From the NCBI GenBank assembly GCA_037447655.1, contig JBBHKE010001953.1, forward strand, positions 98,790 to 162,789: DNA of 64,000 nucleotides, in the 5' to 3' direction. The notes under the pieces are model-generated. The model saw nothing but the letters and a program-made list of their open reading frames with translations, was not told where the DNA came from and made no database searches. This document shows positions 1 through 64,000 of this stretch, piece after piece; position 1 is the stretch's first letter, and the number at the start of each line of letters is the position of its first letter. The position numbers and the translations under genes were made by a program. Source of the DNA: Zygnema cylindricum. Lineage: Eukaryota > Streptophyta > Zygnematophyceae > Zygnematales > Zygnemataceae.

Positions 1-966
1 GTACTCAGAGCAGGCAGTTTGCCAAAAGCCTCTAGGATGACCTCAACTCCTTGGTCTTTGCACTAGTATAGTTGACACTCAGACACTATACAGACAACCA
101 AATTGCACCCCTTGGAAGAGCTACATCCCTTAAGTCTGCCACAAAAAGAATCCTTGAATTTGCTCCTCTGAGCAGTTAATTATCAATGGTCAAAGATGAC
201 CTTTTATATAGGAGCTCTGTGAGAGAGAGGCGGCTACGTCTAATTTTCTAAGTCCTAAACCCCTCTCTAAACTCTCTTCTACTGATGTACGGAGCCAATT
301 AATAGTGTATAGAGTAAAGAAAGGTACTTGGTCCGAAGTACTTTCTGTACGACCATTCTACAACATGGCCAAAAAGACGACGCCTGCCATATCTGGGTTC
401 GCCATAGTATGTCCCGGAAATTTCGTCATCAATGTCATGCTGCCACGTGTCACCCGTTGTGGCTACGACCGTAAACCGCCAAATCGGCCATTCCGCGATG
501 CCGGCTTCTTTCTCCGCCGTTAGATTGATATCGATCTTAATTTATAACCGTTTAATATATAATGAGTACTTTTCGTTGTAACTTTATTTAACTATGTTTG
601 TGTGATTGTGGTCCGTTTGTCAATAAACCAAACTTCTCTATTTTGTCATGTTTAAGTAATTATCGTACCCTATATACTTCAGCACTGGTCTTAGACTAGA
701 GGGTAAGACTAATGGCTATTTTGACGGACGGTTGGTACCAAGATCAAATCCTGTGTCCGTGAATCCTTTTGGTGAGATTACTAAGGATCTTCCTTTTGAC
801 TCTATAAAGAGCATGGGCAGCCATGGCTCTAGCTTCTTCTCCAGCCTTCAGTGACTATGACAAGTATGGAGGCTTAGAGAGAAAAGCTACAAGCAAGCTG
901 CCTCTGCTTTTTCCTGCTTCTAATTAAATCAAATAAATAATCTAGAAAATACATTTTATTTCAACA
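1..966 (-). repeat. 3' LTR of element A
   Basis: Homologous to the LTR at 5440-6495 and to those of B1 and C. It ends at 966 in the element's TGTTGAAAT start, directly next to the minus-strand polypurine stretch AAAATAAGAGGAG (967-979). It contains a TATATAAAAGG-type TATA box on the minus strand near 205-215 and the antisense tRNA-like module at about 681-760. The first bases of the window correspond to the 3' end of the LTR. Confidence 0.85.
681..760 (+). other. tRNA-like module in LTR (element A, 3' LTR)
   Basis: Read on the plus strand, antisense to the element. A perfect 5-bp hairpin GTCTT/AAGAC (688-692 and 705-709) encloses an A-box-like GACTAGAGGG. A T-arm-like hairpin with loop ATCAAAT follows at about 738-755. 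The loop differs from the canonical TTCAAAT by one base. No convincing acceptor stem is seen, so it is a tRNA-derived or tRNA-mimicking element rather than a tRNA gene. Confidence 0.55.
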
Positions 967-979
967 CTCCTCTTATTTT

Positions 980-3900
980 CTAGTCACTTTTAATTTTAAG
1001 TCCACATCTCTTTCTGCAAAAAATTAATTTTGGAGAAGGTACAAGCTTAGTCATCATGTCTGGCACCATCTCACTGTCTGGTTTGTATTCTAGACTTATT
1101 ATTTTGTTCTCCACCTTTTCCCTAACAAAGCTAAGTCTGATGTCCATGTGTTTTGCTTTAAAATAATGTTTGGGATTAGCAACAATTGCAATTGCTGCTT
1201 GATAATCACAAAATATTTTCTGAATTCCACTCTTAAGATGCTCTAATTCACCAAGGAAGGATTTGACCCACATCAATTCCTTCACAGCAGAGCAAGATGC
1301 CATATACTCTGTCTCCATGGTAGACTGAGGAATGACCTTTTATTGTTTACTGTTCCAGCAACAAGCACCATTCCCCACATATAACACATATCTAGATGTA
1401 CATCTTCTCATCGGAGCATCCCCATAGCTGGCATCACTCCAAGTGGTGATGTCAGTGTTTTCCCCACCTAGATGCAGCCATAGATCTCTAGATCCTATGA
1501 GATATCTGAGGACCCTTTTAGCTGCTTCCCTATCAATTTTGGTAGGAGCATTCAAACCCCTAGTTAGCACTTCTACAGCTGCTGCCAAATCTGGTGTGGT
1601 AAAATTCATAAAATAAATCAGACTGCCCACTACTTGTCTATATGGAATAGTCTGCATAAACTTCTTTTCTTCTGGACCTAGTTCATCATCTATAATAAGG
1701 ATGTCTCCTTCCTCACTCCCCTCACTTCCCTTCTTTAGGTCCATGGGAGTCGTGCAACTGTTGGCTTTGTTCATCTGAAATTTTTCCACCATGTTTCCAA
1801 TTGCCTCTTTCTGAGTTAGTCTAATTATCCTCTTTTTCCTATCTCTCTCTACTTGTATTCCCAGAATGTATCTAGCCTCCCCCATATCCTTCATTTCGAA
1901 TCTTCCCTTTAGATCTGTTTTTAGTTTGTTAATTTTCTTTAGTGACTTACTTAGAACAACAAGGTCATCAACGTAAATTGCAATAAAGACGACACCTTCC
2001 TCATCTTCAAAAACATAAATTGATGGTCTGAACTAATGCGGATGTATCCTAGACCGGTAAGGAACTCATCAAGTTTCTTGTTCCATTGTTTGGGCACTTG
2101 TTTCAAACCATAGAGAGATTTGATCAGTCAGCATACCTTACTTTCCTCTCCTCGTTCCACGAATCCTTCCGGCTATCGCATGAAGATCTCCTCCTCTAGT
2201 TCTCCATGTAGAAAAGCTGTCTTTATGTCCATCTGGTGTACTTCCATGTCTTCTACTGCTGCCAGACTAAGAAGTATCTGGACCGAGAGAAATCTGATGA
2301 TCGGAGCGAAGGTTTCTTCATAGTCTATTCCCTCTTCCTGAGTAAAACCTTTCGCCACTAACCGGGCCTTATACCGCTCAATAGTATTGTTAGGATTCCG
2401 TTTTAGTTTGAAAACCCACTTACATCGAATTGGTTTTCTATCGGTTGGACAGTCCACCAACTCCCATGTGTCAGTCGCCATGATTGAAGCCATCTCTTCA
2501 TTGATGGTCGTCTTCCACCACTTTCTTTCCGGGCAATTCATTGCTTCTTCATATATTTGAGGTTCGTCTAGGTGAGACAGTTTAGTTACCTTGTTGTTAA
2601 CTTGTTTCTCTTGAAGCCTTTTGTTGCTTCTTCTTCCTCCCTCAAAATCTGCGGCCGAAATAGATGGTTCTTGTGGATTTTTTCGAATTACCACGACTTC
2701 TCCTCTGTCCCTCGGAAACATATTCGTTTCCACCACGTCTTTCGCTTCTGTCATTGGTATTTCTAGGTTGAAGTCTTTCTTTGTCTGTGTTTAATTTGCA
2801 AGGATATCATATGAACCTGCAAAAGTGTCATCTTCTTGAATATCTGGATAGTTACGAAGATGAACGTCATCAGAATTGTCTGCCTCAAATCTGATTCTGA
2901 CTAACTTTGAGGATTTAAAGGGATCTACCGACTTCCCTTCATCCATAGCTACCAGATGCTTTACTAAAATTATATCTTCTCTTTTTAGATCATACACTCT
3001 TTAACGTTTTACATCCTCATCATATCCTAGCAAGTATTCGGGTTTCCCTTTAGGATCTAGTTTCCAGTTTGATTTATCTGTATCTAAACCGAAGACTTTA
3101 CTACCGAAAACCTTTAAGTGAGATAGATGTGGTTTTCGGCCGGTCCATTTATCATATGGAGTTTGGCCATTCACAGCCGAAGTAAGTACTCTCTTTCTCA
3201 AATAATTAGCACAATTCATAGCTTCGTCCCAAAATCTTTTTCCTAACTCTTTATCTGACAACATACTCCGAGCACTATCATTTAGTGTCCTATTCAATCT
3301 CTTGGCAACACCATTCTGTTCCGGGTTTTCTAGAACTATCTTTTGATGTTGAACACCATCCTCCCTTAAGAACTCCTCAAACTGATTGGAGTTTTATTCC
3401 CCTCCATTGTCACTTCTTACTCTCTTTATTGGGGTCTCGTGAAGTTTCTCGGCCCATGCCTTATAATGTTTAAAATACTCTGGAGTTTCTGATTTGTTTT
3501 TCAGAAAGTATACCCGAGAGTACCGAAACCAATCATCGGTAATGGTTAGCATATATCTTTTTCCTCCGGGTGATGGCACTCTCGCCGGTCCCCAAATGTA
3601 CGTGTGTACCATATCAAGAACTTTTTCTCCTATATAAGTTGCTTCTTTTGGGAATGGTAATCTGTGTGCTTTACTTGGGCACACCCACTGCAATCACTTA
3701 CATTATCATTTTCCCCAAAGCGTATCCCTTCAACGACTCCCAACTTTTTCATTTCTTTTAACTTTTCTAGATTCACATGTCCAAGTCTCTTATGCCACAA
3801 TATAATATCATTGACACCAGCATAGTAAAGTTTGAGTTTTTCATTACTTAAAGCAAGCCTGAAAATTCTTTGGGCTACCTTTCTAAGCAGTGAAATACAC

Positions 3901-4290
3901 ATTTTCCTCAAAAAAAGCTGTAAACACTCCTTTTCTACTGCTAGTTTCAAATCCTTTATCATCTAATACAGATATAGAGATAAGGTTTTTTTTTAACACC
4001 GGAATAAATAATACATCGGAGAACGTAACTATTGAGGTTTTTCCCTCCACTATGACTTTCAGATCTACCGATCCTACAAAAGTGGTGGTCACTACTCTCC
4101 CATCCCCATATTCAATCTTTATTGTAGGGATCTTTCTCAGCTTAGTAAACAGATGCTTATCGTTGCACATGTGCATGGATGCACCTGAATCCACAATCCA
4201 ACCTCTTTCACCTTTAAGTTTGGCCGAAAGCACATTTCTCCTTTCGTGGAATTTCGACTTCTGTGTTTGCCTCCAACTCCTCATCCAAAA
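980..4290 (-). pseudogene. Element A pol: protease, integrase, RT, RNase H (broken)
   Basis: Read leftwards. The aspartic protease motif WIVDSGAS is near 4180. Next comes the GAG-pre-integrase zinc region (WHKRLGHV...CSGCAQ) near 3660-3830. The integrase core follows at 3390-3620 and 3000-3300; here the first catalytic Asp of HTDIWGP is Tyr, while the second Asp (SDNGGE) is kept. The RT N-terminal half (KWVFKLK...YKARLVAKGFTQEEGIDYEETFAP, HQMDIKTAFL) is at 2173-2530. The catalytic YVDDL near 1955 is intact. The RT end and RNase H (PYRQVVGSLIYF...WSDASYGD...STMETEYMASCSAVKELMW) are at 980-1894. Several frameshifts and stops separate these blocks. The enzyme set would copy and integrate the element, but this copy cannot make it. 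Confidence 0.9.
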
Positions 4291-4294
4291 AAAG

Positions 4295-5459
4295 TTAATC
4301 GCCCTCCTCATCGGATTCCTCCTCGAGTACCTGCATGACAAGTTCCTTTTTCTTCCCTCGTGGCTGACCCCCGATCTGCCCCTCCAACTCCTCATCTAAA
4401 AAGAGCTCATCGTCCTCGTCCTCGGATTCGGCCTCATGTACCTGTGTCAAAAGGGCCTTTTTCTTTCCTCTCGGGGTACCACCGGTCTGCCCCTCCTTTA
4501 ACCGAAGCTCGATTAGCTTAGTGCACTCTACCATATAGTGCCCAGGTTTCTTACAAAAATGACATACACCTTTGGGAGCCCTTGGTTTCGAACTCGTCGG
4601 TCTGATTTTTCTGCTCCCTCTCCCCATAATTTCCGACCGATTTCTGAGAATCCTTGTTCCTCCAATCGGTCGCAGTTGCCAAGGCTTGGCCACTCTTTCC
4701 TCCCCTTCAGATCTCAACCGTATTCTCCCGAACGAGAATCATCCCTACCACTGAGTTCCATATCCACCTTGAGTCCAGCAAGTCCTGCACACGGTTGACT
4801 ATGTTCTCGAACTCATCGGGTAACTTCATCAGTAAATAGTTAACCTTTTCTTTTTCACTAAAATCTTTTCCCGCACTCTCTAGCTCCATGAAAAGTGTAG
4901 CAAGCTCATTGCAAAAATCTAACATCTTCCCCCCATTGTATACATACACCTTAACTTTCTGATCACCCAACGTTTGTTGCTGATTCGTACCACTTCAGTA
5001 CATCTCTATGAGAGCCATCCAAAGATCGGATGCCCTTTCTACTTGCAAATGGGGACATGCAAGTCCTTAAGTGAGATGGCGTAGGATGAAGTGCTTTGCC
5101 GCCATATTGTTGAAGTCCCACGTTTCAGTATCATTCTCCTCGTTTCTCGGAATACGTAACATGAATGCCGAACCAGTTGTTATTGATGTGGTCGCCTCCT
5201 CCTTTCCTTTGTCCACCACCTCTCCTTCTTTTGTTTCCTTCGTTGAAGGTGGATCCTTTTTTCTGGTGAATATGCTTCCTCCAAACCCTGGAGGAATTAT
5301 AAGACTTGATGGACGCCCCAACCGTCCACTCACTATCCCCTAAAACCATTTTTCGCATAGAGCTCCTATCATCATACTTTCCCAGTATATGAAGCCAATT
5401 CCATTAAAGATTGGTACCCTAGAGGGTGGGCCCATAACTTGAAACTCTGAGACCTCCAT
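4295..5459 (-). pseudogene. Element A gag (copia type, broken)
   Basis: The start is the ATG at 5457-5459, which lies inside the 5' LTR (MEVSEF..., reading through the PBS as QVMGPPSRVP). The frame soon hits a stop and shifts. The later parts match the copia gag (UBN2-like) domain: DTETWDFNNMAAKHFILRHL near 5070-5130, then FCNELATLFMELESAGK and LLMKLPDEFENIVNRVQ at 4707-4930. A single CCHC zinc knuckle, CHFCKKPGHYMVEC, lies near 4535-4575 and is followed by an acidic linker leading to protease. Gag would form the virus-like particle and bind RNA. It is homologous to gag of C and B2 in this window. Confidence 0.85.
5424..5439 (-). other. Primer-binding site of element A (iMet anticodon arm type)
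   Basis: On the element strand the sequence directly after the LTR end (TTTCA) reads AGTTATGGGCCCACCC. It matches the complement of the anticodon arm of plant initiator tRNA-Met except at its two ends. The ATG is in frame with gag. Confidence 0.8.
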
Positions 5460-6495
5460 AAGTCCTCAGAGTAAACAGCTTCCAAGAAGCCTCTAGGATA
5501 ACTTGACCCCTTTGTGTTCTAGCAAAAATAACTGCCATCCTGGCAGACAAAAACTTTGACCAACTTCACCCATGTTAAGACAAGACTCCCCTGAGTCGAT
5601 AGCAAAAAGAATCTATGAATTTGCTCCTCTGAGCAGTAAGTTATGGAGGATCAAAGTTGACCTTTTGTACAGAAGCTCTTTGGGAGAGAGGGTCCTATCT
5701 TCTAATTTTTCAAAGTCCTATCTCTCTCACAGACTCTATCTACTGATATACGGAGCCAATCAGATTTCGGTTTTGTACACAAAAGTACAGCTGTCGGTGT
5801 ACTTTCTGTACGGCCATTGTACAACATGGCCTAAATGTCGACACGTGGTATGTCCGGATTTGCTCCTTTAATCTTCGGAGATGCCGCGATCCAATGTCAT
5901 TCCGCCACGTGTCATTTGATGTGGCGATGACCACAAACCGCCGAAATCCTCTTCCGCGATCTCGGCGTTAATTCCAGCCGTCCGATTTTAATTCACATTT
6001 AATCGAGGCCGTAATAAATACATGCGGGATATTCGTTTCACTAAAGGAATAAATGCGCGGTATTGGTTTCGTATTCGTACCTGAATCCGTACTTTTACAT
6101 TTACTGGATGTATGTCACCCGTAAATAGTTAGAGTTAAATGAACTATCCAACGTTTAAATGTTTAAATAAATATCAAACCCTATAGTACGTAACACTACT
6201 TCTAGAATTAACGGCTAAGGCTAAAGGCTACCGGTTGTCTGCCGGCCGGTAGGTACCAGGATCAAATCTTGTGGCCTGCACATATCTTTTAGTAAATTAA
6301 ACCCCTAACTAAAATATATATTCCCGTAAACCTCTGGATAGCCTAGGTAGCCATGGCTCTAGCTCCCTCTCAAATTTCTCAGTGACTGCGACAAGTTTGA
6401 GAGTTGGAGAGAGAAGTTAGAGGTAGACTGCCTCGGCTTCTTTCTTATTTCTATGCAGACCTAGAAAATACTTTAAAAGACCATTAATTTCTACA
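5440..6495 (-). repeat. 5' LTR of element A
   Basis: About 1056 bp, beginning TGTAGAAAT on the minus strand at 6495 and ending TTTCA at 5440. It is clearly diverged from the left LTR, so the insertion is old. The antisense tRNA-like module is at about 6190-6282 and GTAC motifs cluster around 5795-5825. Confidence 0.85.
6190..6282 (+). other. tRNA-like module in LTR (element A, 5' LTR)
   Basis: Plus strand, antisense to the element. The T-arm-like segment at 6255-6275 has loop ATCAAAT. It is preceded by a block (ACGGCTAAGGCTA) that aligns with the D-arm region of the other LTR copies. The 3' stem half has decayed (CTTGT). Confidence 0.45.
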
Positions 6496-7918
6496 GTATA
6501 GGATACTTTTTCCTATTCCACTCGCTCCCTCATTATTACCTATGCATATTGTCGCGGAAGAGAGGTACAGGAAAGGGCACAATCACACATCCGGAACCGC
6601 ATCAGTATATGGGGTGGATTGCAAGTTTTCTATGCACACCTTTCTCGGACATCTCCCCTAAACCTCCTGGTTTTCAAGACTTAATACATTGTACTTCTGG
6701 CGATTGGCCCTTCTCCAATATTTCCTAGGTAGGCTCGACACATCTGATAGTCCCCACACATCCGAAAATCTACAGTTTTCCGAAGGAGTCTTTCTTTGGC
6801 GAGATTACTGCTTAAGAGGCAAACCCATGTAGCCCTATACTCTCCTGCACGAGCCCTGCGTCCACCAAAGTCTGTAGCTTTGCAATGATGAACTCCTTTC
6901 TCCTTGAAGCTGAAAGGGTATTGTTGCAGTATTGTTGGTCAGGATTATCCGAAAAGGGGTCCCTTTATAGATCCCTACATCTATGTCAGACCAAGAGAAC
7001 ACCTGTTAGTTCTCCTCTAACAACTAGGAGAGCGAGACCTTCTATTTTGGGTCTAGTTGTTCCCTTATATTCCAATCCATCTTCTCGGGTTCCACTGCCG
7101 CCAATGCTTGCGGTGGACGACCCTAGAGGGAGATGTTGAATTCTAGATCTACCTGTGGATGTGTCCGTTGCTCACCAGCTAAAACGCTGCTGCTGACAAC
7201 TTTCCGTAAGCTGATCTTTTCTAAGCCTCCGCTTTCCCCCACTTAGGAAACTCTTAGGTTCATTCTGTTATCTGAATGAAATTGGGTGAATTTTTCCCTT
7301 CTTGCCTCTCTCCCCCCCTCAAGGTGTAGAGTAGTTTACATGGCCAACAACTGTGGAGCTTGAAGGTATTTTGCTTGTGACTTTGGAGACTGGAGGTTGG
7401 AGAATGCCAAAGAATGTTGCAGCGCCCATGAAATTGCGTTCAAATCCATACTTTGCCCGATTAAACTACACCTTTTGGAGGTTCAGACCCGTGGTGCTGT
7501 TGTGGTTGCTAATCAAAATCCCATTTCTCGTTCCCGTTCCTCAATACTTGGTGTTGTCCACGTAGCGGCCGTACTGTCGAAGATCATTCCTAGTGCGCCT
7601 TTGTGGTAACCATGGCTGCTATGGAAAGATACCAGGGTTGGTAAGGCCCGATGTTGATTTTCCGGGTTGATTACAACGAAAGAAGGGTGCTCGGTCGGCT
7701 ATGATCATAGTGGTAGCCATTCGCCTTGGTCTGAGAATCTGTTAAACTGTGATGTTGGGATGGAGAACCTGTGTTTTTAATAGCTGTTGGAGGATGGGAA
7801 GAGGAACCAAGTTGGTCTAATAAGCCCGAAACTCTGTGGGCTCTTGATCCGATCATAGCTACATCAAACACTGTGGCAGTCCCCAAAACCTTGGTCACTT
7901 AGTTCTAGCTGTTGACCA
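6496..7918. other. No recognisable gene
   Basis: The stretch between elements A and B1 has only short open frames without family motifs. It is probably old repeat debris. Nothing further can be supported. Confidence 0.5.
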
Positions 7919-8919
7919 TGCAACTTTCAGACCTCCATTAGTACTCAGAGTAGGCAGCTTACTAGAAGCCTGTAGGATATCCTCAATCCCTTAGTCTTTG
8001 TATGAGTATTACTGACACCTTGACAAAATACAAACTAACCAGAGTGCAGCCCTTGGAAAAGCAGACTCCCTAGAGTCTACTACAAAAATAAACCTTGAAT
8101 TTGCTCCCCTGAGAAGTTGATTATCAATGGTCAAAGATGACCTTTTATACAGGAGCTCTCTGGGAGAAAATGGCGGCTACCTTTAACTTTCCTATGTCCT
8201 AAACCCCTCTCTAATCCCTCTACTACTTAAGTACCGAGCCAATCAATTCACTGTACAGTACAGAAAGGTTCTTGGCTCACAGTACTTTCTATACGGCCAT
8301 TGTACGACATGGCCAAGAAGCTGACGCCTACCATATCTGGGTTCCCCATGGTATGTCCCAGAGATGCCGCTATCCAATGTCATGTTGCCACGTGTCACCC
8401 GTTGTGGTTGTGACCGCAAACTGCCAAATCGCCTATTCCGTGATCCCGGCTTCTTCCTTCGCCGTCCGATTGATACTGGCCTTAATTTACAGCCGTTTAA
8501 AATACAAGCAATACTTTTCGATGTGATTCTATCTAACTGTCAATGTGATTGTGGTCCGTTCATCAGTTAAATGAACTTCTCTATTTCCACGTCTTCAAGT
8601 AGTTATCGTACCCTATGTACTTCAACACAGATGTTAGGCTACATGGTAACGACACTAGACTACTTGAACGGACGGTACGTACCAGGATCAAATCCTGGGT
8701 CCGTCAACCATTTTGGTAAGTTACCCAAAGGGCTGCCTTTTGACTCTAGGGGAAGCATAAGCAGCCATGGCTTTAGCTTCCTCTCCAGCCTTTAGTGACT
8801 ACGGCAAGTATAAGGGCTAGAGAGAGAAATTAGAAGCAAGTTGCCTCTGATTTTTCCTGCTTCTATTTAGATCATTTAAGTAACCTAGAAAATACCTAAG
8901 AAAACCTTTAATTTCAACA
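7919..8919 (-). repeat. 3' LTR of element B1
   Basis: About 1 kb. It ends at 8919 (TGTTGAAAT on the minus strand) next to the polypurine tract AAATAAAGGGAG. A minus-strand TATA box (TATAAAAGG) lies near 8140-8150. Confidence 0.8.
8625..8706 (+). other. tRNA-like module in LTR (element B1)
   Basis: Plus strand, antisense to the element. It has a perfect T-arm-like hairpin CCAGG-ATCAAAT-CCTGG (about 8681-8697), preceded by GTTA...TAAC framing GGCTACATGG, an A-box-like segment. GACGG and CCGTC flank the T-arm and could extend the stem. Confidence 0.55.
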
Positions 8920-8980
8920 CTCCCTTTATTTTCTGGTCACTTTTAAATTTAAGTCCACACTTCTCTTTGCAAAAAATAAT

Positions 8981-11900
8981 TTATGAGAGGGTATAGGCTT
9001 TGTCATCATATCTGCCACAGTCTAGTCTATATTCTAGACTTATTATTTTATTCTCCACCTTTTCGTTGACAAAGCTAGGTATAATATCCATGTGCTTTAC
9101 TTTAAAGTGATGATTCGGATTAGCAGTTATTACAATTGTTGCTTGATTATCATAGAATATTTTTTGAATTCCACTCTTAAGATGCCCCAATTCACTAAGC
9201 AAAGATTTAACCCACATTAATTCCTTCAGAGCAGAACAAGATACCATATACTCTGCCTCCATGGTAGACTGATCAATGACCTTTTGTTGTTTACTGCTCT
9301 AGCAACAAACACCATTCCCCACATACAACACATATCCAGATGTACATCTTCGCATCGGAGCATCCCCATAGCTGGCATCACTCCTACTGGTGATGTCAGT
9401 ATTTTCCCTACCCAAATGCAGCCATAGATCCCTAATTCCTATGAGATATCTAAGGACCCTCTTAGCTGCTTCCCAATCCCTTTTGGTAGGAGCATTCAAA
9501 CCCCTAGTTAGCACTTCTACAGCTGCTGCCAAATCCGGTCTGGTACAATATATAAAATAAATCAGACTGCCCACTACCTGTCTATATGGGATAGTCTTGA
9601 TAAACTTCTTCTCTTCTGGACCTGGTTCATCATCTAGAATTAGGATATCTCGTTCCTCACTCCCCTCACTTCCCTTCTTTAGATCCATAGGAGTCGTACA
9701 ACTGTTGGCTTTGTCCATCAGAAATTTTTCCAACCTGTTTCCAATTCCCTATTTCTAAGTTAGTCTTATTATTCTCTTTTCTATATCTCTCTTTATTTTT
9801 ATTCCTATAATATATCTTGCCTCCCCCATGTATTTTATTTCAAATCTTCCGTTTTGATCTATTTTTAGTTTGATGATTTTCTCCATTGACTTACTCAGAA
9901 GCAGCAAATCATCAACGTAAATTGCAATAAAGATTACACCTTTCTTATCTTCAAAAACATAAATTGTATGATCTTAACTGATCCGGATGTATCCCAGACC
10001 GATAAGGAACTCATCAAGTTTCTTGTTCCACTGTCTGGGCGCCAGTTTCAAACTTTAGAGAGATTTGATCAACCGGCATACCTTACTTTCCTCTCCTTGT
10101 TCCACGAATCCTTACGGCTGTCGCATGAAGATCTCCTCCTCTAGTTCTCCATGTAATAAGGTTGTCTTGATGTCCATCTGGTGTGCTTCCATGTCTTCTA
10201 CAGCTGCCAGACTGAGAAGTATCCTGACCGAGGGAAATTTGACGACCAGGAGCCAAGGTTTCTTCGTAGTCTATTCCATCTTTCTGAGTAAAACCTTTTG
10301 CCACTTACCGGGCCTTATACCTCTCAATAGTATTGTCCGAATTCAGTTTTAATTTGAAAACCCACTTACATCCAATTGGTTTTCGATCGGGTGGAGAGTC
10401 CACCAACTCCCATATATCAGCCGCCATGATTGAAGCCGTCTCTTCATTGATGGTCGACTTCCACCGGTTTCTTTCCAGACAGTTCATTGCCTCTCCATAT
10501 GTTTGAGGTTCATTCGGGTGAGATTGTTTAGTTACCTTGTTGTTAACTTGTTTCTCTTGTAGCCTTTTGCTACTTCTTCTTCCTCCCTCAAAATGTGCGG
10601 CCGCAATAGATGATTCCCATGGATTCTTTCGAATCACCATAGCTTCTCCCCTGTCCCTCGGATCCATATCCATTTCCACCACGTCTTCAGTTACAAGTAT
10701 AGGTGTCACCGTTTTTTCCAAGTCTTTCTCGGTCTATTTTGAGCCTGCAAGGATATCGTACGACCCTGCAAGAGTATCATCTTCTTAGAGACCCAGATAG
10801 TCAGGAAAGTGAAAGTCATCAGAATTGTTTAACTCAAATCTGATTCTGACTGACTTTGAGGGTTTGAAAGGATCTACCTACTTCCCTTCATCCATAGCTA
10901 CCAGGTGATTTACTAGAATTATATTTTCTCTTCTTAGATCATACACTCTATATCCTTTTACATCCTCATCATATCCTAGCAGATATTTGGGTTTCCCTTT
11001 AGGATCTAGTTTCCAATTAGATCTGTCTGTATCTAAACTGAAGACTTTACTACCAATAACCTTTAAATGAGATACATTTGGTTTTAGGCTGGTCCGTCTC
11101 TCATATGGAGTTTAGTCTATCACCGCCGATGTAAGTACTCTGTTTCTCAAATAATTAGCACAATTCATAGCTTCGGCCCAAAATATTATTCCTATCCTTT
11201 TATCTGATAACATACTTCACGCACTATCATTCAGTGTCCTATTCAATCTCTCGGCAACACCATTCTGTTCGGGGTTTTCCGAAACTGTCTTTTAATGTTG
11301 CACACCATCCTCTCTTAAGAACTTTTAAAACTGATTGGAGGTATATTCCCCTCCATTGTCACTTCTTACTCTCTTTATTGAGGTCTTGTGAAGTTTCTCG
11401 TCCTAGGCCTTATATTGTCTTAAATACTCCAGAGTTTCTGATTTGTTTTTCAGAAAGTATACCCGAGAGTACCGAAACCAATCATCGGTAATGGTAAGCA
11501 TAAATATTTTTCCTCCAGGTGATGGCACTCTTGCCGGTCCCAAATGTCCGTGTGTACCAAGTCAAGAACTTTTTCTCCTTTATAAGTTGCTTCCTTTAGA
11601 AATGGTAAGCTGTGTGCTTTACCTTGAGCACACCCACTGCAATCACTTAAATTCTCATTTTCCCCAAAACGTATCTCTTCAACTACTCCCATCTTTTTCA
11701 TTCCTTTTAGCTTTTCTAGATCCACATGCCCAAGTCTCTTATGCCACAACATAATATCATTGACACTAGCATAGTAAATTTTGAGTTTTTCATTACTTAA
11801 AGCAAGCATGAACATTCTTTGGCTACCTTTCTCAGCAGTGAAATACACATCTTCCTCAAAACTAGCTGTAAAAACTCCCTTTCTGCTGCTAGTTTCAAAA

Positions 11901-12245
11901 CCTTTATCATCTAATACAGATGTAGAGATAAGGTTTTTGTTTAACATCGGAATAAACAATACATCGGAGAACGTAACTATTGAGGTTTTTCCCTCCACTA
12001 TGACTTTCAGATCTACCGATCCTACATAAGTAGTGGTATTTACCCTCCCATCCCCATATTCAATCTCTACTGTAGGGATCTTTCTCAACTTAGTGAACAG
12101 ATGCTTATCGTTGGACATGTGCATAGAGGCACTTGAATCCACAATCCAACCTCTTTCACCTTTCAGTCCACCGAAAGCACATTTATGCTTTCGTGGAATT
12201 TTGACTTCTCTCTTTGCCTCCAACTCCTCATCCAAAAGAAGTTCG
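8981..12245 (-). pseudogene. Element B1 pol: protease to RNase H (broken)
   Basis: Read leftwards. The protease region has WIVDSSAS near 12145, so the DSGA active-site Gly is replaced by Ser. An unbroken stretch at 11450-12235 runs from the protease through the pre-integrase zinc region (WHKRLGHVDLEKL...CSGCAQGK) to the first integrase motif HTDIW. The integrase core and linker are scattered over 10740-11450. RT (CKWVFKLKLN...RYKAR, MAKGFTQKDGIDYEET) is at 10083-10721 in two frames, with YVDDL near 9920. RT end/RNase H is at 9299-9733 and 8981-9262 (EAEYMVSCSALKELMWVKSLL). Sequence and gap pattern follow element A closely. Confidence 0.85.
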
Positions 12246-13527
12246 TTATCCTCCTCATTCGAGGCAGAGGGACTGGTTTCGCGGAACTGGCCGGAATTTC
12301 GTCGTTCTTTATCTGATTTTGATAAGTGAAATTAGGGTCCTTGATGTGGCACCGATGAACATAATGTCCCTTTTGCTGGCAAAGAGTGCAAGTGGTCGCC
12401 TTGTTAGGACAAATGCGGGCATCGTGCCTGGTTTTTCCACATCGGAAACACATTCGGTTTCCGGGACTAACAGGTGGAGTTCCCATGGCTGGCGTCTTCT
12501 GGGGCCTTTAGGAGGCCATGGATTTTTAGGTGGAGGAGGAGATAGATTAACGGTTTGACTGTGAGGAGGTTTGGATCGCTCATGGGCGTCCCACCAAGAT
12601 GTCTACATCTCATACTCTACCGCGTATTGAGCCGCTTGCTCAAAGGTGAATTTCAGTCCATACATCTGGCTGAGGTGGTTATGGATAAACCTCTTTGGTG
12701 GACCTAGAAACCGTCCCACAAATTTCTAGACAGCCTCTGCATCGGACATGAGGTCGGTTATGCCTCTCGCAGAGTTTCCAACCTCCGCATCGGACATGGG
12801 GTCCGGTAATGCCTCTCGCAGAGTTTCCATCCAAGCTCGCAGGGCAGGAGCAGTTTACCCTGGCCTACGCTCAAAGTTCATGAACTCTTTGATCTGATCC
12901 GGATTTTGCATCCAGTACTCCTCTTGGAGGATGTCAAACATGACTAAGAGAGGGTCACGTAAAGAAATGGTTCCCCCGGCTCTAGCTAGGAGCGCCGCTC
13001 GAGCAGCCACTACATACTGACGAGGAACCTCGGAGATAGCTGGATACAACTCGTCCCCATTAGCATCTAATACCGCCAGTCTTGAAGCTTGATATGGAAT
13101 ATCCACTTGGCCGAGGACTTCTGGTAGCCCCGCAAAGGGAGCCACGTACTCTGTTATCGCAAGCACATCCTCGTAGTTGCAAGTGTAGAGAGTGAGGGTC
13201 GTACCACGGAGGTATCGACCAAGAAGGGAAAAGGCGACACGGAGGTCAAAACCTATCCTGATATCTAAATGCTAAATCCCTCATTACCATGTCGTATACC
13301 ATCCGGAAATGCGATAAGGACATGATGTACTTTAATCTGGAAAAGCAAAATTGCATCTTACCCATGGATCCCTCTGAAGAGGAAGCCATGTCGCAAAGAG
13401 GAGGATGCGCCGGTTGTGCCAAAGCTAGGCTGGCAAGGAACCTACGAGTGTGACGAGTTGGAAAGGTTTCCTCCGAAAAGTCTTCTTCGGTCCCCTCTAG
13501 GTATGACCTAGATGAAACAGACAACAA
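12246..13527 (-). pseudogene. Gypsy-like gag with two CCHC knuckles, fused to copia pol
   Basis: Minus strand, several frames. From the upstream end: a segment with MASSSEGSMGKMQF near 13360, then VLGQVDIPYQASRLAVLD and NPDQIKEFMNFERRPG (12855-13166). A Pro-rich linker (SPPPPKNPWPPKGP) lies near 12505-12550. Two zinc knuckles follow, CFRCGKTRHDARICP and CTLCQQKGHYVHRCH, near 12365-12455. None of this resembles the copia gag of A, C or B2. The tandem knuckles and layout suggest a Ty3/gypsy-type gag. A near-copy of about 60 bp (MSDAEVGNS / MSDAEAV) is duplicated at 12735-12825. It joins the copia acidic linker (EEDNELLLDEELEA) at about 12265 in a shifted frame. Confidence 0.6.
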
Positions 13528-14489
13528 TTATGGCGTAGATATCAGACCGACAGCAGTGACGGCGATCTACGATCTGCAATCGGATCGGATCTGGTTAACG
13601 TTTTGGGAAAATCCGAAAGATCTAACTGAAGGGACGATAACATGTACCACCTCGGGTGGACTCGGATAAATAAGGAAGGTTATCCCAATCCGTGGGTATG
13701 AACCTATGGGAGAAACCTTGACTACAACAATGAAACGTTTCGCGCGACCTAACTGAGATGCAACACGTGTCAGACCAATCCACTCGTCCAGTCAACACAC
13801 TCAGTCACTATCAAGACCCGATGGTCATATAAAGCAAGAAGTAGATTTACCAAAACCTCTACCCTGCAAACAGTTGGCAAGGCCAAAGGGCCAGATCTAT
13901 AAAAACAAAAAAATTGCTATCCAGGCACCCATGGGTGCAGATCTACAACAACACAACCTGGAAAGGTCTACACAGTGCCACCCACCACAAGATCTAGCAA
14001 GAAATCCCACTCCAGATAGTAATACAAAAATCTAAGGCCACTTCGGGCCATATAGCATGCAATGAAAGCAAGAAAATGCAAATGCTCAATAAGAAAGGTT
14101 CACGATGGAACCACTCCACACCGATCCCCTTCACAAGTGTCCACACTAAATCGGAATGCTCTTGCACCCGCAAGGCATCGACTACTTACAAACACCTTAA
14201 GTACTCTGGTGAGCACTAACGGTGAACCGAACTTGTTCAAAGCAAGTCAGGTTTTGCAGAGCTCCCTAAGATAAAATTCGCTCCACGAAATTCGATCCGA
14301 GCAACGTCTCCAAAATAACCCTCCGCGAGACCCTCCGTACATTGAAGATGTACGCCGTGGAATGTTAGGGGACCAATGGAAGGGAAAAAAAGAAAGCGGT
14401 TGGTGGAAGAAAAATAACCAATAAAAAACACAAATGCGATAGATAGGAAAAGTGTGTTAGAATAAAGTCAGAGGCTGCTCAAGCTCTAT
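13528..14489. other. Probable leader of the gypsy-like gag; no gene seen
   Basis: The region upstream (right) of the minus-strand gag has no open frame with known motifs. It could be leader or LTR of the element that supplied the gag, but no LTR ends or PBS could be fixed. Confidence 0.35.
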
Positions 14490-15360
14490 TGTTTTTGAAA
14501 TGTTAGTTTCGTGCGTACGCCACATTTTGTGCGCACGCGACGTTTCGTGTGAAGATTATTACCGGAAGTAATGTGGTTGTACAAATGGAGGTTCCAATGG
14601 ATTTGTGGATTGGGGGAGTAAATGTATGAGTAAAATTAAAGGGACGTGATGGAGTAATTTAGTGGCGCGGAATGCGTTAAGAAATGGACGGCGGATTGCG
14701 ACGCGATCCGACGTGAAATATACAAAATGTACGTCGCCAGTACGTAGCATCTAATTTGGACAAATGTACTTCATATGCGACAGGCGACGTTTATGACAAA
14801 TGACGTGTACCTTATTTGTGACAATCCGCATTTAATGCAAAGGACGCATCTGCGGTACGGAAATGATTTTGGTTGTACTATTATAATATTGGCAAGTGGA
14901 CGTGAATTCGCTTCTCGATGTCGTGGGATATTTGACGACTCGTGTGGATTTCGTTTGGATTTTGTGACCACGTGGCGCGACATCGAGGGTGCCGGGTAAG
15001 AGCTACGGACGGCGGAAAAGGGCCGCCGCTATTTTTCAATTAGTGGGAAAGCGAAATCACGTCAATCACACGATATATATTTTTGGACGGCCCGGATTAT
15101 TTGACGAGATTCGTGGAGTCTTGTTGAGTTACACGCAATGACTCAGCATACAATTTTGTTGTCGGTGTAAATATTTGGTTCAACATTGTTTTGTCCCTTT
15201 TGTGAATTAATTATTAGTGTACGTTTACTTAATTTGACATACTTAGAAGTATTCGGGTATATCTACATTAATTGAGGTAGTTTGTAGATAGCGTACGGCT
15301 TTTATGCCTCCGTACATTCAGCAGTAAGCTCTTGTATATATTTGTAGGACTTAGTCATTT
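14490..15360 (+). repeat. Repeat S, copy 1 (putative LTR)
   Basis: Starts TGTTTTTGAAA and contains several GTGCGTACGC-type motifs, a GCGATCCG palindromic block, and a TATA-like TGTATATATTTG near its end (about 15334). It aligns along about 0.85 kb with 27612-28470 and, in reverse, with 17690-17918. The TG start, the TATA position and the presence of a short MAENGYGQQAP frame at 15777 suggest an LTR followed by a leader. The 3' boundary is not certain. Confidence 0.5.
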
Positions 15361-15776
15361 CAGGACATAGGAACTTTTTGGACCAAAACTGTTTATGGTG
15401 ATTTTTGGTAATTTTATCCGAGGATTACTCTCAGATCTGTTGGCAGAATTATCTGAACTTCTGCATGTGTGTTCCTCGTTTTATTGTTAATATTGTCACA
15501 GATTTGCAGGTCTATCGTGTGCCTGGTCTGTGTTTTACTTCATTGTGAAGTTAGTATGTTTTATCAAAGTTCTGGCAGACTGTTTTTCTGCAACTTTGAC
15601 TAGATGATGTGATCACTCTGTTTATTATATTTGTTTGAAACTTTGTGAGATTATTCTATATCCTAAATAATATCTGTTAATGAAGTTTCAGCTTGTTTTG
15701 TTGTTTCTGTAAAATTCTGTGTTGAATCAAAGTAGGCTGTTTTTGGTTAGTCTGTGGTGCTTCCGAGGGTAAATCC

Positions 15777-15830
15777 ATGGCTGAAAATGGCTATGGACAA
15801 CAAGCTCCAAATATACAGCCAAACTTGTGA
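15777..15830 (+). pseudogene. Possible gag start remnant (MAENGYGQQAP...)
   Basis: An ATG after repeat S opens a frame of 17 codons that ends in TGA. Its place behind an LTR-like repeat suggests the first residues of a lost gag. No domain can be recognised. Confidence 0.2.
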
Positions 15831-15839
15831 CCACAATAA

Positions 15840-16110
15840 TCCAAAGCCAGCAGCAAAACCTAATTCCACTTGAAAAACCCTAATTCCAAACCCAAACCCT
15901 AATTCTAGACGGCCAAAACTCCAAATCAGCGGCCAAGGAATAGAAGGATACCGACCTAAGGACTAAAATCAAAAGGAATAAACCCTAAATCTGTTGCAAC
16001 CCTAATTCTGCAGCCAAAACCCTAATTCTGTAGCCAAACCCTAATTCTGCAGATTATCCCTAATTCTACAGATTAACCCTAAATTTGATGCAAAATAAAG
16101 GTTTAACACT
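15840..16110 (+). repeat. AACCCTAA-rich degenerate tandem repeat
   Basis: About nine units of roughly 20 bp containing AACCCTAATTCTGCAG or a variant. The core equals the plant telobox / interstitial telomere-like AACCCTAA. Spacing is irregular and units are interrupted, so this is not a telomere. Confidence 0.65.
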
Positions 16111-16194
16111 AACGCCAAGAAATATAGTGGCCGTAGAATAAGAGACAAAGATAGAAAGAACGAAATAGCGGAAAACAAAAACAAAAACAAAATG

Positions 16195-16214
16195 TTTTTT
16201 TTTTTTTTTTTTTT
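16195..16214. repeat. Poly-T tract
   Basis: Twenty consecutive T, followed by a further T/A-rich stretch to about 16258. Confidence 0.9.
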
Positions 16215-16259
16215 ATAAAATAAAATTTATATTTTTTATAGATTTTTTTTTTTTTATCT

Positions 16260-17083
16260 TTTGGACATGAATGCTAAGCCAAGAGGTAGCCACTTGGCTC
16301 TCTGTTCTTTATCACATTCTCTACAAGAGTTATCCCGTTATGACAGCAAAGCAAGAAATATTCCAACCAGAACAAGGGAAAATCTAATTCCGATAAAAAA
16401 TGCACTCCTTCCAAGCCAACCGAAATACAAAAAAGACACAAACACACAACCAAACCATCAAGTTGCCTGAGGAAGGCACAGCAAGGTCCAGATGTGCTCC
16501 CCCACGATCTCCAATTCCACACTTTCACCCAAAAGACCAAGTTTGGAGGGAAACCTTCCGGACGTGGCCTTAGGCCGTGTGGATTAAAAACGTGGGCAGA
16601 AATACAAGAGAAAATATTCGTAACCTATCTAGCCTCTATACTTAGCTAGCAATAACAAATAAAAAGCATGAGCAATCGGTGAGAGAGAGAGCAAAAGGAA
16701 GCTCTGTCGCCAAGAGAAAATTCTTGTCCAAACGCTAAATTCTCTAAGTCTGAGATTAGCCTAAGTAGAGACTTAGCTACTCCTAGAGCGAAACTAGCCT
16801 AAGTCTAGCCTACTTTACATGAATGAAACTACTTAAGATGTTGGCCAATAGGCGGCCAACATCGTCCGCCGTACGTCTAACAAAATCCACCGTTCGAGGG
16901 TGAAAACCCTCCCTAACTACATGTATGTGCGAACCTACATGGGTTCGCGATTTAAATGAATAAAGGGTATCGAAGCGTCGGTAGTACTCCCGGAAATCAA
17001 GCTTCATCACAAAACAATACTTTGCGTCTATACTCCAAAATCGTGTACCTACGCACAAAACGAAACATATTGCACGAAATTAG
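16260..17083. other. No recognisable gene
   Basis: Short open frames only, no motif. It lies between the T-rich tract and repeat Y. Confidence 0.5.
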
Positions 17084-17272
17084 TACACGCTCAAACGAAA
17101 CGGGCACGCGAATAGTGTACACGTCCCAAATAGATAGATCGACGATGTCGCGAGCAAACTATGCGTGCGTGCATGCAAAATACCGTGTGCGAGTGCCAAA
17201 AATCGTGCAAGCATGCCCCATGTCGTGCGTGCTAGCAACCGATACAATGCGGCATGACAGTTGTCGTGCATA
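17084..17272 (+). repeat. Repeat Y, copy 1
   Basis: About 190 bp, rich in CGTGCGTGC and ATCGTGCAAGC motifs. It is repeated in the same orientation at 17932-18117 with roughly 85-90% identity by eye. Confidence 0.75.
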
Positions 17273-17466
17273 AGTGAGAAGCAAGGGAAACTGTGCACAC
17301 TAACCAGCCAAGTCATGCTCAAAACCATATATACCAACGCAAAATAAATGAGAAGGAAAAAATGTATATACATCATGCAAAAGAATAAAAGTGAAAATAA
17401 CAAAAAGGAAAAGGGAAGAATACTCCCCTAGCGTGAAGTGAACCCTATAATTCCCCCCCCAGCTCC

Positions 17467-17673
17467 TTAGCCTGCGGAAGTGCTGGTCAAAACAGCTGGC
17501 AGCTCACGACAGCCATGGCTAAACCAATGGCCAGGTGGCACAGCAGTCAAAGGAGGAACTAAGAACTTCATGTGGAACCCTTGATTACAATGGTCCCACA
17601 AGAGCATGGAAGTCTCGCCGTCCGTTCGCCTGCAAATGGTACATTCCGTCGCCTCTATGATTGGCATCCTCAT
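17467..17673 (-). pseudogene. PHD-finger-like remnant
   Basis: A 68-codon frame reads ECTICRRTDGETSMLLWDHC followed by NQGFHMKFLVPPLTAVPPGHW and FSHGC. The spacing C-x2-C...C-x4-H...P-P-L...W-x-C is that of a PHD finger; the family has Cys-Asp where WD(H)C appears and a final C-x2-C. The last pair is incomplete (HGC only), so zinc binding is probably lost. It lies next to a reversed piece of LTR-like repeat S, so it may come from a retroelement that carried a PHD module. A decayed host exon is the alternative. Confidence 0.45.
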
Positions 17674-17689
17674 CGGACGCGCCGTACCG

Positions 17690-17918
17690 TCGACGCATAT
17701 TTCAACGTTTCGTACATTTCAAATCGGATCGCTTCGCGATCCGCCGTCCATTTTTTACTGCGTAGTCACGCCACTCAATAACTCCTTGACTTCACTTTAG
17801 TTTTATCCGGCTCCCCCAATCCGTGAATCCATTCAAACCTCAACGTCAATAATATACGCACGAAAATTCTCAAGCGTACAAAAAGTCGCGTACGCACAAA
17901 ACTAAGTTTTCAAAAACA
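17690..17918 (-). repeat. Repeat S, copy 3 (truncated, inverted)
   Basis: On the minus strand it begins TGTTTTTGAAAACTTAG at 17918 and follows copy 1 through the GGATCGCGAAGCGATCC palindrome (about 17720-17740). The rest is missing. Confidence 0.65.
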
Positions 17919-17931
17919 ACATAAATTAGTA

Positions 17932-18117
17932 CACGTTCAAACGAAACGGGCACGCGAATCGCGTGCACAACCCAAATAGATAAATCGATGATATCGCAAG
18001 CAAACTAAGCGTGCGTGCAAGAAATCGTGTGTGCATGCAAAATACAGTGCGCGCGTGCCAGAAATCGTGCAAGCGTGCCCCATATCGTGCGTGCTAGCAA
18101 CCGATACGATGCGGCAT
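17932..18117 (+). repeat. Repeat Y, copy 2
   Basis: Second copy of the 190-bp repeat at 17084-17272, directly next to the end of repeat S copy 3. Confidence 0.75.
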
Positions 18118-18144
18118 GAAAAGCTTCAAATGTTTGTGTAGTTT

Positions 18145-19345
18145 GTATCACTCAAGGTGTTGATCTTCACTTCTGATCCTCCCAGGCTTAAATAAAAATT
18201 TGTAGTCCCAGGTAGGCATCCAAAGACTCTTTTAGCAATCTCCCTATCTACCTTTTTTAGATTCTACAAACTCTTGCTAAATACTTTTACTGCTAGAGCG
18301 ATATTTGGATGGGTACAGTTTATAAAGTAGATTAAACTACCTACTACCTGTGTATTCGGAATATCACTCAAATATTCATTTTCTGTACTATCTTTAATCG
18401 TCACTTCTAAAGTAATTTCTTGTCCATTTAATTTCAGGTTTTTTTCTATGGGTGTTGCACAACTTCTCGCATCTGCCATCTCAAATCGTTCTAGCATGAT
18501 TCTTATAGTTTGCTTTTGTGTTAGTCTGATTATTATATTTTGTCTTTATTTTGTCTGTCTCAATTTACCTGTATTCCCAAAATATATTTTGCCTCCCCCA
18601 AATCTTTCATACCGAAGGTGGTATTCAAGGCTACTCCTTCATACCGAAGGTGGTATTCAATGCTACTTTTACTCTGTTTATTTTAGTCACTGATTTGCTC
18701 ATTATGAGCAGGTCATCTACATATAGTGCAATATAATTACTCTATCGTCTCTTTCCATAATGTAGACAAGGTGGTCTAAACTAATTCTCACAAAGCCTAT
18801 GTTAGTGAGATTTTCATCCAATTTAATTTTCCATTGCCGTTGAGCCTGTTTTAGTCCATACATTTATTTGAGTAATTTACAGACAAGATTTTTTTCCCCT
18901 TTTTCTTCATACATTTTTGGTTGTTTCATATAAATTACCTCCTCTAATTCTCTGTGAACAAAATTGTTTTAACGTCTATTTGACTTAGATCCAAATTTTC
19001 TATAGCTGCTAAAGTAAGCAAAATTCTTAACGTAAGAAATTTGACTACAAGACAAAAGGTCTCTTCAAAGTCTATTCCCTCTTTCTGATTATCTAGTTTT
19101 TTATCTTTCAGTGTTATCTTAGTTTAGTTTCACCTTAAACACCCACTTACTTCCAATAGCTTTCCGATCTGGTGGAAGGTCCACCAGGTCCCAAGTTTGA
19201 GCTGCCATGATGGACTTCTTTTCCTCATTCACGGCATTTATCCACTACTTTTTTTTTGGAATTGAAAAAGATTCTTGGAAAGGTGAGGGTTCACGTGATA
19301 TTGTTGAGTGTGCATACATTGTTGTCGGATCCCTTAGTTCTGAAC
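18145..19345 (-). pseudogene. Copia RT/RNase H fragment of another lineage
   Basis: Read leftwards: WINAVNEEKKSIMAAQTWDL and LPPDRKAIGSKWVFKVKLN (19130-19260), with the RT tail scattered after this. YVDDLLIMSKS is near 18705. The RT/RNase H linker includes MLERFEMADARSCATPIEKN and IPNTQVVGSLIYFINCTHPNIALAVKVFSKSL at 18264-18497. The start of RNase H is near 18150-18240. It is clearly copia but distinctly different from A, B1 and C. It lacks gag, integrase and LTRs, and carries a short local duplication (CTTCATACCGAAGGTGGTAT) at about 18605-18660. Confidence 0.85.
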
Positions 19346-20080
19346 TCATCCTCTTTTCTCTTATGCTAGTCCTTCCCCCCCCGGAAAATTTGACATTGTA
19401 ATCGAAGGATCCCTCCTTGAGGTTCTTGATGTTTTTGTAAAGAAAGAAGAGTTATATGTCCCTAATATTGTGGATCTATCTTGTCGAAGTAGCGCAACGG
19501 AAGTGTAGTGAGCCCATAACTTGTTGTTTAAGGACATTACCCGATGTTGATGAGTCACCTGTTTAGTTAAGCAAAAGACGACCCAAATGTACTTCACAAA
19601 TGGTAAACTTTGACAAACTGATTCTTCACACTAATGAGTCACTTTGACCCAAAGCAGAGCTCGCTTAGAGCTTACATTTAGCTCAGCAAATATGACTAAG
19701 GTTCACACACGATTTCTGATCACGCACAAATTTACACTTAGGCCTCCTCTCTATCAGGCGTCGACAATAATCGTACGGATACGCTTACATGCAGTGATTT
19801 TTTGTTCACTTCTCCATCAGGTCGTGTCTGCAAGGAATCTATCGTGTAAATGTTTTTTTTGGATTCAATGCACATAAGTTCTTATTTTGACGGCGATCAT
19901 AGTCAAAGATTCCCAAAGTACAATATTTGATCTTGTATATGTATAGCCAGCCGCAAAATTAAATTACATGAATGAACAATTTTCATGCTCGTGTTTTGCA
20001 TTTTTTGTCGTTGTTTTGTCGTTCGTGTTTCATCGTGGCGAAGCAAATTCTGGATGTCAAGGGATGGTGGAGGACGTCAC
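19346..20080. other. No recognisable gene
   Basis: Only short frames. No family motif seen. Confidence 0.45.
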
Positions 20081-20440
20081 GGCACATTCTTCAACAAAGA
20101 TTTTTTAGTGGTTTTTGTTGGGTTTGATTCCCGCCTGTCGGAAGGCGCGTTGCCTATGTCCGAAGGCGCGTGGCCTATGTCCGAAGGCACCTGGCACCTG
20201 AAGAGACTAGCTAAACAATAGATAGAATGACCGCTTGCTTCAAAAACACATAATTGGACAGTCGACGTTGTCGCCCAAAAGTTTGGATTATCTTGACGAA
20301 TCTCCAGTTATCATGTTTTATTAAATGAAATTAAAAACAGTACGGCCCTGTACGAAAATGCGTTCGCACTGTACGTAAATGTATTTTTTCTAGTAATAAA
20401 CCTCACTTTTCGCCTGATGGAGGCTCACCCTTACACCCTT
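20080..20440 (-). repeat. Repeat U, copy 1 (probable inverted-repeat transposon end)
   Basis: Homologous to 47020-47395, ending in CACTTTTCGCCTGATGGAGG then CTCACCCTTA. The same end also occurs near 43806-43838. A 24-bp unit (CTATGTCCGAAGGCGCGTGG) is tandemly repeated about three times at 20130-20190. A direct repeat of CCCTTACACCCTTACACAAA follows just right of the end, at 20430-20472. Confidence 0.5.
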
Positions 20441-20571
20441 ACACAAAGGACCCTTACACCCTTACACAAAGGCAATTATAAAGTCACATTTTTTCCCTTA
20501 GTGAACTCATACAAGTTAACTTTCTCAATTGTCTAAGTCCTATTTTATACTAACAGGCCTACATATCAACA

Positions 20572-20789
20572 ACACCGCCAATCGCTATTAACTTCAATAA
20601 CGTTAATTCGGTGCCCCCTAAATTTTTATTTTTTCTCAAATAGAATTTTCAGCATTATTTAAAAAAACCCCAATTTCTAATTAGAGTGAATGATTTGCCC
20701 TTAAATTGTGAAAATCCCCATTAGCGTTATTAAGGCTAATTTCTCATTTACGCTATTTATTCCTTAACGCTAATAGTGATTCACGGTGT
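20572..20789. mobile_element. MITE family V, copy 1
   Basis: About 218 bp with terminal inverted repeats of about 20 bp: left ACACCGCCAATCGCTATTA, right end the inverse with three mismatches. It is AT-rich and non-coding. Related ends occur at 42296, 43064, 48004, 48592, 48596, 49156 and near 63095. Confidence 0.65.
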
Positions 20790-20958
20790 ACCTAACCAAC
20801 CAAGGCACTGTATAGTACATTGCTGTGCTATCCTATATCTTTACCTGGTACAATCAATTTTAAGATCTGTACTTAGCTAAGAACAACCATGGTTTGTCTC
20901 CGTAAATTCTAATCTGCCTTGTACACAATAAAAACAGATGTAGATACGACTAAGTATA

Positions 20959-21182
20959 TGTTGGATTTGTGCGATCTCGCGTGATACCTTTCGATACATT
21001 TAGGTACAAATGAACCTACACGATTTATTTATGTGAGGTCACGGACTCACACGTGCAGGGTCTGACGAACGATTCCACGAAAAAAAAAAACAGAAAACAG
21101 GACAAAAGGTAAACATTCGTTTGTGGCTAAATAGAGACACGTGGCATTATATTATAAGACCACCCAGGTAGACATTTCACAG
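20959..21182 (+). repeat. R 5' LTR, first part
   Basis: Starts TGTTGGATTTGTGCGATC and aligns with the start of the intact LTR at 32297. It ends at ...GACATTTCACAG, where B2 begins; the same bases run on uninterrupted at about 32520. Confidence 0.8.
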
Positions 21183-21363
21183 TGTTAAATTTGTGTATTT
21201 TCTAGGTCTGAATTTATTCTGTGTGTTTGTCATATGGTCTTGTCTAAGTCATCCATACTTGTCGTAGTCACTGGAAGACAGAGATAGCCATGGCTGCCCC
21301 CATAGTCAAAAAGAAGAAACAGGCAAAAACAGGCAGGAAAACTGATAGTTGGCCATTATGCTG

Positions 21364-21440
21364 CTCTAAACCGGATTTGAACCTGGGTCTATTGTTTGCT
21401 ATGGAGACGTAAGCCTTATCCAATAAGGCGTTACCGAAAC
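21364..21440 (-). other. tRNA-like module in LTR (B2, 5' LTR)
   Basis: Minus strand, antisense to the element. A perfect 5-bp D-arm-like hairpin GCCTTATTGGATAAGGC (21413-21429) resembles the D arm of plant tRNA-Arg. About 30 nt further on comes a canonical B box GGTTCAAATCC (21373-21383) in a T-arm setting, with only part of the T stem paired. No good anticodon or acceptor stem is seen. The A and B boxes together could drive Pol III transcription towards the outer end of the LTR. Confidence 0.6.
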
Positions 21441-21724
21441 GATACACGTGACGGGTTTCAAAGATATATAAACATTAACGCAACAGCTACTTAACAGCAG
21501 ACTAACCAAAAGGAGCAATTCATGCATGTACGCGAATCTGAACCATGTAAAATATGTTTTGATCGCACGGCCGGCATTATAGCCGCCACGCGAAGTGAGC
21601 TTTTGGTGGCATACGGAGATAGCGTCACGCGGTGCCACGTGGCGCCACATTATTTGATACCGGAGAAGATGGGAGGAAGAACCATGGCTTCCGATTTGAC
21701 AGGTGTCACCTTGTAGACCTTGTC

Positions 21725-21772
21725 GTACAATGGACGTACAATAAGTACATCGCCCATTGTACCTTCTTGTAC
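21725..21772. promoter_or_regulatory. Phased cluster of five GTAC motifs in the B2 LTR
   Basis: GTAC starts at 21725, 21736, 21745, 21759 and 21769, roughly one helical turn apart, about 105-150 bp before the TATA box. The same arrangement recurs in the LTR of C (from 40628). GTAC is the core recognised by plant SBP-domain and algal copper-response regulators; that link is inference only. Confidence 0.45.
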
Positions 21773-21875
21773 TTTATAGTGTTTCTATTGGACTAGGGTT
21801 TAGTAGTAGGTAGTCGTGAGTAGGCAGACCAAGACTTAGTGATATTTAGGTACCTCTCTCTAAGAGAGCTTGTAA

Positions 21876-21884
21876 CTATAAAGG
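21876..21884 (+). promoter_or_regulatory. TATA box of the B2 5' LTR
   Basis: CTATAAAGG, followed by TCATCTTTGACC. The same TATA-AGGTCA(T/A)CTTTGACC block recurs in the other LTRs, so it most likely marks the U3/R promoter. Confidence 0.6.
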
Positions 21885-22231
21885 TCATCTTTGACCAGCC
21901 ATAACTTAATGCTCGGGTGAGCAAATTCAGTGATTCTTTTTGCAGCGGACTTAAGGGAGTCCAATCTACACAAGGGTGTAGTCGGTCAGAGTCTTTGCGT
22001 GCCAGGGTGGCACTTATTCAGTGGGAAAGTCAAATTGGGGAATATTGTCCAAAACACATATTGAAGCTTTGCATTCTGTGGTGGAACTGAGCACACAGAA
22101 GGTCTTCTCTTCACATGGGTGAAGGTGTATTGGGGTTCTAATTGTCAAGGGATCATTCATTTGGGTTTATATCAACTTGGAGTCGGCACTATCTAGATTA
22201 GCTTCTTTTGGATCTGCGAATTCTGTGGGCA

Positions 22232-23254
22232 ATGGAGCCCATAGAATTTCAGGTTATGGGCCCACCATCTAGGGTGCCTATGTTCGATGGAACAGACTTC
22301 ACTTATTGGGAGTTTATTATGGAGGGATTGCTTTTCGAGAAGCACTTATGGGGAATTGTTTCGGGACAAGTGAGATGTCCGCCACCTGGCTTTGGAGGAG
22401 GTTACTATGGAGAATCATCTGAGGCTGCTCAGAATATCAACCGGAGTTCAGATGAATCAAAAGGTGAAGGGAAAAACCTTTCCGTGGATAAGGATATAGT
22501 GGAGAAGGATAAAGGGACACTTATGGTGAGGGGAGCTATGCTCTCCGCCACATCTTCACTTAGAGGGGTTATAAGTAAAACTGAAGTAAATGATAGTAAA
22601 ATTTGGGAGTATAAAAACACTATAGCTAAACATTTTATACTTAGATATGTGTCTAAGTCCATAGCTATCACTCTTTTAAGTCTTACCAAGTCTTCGGAAA
22701 TAAGGGAAACACTAAGGCAGATTTATAAGAGTGAGACTATTCAGAGGCAGCAGTTAGTAAAACAAGAAATAGAGGCCTATGTTTATAAAGGCGGTAACAT
22801 GATAGAGTTTTGCAATGATATTGCTGCGTTATATGTTGAGCTTGCTAGTGCGGGGTATGTAGAATCTGAGGAGAGAAAGATCAATACACTACTCATGAAA
22901 CTCCCAGATGAGTACGAAAACATCATTAATCGTATGCAGGCAATGGATGGCTCCTCATGGACTTGGAGCTTTACCATGGGGATAATTCTTGTGAGGGAAA
23001 GCACTTTGGAGCTTCTTAGGGGAAGTGAGAGGGTAACTGCCTTTACAGCTGGTGGTGATTGGCGGAAGCGTGATGAGAGGAACGGCGGTGACGAGCGGAA
23101 GCGTGATGAGAGAAAGAAAGACAAAGGTAAACCTTATCGGAACTTTGGTGGAAAGAGAGGGAGAGCAAAAGAAAGGGGAGCTTTGAAAAAGGGTGTTTGC
23201 TTCTTTTGTAGAGAACCGGGTCACTATATAGAGGAGTGTCCTTGCTTTGAATAA
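22232..23254 (+). CDS. Gag of B2 (copia type, intact)
   Basis: A 340-residue open frame. The ATG at 22232 (MEPIEF) lies within the LTR; translation then runs through the PBS (QVMGPPSRVPMFDG), so the alternative start is the ATG of the PBS at 22256. The N-terminal part (FTYWEFIMEGLLFEKHLWGI) and the core (KHFILRYVSKS..., YVYKGGNMIEFCNDIAALY, LLMKLPDEYENIINRMQ) are the UBN2-like gag domain of copia. A basic Arg/Lys-rich stretch (WRKRDERNGGDERKRDERKKDK) comes next. A single CCHC knuckle, CFFCREPGHYIEEC, ends the frame. It stops at TAA 23252-23254 just after the knuckle. Gag would form particles and package RNA. The intact frame in a young copy suggests it is or was expressed. Confidence 0.85.
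   Translation: MEPIEFQVMGPPSRVPMFDGTDFTYWEFIMEGLLFEKHLWGIVSGQVRCPPPGFGGGYYGESSEAAQNINRSSDESKGEGKNLSVDKDIVEKDKGTLMVRGAMLSATSSLRGVISKTEVNDSKIWEYKNTIAKHFILRYVSKSIAITLLSLTKSSEIRETLRQIYKSETIQRQQLVKQEIEAYVYKGGNMIEFCNDIAALYVELASAGYVESEERKINTLLMKLPDEYENIINRMQAMDGSSWTWSFTMGIILVRESTLELLRGSERVTAFTAGGDWRKRDERNGGDERKRDERKKDKGKPYRNFGGKRGRAKERGALKKGVCFFCREPGHYIEECPCFE
22252..22267 (+). other. Primer-binding site of B2 (iMet anticodon arm)
   Basis: GGTTATGGGCCCACCA directly follows the LTR. It is the exact complement of the anticodon arm of plant initiator tRNA-Met (TGGTGGGCCCATAACC, recalled from established tRNA sequences). Drosophila copia uses a cleaved initiator tRNA at the same place. The central ATG is in frame with gag. 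Confidence 0.85.
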
Positions 23255-24343
23255 CTTAGAAGTTGGAATGTGAAAGAGGAGGAAGAAGGGGAAGAGGAGA
23301 AAGAGGATGAAGAAATATTGGAGCTTCTTCACATCGGTAGAATGGAGAAGAGAGAGAAGTACACAGAAATTACACGAAAGCAACGATGTGCTTTTGGAGG
23401 TATAAGGGAAGTAAAGGGAAGGGAGGTACTTGAGGGAGTTAGAAATGATGAAGATGTCAAGGAGTGTAAAAAGTATAACTTAGAGATGAGAAAGTCAGAT
23501 CTAGAATCTATAATTGAAAAAGGGAAAAGTAAAAATAATGAGGATAGTTTTATAGATATTTTGGAAACAGAAAACTGGTCGCAAAGGGAGACTTCAACGG
23601 ATTCCGAGGAAAGGGGAGAAGTAAATCTAGAGGGGGTTTTAAAAGATAGGGGAGAAGAGGAATATTTAATGAAAGGTTTAGGGGAGGAGAAATATTTATT
23701 GGGAATAAAAATAGAAAGTGATAGCGGAAAGAATTACTTGGGAGAGAGTGAGGAAAGTTCAAAAAATGGGATGAGTATCAAGGATAAAAATATGAGTACG
23801 GAAGACGTAGATCTTATGAGGAACTTAGCGGGGATACTTGTTTTTTCGAAAAATTTGGGGGGTAATGGACTTGACATCACTAATGGGAGTGATGCCATCT
23901 ATGAAGGTGCGCCTGTAAAAGGGTTAGCATCGGGGTGTGTGTTGCAGATTGAGGATGTGGCTGGCTGTTTAAATTGCAAGAGGGAAATCGGATTTTGTGT
24001 GGATGGAAAAGTGATGAGGTGGATAAAATCTTTGCTCGGATTTATAAAAAGTGAGATGCTAAATAAAATGTGTGATCAGCAAGATGGAATGTTAATTTCA
24101 GCTCATCTAATAGACCTTTTAAAATATGAGGGTATATTCTTAAAGTTTAATTATAGGAAAAGAACGAAAAAAAAAAAAAAAAAAAAAAAAGGGTTTTTGT
24201 TTTTGTTGTTTTTATTTAGTGGGAGTTGGCGCAATAGAAGACTAAAAAATAAGGGGAGTGTTAAATTTGTGTATTTTCTAGGTCTGAATTTATTCTGTGT
24301 GTTTGTCATATGGTCTTGTCTATGTCATCCATACTTGTCGTAG
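23255..24343 (+). CDS. B2 second open frame, condensed pol-derived (357+ residues)
   Basis: It continues in the gag frame after the single TAA at 23252-23254. The first ATG in the frame is at 23342, so expression would need readthrough or an internal start. The KQRCAFGG stretch matches the linker just before protease in B1 and C. Further on, the frame aligns weakly with scattered parts of pol: MKGLGEEKYLLGIKIESD with the RT tail, then LGGNGLDITNGSDAIYEGAP, GCVLQIEDVAGCLNCKRE and KVMRWIKSLLGFIKSEM...CDQQDGM with RNase H. Protease, integrase and RT cores are absent. The product is unusually rich in Glu, Lys and Gly. It runs through an A24 tract (24167-24190) and into the 3' LTR. Function is unknown; it may be kept only as spacer. 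Confidence 0.55.
   Translation, partial: LRSWNVKEEEEGEEEKEDEEILELLHIGRMEKREKYTEITRKQRCAFGGIREVKGREVLEGVRNDEDVKECKKYNLEMRKSDLESIIEKGKSKNNEDSFIDILETENWSQRETSTDSEERGEVNLEGVLKDRGEEEYLMKGLGEEKYLLGIKIESDSGKNYLGESEESSKNGMSIKDKNMSTEDVDLMRNLAGILVFSKNLGGNGLDITNGSDAIYEGAPVKGLASGCVLQIEDVAGCLNCKREIGFCVDGKVMRWIKSLLGFIKSEMLNKMCDQQDGMLISAHLIDLLKYEGIFLKFNYRKRTKKKKKKKKGFLFLLFLFSGSWRNRRLKNKGSVKFVYFLGLNLFCVFVIWSCLCHPYLS
24167..24190 (+). repeat. A24 tract in B2
   Basis: Twenty-four A in a row inside the second open frame, read as Lys codons. It lies about 70 bp before the 3' LTR, so it is not a poly(A) tail of a LINE. Confidence 0.9.
24246..24258 (+). other. Polypurine tract of B2
   Basis: AAAATAAGGGGAG directly before the 3' LTR, identical to that of element C (39952-39964). 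It primes plus-strand DNA synthesis in LTR elements. Confidence 0.85.
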
Positions 24344-25327
24344 TCACTGGAAGACAGAGATAGCCATGGCTGCCCCCATAGTCAAAAAGAAGAAACAGGC
24401 AAAAACAGGCAGGAAAACTGATAGTTGGCCATTATGCTGCTCTAAACCGGATTTGAACCTGGGTCTATGGTTTGTTATGAAGACGTAAGCCTTATCCAAT
24501 AAGGCGTTACCGAAACGATACACGTGACGGGTTTCAAAGATATATAAACATTAACGCAATAGCTACTTAACAGCAGACTAACCAAAAGGAGCAATTCATG
24601 CATGTACGCGAATCTGAACCATGTAAAATATGTTTTGATCGCACGGCCGGCATTATAGCCGCCACGCGAAGTGAGCTTTTGGCGGCATACGGAGATAGCG
24701 TAACGCGGTGCCACGTGGCGCCACATTATTTGATACCGGAGAAGATGGGAGGAGGAACCATGGCTTCCGATTTGACAGGTGTCACCTTGTAGACCTTGTC
24801 GTACAATGGACGTACAATAAGTACATCGCCCATTGTACCTTCTTGTACTTTATAGTGTTCCTATTGGACTAGGGTTTAGTAGTAGGTAGTCGTGAGTAGG
24901 CAGACCAAGACTTAGTGATATTTAGGTACCTCTCTCTAAGAGAGCTTGTAACTATAAAGGTCATCTTTGACCAGCCATAACTTAATGCTCGGGTGAGCAA
25001 ATTCAGTGATTCTTTTTGCAGCGGACTCAGGGGAGTCCAATCTACACAAGGGTGTAGTCGGTCAGAGTCTTTGCGTGCCAGGGTGGCACTTATTCAGTGG
25101 GAAAGTCAAATTGGGGAATATTGTCCAAAACACATATTGAAGCTTTGCATTCTGTGGTGGAACTGAGCACACAGAAGGTCTTCTCTTCACATGGGTGAAT
25201 GTGTATTGGGGTTCTAATTGTCAAGGGATCATTCATTTGGGTTTATATCAACTTGGAGTCGGCACTATCTAGATTAGCTTCTTTTGGATCTGCGAATTCT
25301 GTGGGCAATGGAGCCCATAGAATTTCA
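24259..25327 (+). repeat. 3' LTR of B2
   Basis: 1069 bp, same length as the 5' LTR, about 1% different. It contains the same tRNA-like module (24440-24516), GTAC cluster and TATA box. Its end still carries ATGGAGCCC, the gag start. Confidence 0.95.
24440..24516 (-). other. tRNA-like module in LTR (B2, 3' LTR)
   Basis: D-arm-like hairpin at 24489-24505 and canonical B box at 24449-24459 on the minus strand, both unchanged from the 5' LTR. Three of the LTR differences fall between them. Confidence 0.6.
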
Positions 25328-25777
25328 TCATAGTGAAGCACTCAAAGAAATAAAATACATCCATTTCACATCATAGTGAAGCACTCAAAGATACAAAATG
25401 CATCCACGCATTAGAGATATGCATATCACACAAACATTACCTTCATAAATTCAAGGAATTCAAACATGACATTTATTATGATTCTTTCTGTACATAAAGA
25501 TAGATGGCATTAGAATTAGGAGGGTAATTCAACTTTATTAGTGTAAAAAGTTCAAAAAACAATTATACTTTGTTGTTCTATTTTATTAATCAAATCCAAG
25601 CTGTCTAAACCTGCCTCTCTCTAATCTACCTATCTAGGCCTTCTCCTTTCTCTAATCTAACCACTGTGATTCTCTAAGGTCCACCCTAGCGGTGTAGGTC
25701 CACCCTAGCGGTGTATGTTTGGGACGCGACTAATTTAGCCTGTGGCCATGAGCTATGGTGATTGTCCCAAACTAATA
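25328..25777 (+). repeat. R 5' LTR, second part
   Basis: Continues the R LTR after the B2 insertion and aligns with 32521-32944. A 43-bp tandem duplication (TCATAGTGAAGCACTCAAAG...) opens it at 25328-25413. It ends with the hairpin at 25719-25774. Confidence 0.8.
25719..25774. repeat. Hairpin at the R LTR end, copy 1
   Basis: GTTTGGGAC and its inverse GTCCCAAAC enclose about 38 bases in which TAGCC and GGCTA can also pair partly. The same hairpin stands at 32884-32939 and 41028-41075. Confidence 0.6.
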
Positions 25778-25794
25778 GGTTATTGGGCCCACCA
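25778..25794 (+). other. Primer-binding site of R (iMet anticodon arm type)
   Basis: GGTTATTGGGCCCACCA directly after the LTR: the B2 PBS with one inserted T, which destroys the in-frame ATG. It links R to the same priming mode as copia. Confidence 0.7.
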
Positions 25795-26079
25795 ATGTGT
25801 GGCCCTAAAGAGTTCAACCGTTCAGATCTACAGATGAGGAGATGTAGGGCCAAAGAGACCTGCGAAAAGAGGAGTCCAACAATTTTGTCACTTGACGATA
25901 CGAAGTCCACTCCCACGAGTATTGCATTAGCAGCAAACCAAACAGAGGATCAAAAAGTGTTTGTGAGGGATCTAGGCACAAAGACATGACAATATATATC
26001 CTGCCAGACAAAGCCTACAAGGGACCACGTCACACAGGCGACACGGTCACAGGAGACAGTGAGGAGGGAGCATGCAAGG

Positions 26080-26658
26080 ATGACCGAGAATGAGAGGAAC
26101 ATACGAGATGTTACAAGATGGAGCATCTCAAGTTCAAACCCACAAACGTCAACCAGATTTCAAGAGTTGTATTTCTTTAAAATTAAACATGCCATGAACT
26201 CACCTATCATCTCCTATGGGGTTAGGATGCCTATCACACCATTAACCACCCACAACCTTCACTCATTCCCAACAACTCAGTCTGCAGCCACACTTATCAT
26301 GTTGGTTCAGAAGGATATGGAACCATGGAGGAGCGAGGTGGCCAAGCAGTCAGAGGTCAAGACCGACAGCATCGAGTCACACCGAGACCAAGACTCTAGC
26401 AACTTTATGTCTGCAAAAGCAAGCAGAAAAGGAAAAACAAGAGAAACATACAGTGTCAAAAATCATACTAACATTTGCAGACATTGTGAAACTCCTACGA
26501 AGGAGAAAAGATGCCTCCATCAATTCAATGAGGAGCATCACATCGTAGCCTGCAAGAAGCATGCCAAGAGCATACCACAGATCCAAAATCAGCAACAAAC
26601 AAGGGCACAAGCATCGCAGGACTCAACGGAAGCAAAATGGGGCTCGTCACCGACATAG
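26080..26658 (+). CDS. Unidentified open frame inside R (192 residues)
   Basis: ATG at 26080 (MTENERNIRDVTRW...) to TAG at 26656-26658. It is hydrophilic, rich in Ser, Thr, Lys and Gln, with no signal peptide or membrane segment. The segment NICRHCETPTKEKRCLHQF, then NEEHHIVACKKH, has four Cys and several His and might bind zinc, as a gag remnant would; this is a guess. It lies near the expected gag position of R. It could equally be a chance frame in decayed sequence. Confidence 0.3.
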   Translation: MTENERNIRDVTRWSISSSNPQTSTRFQELYFFKIKHAMNSPIISYGVRMPITPLTTHNLHSFPTTQSAATLIMLVQKDMEPWRSEVAKQSEVKTDSIESHRDQDSSNFMSAKASRKGKTRETYSVKNHTNICRHCETPTKEKRCLHQFNEEHHIVACKKHAKSIPQIQNQQQTRAQASQDSTEAKWGSSPT

Positions 26659-27611
26659 GCGCAGAGGCTTACTAACAGAGATGTGCAGATTGCAGTCGAG
26701 AAGTTGCAAACGGAGAAGGCTCCAATCGGGTTGGGTGGATGCAGATGAGGAAACTACAATCAAGCATAGACAAAGGACTCAGCATCACCAACAATAGGTT
26801 GATCTTAACAAAATAGAGCACAAAAACAGATCGGAAACACTTATGTTCACGAGAAATCATAAAACACAATCATTTGTTAAGCGGAATGATGAACAGTGTA
26901 GCACTGGGAGGGACACCACGGAGAGGAGACTAGACTTACAAGAGAAGGCCAGTCATCAAGTGACAAGCAACACGCACCAGCTCCATCCGAAAGAGAAGCG
27001 CTACTCCCCTCCACCATTTCCATTTCCACGAGCAGATTCCCGAGGGGGATTAAGGCCCTCAAACAACTCAAACTATGCATACCTGCCACATCGACAAAAA
27101 AAGCAAGCCAAGCCAAAACAAACCCCGCAAGTAAATTAGATAGGGGATAAATCACATATAAAAACATGGCAAGCAGGAGCAAGTCAAACATGCATAAAAT
27201 TACAAAGTCTAAGATCAAAAGATGAATTTTTATATAGTGATAGAGCACAAAAAATGATCAGAAAAGGCATCTGGACAAAACAAAACATGAAGATTCTCAG
27301 ACTGAAAACAACTTAGAAATGCGAATCAGTGGAGGTCCCAATACTCACCAGGTAAAAAACACTAATAGGCGGAAAGAAGTGTCCAACGTTAGAAACAAAG
27401 GTAGCTACAACGCTACAGTTATCGGCGACATGAGGAGTGACCTCCGTCATGGTCACCAAGGCGGAAAGTCTAAAACTAGGAAGAATTTGCAACATGAGAG
27501 CAAACCCATTATAGTCCATATAGTGGAGGGTGACAAGCGGGAGAAAATTGGTAGTACAAAACAGAGAACATCACATTACCATGGACAAAGAAAACATGAG
27601 GTAACATCTGT
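26659..27611. other. R interior, no recognisable gene
   Basis: Only short frames with no retroviral enzyme motif. This part of R seems non-coding. Confidence 0.45.
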
Positions 27612-28470
27612 TGTTTTTGAAAAGTTAGTTTCGTGCGAACACGGCGTTTCGTGCGTACACGATGTTTCGTGCGTACGCATTTACGCGATATACTGTGGAG
27701 GTTCGAAAGGATTTGCGGATTGGGGGAATTAAATGTACGAGTAAATTTAATGGAGTAATTGAGTGGCACGAAATGTGAGAGGAAATGGACGGCGGATCGC
27801 GAAGCGATCCGACGTGAGATAATCGACAAAGATAAAATGGTACGTCGCACGTACGAAACATAATGCGACAGGTGTACTTTATTTACGACATACATTTATC
27901 GAAAATGACATGTACCTTAAATGCGACAAGGCGCATTTATGACGAAGTACGTGATTTCCGTACGGACAGGATTTGGAACGTACGAATTGATTTCGGCAAG
28001 TTGGTCATGGTACACGTGGAGGGCGAACGGCGTCTGCCGATATTTTTAAGGGACCACATTGTTTTCTATGACACATTATCTAGTGGACCGTACATATGCG
28101 ATGTCGGTTCACTACGTGGATCTATCTACAAGTGACTAAGCGAGTTGTCGCTTATGACGCGTATTTTGCGGACGCGTCGGTGAAAATATTTGAAATAACA
28201 TTGTTTTGTCGTATGTGTAATAATAATTTAGTATTGATTATGACAGTTTTTATTTAGATGATCATTTAGGGTTTTGGCAGTTTAATTTGTGTGTTGTCGT
28301 ACTTGCCGACAAGTGTACGCTTATGATTGGTTGACTTTCAGGTGTACACTTACAGTTAGGATTATTTGTCGTAATAGGTTCTCATGATGTAATACTACTT
28401 AGTGGAAGGTACGTTGGCTATTTTGACATGTAGCAATTCATTGACAGCTCACAAGTGTATATATAGGAAT
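27612..28470 (+). repeat. Repeat S, copy 2 (putative LTR) within R
   Basis: Starts TGTTTTTGAAAAG and contains the GGATCGCGAAGCGATCC palindrome (27796-27812). It aligns with 14490-15360 and has a TATA-like TGTATATATAGG near its end (about 28457). It may be a solo LTR of another family inserted in R. Confidence 0.55.
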
Positions 28471-29254
28471 GAGCTTTGTTAGGAATTAATCATCAATGTT
28501 GGTTAGTAAAGTGGGGACCGAAGATGAAAACTTTTAGGGTTGCCGATTAGGTCATGCATTTGAGTAATATGTTTATTGATATACTTTTGTTTATCTAATG
28601 TTTATGTGAGATTGCACTCTTTTTGTTATTATTTATTTATGTTATTTTATGTTTGTTTGATATGCATTATTTATGCATTTGTCCTAGGGTTTGCTTATGT
28701 TGATTATTCCATCAAACCTTAGATGTTGTCATACGGTTTATTTATGTTGATTATTCCATGAAACCCTAAATGTTGTTTGTTGCGTCTGTGTACGCATATG
28801 GAGGATGCATTTCATATGATTGTTCGTCGACCTATTTTTGCTTAGCTTCTGGCATGATAGTTTGGGTGGCTTCTACGGTCTATTTTAGACCAAAGAACAA
28901 CAACATCGAATCTAAAAGTCAAAAAAAGATTATGCAGCACAGACATAAAAGGCAATGGGAGAGGAATCAAAGGAGTAGAGTTCTTACCAGATTTGTCGCA
29001 AGTAGCTACAGGTGCAAATCAAGAGAGTTTAATGTCGCCCAAACCAAAATCAAAAAGAGCCTCCACGGCTCTTAGTCTCTATGAAATCACCGCTCAACTA
29101 GCCAAAGGAAAAGGGGAACAATGCTCACTCATAGAGAAAGACAAGAATCCTGTAGCAAAAGAGAGTGAGTTTCAGAGTGAGTTATATGTCAGAGTCAACA
29201 TATGGCTTACGAGACTCTCATTCACACAATCAAAAAGCTACAAATCATAATATC
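28471..29254. other. R interior, short tandem duplication, no gene
   Basis: A segment of about 55 bp (TTATGTTGATTATTCCAT core) is duplicated at 28690-28777. Otherwise nothing recognisable. Confidence 0.5.
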
Positions 29255-29513
29255 ACCAAACCCTAAACATCTACGATTTCACAAAAATCTCGACGTCTAC
29301 ACCTGTCGTTGTTTTTGTTGGCGTCACTAATCGTCGGAATTTTCGTAGTCGCCTTCAATCGTCACAAGTTGTACCTATGTCTACAACCGTCACATTCCAA
29401 AGTTCCGAATTCATTTTCGCACATATGGACGCTCTTCAAAGTAGTACGGAGAATCCTTACTACAGTCCAAAATACTTTATCAAAGTACCGATTACATGGG
29501 GACGTACCCTTAG
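29255..29513 (-). repeat. Repeat T end, inverted fragment
   Basis: Reverse-complement homology with the left part of the T element at 49175-49445 (CCCTAAACATCTAC... on plus). It ends at the T terminal motif ACATGGGGACGTACCCTTAG. A further related piece is at 45688-45965. Confidence 0.55.
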
Positions 29514-30239
29514 GGTTAGCGTCTGCTCCCCTCTTCACTGTCGTTGTACTTCACCAATCTTCCTTAGACTCATTTTCTTCTTTTGACTCCTGTAAATCGG
29601 CCTACTTGACCTTTTCCCTTTGCACCTCCCTTTACTAACAAAGATCTCCTACATGGCTTCCCCCTCTATTGATGTGAGAATAGGGCCCCTCTCTAATATT
29701 TGGAGCTCCTTTTTTTTACTCACCACGGCTTCTGTTGCAATCTGTACATTGGACTCTTCTTTCGATGGTGGTGTGAGGCGCCTGTCGGTGATCTGCTATG
29801 CACTTTGAGGTAAGACACTCTCGAGCACTCCTTCCTTCCGGAATTTCCCCTCTATGTGTCTTCGCTCATCTAACTTTACAATTTTCTGTTTAAACAAGCA
29901 ATGGTCTGCTCCCTTTCTTGCTGCAATTTTTAATGAGCTATCTTGTGTCTGTACGTTCACTGAAAAACTCTTCCCAATTTGTCCATTTGATTTCTGCATT
30001 TCTTTGATTTTGGTTTGTGATATCTGAGTTTTGATTTTTACCTTGTTTTTCATCACGCTTTCCGCTGCCATTTGCAAAAAAATCCTTCCGGAATCGTAAT
30101 CGGTTGAACTTTTGTGATCTCCGTGTTCCCTTGGATTAGAGACAATGTGCGAGCACTGATTACTATCAAATCTTGTAAGTTTCTATTAAACCTTTTTTGA
30201 TTCACGCTCACTTGTGACAACGTCGACGTATTGATTCAA

Positions 30240-30889
30240 TAACTTTCTGCCATGGTTTTCCGATTTCGTTTTTTCTACTTTTCTCGCTCGACTTGCCATT
30301 AAAAAAAACCCAAAAATTGTCAAAAATAATATTTTTAAAATATCTTTCATTTTATACTAATATTGTCGTCTCTCATTCTAAAAAGTGGGAGATGAAAGCG
30401 ATGGTGTGAGAGGGAGAGGGGAGAGGCGACGACGGCGCAAAATTTTGCAAACGACCCCATGAATGAAAGTAGAGGTCCGAGACCCCTGTATATTTTTTTC
30501 CGTACATGCGCGTGACGGGCATGGATAAAAATAGTGAGGACTCTCCCTCGTCCTAAAATTTTCACACTCTTGTGGCGCGTGCGTGGGTCATTTTTCATTC
30601 GGTGTTTGGGCGGTATTTGAACTAAAATCACCCCCTCGAGGTGATTTTGGATGAAGTTTTTTTTTGGGCTGGATTCTCTTGCCTAGGGGTCCAAAAGGGG
30701 GAAACGCCAAAATGCGTTCACATGACGACAAACACGTCGTACATCCAAAGTATCAATTGACGTTTACTTTACTTCAGCAAAAATAATTTTCTCGTACGGC
30801 TAAAGTATTTGTCAAAGTTCCCTGAATTTTAGGGCCAAAAGACAAAGAGAAAAGTAGATACTTTAATACATGGGGACGTACCCTAACTT
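30240..30889 (+). repeat. Repeat T, right part
   Basis: Aligns with 49490-50112: CCATGG...GATTTCG, a run of A/T, then GCAAAATTTTGCAAA...ACCCCATGAATGAAAG, ending with ATACATGGGGACGTACCCTAA. Confidence 0.55.
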
Positions 30890-31117
30890 AAATGTACAGA
30901 CAAACTTCGGAGTGGAATTTCTCACTCCATATAGAGGCGACAGGGGTTCAAAGAGGTACAATAGAGGTACAAATTTGCAAGAGCGACGAAGGCGCGAAAC
31001 AATTCCGACGTCGCACATTAGAAATCTCCGAAATCGAATCTTTGCCACACAAAGACCGATCGTACAGCCACAAATGCAGGTGGCATTGAAACGATTAAAG
31101 CAAAGTCATGCTACGAC

Positions 31118-31861
31118 TTAGGGTGCGTCTCTATGTACTTCAAACTTAGAGAATTTTCTTTGTTTTTCAGCGCAGATCTGACGGACTCGGATTTCGGGTG
31201 TCCCTATGTGTACTAAACGAAGTTGTCACTTAAAGGTGTGAGGGTTGTATACGTCGACAAAGCCCATGACGGCTGTCGACAGTGTTCAATCTGTGATGGC
31301 GCACCAAATTGTAAAAAATTGCTTTCAGAACGGCGCGAGAATGCGAGGCTGCGTAAGAGAGGCGTGTGCCACTTGATGGGGCGCCCTCAAAGATTTCTCA
31401 AGATTTCGCCAAATGGAATCGGAATTTTCAGACCGCTGGAATGGAAAAGTCCGTACCAGATGAATCGTGACAAAACACAAGAAATTGTGCTTTGATGGAC
31501 GCAAACGGACAAAACATAACGAATAGTGTACCTTTGTCGTAGCTTGAATTTGTTTGAAATTTGTAAAAAAAGTACACGTGCGAATACGTGTTCCTATTTG
31601 TTTCTGAAAAATACTTGGTTTTAAAACACATCGGCCCTGTATTTTAAAGAAAAGTTTGAAGATGACGTTTTTTGGCGTGGCCGTGGGTCGAAGAACACAA
31701 GACGACAACATATAGTACATCTTAAATTCGATGATGACGCAAAATGTACTTCTCTTTTTTTCTATTTTTTGTACTGTTGAAACTTACGCGGTACAGCTCT
31801 AAGTTTTACAAGAAAACAACAAAAAATAACCCTTACTTTGGTAAACAGAGACGCACCCTTA
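31118..31861. mobile_element. Inverted-repeat element T, copy a
   Basis: About 744 bp, left end TTAGGGTGCGTCTCTATGTACTT and right end its rough inverse (GTAAACAGAGACGCACCCTTA). The right 250 bp aligns with 50120-50390. No transposase frame is present, so it is a non-autonomous MITE-like element. Confidence 0.6.
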
Positions 31862-32296
31862 CACAGACGCGATTGGTTCACAAAATTGCACTCGAATCGA
31901 CGGACGAAAATACGTGACAGGCGCGCGAATCAAGGACAGCAAAAATTTGTACGATCGGGAACTTTGGCACATCAGCTGATCCGAGTACACGTTTGCCCGC
32001 ACTCAGAGGAGGCACCAGGGACGCAAAAAAACTTTAGCGCCAAACGCACATCTATTGGCTACAATTGTACGGCCAAGATTCGCGGGACCACCGTTGGTCA
32101 CACAGGTTGAAATTTCAAGAAATTTTGAAATTGTCTGACATCGAGATGGCCGATTCCGGATCGAGCCACTTGTACAGTAAAGAACAAAAACATGTGAACG
32201 AATATCGAGTGTACCTTCGCAATAGCGAGACGGCAACAAATCAAATCGAGGACGACGAGATCAGACAACAAATATCGCCACGACATCGAATGGGAG

Positions 32297-32944
32297 TGTT
32301 GGATTTGTGCGATCTCGGGCGATACCTTTCGATGCTTTCGGTATAAATGAACCTACACGATTTATATATGGAACGTCATGGACTCACACGTGTGGAATCA
32401 GACGGAGGATTCCATGAAAAAATGTACAAAAAATAGGACAAAAGGAAAACGACCGTTTGTGGTTGAATAGAGACACGTGGCATTATGTGATAAGACCACT
32501 CAAGTAGACATTTCACAGCATAGTGAAGCACTCAAAGATATAAAATGCATACAGCATTAGAGATATGCATCTTACACAGGCATTACATTCAAAGAATTCA
32601 AGGAATTCAGACATGACATTTATTGTGAATCTTTCGTACATAGAGATAGATAACATTAGAATTAGGAGGATAATTCAGCTTTATTAGTGTAAAAAGTTCA
32701 GGAAACAATTGTACTTTGTTGTCATATTTTATTAATCAAATCCAAACTGTCTAAACCTGCCTCTCTCTAATCTGCCTATCTATGCCTTCCTCTCTCTAAT
32801 CTACCTATAAATGCCTTCTCCCTTCTCTAATTTAACCACTGTGATACTCTAAGGTCCACCCTAGAGGTGTATGTTAGGTGTATGTTTGGGACGCGACTAC
32901 TTTAGCCTGAGGCCACGGGCTACGGTGATTGTCCCAAACTAATA
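32297..32944 (+). repeat. 3' LTR of R
   Basis: 648 bp, uninterrupted. TGTTGGATTT start preceded by GAATGGGAG; it ends with the GTTTGGGAC hairpin and CTAATA. It serves as the empty-site reference for the B2 insertion. Confidence 0.75.
32884..32939. repeat. Hairpin at the R LTR end, copy 2
   Basis: GTTTGGGAC...GTCCCAAAC with the same interior as 25719-25774. Confidence 0.6.
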
Positions 32945-34093
32945 GCATACCATGGTGGAAACATTCCACTGACTACCGGAATGTTTCATGACTCATCTCC
33001 GTACGCTCTGTACAGCTCAAGTGGCCCTCTTTGTGCTCCGCCAATAAAAAGTTCGTCCATCCACACCTGAATCTTCATGTGGTCCATTCCGGATAATCCG
33101 CGTCTGTTCATTGTCCGTAAGGAAGGAAAAAAATCCGACGTCCGCGCTTCAATCGTACATGGACCTTGGGAGTTTCCTTTTACTGTCGATTGACGCGTAT
33201 TACTGTCATACTATTCCTTGTTTTTTACTCAAAACTGATAGGGATATTTGACGAAGTTCGAGATCTCTCCCTTTCATTGAGATTTACTAAAAGACCAGAG
33301 TTTATAAAACAATCCTCCGCCTCACGATGAGATCAGAGATTGTAACAAAAAAAAATGATCGTAAAATAAAGATGCACCAAAGAACTAGGAATAAAAACGG
33401 GGAAGGAATTGCAAAAAAAAGAAGTTGAAATGTTTTTTTTAAATAATACCATGACCTATAATTAATTACAAAGAAAAGTACTTAATCCTAAGACAAGTTT
33501 CCTCGGGTTCTAGTCCAAGTTTAACCATAACAAACATTTTTAGCTTTTAAAACTTTGTCTTGGTTGGACCAATGAATTAGCGTGGCATGGTAGTGATTCG
33601 TGGTGAATTGCCATTGGGTGACGCGCACACAAATTTGAAGTTCAAGACCGGCCATTCGAGTCAATGCAAGATGAATTCCACAACTTCGCACAACTGGATC
33701 CCACTTCAAGCAAACACTGGAGAGCCTCACACGCAAATCATGAAAGGTAGAGGTGTCGAAAGAGAATTTGCAGGGGAAATTAGTCCACACTAGACATAAT
33801 ATGCGAGTCATTTAAGCTTTGTGGTAACATCATGGTGAAGGATTCACATAGCCCAGCTAAGGTAAGCCCCTAAGGGAAATTACAATAAAATACAAAACAC
33901 TCCACTCCAGCCCAATTATGAAATAGTTGGTTTTTACTCATTAGATGTACTTTCTGATATATCAATGTGTTATATGTGACTTGCGACTTGTGAAATCCTC
34001 AACTTGTGTACGACGTGCAGCTTGCTTTCCCTAGCTTGTTGCATGTGCATTTGAACAGGGCTGCAATGTCCATCAAATAGTTGCACATTTAAT
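32945..34093. other. No recognisable gene
   Basis: Single-copy-looking sequence with short frames only, between R and the D/C pair. Confidence 0.45.
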
Positions 34094-34096
34094 GGG

Positions 34097-34135
<39 letters not shown>

Positions 34136-34146
34136 ATGGTTAGGGT
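34094..34146 (+). repeat. (GGGTGA)n microsatellite
   Basis: About eight GGGTGA units followed by GGTTAGGGTG. One base from the plant TTTAGGG telomere type in places, but short and internal. Confidence 0.85.
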
Positions 34147-34299
34147 GTGAGGGCACTTGGAGTAGGATACATGGATGAGTAGTTGGCCACCACCATCGTC
34201 AAATATTTCCAACCATGGAGGGTGATCATGTGAGGATCATACCTCCCATCATCCCTCCCTCCCACCCTTCTACCCTCCCTTTCTCTCTCCCCTCCCTCC

Positions 34300-34555
34300 A
34301 TTCGGAAAGGTTTTTCCCTTCACCTTCCGTTGCATCTGAACTCCGGGTGATATTCTGGACAGTCTCAGATGATTCTCCGTAGTAAGCTCCTCCAAAGCTA
34401 GGTGGCGGACATCTCACTTGTCCCGCAACAATTCCCCATAAGTGCTTCTCGAAAAGCAATCCCTCCATTGTAAACGCCCAATACGTGAAGCCTGTTCCAT
34501 CAAACATAGGCACCCTAGATGGTGGGCCCATAACCTGAAACTCTGAGACCTCCAT
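34300..34555 (-). pseudogene. Element D gag, N-terminal fragment
   Basis: The ATG at 34553-34555 (MEVSEFQVMGPPSRVPMFDG) runs as far as GEGKNLS near 34300 and then loses homology. It matches gag of B2 closely (YWAFTMEGLLFEKHLWGIVAGQVRCPPP). The start lies within the LTR as in B2 and A. The rest of gag and all of pol are missing. Confidence 0.85.
34520..34535 (-). other. Primer-binding site of D (iMet anticodon arm)
   Basis: On the minus strand GGTTATGGGCCCACCA directly follows the LTR end, identical to the PBS of B2. Confidence 0.85.
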
Positions 34556-35728
34556 TGGCCCTCAGAGTATGCAGATCCAAAAGAAGCTAATCTAGATAGT
34601 GCCGACTCCAAGTTAATATAAACCCAAGTGACTGACCCCTTGACAGTCAGAACCCCAATATAGATTCACCCCTGTGAAATAACACTTTCTGTGTGCTCAG
34701 TTCCACCACAGAATGCAAAGTTAGAATATGAGATTTGGACACATTCACCCACTTTGACTTTCCCTTAGAAATACAGCCACCCTGGCAGACAAAAACTCTG
34801 ACCGACTACACCCCTGTGTAGCCTAGACTCCCCTGAGTCCGCAGCAAAAAGAATCACTGAAAATGGTCAAGTAAATTGATAGTTATGGCTGGCCAAAGTT
34901 TGCCATTTATACAGGGTGCTCTCTGGGAGAGGCAGCTGCCTACCCAAAATTTATCTAAGTCCTATTCCCTCTCTAAAACTCTATCTACTGAAGTACGGCA
35001 CCAATCAAATTACTGTATCGTACATAAAAGTACAGGTGCCGGTGTACTTTATGTACGGCCATTGTACGACATGGCAAAAATGTCGACACGTGTCATATCC
35101 GGATTTGTTCCCGTAATCTCCGGAGTTGCCGCAATCCAATGTAGTGTTACCACGTGTCACTTAATGTGGCGGTGATCGCAAACCGCCAAAATCGTACGCC
35201 GCGATCTCGGCATCCTTCGCGGCCGTCCGATCAATTTGGATTTCAATCGTGGCCGTCATAAATACCTGCGCGGTATTCTTTCCGGCGTCAAACAAACCGC
35301 GCGGTATTTATTTCGTAATCGTACCGTACGTCGTACTTTCCACAACTGTTTCTATGCAGTATCCATATAGTTCTAGTTAAATGAATTATTCTTATAGTAA
35401 CTATTTAAATAAATATCATACCTCCTAATATTTAATATAATTAAGACTATCTGGATAAGACTACCGGCTATTGTCGGTTTGACAAGTGGCAGGTACCAGG
35501 ATCAAATCCTGGACCTGGCGAAACTATCTTTTACAGAAAACCCCCTATAAAACAACTGTCTGTCTCCCTCTAGACAGCACAGGCAGCCATGGCTAACTCC
35601 TCCTTCAGTCTTCAGTGACTGCGACAAGTGTGGGGACTTGAGGAGGAGTTAGAGGCAGGCTGTCAATATCTACTATTTTGCTTTTTATTTTGCAATCTCT
35701 AGACCTAGAAAATACTTGAATTCCAACA
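34536..35728 (-). repeat. 5' LTR of truncated element D
   Basis: 1193 bp, TGTTGGAATTC at 35728 to TTTCA at 34536. It is a mosaic: the half next to gag (34560-34900) matches the U5 side of B2, while the outer half with the tRNA-like module matches A, B1 and C. It abuts element C head to head. Confidence 0.85.
35435..35521 (+). other. tRNA-like module in LTR (element D)
   Basis: Plus strand, antisense to D. Perfect T-arm-like hairpin CCAGG-ATCAAAT-CCTGG (about 35498-35514), flanked by CAGGT and ACCTG that extend the stem. The D-arm region (GACTATCTGGATAAGACT) keeps the GG-ATAAG core. Confidence 0.6.
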
Positions 35729-36745
35729 GACGATTGGGGCGTCCATCAAGTCTTGGAATTCCTCCAGGGTTTAAAGGAAGCAGATTCACCAGGAAAGAGG
35801 ATTCACCTTCAACGGAGGAAACAAAGGAAGGAGAGGTGGTGGACAAAGGAAAGGAGAAGGAGGCGACCACACCAATAGCAACTGGTTTAGCATTCATGTC
35901 ACCTATTCCGAGGAAGAGGAGAATGATACTGAAACCTGGGACTTCAACAATATGGCGGCAAAGCACTTCATCCTACGCCATCTCACTCAAGGACTTGCAT
36001 GTCCTCATTTGCAGGTAGAAAGGGCATCCGATCTTTGGATGGCTCTCATAGAGATGTACCGAAGTGGTACGATTCAGCAACAACAGTTGGCTGATCAGAA
36101 AGTTAACGAGTATGTATACAAAGGGGGAAATATGTTGGATTTTTGCAATGAGTTTGCTACACTCTTCATGGAGCTAGAGAGTGCGGGAAAAGTTTTTAGT
36201 GAAAAAGAAAAGGTTAACTGTTTACTGATGAAGTTACCTGATGAGTTCGAGAACATAGTCAACCGTGTGCAGGACTTGCCGGACTCAAGGTGGATATGGA
36301 ACTCAGTGGTAGGGATGATTCTCGTTCGAGAGAATACGATTGAGATCCGAAGGGGAGGAAAGAGTGGCCAAGCCTTGGCAACAGCGACCGATTGGAGGAA
36401 CAAGGATTCACGGAAACCGGTCGGAATCTATAGGGGGAGGGAGCAGAATAATGAGGTTGACGAGTTCGAACCAAGGGCTCCCAAAGGTTTATGTCATTTT
36501 TGTAACAAACCGGGGCACTATATGGCAGAGTGCACTAATCTAACCAAGCTTCGGTTAAAGGAGGGGCAGACCGGTGGTACCCCGAGAAGAAAGAAAAAGG
36601 CCCTTGTCACACAGGTACTTGAGGCAGAATCCGAGGACGAGGACGATGAGCTCCTTTTGGATGAGGAGTTGGAGGCGAAAAATGAGGTTAAAATTCCACG
36701 AAGGCAGAAATGTGTTTACGGTGGATTGAAAGGTGAAGCAGGCTA
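35729..36745 (+). pseudogene. Element C gag (5'-truncated)
   Basis: Begins at LGRPSSLGIPPGFKGSRFTRK, with one frameshift near 35915. It then has a long clean frame (35952-36742): MAAKHFILRHL, YVYKGGNMLDFCNEFATLFMELESAGK, LLMKLPDEFENIVNRVQ, knuckle CHFCNKPGHYMAEC near 36490-36535, acidic linker EAESEDEDDELLLDEELEAK, and KCVYGGLKGEAG up to a TAG at 36743, where relatives have Trp. Confidence 0.85.
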
Positions 36746-39700
36746 GATTATAGATTCAGGTGCCTCCATGCACATGTGTAAGGATAGGCACCTGTTCAAT
36801 AAGATAAGAAAGATTCCCACCGTAGAGATAGAGTACGGGGATGGGAGGATAGTCACCACTACTCTTGTAGGATTGGTAGATGTGAAAGTGTTAGTAGAAG
36901 GAAAGACATCCATATTAACATTCTCCGATGTATTGTTTATTCCGTAGCTGAACAAAAACCTTATTTCTACATCTATATTAGATGATAAGGGTTTTTTCAC
37001 TACCAGTAGGGAAGGAGTCTTTACTGCTAGTTTTGAGGAGGATGTCTATTTCATTGCTGAGAAAGGTAGCCATGGGATGTTTAGGCTGATCTTAAGTAAT
37101 GAAACGAAGAAACTTTATTAAAGTGGTGTTCATGAAATTATGATGTGGCATAAGAGGCTTGGGCATGTGAATCTAGATAAGTTAAGAGAGATGAAAAGAT
37201 GGGAGTGGTGGAAGGGATTAAGTTTAGTGAGAATGATAATATAAGTGATTGTAGTGGATGTGCTCAAGGTAAAACACACAGATTACCCTTTCCTAAAATA
37301 GCCACATATAAGGGAGAAAAAATTCTAGATCTAGTACACACAGATATTTGGGGACCAGCTAAAGTGCCCTCACCGGGGGGGAAGAGACTTATGATGACTA
37401 TCACTGACGATTGGTCTTGGTATTCCTGAGTGTATTTTTTGAAAAACAAGTTCGAAGCTCAGGATTGTTTTAGACAATATAAAGCATGGAGCGAAAAACT
37501 TCATGAAACTCCAATCAAGAGAATAAGGAGTGACAATGGTGGAGAGTATACTTCTAACCAGTTTGAGGATTTTCTGAGGGAAGATGGGGTCCAACACCAA
37601 AAGACAGTTCTAGAAAATCCGGAACAGAATGGGGTAGCTGAAAGGTTAAATAGAACACTAAGTGATAGTTTTAGAAGTATGTTGTCGGATAAGAAGATAG
37701 GAAAAAGGTTTTGGGCAGAAGCAATGAACTGTGCTAATTACCTCAAAAATAGAGTTCTTACTTCAGCTATAAAAGATCAAACACCTTATGAGAGATGGAC
37801 AGGCCGGAAACCAGACTTATCTCGTTTAAAGGTTTTTGGCAGTCAAGTATTCAGTCTAGATACAGATCAGTCTAATTGGAAGCTAGATCCTAAAGGAAAA
37901 CCGGGATACTTTTTAGGATATGATGAGGATGTTAAAGGATATAGAGTTTATAATCTAAAAAGAGAAGATATAATCTTAGTAAAGCATATAGTAGTTATGG
38001 ATGAAAGAAAGTGTGTGGATCCCTTCAAATATACAAAGTCAGTAAAAATCAGATTTGAGTCAGAAAATTCCGATGACTTTGAGCTTCCTAACTATCGAGG
38101 TTTTAGAGAAGATGACATTCTTGCAGATACAAATCAGACCGAAAAGGACTCGGCTGTGGAAACTCTAGTGACAACTCTAACCGAAGCGGAAGACGTGGTG
38201 GAAATTGATTCGGAATCAAGGGATAGGGGAGAAGTCGAGTTTGTTCGAAAGAATCCACGAGAACCATCTATTCCGGCCTCAGATTTTGAGGGGGGAAAAA
38301 GAAGTGGCAAAAGACTACAAGAAAAACAGGTTAATAACAAGGTAACTAAACTATCTCATCAAGATGAACCTCAAACTTATGGAGAGGCGATGACTTGTCC
38401 AGAATGAAACCGGTGGAAGACAACCATCAATGAGGAGATGGCCTCAATTATGGCAGCCGATACTTAGGAGCTGGTGGATTGTCCACCTAACGGAAAACCA
38501 ATCGGTTGTAAGTGGGTTTTCAAATTAAAACTGAACCCAGATAACACAATCGAGCGCTACAAGGCCTGATTAGTGGCAAAGGGATTTACACAAAAAGAGG
38601 GAATTGACTACGAGGAAACCTTTGCCTCGGTGGTCAGATTTCCATCCGTCCGCATACTTCTCAGCCTAGCAGCAACAAAAGACATGGAAGTGCACCAGAT
38701 GGACATCAAGACAACCTTTTTGCTTGGAGAATTGGAAGAGGAGATCTTCATGCGACAACCCGAAGGGTTTGTGGAGGAAGGAGAGGAGAGTAAGGTATGC
38801 CGGCTGATTAAATCTCTTTATGGTTTGAAAAAGGCGCCTCGACAGTGGAATAAGAAGCTTGATGAGTTTCTTACCGGTCTAGGATATATCTGGATCAGCT
38901 CAGATCACTCAATCTATGTTTTCCAAGATGAGGAAGGTTTTATATTTATTGCAATTTATGTTGATTATTTGCTTGTCTTAAGTAAATTAATGGAAAAAAT
39001 TAAAAACTGAAAACCGATCTTAAGGGGAGATTTGAAATGAAGGATATGGGGGAAGCAAAATATAATTTGGGAATTCAAGTAGAGAGAGACCGAAAAAGAA
39101 AAATTATAAGATTGACTCAAAAAAAAGCAATAGGGAACATGCTTGAAAAATTTCAAATTGATAAATCTAATAGTTGTACAACTCCAATAGAGTTGAAAAA
39201 GGGAAGTGAGGGGAGTGAGGAAGAAGGAGTCATAATCTTAGACGAGAAATTATCTCCTGAAGAACAGAAGTTCATGCAGACTATTCCTTATAGGCAAGTA
39301 GTGGGAAGTCTAATCTATATTTTGAATTGTACTCGTCCGGATTTAGCTGCAACTGTAGGAGTGCTGAGTAGAAGTCTAAATGCTCCCACTAAGAGGGATT
39401 GGGAGGCAGCTAAGAGAGTCGTTAAATATTTGATAGGAACTAGGGATCTATGGTTGCATTTGGGTGGGGAAAATACTGACATCACTACTTAGAGTGATGC
39501 CAGTATTGGTGATGCTCCGATGAGGATATGCACTTCTAGATATGTATTATATGTGGGTGATGGGGCTTGCTGTTGGAGTAGCAAACAGCAAAAAGTTATT
39601 GCTCAGTCCACCATGGAGGCTGAGTATATGGCCTTTTGCTCAGCTGTAAAAGAATTGATGTGGGTAAAGTCTTTGCTTGGTGAGCTTGGTCACCTTAAGA

Positions 39701-39951
39701 GTGGTGTGCAAATTTTTTTTTGTGATAATCAGGCAGCAATCGCTATTTTTGCCAATCCTAAACATCATTTTAAAGCCAAACACATGGACATCAAACTCAG
39801 CTTTGTTAGAGAGAAAGTAGAAAACAAAATAATCAGTTTAGAGTACCGACCAGATAGTGAGATGGTAGCAGATATGATGACCAAACTTGTGCCTTCCCCT
39901 AAGCTAATTTTTTGCAAGGAGAAGTGTGGTCTGAAATTAAAGATTGACTAG
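36746..39951 (+). pseudogene. Element C pol: protease, integrase, RT, RNase H
   Basis: Protease IIDSGASMHMC near 36750. Pre-integrase zinc region WHKRLGHVNLDKL...CSGCAQGK at 37143-37270. The integrase keeps all three acidic residues: HTDIWGP near 37340, SDNGGE near 37530, and VAER near 37640 with 35 residues between the last two. A long clean frame (37430-38407) covers the integrase core and the linker. RT at 38410-39010 has MAKGFTQKEGIDYEETFA, HQMDIKTTFL, LKKAPRQWNKKLDEFL, and YVDY in place of YVDD, a catalytic Asp lost. RT end and RNase H (39037-39951) has VVGSLIYILNCTRPDL, then a TAG where relatives have Trp, and STMEAEYMAFCSAVKELMW, ending at TAG 39949. Most premature stops sit at Trp or Arg codons of the relatives. 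Confidence 0.9.
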
Positions 39952-39964
39952 AAAATAAGGGGAG
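39952..39964 (+). other. Polypurine tract of C
   Basis: AAAATAAGGGGAG between the pol stop codon and the 3' LTR; identical in B2. Confidence 0.85.
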
Positions 39965-41023
39965 TGTAGAAACTAATGATTTTATTAGTATTTTCTAGGT
40001 CTTAAAAGAAATATAGAAGTCGAGGCAGTCTATCTCTAACTTCTCTCTCCAACTCTCAAACATGTCGCAGTCACTGAGAAATTGGAGAGGAAGCTAGAGC
40101 CATGGCTACCTTGGCTATCCTGAGGTTTACGGGAATTTTATATTAGGGTTTATTTATTTAATTAAAAGGTATGTGCCGGCGGCAGGATTTGATCCTTGTA
40201 CCTACCGGCCGGCAGACAGGAAATAGCCGGTAGCCTTAGCCGTTTAATCTAGCGGTAGTGTTACGTAGCATATAGTTTGATATTTATTTAAATATGTATA
40301 CGTGCGATAAACCATTTAACTGAAATGAATTACGGGATACATAGATCCAGTAATATATAATGTACGACTTACGGTACGGACAAAAATCAGTACCGCGCAT
40401 TTGTTTCGTAAATGAAACAAATACCGCGCATGTATTTATTACGGCTACGATTAAAGCCGAATTTAATCCGACGGCCGGGATTAGCGCCGAGATCGCGGAG
40501 GAAGATTTCGGCGGTTTGTGGCCATCGCCACATCGGATGACGCGTGGCGAAATTCCGTTGGATTGTGGAATCTCCGGAGATTATGGCACCGAATCCGGAT
40601 TTGACATGTGTCGACATTTTGGCCATGTCGTACAATGTCCGTACATAAAGTACACCGGCAGCTGTACTTTTGCGTACGGAACTCAATTCTGATTGGTTTC
40701 GTACATCAGTAGATAGAGTCTGTGAGAGAGATAGGACTTAGAAAAATTAGAAGATAGGACCCCCTCTCCCAGAGAGCTTCTGTACAAAAGGTCAACTTTG
40801 ACCCTCCATAACTTACTGCTGAGGGGAGCAAATTCAGAGATTCTTTTTGCTATCGACTCAGGGGAGTCTTGTCTTCACAGGGATGAAGTTGGTCAGAGTT
40901 TTTGTCTGCCAGGGTGGCATTTATTTTTGCTTAAACACAAAGGGGTTAGGATTATCCTAGAGGCTTCTTGGAAGCTGTCCACTCTGAGGACTTATAGAGG
41001 TCTCAGAGTTTCAGTATGTTTGG
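39965..41023 (+). repeat. 3' LTR of C
   Basis: 1059 bp, TGTAGAAACT to TTTCA. It shares all landmarks with the LTR of A: tRNA-like module, GTAC cluster near 40628-40680, and TACAAAAGGTCAACTTTGACC around 40782-40803. The right flank gtatgtttggg is itself the end of an R-type LTR. Confidence 0.9.
40173..40262 (-). other. tRNA-like module in LTR (element C)
   Basis: Minus strand, antisense to the element. B-box-like GGATCAAATCC at about 40192-40202. Blocks ACGGCTAAGGCTACCGGC and GCCGGCCGGTAG align with the 5' LTR of A. GCCGGC on both sides of the T-arm could pair. Confidence 0.5.
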
Positions 41024-41027
41024 GAGG

Positions 41028-41075
41028 CGACTACTTTAGCCTGAGGCCACGGTCTACGGTAATGGTCCCAAACTA
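41028..41075. repeat. Hairpin of the R LTR end, copy 3
   Basis: GTTTGGGAG...GGTCCCAAAC directly right of the LTR of C. The rest of the R LTR is absent to the left, so C (or D+C) seems to have landed within an R-type LTR. Confidence 0.5.
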
Positions 41076-41583
41076 ACATCATGGTGTAGCTCTTTCTCAA
41101 CTGATTTTGTTGTTTCTTGGTTTTTGAGACACAAAATGGCTAATGGAGGTAATATCAAATTAGTAGTTAAATTTTCCAAATCTAATTCCATGTATGTTTG
41201 TTGTTGGCTAAAGATTTATAACTTAGTTCCTAATCAACTCTTGAAGATCAATTGCGGAAATCTCATTTTTATTCAATAAAGGAATCTATAAATTTAAACT
41301 TTTCTTCCAAAACTTGCGTCCACAGTCTGTAGCCTCATATATACACGTGTACCTAATGTGAAACGTGTAGCCTAGTGCTTCAACGCTCTATAATCTAACA
41401 ATAAAAAATAGATTACCTAGTTTAAGTCGCTTACTATAATTTTTTGTGTGTTTGAAAAAACCACAGTTTACATTCACGGTTTCTATATCGTTTGACAAAT
41501 TGTATAGCTGACTTAGGGTTTCTGATTATTTGCCATTCATCTTAACCTTCGTTTGTTCGTTTATTCATACACGTTCTTGTTGA

Positions 41584-41808
41584 GTGTTTGCTACAACTTT
41601 AGCCTTTGAAAGTGTTTATTTCATTGCAAAAGCTGGCCAACTACAAGTTCCAAGTATCGCAGAAGAACAGTTTCTCGTTTGTTCCGGACAAAAAAAAAGT
41701 TGTGACACGGGTGGCTCGCCGACAGATGCCCTTAACTATGATACTAACAATAGCCTCAATTTCAGGGAAGCTTATTCCGGTCCTAAAAGCTGCAGTGATC
41801 CGAAGGTA
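41584..41808 (+). pseudogene. Isolated papain-like cysteine peptidase exon or fragment
   Basis: The frame reads FATTLAFESVYFIAKAGQLQ, then VPSIAEEQFLVCSG...CDTGGSPTDALNY. This matches the peptidase C1 pattern after the active-site Cys: (CW)AFA...LE..Y.IK.G.L..LSEQ.L.DC.....C.GG.P..AF.YI. It is bounded by AG at 41580-41581 and a GTATAA donor-like site at 41809. The catalytic Cys would lie in the preceding exon; the His and Asn regions are not found downstream. It is most likely a captured or decayed exon, less likely part of a gene with long introns. Confidence 0.45.
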
Positions 41809-44089
41809 TAATAGAATTTTCAGTTATAATTGTATTAGAACATTTAAAATACCGATGTCATAATATAAGACAAACAAGTCTGGTGGTCTCTACCTAATCT
41901 TACTTCACAAGAAGGACAATGCTAACGTTAAATGTATGAATGTTCTTATATTTAAGATGCATACAAACTTTTTAGAATGCTTTGCCCGAAACATTCTTGG
42001 CAAAATTTTGATACAAAAAAAAACATTTAATGTGAAGTTATTAGAATTCTTGTAATTTCTCTACAAAAAGAAGAAAAACAAAAGGAAGAAAAAGTAGTTT
42101 TCCCATTTTTTACGCAGCGTAGGTGATGACAGCCAACAACATGAGAAAAACCGAATACTTGGTGTAAAACTCCGAATACTTGGTGTAAAACTAGTTGACA
42201 AGAAGGTAACTTTTTTTATATTTGTTGTTCTTTGATGGAAATTTGAAAGTGTAGGTCATTTCGATCTTTGCGCATTTTACCAAATGGCATGTAGGTACAC
42301 CGTGAATTACTATTAGTGTAAAGAGATTATTCAAGTAAAAAAACAAAAAGTGTTAGGAACTTTTTGGGTTTAAAGGCCTACCGCCAACCAAAATTAATGC
42401 TAGTTTATATGTCTAACACTAATTTGGATCCATTTTCACATATTGTAGCCAATATAGCCAGTGTTCACATGGACAACGTTTGGACATGTGCGAATTCTCC
42501 TTCCACGTATTTATGTATTTATGTATGGATCGTTTCTATGTCTTTTATTTTTGTTGTTTTGACGGACCTGTTTGTCTCAACGACCTACAATTGATTTCGT
42601 CGACAGAAAGTAACCTCCTGTGGAGGCATTAAAATCCCTTTGAAACCCTAATCCCTTTGAACTCATTAAAAAACCTTAAAAACTCTAAAACCTTAAAAAA
42701 ATCTTGGAATAAATTATGGAAATAACTTTTTCCAAAAAACCTAAAAAATATAAAAAAAAACTACGAAATCCCTCTCTAACTACTAGAAAACCACGAGAGG
42801 CCCGAAAAAGACCTAAGAGACAAAATATTGGCAAAAAATTGTAGTTTTATGGTAACATACAACTCCAACGTTCATACAAAGGTACAAAAAGTACAACACT
42901 AGGAGATTCAATTTTTTGGAGGGTAGAGTACGGTCACAAGAATCATATCTCCGAAACATATACGAGGTTCGCACTTGAAAAAAGGGAAAACATTATGGGA
43001 TGAAAACGGTTACTTTTTTTTGTGAGCTGTGAACTAGCACGTGACGCTAGCCTACGTTAACTACACTGTGAATCGTAATTAGAGTTATAAAGGCTAAGGG
43101 TGAAGTTCCATCATACGTTTTTGTAATTGTACAGCAAACTCCACAGACCGGGTCCATAGAGTCAATGTTCCATCACGTAGAGTTTGTAAGCCACGTGATC
43201 TAAAATGACTGTCGTCACGGAAGCACGATCCGATATTGAATATCTTTTAGATTTTTAGCATCGACAAACTTAGCTTCAAATCTTCACTTTCCTACCATGT
43301 ACCTGAGTACGAAGTAATCATACGACTGAACTTTTATACTTTTTGCAGACGCCTATTTGTACGCCAGCTCATTTTTTAGGGTTTTCGTTTTCGAACATAA
43401 CAAAAGTCCTTTGAGAGAAATAGTGTGAAAAACAAAAATTACCAAAAATAGCGTGACGAAAGAATGTTATGAAATTTCGTTTTTATTTTCGGTTGTATTT
43501 TGGAAAGCACGTGTCATGTGCAAATCTTAAGATTTTTCGTTGGTTTTCCATCATGACACGTAATTGAATCGTCCAGCGTGTCACGAACTTTTTTTTCTGT
43601 ATCTGCCAACCCACCTCCTCGAGGTGGGTTGACAATTACAGAAAAAAATGAAGCGAACTCCTCGCAAATGAACATCTGACGGCCACTATTACCTCGAAGA
43701 CCTTCGGAAAGTATCGGCAAGATTCTTTGTAGTGTTGTTTTTCGTATAAAAACAAAATAGGCGGTACGATTTGGTACGGAGGGTCGTGGATTTTTGTAAA
43801 CTACGCCACTTTTCGCCTGATGGAAGGTCACCCTAATTCGGTGGTCCTAAATTTCGACTCTATCACGTTAAATAGAGTACATAATTCTAAATTCTTCTTT
43901 ACGTTGTTTAATGTACTTTCTGATTAAGCGTTAATAACTCTAATACAATGCGGTTTTAAATAGTGTGGCGTACGGTTTTATCATCGTTTTGAAAATGAGA
44001 GAGAGGTTAAGATAAGGATGCAAACTCGTAAAGAGTGTGTAGGTGGGGATGTGAGAGGGAGTGAGAGGCTTTCAGATTGTAGAAAAAAG
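41809..44089. other. AT-rich sequence with MITE ends; no gene
   Basis: V-type ends at 42296 (TACACCGTGAATTACTATTAG) and 43064 (TACACTGTGAATCGTAATTAG), and a U-type end at 43806-43838. A short palindrome CCACCTCCTCGAGGTGGGTT is at 43610-43629. No open frame with a known motif. Confidence 0.45.
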
Positions 44090-44342
44090 TGAGTTTAATT
44101 AGGGAAGGATAAGGAAAGAGAAAAACACGAAAGTTTAATTAGGGAAGGATAAAGAAAGAGAACAACAGGAAAACAGATAAGTCTATTACAACTAAAAAAA
44201 TACTACACAGAAACCTGGAACGGGTAAAAACACACCTACAAAACCCGAAAGCGTTCCACTCGTCTCAACCGATTTGCTTTGCATGTAAAAACACACCTTC
44301 AAAACCCGAAAGCGTTCCACTCGTCACAACCGTTTTGCTTTG
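44090..44342 (+). repeat. Two short tandem duplications
   Basis: A unit of about 45 bp (TTTAATTAGGGAAGGATAA...) is repeated at 44093-44180. A unit of about 61 bp (AAAACACACCT...GCGTTCCACTCGTC...) is repeated at 44226-44342. Confidence 0.8.
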
Positions 44343-45687
44343 CAGTAAAGGAAGAGAGGAGCACTACCAGCAACGAGTAGGAAAAAGGTTACCCTTTTTT
44401 TCCATCGGTATTTTTTTTTTTTTTTGACGTTACATGTTCTCTTATCTGATTGGTCCTCTAATTTTTTCATAAGTTTGCGAGGGAATGAATACTTGTACAG
44501 TTCACGTCTGTGCACTTCATTTTCGTAATTCTTCAAAAACGAAAAAAATGTATTCCGAACATGATGTCTGATGGCGCACGGCAGTTGCCATTTGCTATAC
44601 GTAGTTGGCGAGTTTTGATGCATAAAACTATATCTTTTTTCCGCCGCTTCGCTCCAAAACGGTCAAAACATACTGTCCCAACCGTCACCGCCGCGTTTTT
44701 TGTCATTTTATGAAATTTGGCGTACGGATCCCAAAAATTTTGACATCATTTTCCCTTTTTTCAAGTGTGAACCCCGCCATAGTTGTTCAATTGACATATT
44801 GCGCACGTATTTAATGCACCAATAGTACATACAATGCAACCAAACAATTATGAAGTGTTGATAAAATGCGTACGCGACTTTATACTAAGACATTATTTTC
44901 ACATTAATGACTAACTGTGTCCGTATATATTTGTACTTTTTTAAGTTTATTTAAGGGTGTTGTTTTAGGGTTGCTAGGGTTCTTTCGCATGTGCTAAAGT
45001 AACAGTTATTTTCTGACGTTTTCCTTCATAACTTAGAAAAAAACGAAAAAAATTGCAGCAATACCAAAAAATTGAAATTACCACCGTACAATTTGCGTTT
45101 CCCCAAAACTTTATATGTACTGCAGTTTGTCGTCCAGCGCGATGCAATTTGTCTCCTAACGCATTTCATCCCACTTTTGCGTCCTTCAATGTCATGTTTA
45201 AACTTTAGATGAAATCACTTCGCGAGGTGATTTAAAAAAAAAATCTATGAAGTGAGCGAATACACAGATGTTGTCGCACGTGTTAGACGTTTTTGACAAT
45301 TTTTGTGCGAGGATTACCAAAAAATAAACCCACTGCACATTTCCACCCTGTGCGTGACTTTTCCCGTGAGCTTTTTTCCGTACAACGGTCTTGGAAAGGG
45401 TCTTGACCAATGGACGCCATTTCCCAAAAGCGAAGTTCGTGAAGGGGCCTCTCTCTCTCCCTCTCCCACTAGCGCGTCTAACCCACAATTCTTCCAATGA
45501 AAAACGTCAATAATGGTATCAAATAAAAGATCTCTAAAAACGATTTTTTTTTACCATCTTTGGGCGTATTTCGATAACACGTAGAGTGGGAAAAGACAAA
45601 CACAAAATCTGAAAACCATGGCGGAAAATTATAATTTGTGACATCGACACTGTTATAATTTGAGTGTGACGTCAAAATGTCACAAAC
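44343..45687. other. No recognisable gene
   Basis: Short frames only; AT-rich. A palindromic TGAAATCACTTCGCGAGGTG lies at 45208-45227. Confidence 0.45.
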
Positions 45688-45965
45688 CCTAAACATCTAC
45701 AATGTCACAAGTAGCTCGACTTCTACAAGCGTCGCTATTTTGTAAACGTCATCAATTGTCCCGAATTTTGTAGTCGTCTACAACCGTCACAAATTACACC
45801 CACGTCTACATCTTTCACAATCTAAAGTAACAATTTCATTTCTTTACTTACAAATAGTCAGAAAGTAGTACGGAAAATCTTCGCTAAAAACAAAGTTACA
45901 AGACTAAAATTCCGGTTGCATGCGAAAGTACCCTTAGAATATATTTCTGTACATTCCATACTATT
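45688..45965 (-). repeat. Repeat T end, fragment
   Basis: Reverse-complement homology to 49180-49445 and direct homology to 29255-29513 (ACCCTAAACATCTACAA..., GTAGTCGTCTACAACCGTCAC). Confidence 0.5.
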
Positions 45966-46445
45966 TCAAAACAACTACCCTACATTTTAGTACATTTACA
46001 TATAATGTCTGTATATTTTCATACTTTTTAAGGTTATTTATGGGGGGGTTTAAGGGGAATTAGAGTACATTTCCTTAAATTTCCGTATATTGCAGTACAA
46101 CAACCTTACATCTTCTGGACATGCATTTAGGTCGTACAGTGTCCGTATATTTTCGTACTATTTAGGGTATTTAAAGGGGATTTTGGTGTTGTTTGGGTAC
46201 ATTCTCATACATTCGCGTTTATTTCAATGTAACTGTCTTCTTGTATTTTTGTACTTTTTAGGGTGATTTAAGGGGATTTTAGGGTTGTTAAGGTACATTA
46301 TTGTACATTCCCATATATTTCACTACAGTTGCCTTACATTTTCCGTACTTTTATGGTACACTTCCCGTATAATCACGTACATTTCCGTATATTTTACTTA
46401 ATTTCTAAGATTTTTACGGATATTTTAGGGTGTATTTAAGGGGAC
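45966..46445 (+). repeat. Degenerate minisatellite of about 120 bp
   Basis: Four or five diverged units sharing TTTCCGTATATT...GTAC, TTTTAGGGT(G)ATTTAAGGGGATT and TGTACATT. Unit length varies. Confidence 0.55.
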
Positions 46446-46633
46446 AGTGCCCATACATTTTCATAGATTATTTGGTACAGTTGAAATTATACAAAAATTA
46501 CAAAAAGTATAACATAGACGAATACGAAAGAAGTCCAAATCCGTACGAATTGAACATCCATCCTCCAAAAGGACAGCAAAGTCGTAACCTCCAGAATCGA
46601 CCTGAAACTTGTAAATCTAGAAGATTGTAGCGT

Positions 46634-46670
46634 CTAAGGGTGCGTCTCCATGTACTTGAAACTTAGAGTG
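46634..46670 (+). repeat. Repeat T terminal motif
   Basis: TAAGGGTGCGTCTCCATGT followed by ACTTGAAACTTAGAG, the left end of family T. No matching right end was found nearby. Confidence 0.5.
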
Positions 46671-47019
46671 TAAAACAAATGAAACTACTATTGAAGTTTG
46701 AACTCTTAATAATATGCGTCGTATGCTTTCCAAACCCGCAAGTATCATGTTGTTCGGGAAGTACATGTGCATTTGAAAATGTGTTATGTCAGCTCAAAGG
46801 AGACGATAGAAATTTGATACAAAAAAATTGACGTTAAATATCGAAATTAATGAAAAAAAAAATCGACACAAATACACAAAAAAATGTTGTTAACACAATC
46901 TTTATGTGCGTACGTTATGAGTTGCGCCATTATGTTTTAAATGCGAAATCCTTTTCGCGAAGGTAAATTGATGTCAAAAATAGTGTTGAAGGATATCATT
47001 CGGCAAAGATTTTTTTCGT

Positions 47020-47395
47020 CGATTTGGGTGGATTTAACTAGCCTGTACGAAGGCACATGGGCATTTCTTGGCCTATGCCAATTGTTAGGCTCTCATGGCT
47101 CGTCTGCCGTGGATCAAATCATTTTATTCCAAATGTACAAATTTTACATGTCTAGTGTGTGGTTAGTCTCCTCCTTGAAAACAAGAGAGGAGACCAGCGA
47201 GACACTGGATAGAATGAGCGTTTGCTTCGAAAACACCTAATAGGGCGGTGAACGTTGTTGCCTAAAATTTTGGAGAATCTTATCGAACCTCCAGTAAAAA
47301 TGTTTTTCAAAAAAAAAAGTAGTACAGCCTTGTACGAAAATGCACTTTTTCCAATAAACAACCTCACTTTTAGCCTGATGGAGGTTCACCCTTAT
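47020..47395 (-). repeat. Repeat U, copy 2
   Basis: Aligns with 20080-20440 (GGATAGAATGAGCGTTTGCTTCGAAAACAC-type segment, then GTACAGCCTTGTACGAAAATGC), ending CTTTTAGCCTGATGGAGGTT then CACCCTTA. Confidence 0.5.
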
Positions 47396-47499
47396 CCTTG
47401 TCTAAAACTTTGAAATCTCTATACAAGTTATTGACCTTTGGTCGTCCGTTTGAAAACCTTTAAATAGGCCGACTTTCTGTTCGTCTGTAACCCTGAACG

Positions 47500-47665
47500 G
47501 CGACATCAACTTTCAGGTAACTTTGTCTCTCGACCGACGTCACCAAACGGGTAACTTTGTCCCTTTGTCGACGTCACCAAATGGGTAGTTTTGTTCCCTC
47601 AGCCGACATCAGCAAACGGGTAGCTTTGTCCCTGGAGAACGACCTCACCGATCAGGTAACTTCAA
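47500..47665 (+). repeat. Minisatellite of about 35 bp, five copies
   Basis: Unit CGACGTCACCAAACGGGTAA then CTTTGTCCCTT, diverged between copies. Some units hold GACGTCAC, a CRE/bZIP-type core. Confidence 0.75.
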
Positions 47666-48003
47666 AGTACCCCCTCGGCAATCGTTTTTGACCGTCAGAT
47701 CTTGGCCGGTTGATCCTTTCAATGAATTTAGATAAAGCCGCCACTTGGAGCAATGAGTCTTCAACCGTCTATCCTTTGTTCGTGATCGGCCGATCATAGA
47801 ATGCCGACAGTTTAGAAGCTAGCCGTCCTTTTCAAGCAGTACGATTTCGTGCCGTAAATTATTTGCTGGATTTTTCGTCAATGGTTGTGTTGTTTTGGGT
47901 CGCGTCTACAAATGTCCGTACGGAAGTCTACAACAGCACAATAGTACTTCGACGTTTTGTTAAACAGGACACGGTCCATGCCCGTGTAACATGCATTGAT
48001 TAC

Positions 48004-48592
48004 TACACCGGGAATCGTTATTAGCGTTATGAACTCTATATCGGCGCCCCCAAATTTTGATTCCAAAACCCGAAATAGAATTAATAACACTAAATTTTAT
48101 TTTGCGTTAATTACGGTTTTAGAGAATTAGCGTTCATAATTCTAATTTATGATCTTATTGAATTGTGTAGTGTACGGACGTGTTAGTTTGTACAAAATGA
48201 TACTTTATTAAGTAAAAAAGTAAGAAAAATGGATTAAAATGATCGCGATTGCATGTAAAATTGCGCTCAAGATAAAAGACAAGTTGAGATCGTACCTATT
48301 TTAGTGTAGAAATATGTGTGGCGCAATAGTTATTCGCGCGAACACCCAAATTAGAGTTGTGAACAAATTAGAGTCAAAGGACGCAACAGTGTATGATTTA
48401 TCAAATTTTGTACTTTTACCTATTTTACCGTGAAGATCTTGATGGCAGATCCGTCGTACCAAAATTAGAATTATAGATCAATTAGAGTCAAACTTTTTTT
48501 TCAAAAAAAGTAGAAATCGTAATTAGTGTTAATAACCCTAATTATTTTTTAACACTAATAATTTCTCAGTGCTAATAACGATTCGCGGTGTA
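48004..48592. mobile_element. MITE family V, copy 2
   Basis: Left end TACACCGGGAATCGTTATTA, right end TAATAACGATTCGCGGTGTA, about 589 bp, no coding content. It stands three bases from copy 3. Confidence 0.6.
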
Positions 48593-48595
48593 CAG

Positions 48596-49156
48596 TACAC
48601 CGCCAATCGCTATTAGCGTAGTGTACGCTAATTCCGTCCCGCTTTTTTTTTATTATTCTCCAATAGCGTGGCTTATTCTATTTTTTTCTGTACGCCATTT
48701 AGGGTTATTTTCCAAGTACCGTAAAAAACAGAAGTACGTCATCTTTTAAATAGTGTGTTGTACGGTCAGAGTCAAATCGTACAAAACGTAACTTTTTAAG
48801 TGAAAAAGTACAATTCATTATGTTTAGTGGCCGCGGACGCATCAGAATTTGCGGTCTAAAAAGGGGATCAAATCGGGTTGTCAAATATCACGCTCGCATA
48901 TATTCGTCCAACAACCATGTTTCGACTGTGTGAACTTACGATTTGTGTACGATTTGTCAGATTTTGTACAAATAGCTATATTTGTGTAAGAATGTTTGCG
49001 ACCGACATTTATTTTTTTCAAAGACCCAAATTATAATTATTAAACAATTAGAATGTATGTTTTTTTTCAAAATTTTCAAATTCTTAATTAGCGTAAACCA
49101 CGGTAGTTATTCCTATACGCTGAAGAAACTTTTACGCTTATAGCGATTGGCGGTGC
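48596..49156. mobile_element. MITE family V, copy 3
   Basis: Left end TACACCGCCAATCGCTATTA, right end TATAGCGATTGGCGGTGCA, about 561 bp. The interior partly repeats that of copy 2 (AATTAGAATTATaaAACAATTAG-like, CACGGTAGTT). Confidence 0.6.
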
Positions 49157-49174
49157 AGTCCTTGGAAACGTGTG

Positions 49175-50112
49175 TAAGGGCGTGTCCTCATGTAACCGAA
49201 ACTTTGAAACGTTACTTTAGATTTTAGCGCCGATTTTACGGTGTACTTTTCAAAGTGTGCCTATGTCAATCGTTACTTGTGCGTTCATTACTTGGAATAT
49301 GTGACAATCGTAGACGTCTACAAAATGTGCGACAGTCTACGATACGAAATGTAGACGAGTACGAAACTACAAACTTCCTAAAAATGGCGACGGTTGTAGA
49401 CGTCGAGGTTTTTGTGACGTTGTAGATGTTTAGGGTTTTGTGACATAGCGAAGTCATGCTACCATGTGACGTCATCAGTACGTACATTTTCCGCCATGGC
49501 TTCCCGATTTCGTTTTCTTATCTTTTATCATTCGATATGCCATCACTTAGACCAAAAATATTCAAAAAAAATAAAAAAAATATAACTTTCAGTTGATACT
49601 ATTATTGCTGCATCTCGTGTAAATATGAAAAAAAGAGGAGTGGTCGAGTGAGAAAGAGGGGGAAAGAAGAGGACGCCGTAAAATTTTGCAAAGGACCCAT
49701 GAAAGAAAGTGGAGGTCCGCGACCCATGCAAATTTTTGTCCGTACATGTTTGTCATTTTCTTATGTGCATGCGCGTGACGAGGAGTGAAAAAAATAGCGT
49801 GTACTTTCCTTCGTGCAATTTTTTCAAAAACGTTTGACACTTGCAATCTAAGTTTTCTATTCGTCAATAGGTTAGTATTTTGATAAAAATCAGGTCGCGA
49901 TTTGATTCCAGTGCAAGTGTGAAGATGAGCTGGAAGTGGGTCGCGATGATAATAACGCCAAATTGCCGTACCCTCCAAGTTCCAAGATGACGCAAAATGT
50001 ACTTGTGTTTTTGCCCATTTTCGTACGGCGTAATATTTTCTCGTTACAAGTCCCATTTTCTGTGAAAACGACGGAAAAAAACCCTTACTTGAACACATGG
50101 GGACACGCCCTA
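49175..50112. mobile_element. Inverted-repeat element T, copy b
   Basis: About 938 bp, left end TAAGGGCGTGTCCTCATGT, right end ACATGGGGACACGCCCTA, near-perfect inverse of each other. There is no transposase. The interior matches scattered pieces at 29255-29513 and 30240-30889. Confidence 0.7.
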
Positions 50113-50390
50113 AGTTATTTTACTTTCTGTGGACCGGTGATAATTTACTTTAAAACACAATCTCCGATACGTTTTAACGTAAAGTTTGGAAATGACGTGG
50201 CATGACGTGGCCGTGGGTCGAAGAACACAAGACGACAAAATGTAATGCATTTTAAGTTTGAAACTGACGCAAATTGTACTTCAATTTTTCCCTATCTTTA
50301 TACGATTGTAGATTTTATCGGTACGGCACTACGTTTGTGATGAAAACGACAGAAAAAACATATAATTTGACACATGGAGATGCACCCTTA
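50113..50390. repeat. Repeat T, second right end
   Basis: Directly follows copy b and aligns with the right 250 bp of copy a (GGCCGTGGGTCGAAGAACAC, then AAGACGACAA), ending ACATGGAGATGCACCCTTA. Copy b may have inserted into an older T element. Confidence 0.55.
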
Positions 50391-50454
50391 CCATATAGTA
50401 TGTAGAATGATACTTGTCACGCATAACGATCCTGCGTGTACTTTGTAGAATGGA

Positions 50455-50762
50455 CTGAACTCCAATCGGGACTGCGTGATACTTACGTACAATACAGAGG
50501 CAAGGCAGGACCGAATGACAAAGAGACTGCGCAACAGTTACGTACAATACAAACGCACGCCAGAGCACTAACAGGAACTGCGCAACACGTCCGTACAAAA
50601 CGAACGCACACCAGAGGACCAAAAGGGACTGCACAACACTTCCGTACAACAAAAACGCACGCCAGAGGACCGAAAAGGACTGCGTAACACTTCCGTACAA
50701 CAAAAATGCACGCCAGAGGACCGAAAAGGACTGCGCAGAACTTTCGTACAATAAAGTCTTGC
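50455..50762 (+). repeat. Minisatellite of 51 bp, about six copies
   Basis: Unit GGACTGCGCAACACTTCCGT followed by ACAACAAAAACGCACGCCAGAGGACCGAAAA-like bases (51 bp). Since 51 is a multiple of three, long chance frames appear on the minus strand with a 17-residue period. No gene is inferred. Confidence 0.85.
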
Positions 50763-51207
50763 GCCACAGGACAAATGCACGTGACTCTTCAATCCAGTTC
50801 AAAATTTAGTGGTGAAGTACAAAAGAATTTATAGCTGACTGTAATCGTGGACCTAACAACTTTATCTTTTTTAAGCTCAAAGTCGACCATCCCGATACTT
50901 TTTTTCGGTATACTGGATCGATATATCGGAAAAACGTATATTCATCGGTTTATCGGACAAACGAATCTGTATAATACCGAGATACTGTTCTTTCGATGCA
51001 TGATACCGATGTATCGATTATCGCTAAGTCAAGAAAAGGTCCATATCGATTATTGATTACCGATACACGATACTTATCAACAAGATTATTTCAATATTAA
51101 TGGAGGCGTCTGCACCTCATTTCTACATTCGACGTTTTCATTTCGTTTCCGTTTTCAAGTTTTAACATACTCTCCATCCCTCAGTGTGACGTCACCGGTT
51201 TGCAACC
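50763..51207 (+). promoter_or_regulatory. Upstream region of the LRR/EGF gene
   Basis: A perfect CRE-type palindrome TGACGTCA lies at 51187-51194, only 14 bp before the start codon, so it is probably in the 5' leader. Several TATCGAT / CGATAT motifs occur at 50920-51070. No clear TATA box could be fixed. Confidence 0.3.
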
Positions 51208-54200
51208 ATGGCGGCCATGTTCACCGTCGTCGTGACGCTTTTGTTATCATGCCACGTGGCACTCATAACGGGAGCTTACAAAGGACCCATGGCCGAGACA
51301 GACAGTAATATTCCTTCTCCTTATCCCTCCTTCCTCCACGCATTTTTGCTCCTCTATCCCTCCGTTCGCACGTGCATAGTACCACTCTCACTCCCTCCCT
51401 TCGGCCGTCGCTCTTTGCTTCTGCAGAGTCCGGCGCCGCCTCTCGGTCTGTTTTCTCTCTAACATTTTTATGACTTCACACGTGTGAAACACCACACTAA
51501 ATTGCTGCCTTAGGACTTCACGCGTGTGAAACACCACACTAAATTGCTGCCTTAGGACTTCACACGTGTGAAAGACCACACTAAATTGCTGCCTTGTGAC
51601 TTCACACGTGTGAAACACCACACTAAATTGCTGCCTTAGGACTTCACACGTGTGAAACACCACACTAAATTGCTGCCTTAGGACTTCACACGTGTGAAAC
51701 ACCACACTAAATTGCTGCCTTAGGACTTCACACGTGTGAAACACCACACTAAATTGCTGCCTTATGACTTCACACGTGTGAAACACCACACTAAATTGCT
51801 GCCTTAGGACTTCACACGTGTGAAACACCACACTAAATTGCTGCCTTAGGACTTCACACGTGTGAAACACCACACTAAATTGCTGCCTTGTGACTTCACA
51901 CGTGTGAAACACCACACTAAATTGCTGCCTTAGGACTTCACACGTGTGAAACACCACACTAAATTGCTGCCTTAGGACTTCACACGTGTGAAACACCACA
52001 CTAAATTGCTGCCTTAGGACTTCACACGTGTGAAACACCACACTAAATTGCTGCCTTAGGACTTCACGCGTGTGAAACACCACACTAAATTGCCGCCTTA
52101 GGACTTCACACGTGTGAAAGACCACACTAAATTGCTGCCTTGTGACTTCACACGTGTGAAACACCACACTAAATTGCTGCCTTAGGACTTCACACGTGTG
52201 AAACACCACACTAAATTGCTGCCTTAGGACTTCACACGTGTGAAACACCACACTAAATTGCTGCCTTAGGACTTCACACGTGTGAAACACCACACTAAAT
52301 TGCTGCCTTAGGACTTCACACGTGTGAAACACCACACTAAATTGCTGCCTTGTGACTTCACACGTGTGAAACACCACACTAAATTGCTGCCTTAGGACTT
52401 CACACGTGTGAAACACCACACTAAATTGCTGCCTTAGGACTTCACACGTGTGAAACACCACACTAAATTGCTGCCTTAGGACTTCACACGTGTGAAACAC
52501 CACACTAAATTGCTGCCTTGTGACTTCACACGTGTGAAACACCACACTAAATTGCTGCCTTAGGACTTCCTACGCTGGTTGGTTGTGCAGAGGCGGCGTT
52601 GGAGGCCATGAGGGCCGCCGTAAAAAACAAGGCGGCGTTTCCGGAGATTAAATGCGACGCGTATTATTACACGTGCGATGGTTCTGGTCGCGTGTATTTG
52701 CTGTGAGTACTGTACTGTACTTGCCGCTCATTGTTAAAACGATTAAACGGTATACTTTAAATGTTTAAACATTTAAACGACTGCAAGAAGGTTGCAGGCT
52801 AAGGTGGTAACTGTATACACTGACATGTGATGTGTACGGTTTTAGGAAAGAATTCCGCACTGTATTTTATGTGACCTTTTCGTTTTGGGTCGTTGAAATC
52901 TTTCGCACGTAATTTGAGGAAGAGGGAGAAGGAGAGAGGAGTAGAGAGTGTGACAGAGAAAGAGCGAGATTGAAAGTTAGATTGACAGAGAGAGGGAGAG
53001 AGAGAGAGCAGGCTCATCTCTCTCGCTCTCCTCGTGAAAATAATGAGGGGGAGAGAGAGGGAGAAGGACAAGGAGAAGGAGAAAGAGAGGAGAGAGGGAG
53101 GGAGAGGGGGAGAGGGAGGGGGAGGAGAGAGGAGGGGGAGGGGGAGGGGGAGGTGGGAGGGGGAGGTGGGAGGGGGAGGTGGGAGGGAGAGGGGGAGGGG
53201 GGTTGGAGAAGGGGGAGGGGAATGGGGGACGGAGGAGGGGGAGGGAGGAGGGGGAGGGGGAAGGAGGATGGAGAGGGGGAGGGGGAGGGGGAGGGGAAGG
53301 TGGAAGGACGGAGAAAGGGGAGAGAGAGAGAGAGACCCCCTCTCCCGCTCTTCCGCTCTTCCTCCTCTTCCGCTCTCTCTCCCCCTTTAAGTTTGTAGGA
53401 TCTTAGCAAAGTGAGAGAGAGAGAGGGAGAGAGAGCAAGCGAGAGCAGGTTCCTCTATTTCTCTCTGAGTTTTACCACTGCACTATTGTCCTGCGTGACT
53501 CGACACTGTTTTTTGCTTTATATTTAGTGTGCGCATATCAGTGGCTGCCTAATCCGTACAGGAAATCGCACTATATTTAGTGTGGGTGTTTACAGCCGCT
53601 CTCTCTACTTCGATGACTTTTGAGACCGATAATAAGGAAAGGGAGACTTTTGAACGGGGCTTCGGGAGGGAGACAAAAGTGGGAAGAGGGAGGTGAGGGA
53701 ACAGGAGAGAGGGGAGAAGAGAGAAGAGAGGTTTGGGAAGGGGAGAGAGGGAACGAAGTGCCTTATTCAACAACCAATGGGAGGGGGGAGTGCAGAGTTC
53801 TATCTAACAAAGGATTGCAGGGACATATAGCACCAGAGATTGGGAACCTCACACGACTGACACAATTGTGAGTGGATATTGAGAGAGAGAATCTACCTCC
53901 TACCAAAAGAAATTTGAAAATGTGGGAGGGAGCTCAACGAGAATTCCTGATCGGATATCCATGATACACTTGTTAGTTTGCATTCCATACTAAATAGATC
54001 TTCTGGTTGAGCGGTTTCACAGGTATATGCAGTCCAACCGTTTGAGTGGAAACATTCCATCGTCCATCGGTCAACTGAAATTACTTGAAGACTTGTAAGA
54101 CGTATGACATGATAGTTTTATTTGCACGATAGTTTTTCTAACTTATTGCAAGGGTACTTTAAATGCTTGTGGTTTCATCCAGCGACCTATATTGGATAAG

Positions 54201-55124
54201 GGGTGTGACAAAGGACAAAAATAGGATAGGGTATTGGGGAATTGGGGTGGGTTATTTAGAATTCTAACGTGTAATTAGAAAACATAATTTTCATTGGAAT
54301 AGCCGCTTGTTCCCAAAACGCAACAGTAATCTTGGTTAAGAATACCAATTGTTTAGCAAGAAAACACCATATACATGTGTTTCTGGAATGTGGGTAATGA
54401 GGAGCAGAGAGGGAGGTTTTCAATGACTTTAACAGCTAAAACTGTCAATGTGCGTACCTCAATGCTCAATACTTAACATAGTATTCACTTAAAAATATTC
54501 TATCTTTTACATTACATTGGAGTCCGTATTTACTTCGTTTGGTTGGGCTTCTCAAAGACATCTAGAAGACAACCAATTGAGTGGAAATATCTCAACTACC
54601 ATCGGTCAATTGAAATCCCTTGCATTCTTGTAAGGTACATAAAATGTGAGCTATTATGTGTATACACTAGATTCAGATGGTTTTTTGTAGCTACTATGAT
54701 ATTCTTTAAGCCCATTATGCATAATTATCCGAAATATTCTCTTAGGCATGTCTGACGTTTGCATTTATGTCTTTATGTTCATTTACGTTTAATGTTTTAT
54801 TTTCTATTCCTGTGAAAAAAATGTTTTAATATTCAAATATTCTATGTTCAAATCACATAATGCATGATTTGCGTTAGACCTGAAACACAGTTTTGCCCCG
54901 ATATGTTTTATTTTAACCTTTTGGCACTTTACACGTGTAATGAATATAGACATCCTAGCAATTAAAATAGATTCTGACACCACACAGATTTCGTTTGGAT
55001 GCAATTGATTTCTTTATTCCATTTACTATTCCATTTCCGAAGACATCTATTTCTATTTACCCCCCCTTTTTTTTCATCTTTTTTCATCTTTTTAGTTTTG
55101 TTCTTCTTTTTCATTTTCTTTTTC

Positions 55125-55158
<34 letters not shown>

Positions 55159-55211
55159 TCCCTTTTTTTTTCTTTTTTTTTTTTTTTTTTTTTTTTCTTT
55201 TTTTTCTTTTT

Positions 55212-55242
<31 letters not shown>

Positions 55243-58200
55243 TTTTACAATAAGAGAAGCGTTTGCAAAAAACCGCTGGTTAACCACTTTTTTTAATAAA
55301 GGAATCTACACTAAATTATGTATTTGAGTTAGCGAATTATTTGCGTTAACATTTCATTATTGCTAGGTACGCTAAATTTTCCTTTGGAAATTTATGGTTT
55401 TGGGTCAAAAAAACACTCACTCGAATTAGAGGACTAACTTTAATAGCGATGGGCTGTATAGCTTATAAAGGGTTTTGGCGGGAGGGGGGTTGGATATGAT
55501 GGAAATTATCAGATGGCTATCTAGAAACAAGTTGAGTGGAATCATTCCATCGTCCATCGGTCAAATGACATCCCTTCAATGGATGTAAGTCGAATAAATG
55601 GTAGCTTTTCCGGGTAGTGGATGTGTACACTAATTGTCGCTATCTTGTTGAAAGAATTATAATTCTACATGTCTATAACAAACCATGAAGAGGTAACTAA
55701 AAAAACAACTAAAGGCACAACTAGTGAACTTCACTTTCGTGTTTTTTTTATAAGACATCTATTCTAGTTTTCAAGTCTTTCATTCTAAACTATCTTTTTG
55801 TATTCTCTTATATCGTGATGAATGTGTAATATTTTCCTTGCATTTATTCTCTTTCTAGTTTAAAAAAATAATGAAAGGTTGTATGACCCGGCTAATTAAC
55901 CTCTTTTGAAAAAATCAGCGGTTTTACCCAAAATCAATGTCAAGTTACTTAGTGATATAAATAACTTTTATTCTTCTGTAAGCTCTTAGAGCTTCAGACA
56001 GGAGGTGGGGGTTATTTGGGATTCAACCAAAATTTCAATCCAATGCAAGATTTTGCAAATATCAACTTGAAAGGTTTCTAATTTTTTTTTTCTTGTTTCA
56101 GTTCATGCTAACTACACCATGTTATTGATATCACAGATACGTAAATTACAACCAGTTGAGTGGAAGCATTCCATCGTCCATCGGCAACATAACTTCCCTC
56201 AGAGAAATGTAGGACACAAGAACAACAGTTAGTGATTAGTGATCGACAAAGCTTACAATAAATCAATTAGAGAATGAAAAAAGTGTACATTATGTTAAGT
56301 AGCGATTAGCAGGAGTATGTTATAGCTGCTAACATATATTCTTGAATCAATGCATTCTAAATAGATACAATAGCTACAAGTTGCTTCTCAACTTAAAAAA
56401 AAATACATTTTACGTCTTTACAATCTTACAATTGGATTAAACACCGAGGCATAAGGAGGCAGAGAGATTATATTAAGGAGAAAGAGGTACTTCTCTAAAA
56501 ATTTGACTAAAAAAATAAAAACCAGTTAAAATAGATGATTATTATAGTGTTCTGAAATTACAGATACTGGATATCAACCAAGAACGTGTTTTTTTTTGTT
56601 TCATTTTTAAGTTGATTTGTCAATCCAAGAGGGTGTGGAGGAGTGGTCGAACAACAATCGAATATAAAAAAATGTTATCAATGTACACAAGTGCAGTACA
56701 ATCGCCATATTAAATATAAATTTCAAGTTTACTTGCTAGAATAACATGTTCATTCTTTTCTTATGTGTACACTTTCACTACATACTAAGCGGTTTTTTTG
56801 GGGTGTGGGGGGGATGTGGGGGGAGAGGAGAATGTTGAGTGTCGCAGAAATCTATCTCACAATAGATTGAATGGAAGCATTCCATCATCCATTGGGGAAC
56901 TGAAATACGCTTACTACTTGTAAGACAACTTGTATGGTAGTTTTTCTTAGTGGAAGTGCACATTAAGATTTGGTGACATACTATAAGCAATACAAAAACG
57001 AACGTCATGTAGCCTTTCCTGTTATCCAAAAACAAAAACATTGTCAGGCACAATTTTACCCTTGTATGTTCCTACGGAGCATACTTTCTAATCTCTAAAT
57101 ATTATATTTTCAAAGACCATCATAACATACTTTGCAATTTATCGCTAGCTTTGTTTTATCTTGGTGGACCTGATTGGCCGGGCGTCTCCGATTTAACGCG
57201 GATGGCTCTCTAGCTCATATACACATTTGACGAAAGACAAATGAAATTATGATATCCATACATGTAAGGTTTATATAGATCTTGATACATCGCAATGTTT
57301 ATCACTCAAAACCGAAGTTGCAAATAGTCACGCCATTGTTGTGTTAAAACACGTTACTGTTGTCACTCTAGGCAATTGCTGAATTCACCCATATCCACAG
57401 ATAAAAAACAGTGTTCCAGACACGTTACAAGCGGGCTGAGCAAATTGACAAAAGGAGCCAAGAGAATTCAGCCAGGTTTCCTACTCACAACCTGATTTCT
57501 AATTTAAACCCGTATGTTTTCAAAGTTGCAAGTGAAAATTATAGACGAGACTTACGGAAGTGGGAGAGGGAGGGAGTCTAAAATCTTTCTAGTAACCGAA
57601 AATATATTTACCGGTCAAGTTGCTATATGTATAGAAACTAAAAACGCGTTTGCCGAGAATGAATATTTTATTAATTTATGTTTTATTTTTTCGCGGTTAC
57701 TAACGAGGTCTTTAGATTGGGGGTTCTCACAGAATTCTAGGAAACAACCAGCTGAGTGAAAGCATTCCATTTTCTATCGGTCAAATGGCATACCTCCAAA
57801 ACTTGTAAGAGACATGAAGTTATAGCTTCCGTCAAACAAAGGATTATGCAATATGTTTTTAAAATTTTGCAAGGATTGATGTTACATTCTTGAGCCGATC
57901 GATAATGACTATCCAATAAACTATATGTATACAGAATATAAATAATTCACATGTTGGAGATTTTTTCCTTTCGAACCTATTCAAACTAATAAATAGTAAT
58001 AACAAAGTATGAACATAAAATTTCACTTTGATTCACACAAAACCTATATGCAACTCGTCATTTGAATTTTATGAACTAACAAGAAGCCATTTTTGCCTCA
58101 AGAATGGGATAGGATGGGTTGGATAAAAGGCAGAGGTATAAGAAAAAAATATTTTATAATAAATATAATTTATTGTATTCGAAAATAAAAGTGGTGAAAG

Positions 58201-60229
58201 CAAGCTTGAATTGTCTTTCCATTTTTTTTTAATCAAAATAATGTGTAGGGACCTCTATGCTTTCATCCCAACAAGCTTTGCAACAACATTTGTCATGCTG
58301 TCTATGTTAGCGATTGCAACATTCAAAGTAATAAATCATTTGTGTTTTTTTCATAGCTTGCAATACATACTAATTAAAAGTAAAATTTGGGGAAGCTGTT
58401 TGACAGAGATATATCGTACAACCGATTGGGCGCACACGTTCCATCGTCCATTCGTCGTCTGACAGGCCTCCAATACTTGTAGGAAAAAATGATGTTTACC
58501 ATTAAAATTATACTTAATTTGCATCAATTATTCATTTCTAATGCGAACCTGCACTAGCCAATGTTAAATCAGACAATTACAATTCTCCAAAATGTTTCTT
58601 GAATATTTGTCGGCCCGTCGCTATTAATACTGTGACATTTTTTATTTTTTTTTCTGTAAAAAAATCATTAAGTTATTACTCAATAATTTAAAGATTTTCA
58701 ATTTGATATAAAAGGAAACTATCCTGTCTACCACTTGTCTTCTGACGTTCTGTATACTTGACCTAGTGGCAATGCATACTTCCTACCTTCCATACAGGGA
58801 AGGAAAAAATTTAGAGGCATCAGAAGGCCAAATGGGTAGCGGAGGGAAAGGTAGTCCCTTATGACTAGCATTCAAAAATTCTGTCAGACATCTATCAGAA
58901 GAAATGTATGATTTCAACAAATGAGATTTCAATGTTGGATGACAGCATCATCTATATCTATGTATATGCATACATACCATTTATGTGTAATGTGAAGTGG
59001 ATTTTTTTAATTCAAGATGGTGGAGGTGTCAAAAATTACTTTTAAGTTTCAGTTGTTATGGTCAATTACTCCAACATGGTTGGCTTTCATTAGGAACATA
59101 TTTTGAAGTATAGATATGTAATTTTGGATCCTTTGCAAAATTACATATATCTAATTCATGTTGTGTGTGTAGACCAAATTTTCTGAATCATGTCCTTCAA
59201 ATCATAAGGACAAAAGATGTTCCGTAAAAAATACAATATTTAATAACTGTATTATAATAGACAATTCAAATGAATGGCTAGAGTGTACAAAAAAACACAT
59301 TTTGAGGGCCTGACGAAGTATAATTGTATAGGGGACCACAGAAGACGATGGGGGTGTTCTGCAGAATGATTACTTGAATTATCGAACAACAACAAATAGA
59401 TACACTAAGGGAACAGGGAAAGGATTCTTATGTTTTATTGTTGACTTTCAAAGACTTTGTTTCCGAGTTTAAGATTATAGTTTTCTTTCACTATTTGGGT
59501 TGGTGCTATGTCATGCGTATGATTCGGATAGGCTTTTTCTTATTTATTTGTAAGGAAAAAATCAAATTCCTGTTGGTGATTTAGAAAATGTTCATATTCT
59601 TTTGCCTTCTGTAACTGGATGTAGGTCATCGAAGAAAATAATTTCATTATCCTTGTTTCTATTGAATTTTTCACCCTCTTCCTTTCCCTTTCCCTCTCCC
59701 TCTCTCTGCCCTTGTCCCTGTCACTCTTTCTCTTCCACTCCCTCTCCCTCTCACATTGTGTACAGTGATATTTCGAACAACTACTTTATCGGGCCCATTT
59801 CCAGTGTCAACGGGCATCCGACATGTGAAGAGTTAGCAACCAACTGCCTGTTTAAAACAAGACTCTACCCAAATTGTTCTCCCATGTACCAACGCAGTAA
59901 AGGCGTTTGTAAAACCTTTTGCAATGCCATACAAAAGGACGGAATTTGCGGAGGAAAAGGCATGTGCTCCAAAGTTGGTAAAATATACACATGCATATGT
60001 GACGAAGGCTACACCAATCAGGCGAGCAGACACACATGCAAACGTAAGTTCTCTCACTCTCCCCCTCTCACTCTCTATATATACACATATATATGTCTCT
60101 TTCCCTCTCTCTCCCTCTCAAAGCTCTGACTTGCACATGTGTTCCCTTTTCTTATCAGCAAAATTGACGTCACCTCCAGAGCCATCTACACCCCCCTCAA
60201 CACCACCTCCACCACCTCCACTACCGTAA
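51208..60229 (+). CDS. Secreted leucine-rich repeat / EGF-like protein (12 exons)
   Basis: Exons: 51208-51304, 52591-52702, 53796-53867, 54023-54094, 54558-54629, 55513-55584, 56137-56208, 56848-56919, 57733-57804, 58407-58478, 59766-60043, 60159-60229. All introns are GT..AG and phases fit throughout, giving 1134 nt, 377 residues. Exon 1: signal peptide (MAAMFTVVVTLLLSCHVALITGA). Exon 2: LRR N-terminal cap-like (ALEAMRAAVKNK...CDAYYYTCDGSGRVYLL). Exons 3-10: eight LRRs of 24 residues, one per 72-bp exon, consensus L..N.LSG.IPSSIGQL..L. Exon 11: ISNNYFIGPIS, then a Cys-rich part with a good EGF pattern (GICGGKGMC, YTCICDEGYTN, HTC). Exon 12: Pro-rich tail, stop at 60227. This layout is like the ectodomain of plant LRR receptor kinases. 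If the GT at 60226 is a donor, the gene would go on, but no membrane segment or kinase is seen before 64000. A cell-surface recognition role is inference. Confidence 0.75.
51468..52569 (+). repeat. 42-bp minisatellite with G-box palindromes, 26 copies, in intron 1
   Basis: Unit TTAGGACTTCACACGTGTGA followed by AACACCACACTAAATTGCTGCC. Most units contain the perfect 14-bp palindrome TTCACACGTGTGAA centred on the G-box CACGTG; two units have CACGCGTG. Unit variants starting TTGTGAC recur at positions 1, 5, 10, 16 and 23 counted from the right end. The array fills about 85% of intron 1 (51305-52590). A minus-strand frame with a 14-residue period (VVFHTCEVLRQQFS) is open along it but has no ATG at its start. 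Confidence 0.95.
52920..53400 (+). repeat. Purine-rich, G-run tract in intron 2
   Basis: GA and GGGGGA repeats, almost pure purine from about 53045 to 53325, with more than ten runs of four or more G (AGGGGGAGGGGGAGG type). It could form G-quadruplex or triplex structures in DNA or in the pre-mRNA. Flanking GAGAGA stretches continue to 53450 and 53640-53750. Confidence 0.85.
55055..55242 (+). repeat. T-rich tract in intron 5
   Basis: About 190 bp, over 85% T with interspersed C, on the transcribed gene's sense strand. A chance open frame rich in Phe runs through it. Confidence 0.9.
59680..59765 (+). promoter_or_regulatory. Long polypyrimidine tract before exon 11
   Basis: TTTCCCTCTCCC-type repeats over about 75 bases lead into the acceptor TGTACAG at 59759-59765. 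It supports the exon 11 start. Confidence 0.6.
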
Positions 60230-62532
60230 GCCGGCTGGAAAAAATGAAGAGTGAAGGCAAATGAGCCTTTTAGGGCATTAGCGAAGGCATAGTGCGTGGG
60301 GTGATAACCGGAATATTTGAGATTGTGTGTAGCAAAACAATGAGGTAAACTTTTTTTGATACCATATCGACTCAGGTTGTATTTATTTGAGTCGATGTAA
60401 AGGAAAGTATGAATGCCACTACCAAAAGGGAAAAATTGGTGGGCTACGATTGGGGAAACGGATTTTCAGTGATAGTTGTCACAAGTGCCTTTAGTGCCAT
60501 CTTTTTTGATATCCTTCATATCGAAGGCTCTAGGATATCGGTTATATTTATATAGAGATTTAACAACAAAATGAGTTTGCTATCAGTTTTTGTTTTGTTT
60601 TTAAATATAAAAATTTGTTTTTCTTATTGAAACTGGTCCTATGTGCAAAGCGATTTGTGCGATGTTGTAACGCTAACACGCTGGTGTGATGTCTCCTTTG
60701 TATTCCGTTCTTAAGTCAATGTGGATGGAGTATAGTATTGTATGTCGTGACAATGAAAGTTCTTGTGATACGTGGCTTCTCCATGTGTGATGTGTATTCT
60801 ATCCACTTTGTATATCTTTCCACAGGGTAAATTGTCCATATAGTATACGTGTCCAGCACTCAAAAGAAATACATATATACATATATGTATATGTGTGTGT
60901 GTGTCCGTATTTGATACGTTCGTTGGAAATGGACTCGGTGTCGATGGCCGATTCATTAGTAGGGCCAACGTGTTCGTATTCCAATATTCCGCGACTCACT
61001 TTATAAGTACTCCTCCCACGGTGTAAATTCCTATCCTCGTCTTTCCACATTGGCATGAATCAAAAAGTTGACATACCTTTTTGTGGTTCGCATTACAATT
61101 TTCTAGTGGTTTCGTGGGTGTGTTTCCAAGGTTGTAACCTCACGGGATCAATAAAACCTTTTTCCTTTGAAATGTGTGGTTTTAGTGATGGGTCCATAAT
61201 GCACTGATGCGCATAAGTATTTGGTATGTAAAAGATGTGGTTACCATTCATAGAAAAGTTGGTGGCTTCCTTGGCCAACATTTCCCTTCTTTCATTCCCT
61301 TATTTATTCTTCTTTGTAGGCTTGCAATTTTTTTTCCCACAGCTACCCAAGTAATTGGTTATGGGCTCACACTCACTACGAATTCAAACACTACTCTAAG
61401 TTAAATAACACCTATTATTATCACTGTAGTTTTCTTATCGAGCAACTCTTTAGTCGAGAAAACTTGTCGGAAACGATAAATAGTGATGAAATACAACTTG
61501 CACCTCCATTAGGTGATTTAACTGTTGTCTTTGTTGTACACAAATTAACCAGAACAAGAAATAACCGCTCAAGACAAAAATAAATGTATTTAGAGCAATG
61601 GAAAAGTGATTTTCAAACGTACACATGAAGTCAAAATTTTGAGTTTTTTTCGTGCCGGAGTCAAAAGCTTCTTAAAGGGGAAGATTGGTTGAATTTTGAG
61701 CCGAATTCATTTGTTTTCTGGTTAAATTGTCCATTTCCAAAGTCTAATGTTAACGTTGCCTTTTAAGTGTCCCTTTTTCTCCGTTCTCCTTGTGTGGCTT
61801 TAAGCCCTCCCTCTCGTGTTTGAGACTTCTCCATCATCTTATTGGGACAAATTAAAGGCTGAATCCGAATCATTATATTAATCAACACTAATATCTAAAT
61901 AATGTTATCAAAAATAGTGGTAATGCTAATATTGTTACAAACGAATATTGCTAATAGTGTCAATAATACTAGCTGGACATTATTACTTCTATTGTTGATA
62001 AGTTCCTCGACTTCTCTAATAGTGTTGTTAATACTTTTCTTTTCTGATTGTTAGTAACAGCAGTAAAAATTCGCACAAATGAGTCATGATGTGGTTTAGC
62101 CTAATAACGACCTTGATTCAAAACCGTGCATCATTACTGTTCTTAACACTCTTTTTGCCACTTAAATCAAACTTTCTTCTTCGTGCAGACATGTATGATT
62201 TTCTTTTCGGGGCCACCAATCAAGCTAGATCTCATTGTATCATTACAATCTTCAATTTGGTAAGCGTGCACAAAAAAAAAATGAGAAAGACCGACCATAA
62301 CATTAACTCTAATAGGGAGATACGATATACCAAAACGAAGGTACCAATTGTTAAGCTTTTTCCCCTGCCAAGCTTGAGGCAATATAGAGTCACATACAAT
62401 TTATTCGTGGAATTAAGGTTTTTAAAATAGGAATCAAAATGAAGCAGTTTGACCGTTTCAACAGCGAAAGACGAAAAATTAAGCGTCAGGCGCGATTAGG
62501 ACAAAAATTGTAGTCTTGCGCTCGGGAGCGAC
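60230..62532. other. Downstream of the LRR gene; no further gene recognised
   Basis: No open frame with kinase, membrane or other known motifs on either strand. It has a TA/TG microsatellite at 60870-60905 and a TAATAGTGTT-type AT-rich repeat at 61880-62040. Part probably is 3' UTR. Confidence 0.5.
62503..62507 (-). terminator. Pol III terminator of tRNA-Glu
   Basis: A run of five T on the minus strand, 25 bases after the tRNA 3' end. Confidence 0.6.
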
Positions 62533-62604
62533 TCCGTTGCCGGGACTTGAACCCGGGTCGCTCGGGTGAGAGCCGAGTATCCTAACCAACTAGACTACAA
62601 CGGA
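62533..62604 (-). tRNA. tRNA-Glu (anticodon CTC)
   Basis: 72 nt, no intron. Acceptor TCCGTTG pairs fully with CAACGGA. The D arm has the A box TAGTCTAGTTGG. Anticodon stem CTCGG/CCGAG holds the loop CTCTCAC. T arm CCGGG-TTCAAGT-CCCGG has a perfect B box. CCA is not encoded, as usual for eukaryotes. It appears intact and functional. Confidence 0.97.
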
Positions 62605-64000
62605 TGTTTGGGAGGTCGTCGCCTGCAAATTAATTTGTATAACAATATTTTTCGAGTATCACTATTTTCACTACGTCGCCCATCGCAAATAGTAATAATA
62701 ATTAGCAATGAAATCAGTCTATAATGAGAAGTTATGATGTTTAACAATAATTTAATGGTGGGAGACGCGGATTATATCTTACTGCCTTCAAAAGTGTTAT
62801 GAACGGCAGTTTATAATTTTCTGCCTAATCTGACGCAACTGATTTAGTGTTGAAAATAGCGTGCTGTCATTCACACCCTAACGATTGCACCGGAAGCGTA
62901 ACGACAGCAGCAAAGAACCAAAAATATTAATGGAATTGATTATCGCGTTCACAATTTTTGTTGCGCGCAGTCATTGCGTCAGCTGGTTCAAAAATTGTAC
63001 ATTTAAAGAACAGATAGTACAAGTTACGTACAGGTTACTATTCTTATACCCTGAAAAAACTTCTACGCTAATAACGATTCTCGGTGTACTGTACCGTAAC
63101 CTACCGCATTTCATCCAGTACAAATGTATCCTACCGTATGAAATACCTTAACCGTACTGTATCGTACGGCTAAGCACTTTGCATTCCGCTGCGAGCCCTG
63201 CTAATCGGCTTCGACAGAATGTACGGTACGGCAATGTTTCACCATATTTCACGAGTGCGAAAACAATTTGAGTAATTTTTCCGTACTGTAGAAAATATCT
63301 TATTCACCTCCTCATTTTGCGGGCGTGATCCTGACCTTCCGATCTTCATTTTTGTAAGGGAATATATTTGTGCTTACAATACGCGTGCTATAACTTATAT
63401 TTCCATTATATATGCGTATAATATAGTAAAATGTCGTATAGCGTTTTTATATTTTTCCGCACATTTGAAACATAGTTCAAAAGTATGCGTTTTTATGGTA
63501 AGCCTTTGGTAGGCGCACAAAACTTGGCACAAAACTCGCGCAGAGTAGGCATACACTCCTGTACGAACGTACGAATCTGACGTATCATCATAGTACAGCG
63601 CACGCCGCCGGACGAAAATTTTAACCACCTGACACGGCGTAGGATGACATTCCGCGGGAAAAAAACCCGGAAAAAAAAAAACGCGGACGTAAGTCCTATC
63701 GTAAGTTGTGTTATGGGCTTTTCATGTGATCTTCTTAGATCACTACTTTAATCAGAGACCGTCCGATCATCCAAATCTGACGGTTTAAATAAAAACTACC
63801 ACAAAACTCACGGAAAAATAAAAATTTGTCCGAATGTTTTTCAAAATTTAGACATGACGTTTAATTCTCTATCGATCGATGTGCAACTCAACCCTGCTAC
63901 TATTATTTTTCATTTTGCGACCAATACAATATGGGTCTTAAGGCCATATTGTATGTTTTGCGTACAATAGGCATATTGTATGGGCCTACTTTCACCTACT
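62605..64000. other. No recognisable gene; V-type end near 63040-63098
   Basis: A V right end (ACGCTAATAACGATTCTCGG) is at 63066-63085. The last 70 bp hold inverted copies of ATACAATATG...CATATTGTAT. Several GTAC motifs occur at 63090-63240. Nothing else is supported. Confidence 0.45.

Follow-up and report, generated by a model that had tools for sequence, protein, structure and literature searches.

Why should the LTRs of Copia retrotransposons in the streptophyte alga Zygnema cylindricum carry, on the strand opposite to the element, what looks like the internal promoter of a tRNA gene? The question arises from a 64-kb stretch of DNA (hereafter "the window"), which contains several Copia elements and for which the original prediction proposed that seven LTR copies hold an antisense tRNA-like Pol III module under selection. 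From the sequence comparisons presented below we conclude that this module, situated in U3, is probably a working Pol III type-2 promoter, with a predicted product of about 95 nt that is antisense to U3.

The elements themselves are recognizable as Copia, since Pfam matches to gag (PF14223), integrase (PF25597, rve) or RVT_2 were obtained for four of the five ORFs tested; those to rve and RVT_2 are under Pfam's own cut-off. The five best integrase relatives of the window Copia show 42–52% identity, while for the gag protein of the element termed B2 no relatives were detected at an E-value of 0.001. B2 is gag-only; its LTRs are each 1069 bp long, and alignment of the 5' and 3' copies reveals 12 differences. 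We take the element to resemble the terminal-repeat retrotransposons with gag (TR-GAG). Its features relevant to the argument are:

21183 to 22251, plus strand: 5' LTR of B2, with TG...CA ends (from the 5'/3' LTR alignment)
24259 to 25327, plus strand: 3' LTR of B2 (from the same alignment)
22252 to 22266, plus strand: primer binding site of B2, GGTTATGGGCCCACC, directly after the 5' LTR
21877 to 21883, plus strand: Pol II TATA-like element in the 5' LTR of B2 (from sequence; its neighbourhood is conserved)

The primer binding site GGTTATGGGCCCACC is presumably complementary to the anticodon arm of the initiator tRNA-Met (half-tRNA primer type), and 14 of its letters are found again in two other elements of the window. 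B2 (21183–25327) also possesses a second ORF of 357 aa (23270–24343) without a Pfam match, and is flanked by the imperfect repeat TCACAG/TCATAG.

An A-box-like arm, a B box and a TTTT run are present, antisense in U3, in all seven window LTRs, at the seven sites and on the strand that had been predicted:

21340 to 21475, minus strand: antisense tRNA-like unit of the B2 5' LTR, from the upstream AT block to beyond the B box (alignment coordinates)
21413 to 21429, minus strand: A-box/D-arm part GCCTTATTGGATAAGGC of the B2 5' LTR (from sequence)
21373 to 21383, minus strand: B box GGTTCAAATCC of the B2 5' LTR (motif scan)
21338 to 21341, minus strand: TTTT of the B2 5' LTR, resembling a Pol III terminator (from sequence)
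24449 to 24459, minus strand: B box of the B2 3' LTR, with TTTT at 24414–24417; A box and TTTT as in the B2 5' LTR
648 to 774, plus strand: unit of LTR A (element on the minus strand), with the B box at 741–751 (one mismatch) and TTTT at 767–770
6159 to 6295, plus strand: unit of LTR B1 (element on the minus strand), with the B box at 6259–6269 (one mismatch) and TTTT at 6287–6290
8591 to 8718, plus strand: unit of LTR E3 (element on the minus strand), with the B box at 8685–8695 and TTTT at 8711–8714
35401 to 35535, plus strand: unit of LTR C (element on the minus strand), with the B box at 35499–35509 and TTTT at 35529–35532
40159 to 40295, minus strand: unit of LTR D (element on the plus strand), with the B box at 40185–40195 and TTTT at 40164–40167

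The B box and the D-arm part of B2 read exactly as claimed, and the T-arm sequence CCAGG-ATCAAAT-CCTGG, or worn forms of it, is seen in the other five distinct LTRs of the window. The A box of LTR C is weak, its best match containing three mismatches. The TTTT stop downstream of the B box adds to the initial description; the two are 31 nt apart in both LTRs of B2 and 15–19 nt apart in the remaining five. The Pol II TATA-like element and the antisense unit are on different strands and about 400–540 bp apart.

On both strands of the 64 kb the exact motif GGWTCRANNCC occurs at six sites, namely five of these LTR modules and one true tRNA-Glu gene, against an expectation of 1.9 under a Markov-1 model (30 draws), or 0.57 if an A box and TTTT are also required. 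In a sample of 264 kb (the window and 20 arbitrary 10-kb stretches), RGWTCRANTCY was found at 19 sites, of which 15 are in these LTRs, one is in a tRNA gene and three are elsewhere, a warning that tallies of B boxes in genomes like this one may consist mostly of LTRs; all 11 sites followed by TTTT at a distance of 10–36 nt are LTR modules. A scan of viral contigs with CCAGGATTTGATCCTGG returned 12 loci, none with a tRNA gene, and these were judged to be due to chance. The resemblance of the modules to tRNA does not extend to the covariance model suggested as a check, as the Rfam tRNA model had no match in the four modules tested, even at an E-value of 10. ARAGORN with default settings reported only the tRNA-Glu in the window, and at a low threshold it made only poor and inconsistent calls on the modules. 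Given the lack of an Rfam match and of covariation in the T and D stems (see below), we read the unit as a tRNA-type promoter with a hairpin rather than as a tRNA.

To follow the module beyond the window we used a near-invariant U3 anchor outside it, which occurs at 15,299 sites of the 353-Mb assembly (7653 + 7646, with at most one mismatch); the reversed anchor pattern occurs at only 14 + 21 sites, hence this Copia lineage must be very large. The analyzed set of 38 LTR copies comprises the six distinct window LTRs, 12 copies picked by their flanks and 20 picked by the anchor, the latter two groups being chosen regardless of the module. Flank matches gave 22 places in all, of which 12 remained after 10 near-duplicates of the B2 type had been dropped; LTRs matched by a downstream flank alone fall outside the sample, and worn copies (L053, L014 with a weak flank match of E 0.009, L069, L071 and L078) were retained. 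The 38 copies are not independent, as the two from L046 are near twins and several of the anchor-picked ones are similar to LTR D.

A B-box-like motif, worn in some copies, is found in the same place in 38 of 38, the place in each copy being set by the motif and by the distance to an antisense CCATGG (in L071 by CCATGG alone), a procedure that favours the motif. The core G-W-T-C-R-A-N-T-C is exact in 32 copies and damaged in six, and within 60 nt round the module the better match to the B box is on the antisense strand in every one of the 38. A search of both strands that makes no use of position identified the module as the best or joint best B-box match in 33 of the 38 copies: in 15 of 18 (11 sole, four joint) when stretches of 380–471 nt were scanned, and in 18 of the 20 copies picked by the anchor, where no other match was as good. 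The distance from G19 to G53 ranges from 37 to 47 nt, and that from a start-like AAC to the first TTTT, which gives the predicted length of the RNA, from 81 to 101 nt with a median of 95. A deeper group, represented by one copy each in L043, L049, L055 and L059, has GGTTCGAGTC or close forms of it at the same place, and GGTTCGAGTC is another spelling of the tRNA B box. In this group a short hairpin follows the T run, with the sequence GAGTGAC-ATAA-GTCACTC in the L043 and L059 copies. At a further locus (L017, 372–2451) we found a B2 LTR inserted in a B1-type LTR, on the upstream side of the B1-type antisense unit.

If the module is a promoter, the positions read by the Pol III machinery should have changed more slowly than their surroundings. 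On a tree of the 38 copies, the core positions of the B box (53, 55, 56, 58, 60 and 61) underwent 1.0 parsimony steps per column, compared to 6.27 for all columns and 6.29 for background columns never in CpG, a background from which the anchor columns were excluded because the 20 anchor-picked copies have a perfect anchor by choice. When six columns are drawn at random, a set as slow as the core comes up about once in 100,000 draws. The alignment is anchored by the motif, and poorly aligned flanks inflate the background, so that the adjoining T stem is a fairer control; its positions changed at 6.25 steps per column. T55, T60 and C61 are kept in all 38 copies and G53, C56 and A58 in 36, while the variation allowed is A/T at 54, A/G at 57 and A/G/T at 59. 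These three positions, which are freer in tRNA genes, accumulated 3.0 steps per column; most of the variation of the B box falls where tRNA B boxes are free. The window of the B box and T arm is also the best conserved run of 17 columns within U3 columns 200–520 (0.882, the next one 0.686), and none of 5000 column shuffles reaches this value; in the whole LTR two other windows are slightly above it (0.894 and 0.886). The expectation that the box positions are conserved above their surroundings is thus borne out for this part of U3.

The three TTT columns of the T run underwent 1, 1 and 0 steps, a rate equal to that of the B-box core, and TTTT is present at most 25 nt from C61 in 36 of the 38 copies; in a comparable window it occurs in 17 of 18 copies, against a background of 14%. 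Six positions of the A arm (A9, G10, A14, G18, G19 and A21), picked after the column table had been viewed, have a mean of 3.5 steps versus 7.67 for their neighbours (P-value 0.0002; 0.0004 on recheck). With A14 assigned to its other possible column the P-value is 0.002, and for the eight informative positions of the A-box consensus the comparison is 5.38 versus 7.52 steps (P-value 0.033). The mean match to this consensus is 6.22 of 8, with a null value of 5.49. The upstream AT block, with 6.13 steps per column, is not slower than the columns at large. These counts indicate strong constraint on the B box and the T run and moderate constraint on the A arm, whereas the stem beside the B box is free to change.

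Sites that bind only TFIIIC through a B box (ETC sites) are known in yeast and mammals, and the module could be such an insulator or chromosome-organizing site, without productive transcription by Pol III. The much stronger constraint on the B box than on the A box is what this explanation would lead one to expect. However, a TFIIIC-only site requires neither a T run nor an A arm, and hence the constraint on the former, as strong as that on the B box itself, and the slower change of the latter relative to its neighbours both count against it. We therefore regard it as unlikely, albeit the most serious competitor of a Pol III promoter.

The claim of selection has to be qualified for the youngest copies: in 28 recent members of the B2 family no slowness of the B box is seen, its divergence being 2.9% and that of the rest 2.0%. 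Dead copies in a young family decay neutrally, and this absence of slowness is what is expected of them and no proof of function. The same finding would also agree with a neutral relic of a tRNA or SINE that had been inserted into an ancestral LTR, and a SINE insertion is the origin proposed by Kojima for Helenus elements (PMC10886601). Yet between families the core changed about six times more slowly than neighbouring columns of the same history, which largely refutes neutral persistence, and a relic is in our opinion very improbable. Nor do these rates show the single recent tRNA or SINE insertion, neutrally inherited, that had been named as the case against the original prediction. As judged from the deeply diverged LTRs, in which the module is conserved above the surrounding U3, the data support the view that it is old and selected and does not stem from one recent insertion.

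The hairpins fared differently from the boxes. It had been proposed to test whether compensatory changes keep the T-arm and D-arm stems; neither shows covariation (T stem: 137 of 188 cells paired, shuffles 133.5; D stem: 85 of 152, shuffles 82.4), and these hairpins were rejected as the selected feature. Covariation was found instead in an outer stem, at most eight pairs long, within which the T-arm-like loop lies, for example:

40173 to 40216, minus strand: covarying outer stem in LTR D, TGCCGGC...GCCGGCA (covariation test)

In this stem 215 of 287 cells are paired, while shuffles, which leave the relatedness of the copies in place, give a mean of 178 and a maximum of 199, with none of 2000 reaching 215; the stem was first noticed by eye in two copies and its columns were chosen after the alignment had been viewed. 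Shifted versions of it score 0.29–0.49, and two of its pairs each occur in five standard types. Wobble pairs, counted by RNA strand, number 23 and 22 and so favour neither strand.

A second hairpin of about 90 nt adjoins the outer-stem module in U3; its tip is the near-invariant anchor ACTTGTCGYAGTCACTG. It is located in 40018–40120 of LTR D and at the same place in other LTRs, e.g. around 862, 6393, 8806 and 35626. Its folding z-score is −1.0 in B2 and between −3.9 and −6.1 in the other five distinct window LTRs, and in 16 non-redundant copies (after four false anchor matches had been dropped) 287 of 314 cells pair, with shuffles giving a mean of 266.7 and a maximum of 277, while the covariation term of RNAalifold is unfavourable (+0.6). 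Wobble counts of 24 sense versus 9 antisense lean to the element's own RNA, and this hairpin could be a packaging or 3' RNA signal.

The covarying outer stem and the structured hairpin next to it could be taken to mean that the module, too, is a hairpin signal in the RNA of the element (for packaging or 3' processing), or else the site of another DNA-binding protein, its likeness to tRNA boxes being accidental. Such an accident would have to reproduce the distribution of fixed and free positions seen in the B box of tRNA genes, together with a slow A arm and a T run, while the hairpin stem beside the box drifts freely, and we give this explanation very little credence.

Another possibility is that U3 in the sense orientation pairs with the T arm of the initiator tRNA-Met, as in Ty3, where one part of the bipartite primer site is in U3 (PMC5371799). 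From the window alone this idea was attractive: the primer site of the element is of the initiator half-tRNA type, 20 of 23 nt of the initiator's variable loop and T arm are matched by LTR C, and in five of the six window LTRs the module is where the sense LTR forms its best duplex with the 3' half of the tRNA, a duplex that in three of them (C, D and E3) beats all 30 shuffles. B2, however, forms no such duplex, and over the 38 copies the number of matching nt, out of 23, is as low as 8 (median 17), on which grounds the model was rejected. Moreover, G57 of the initiator loop is kept in four of 38 copies, A60 in none and A54 in 27, the T stem drifts at the background rate, and the model would leave both the A-arm positions and the T run unexplained. 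A role in binding the primer tRNA thus appears highly doubtful.

We return to the Pol III promoter as the preferred interpretation. On the strand that opposes the element, the A-box-like arm, B box and T run have the spacing of a tRNA gene; TFIIIC would be expected to bind to the boxes, and Pol III to transcribe toward the outer end of U3 and to stop at TTTT, although a run of four T residues is possibly a weak terminator in plants. Through the module the element would probably gain a second RNA polymerase that works against its own strand. In the 5' LTR antisense transcription would proceed outwards from the element and, with less certainty, the bound complex might act as a roadblock or boundary for the Pol II promoter of the LTR, keeping read-through from the host and the spread of silencing away from it. 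The unit in the 3' LTR would run counter to the transcript of the element, and its RNA would be complementary to the 3' untranslated part of that transcript. Of these uses we favour the roadblock or boundary at the 5' LTR, by analogy with the antisense MIR of Polr3e, for which interference of Pol III with Pol II was shown (PMC5358760). That case resembles ours in opposing an antisense Pol III unit to Pol II and may serve as a model for the proposed roadblock, but the MIR is a SINE in a host intron and not part of an LTR. A more far-reaching and tentative possibility is that the LTRs of gag-pol Copia elements encode their own Pol III gene on the opposite strand, whose RNA of about 95 nt would end in the covarying hairpin, similar to the top half of a tRNA, and a U run. 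Supplied by some 15,000 LTRs and complementary to the 3' end of the genomic RNA, it might tune reverse transcription and copy number in trans, while the complex would insulate each LTR.

How new is such an arrangement? It had been thought undescribed, which holds only in part, as tRNA-like LTR promoters are known from Helenus, albeit in short, non-coding elements where they are a source of template RNA (PMC10886601). Helenus elements are TRIMs ("TRIMp3") of 311–1263 bp without genes, with conserved tRNA-derived A and B boxes in their LTRs, in most cases without a functional tRNA, and the role assigned to the boxes is production of the template RNA (PMC10886601). Fungal Helenus have been tied to Copia, and most use a half-tRNA primer site, often that of iMet (PMC10886601). 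The window LTRs share with them A- and B-box-like sequences, but they are about 1 kb long (the B2 LTR alone has 1069 bp), belong to Copia elements of the gag-pol type as well as to a gag-only one, and have a TATA-like element of their own. In addition, the boxes are antisense here (38 of 38 copies), whereas we infer a sense orientation in Helenus from the role stated in the paper, in whose main text the word "antisense" is absent (PMC10886601). Kojima considered it unlikely that Helenus-like and autonomous elements have a long LTR stretch in common (PMC10886601).

Cassandra, likewise, has a Pol III promoter lodged in plant LTRs, as predicted here; it is non-coding, and its promoter, derived from 5S rRNA, drives the element's own RNA (PMC10886601). 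The window module is instead tRNA-like and not derived from 5S rRNA, for which no match was found in the window at the gathering score. Half-tRNA-Met primer sites have been described in plants for the Copia groups Osser, Bryco and part of Gymco-II (PMC6317226), to which the initiator half-tRNA sites at 22252 and in two other window elements are similar, but in the consulted sections of that work no tRNA-like LTR module is described for them (PMC6317226). Retroviral Pol III units offer a further parallel, in that they too combine a type-2 Pol III promoter with an LTR element in which Pol III meets Pol II. The miRNA cluster of bovine leukaemia virus is in sense orientation and outside the LTR, and simian foamy virus and MLV also carry Pol III units. 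The bovine leukaemia virus cluster, transcribed by Pol III, makes miRNAs (PMC4992882), while the unit reported here is tRNA-like and antisense in U3. In a search by titles and the beginnings of abstracts, outside subscription journals, no paper was found to describe gene-bearing Copia with a tRNA-like unit placed antisense in the LTRs. Pol III boxes in LTRs are thus already known, with Helenus as the nearest case; what sets the present lineage apart, within the literature covered, is their antisense placement in Copia of the gag-pol type.

The described LTR promoters for Pol III, those of Cassandra and Helenus, serve tiny non-coding elements. In the lineage studied here the predicted Pol III unit is next to a Pol II-type promoter, faces the opposite way and has been kept while the Copia lineage diversified. 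If our prediction is correct, nature offers here a case in which the sharing of a single LTR by Pol II and Pol III can be tested; the genome would contain TFIIIC sites by the thousand, and the unit would be a candidate for a device by which a retrotransposon limits or insulates itself.

Two further observations concern the window itself. Element E1 (1–6492) looks mosaic: its 5' LTR has parts similar to that of element D (88%) and its 3' LTR parts similar to that of E3 (80%), while its gag is near that of D (93%) and its pol nearer to that of E3. The region 51342–52691 consists of a 42-bp tandem repeat, with inner 300-nt stretches that are 96–99% alike; on the minus strand its 14-residue frame stays open over 385 codons.
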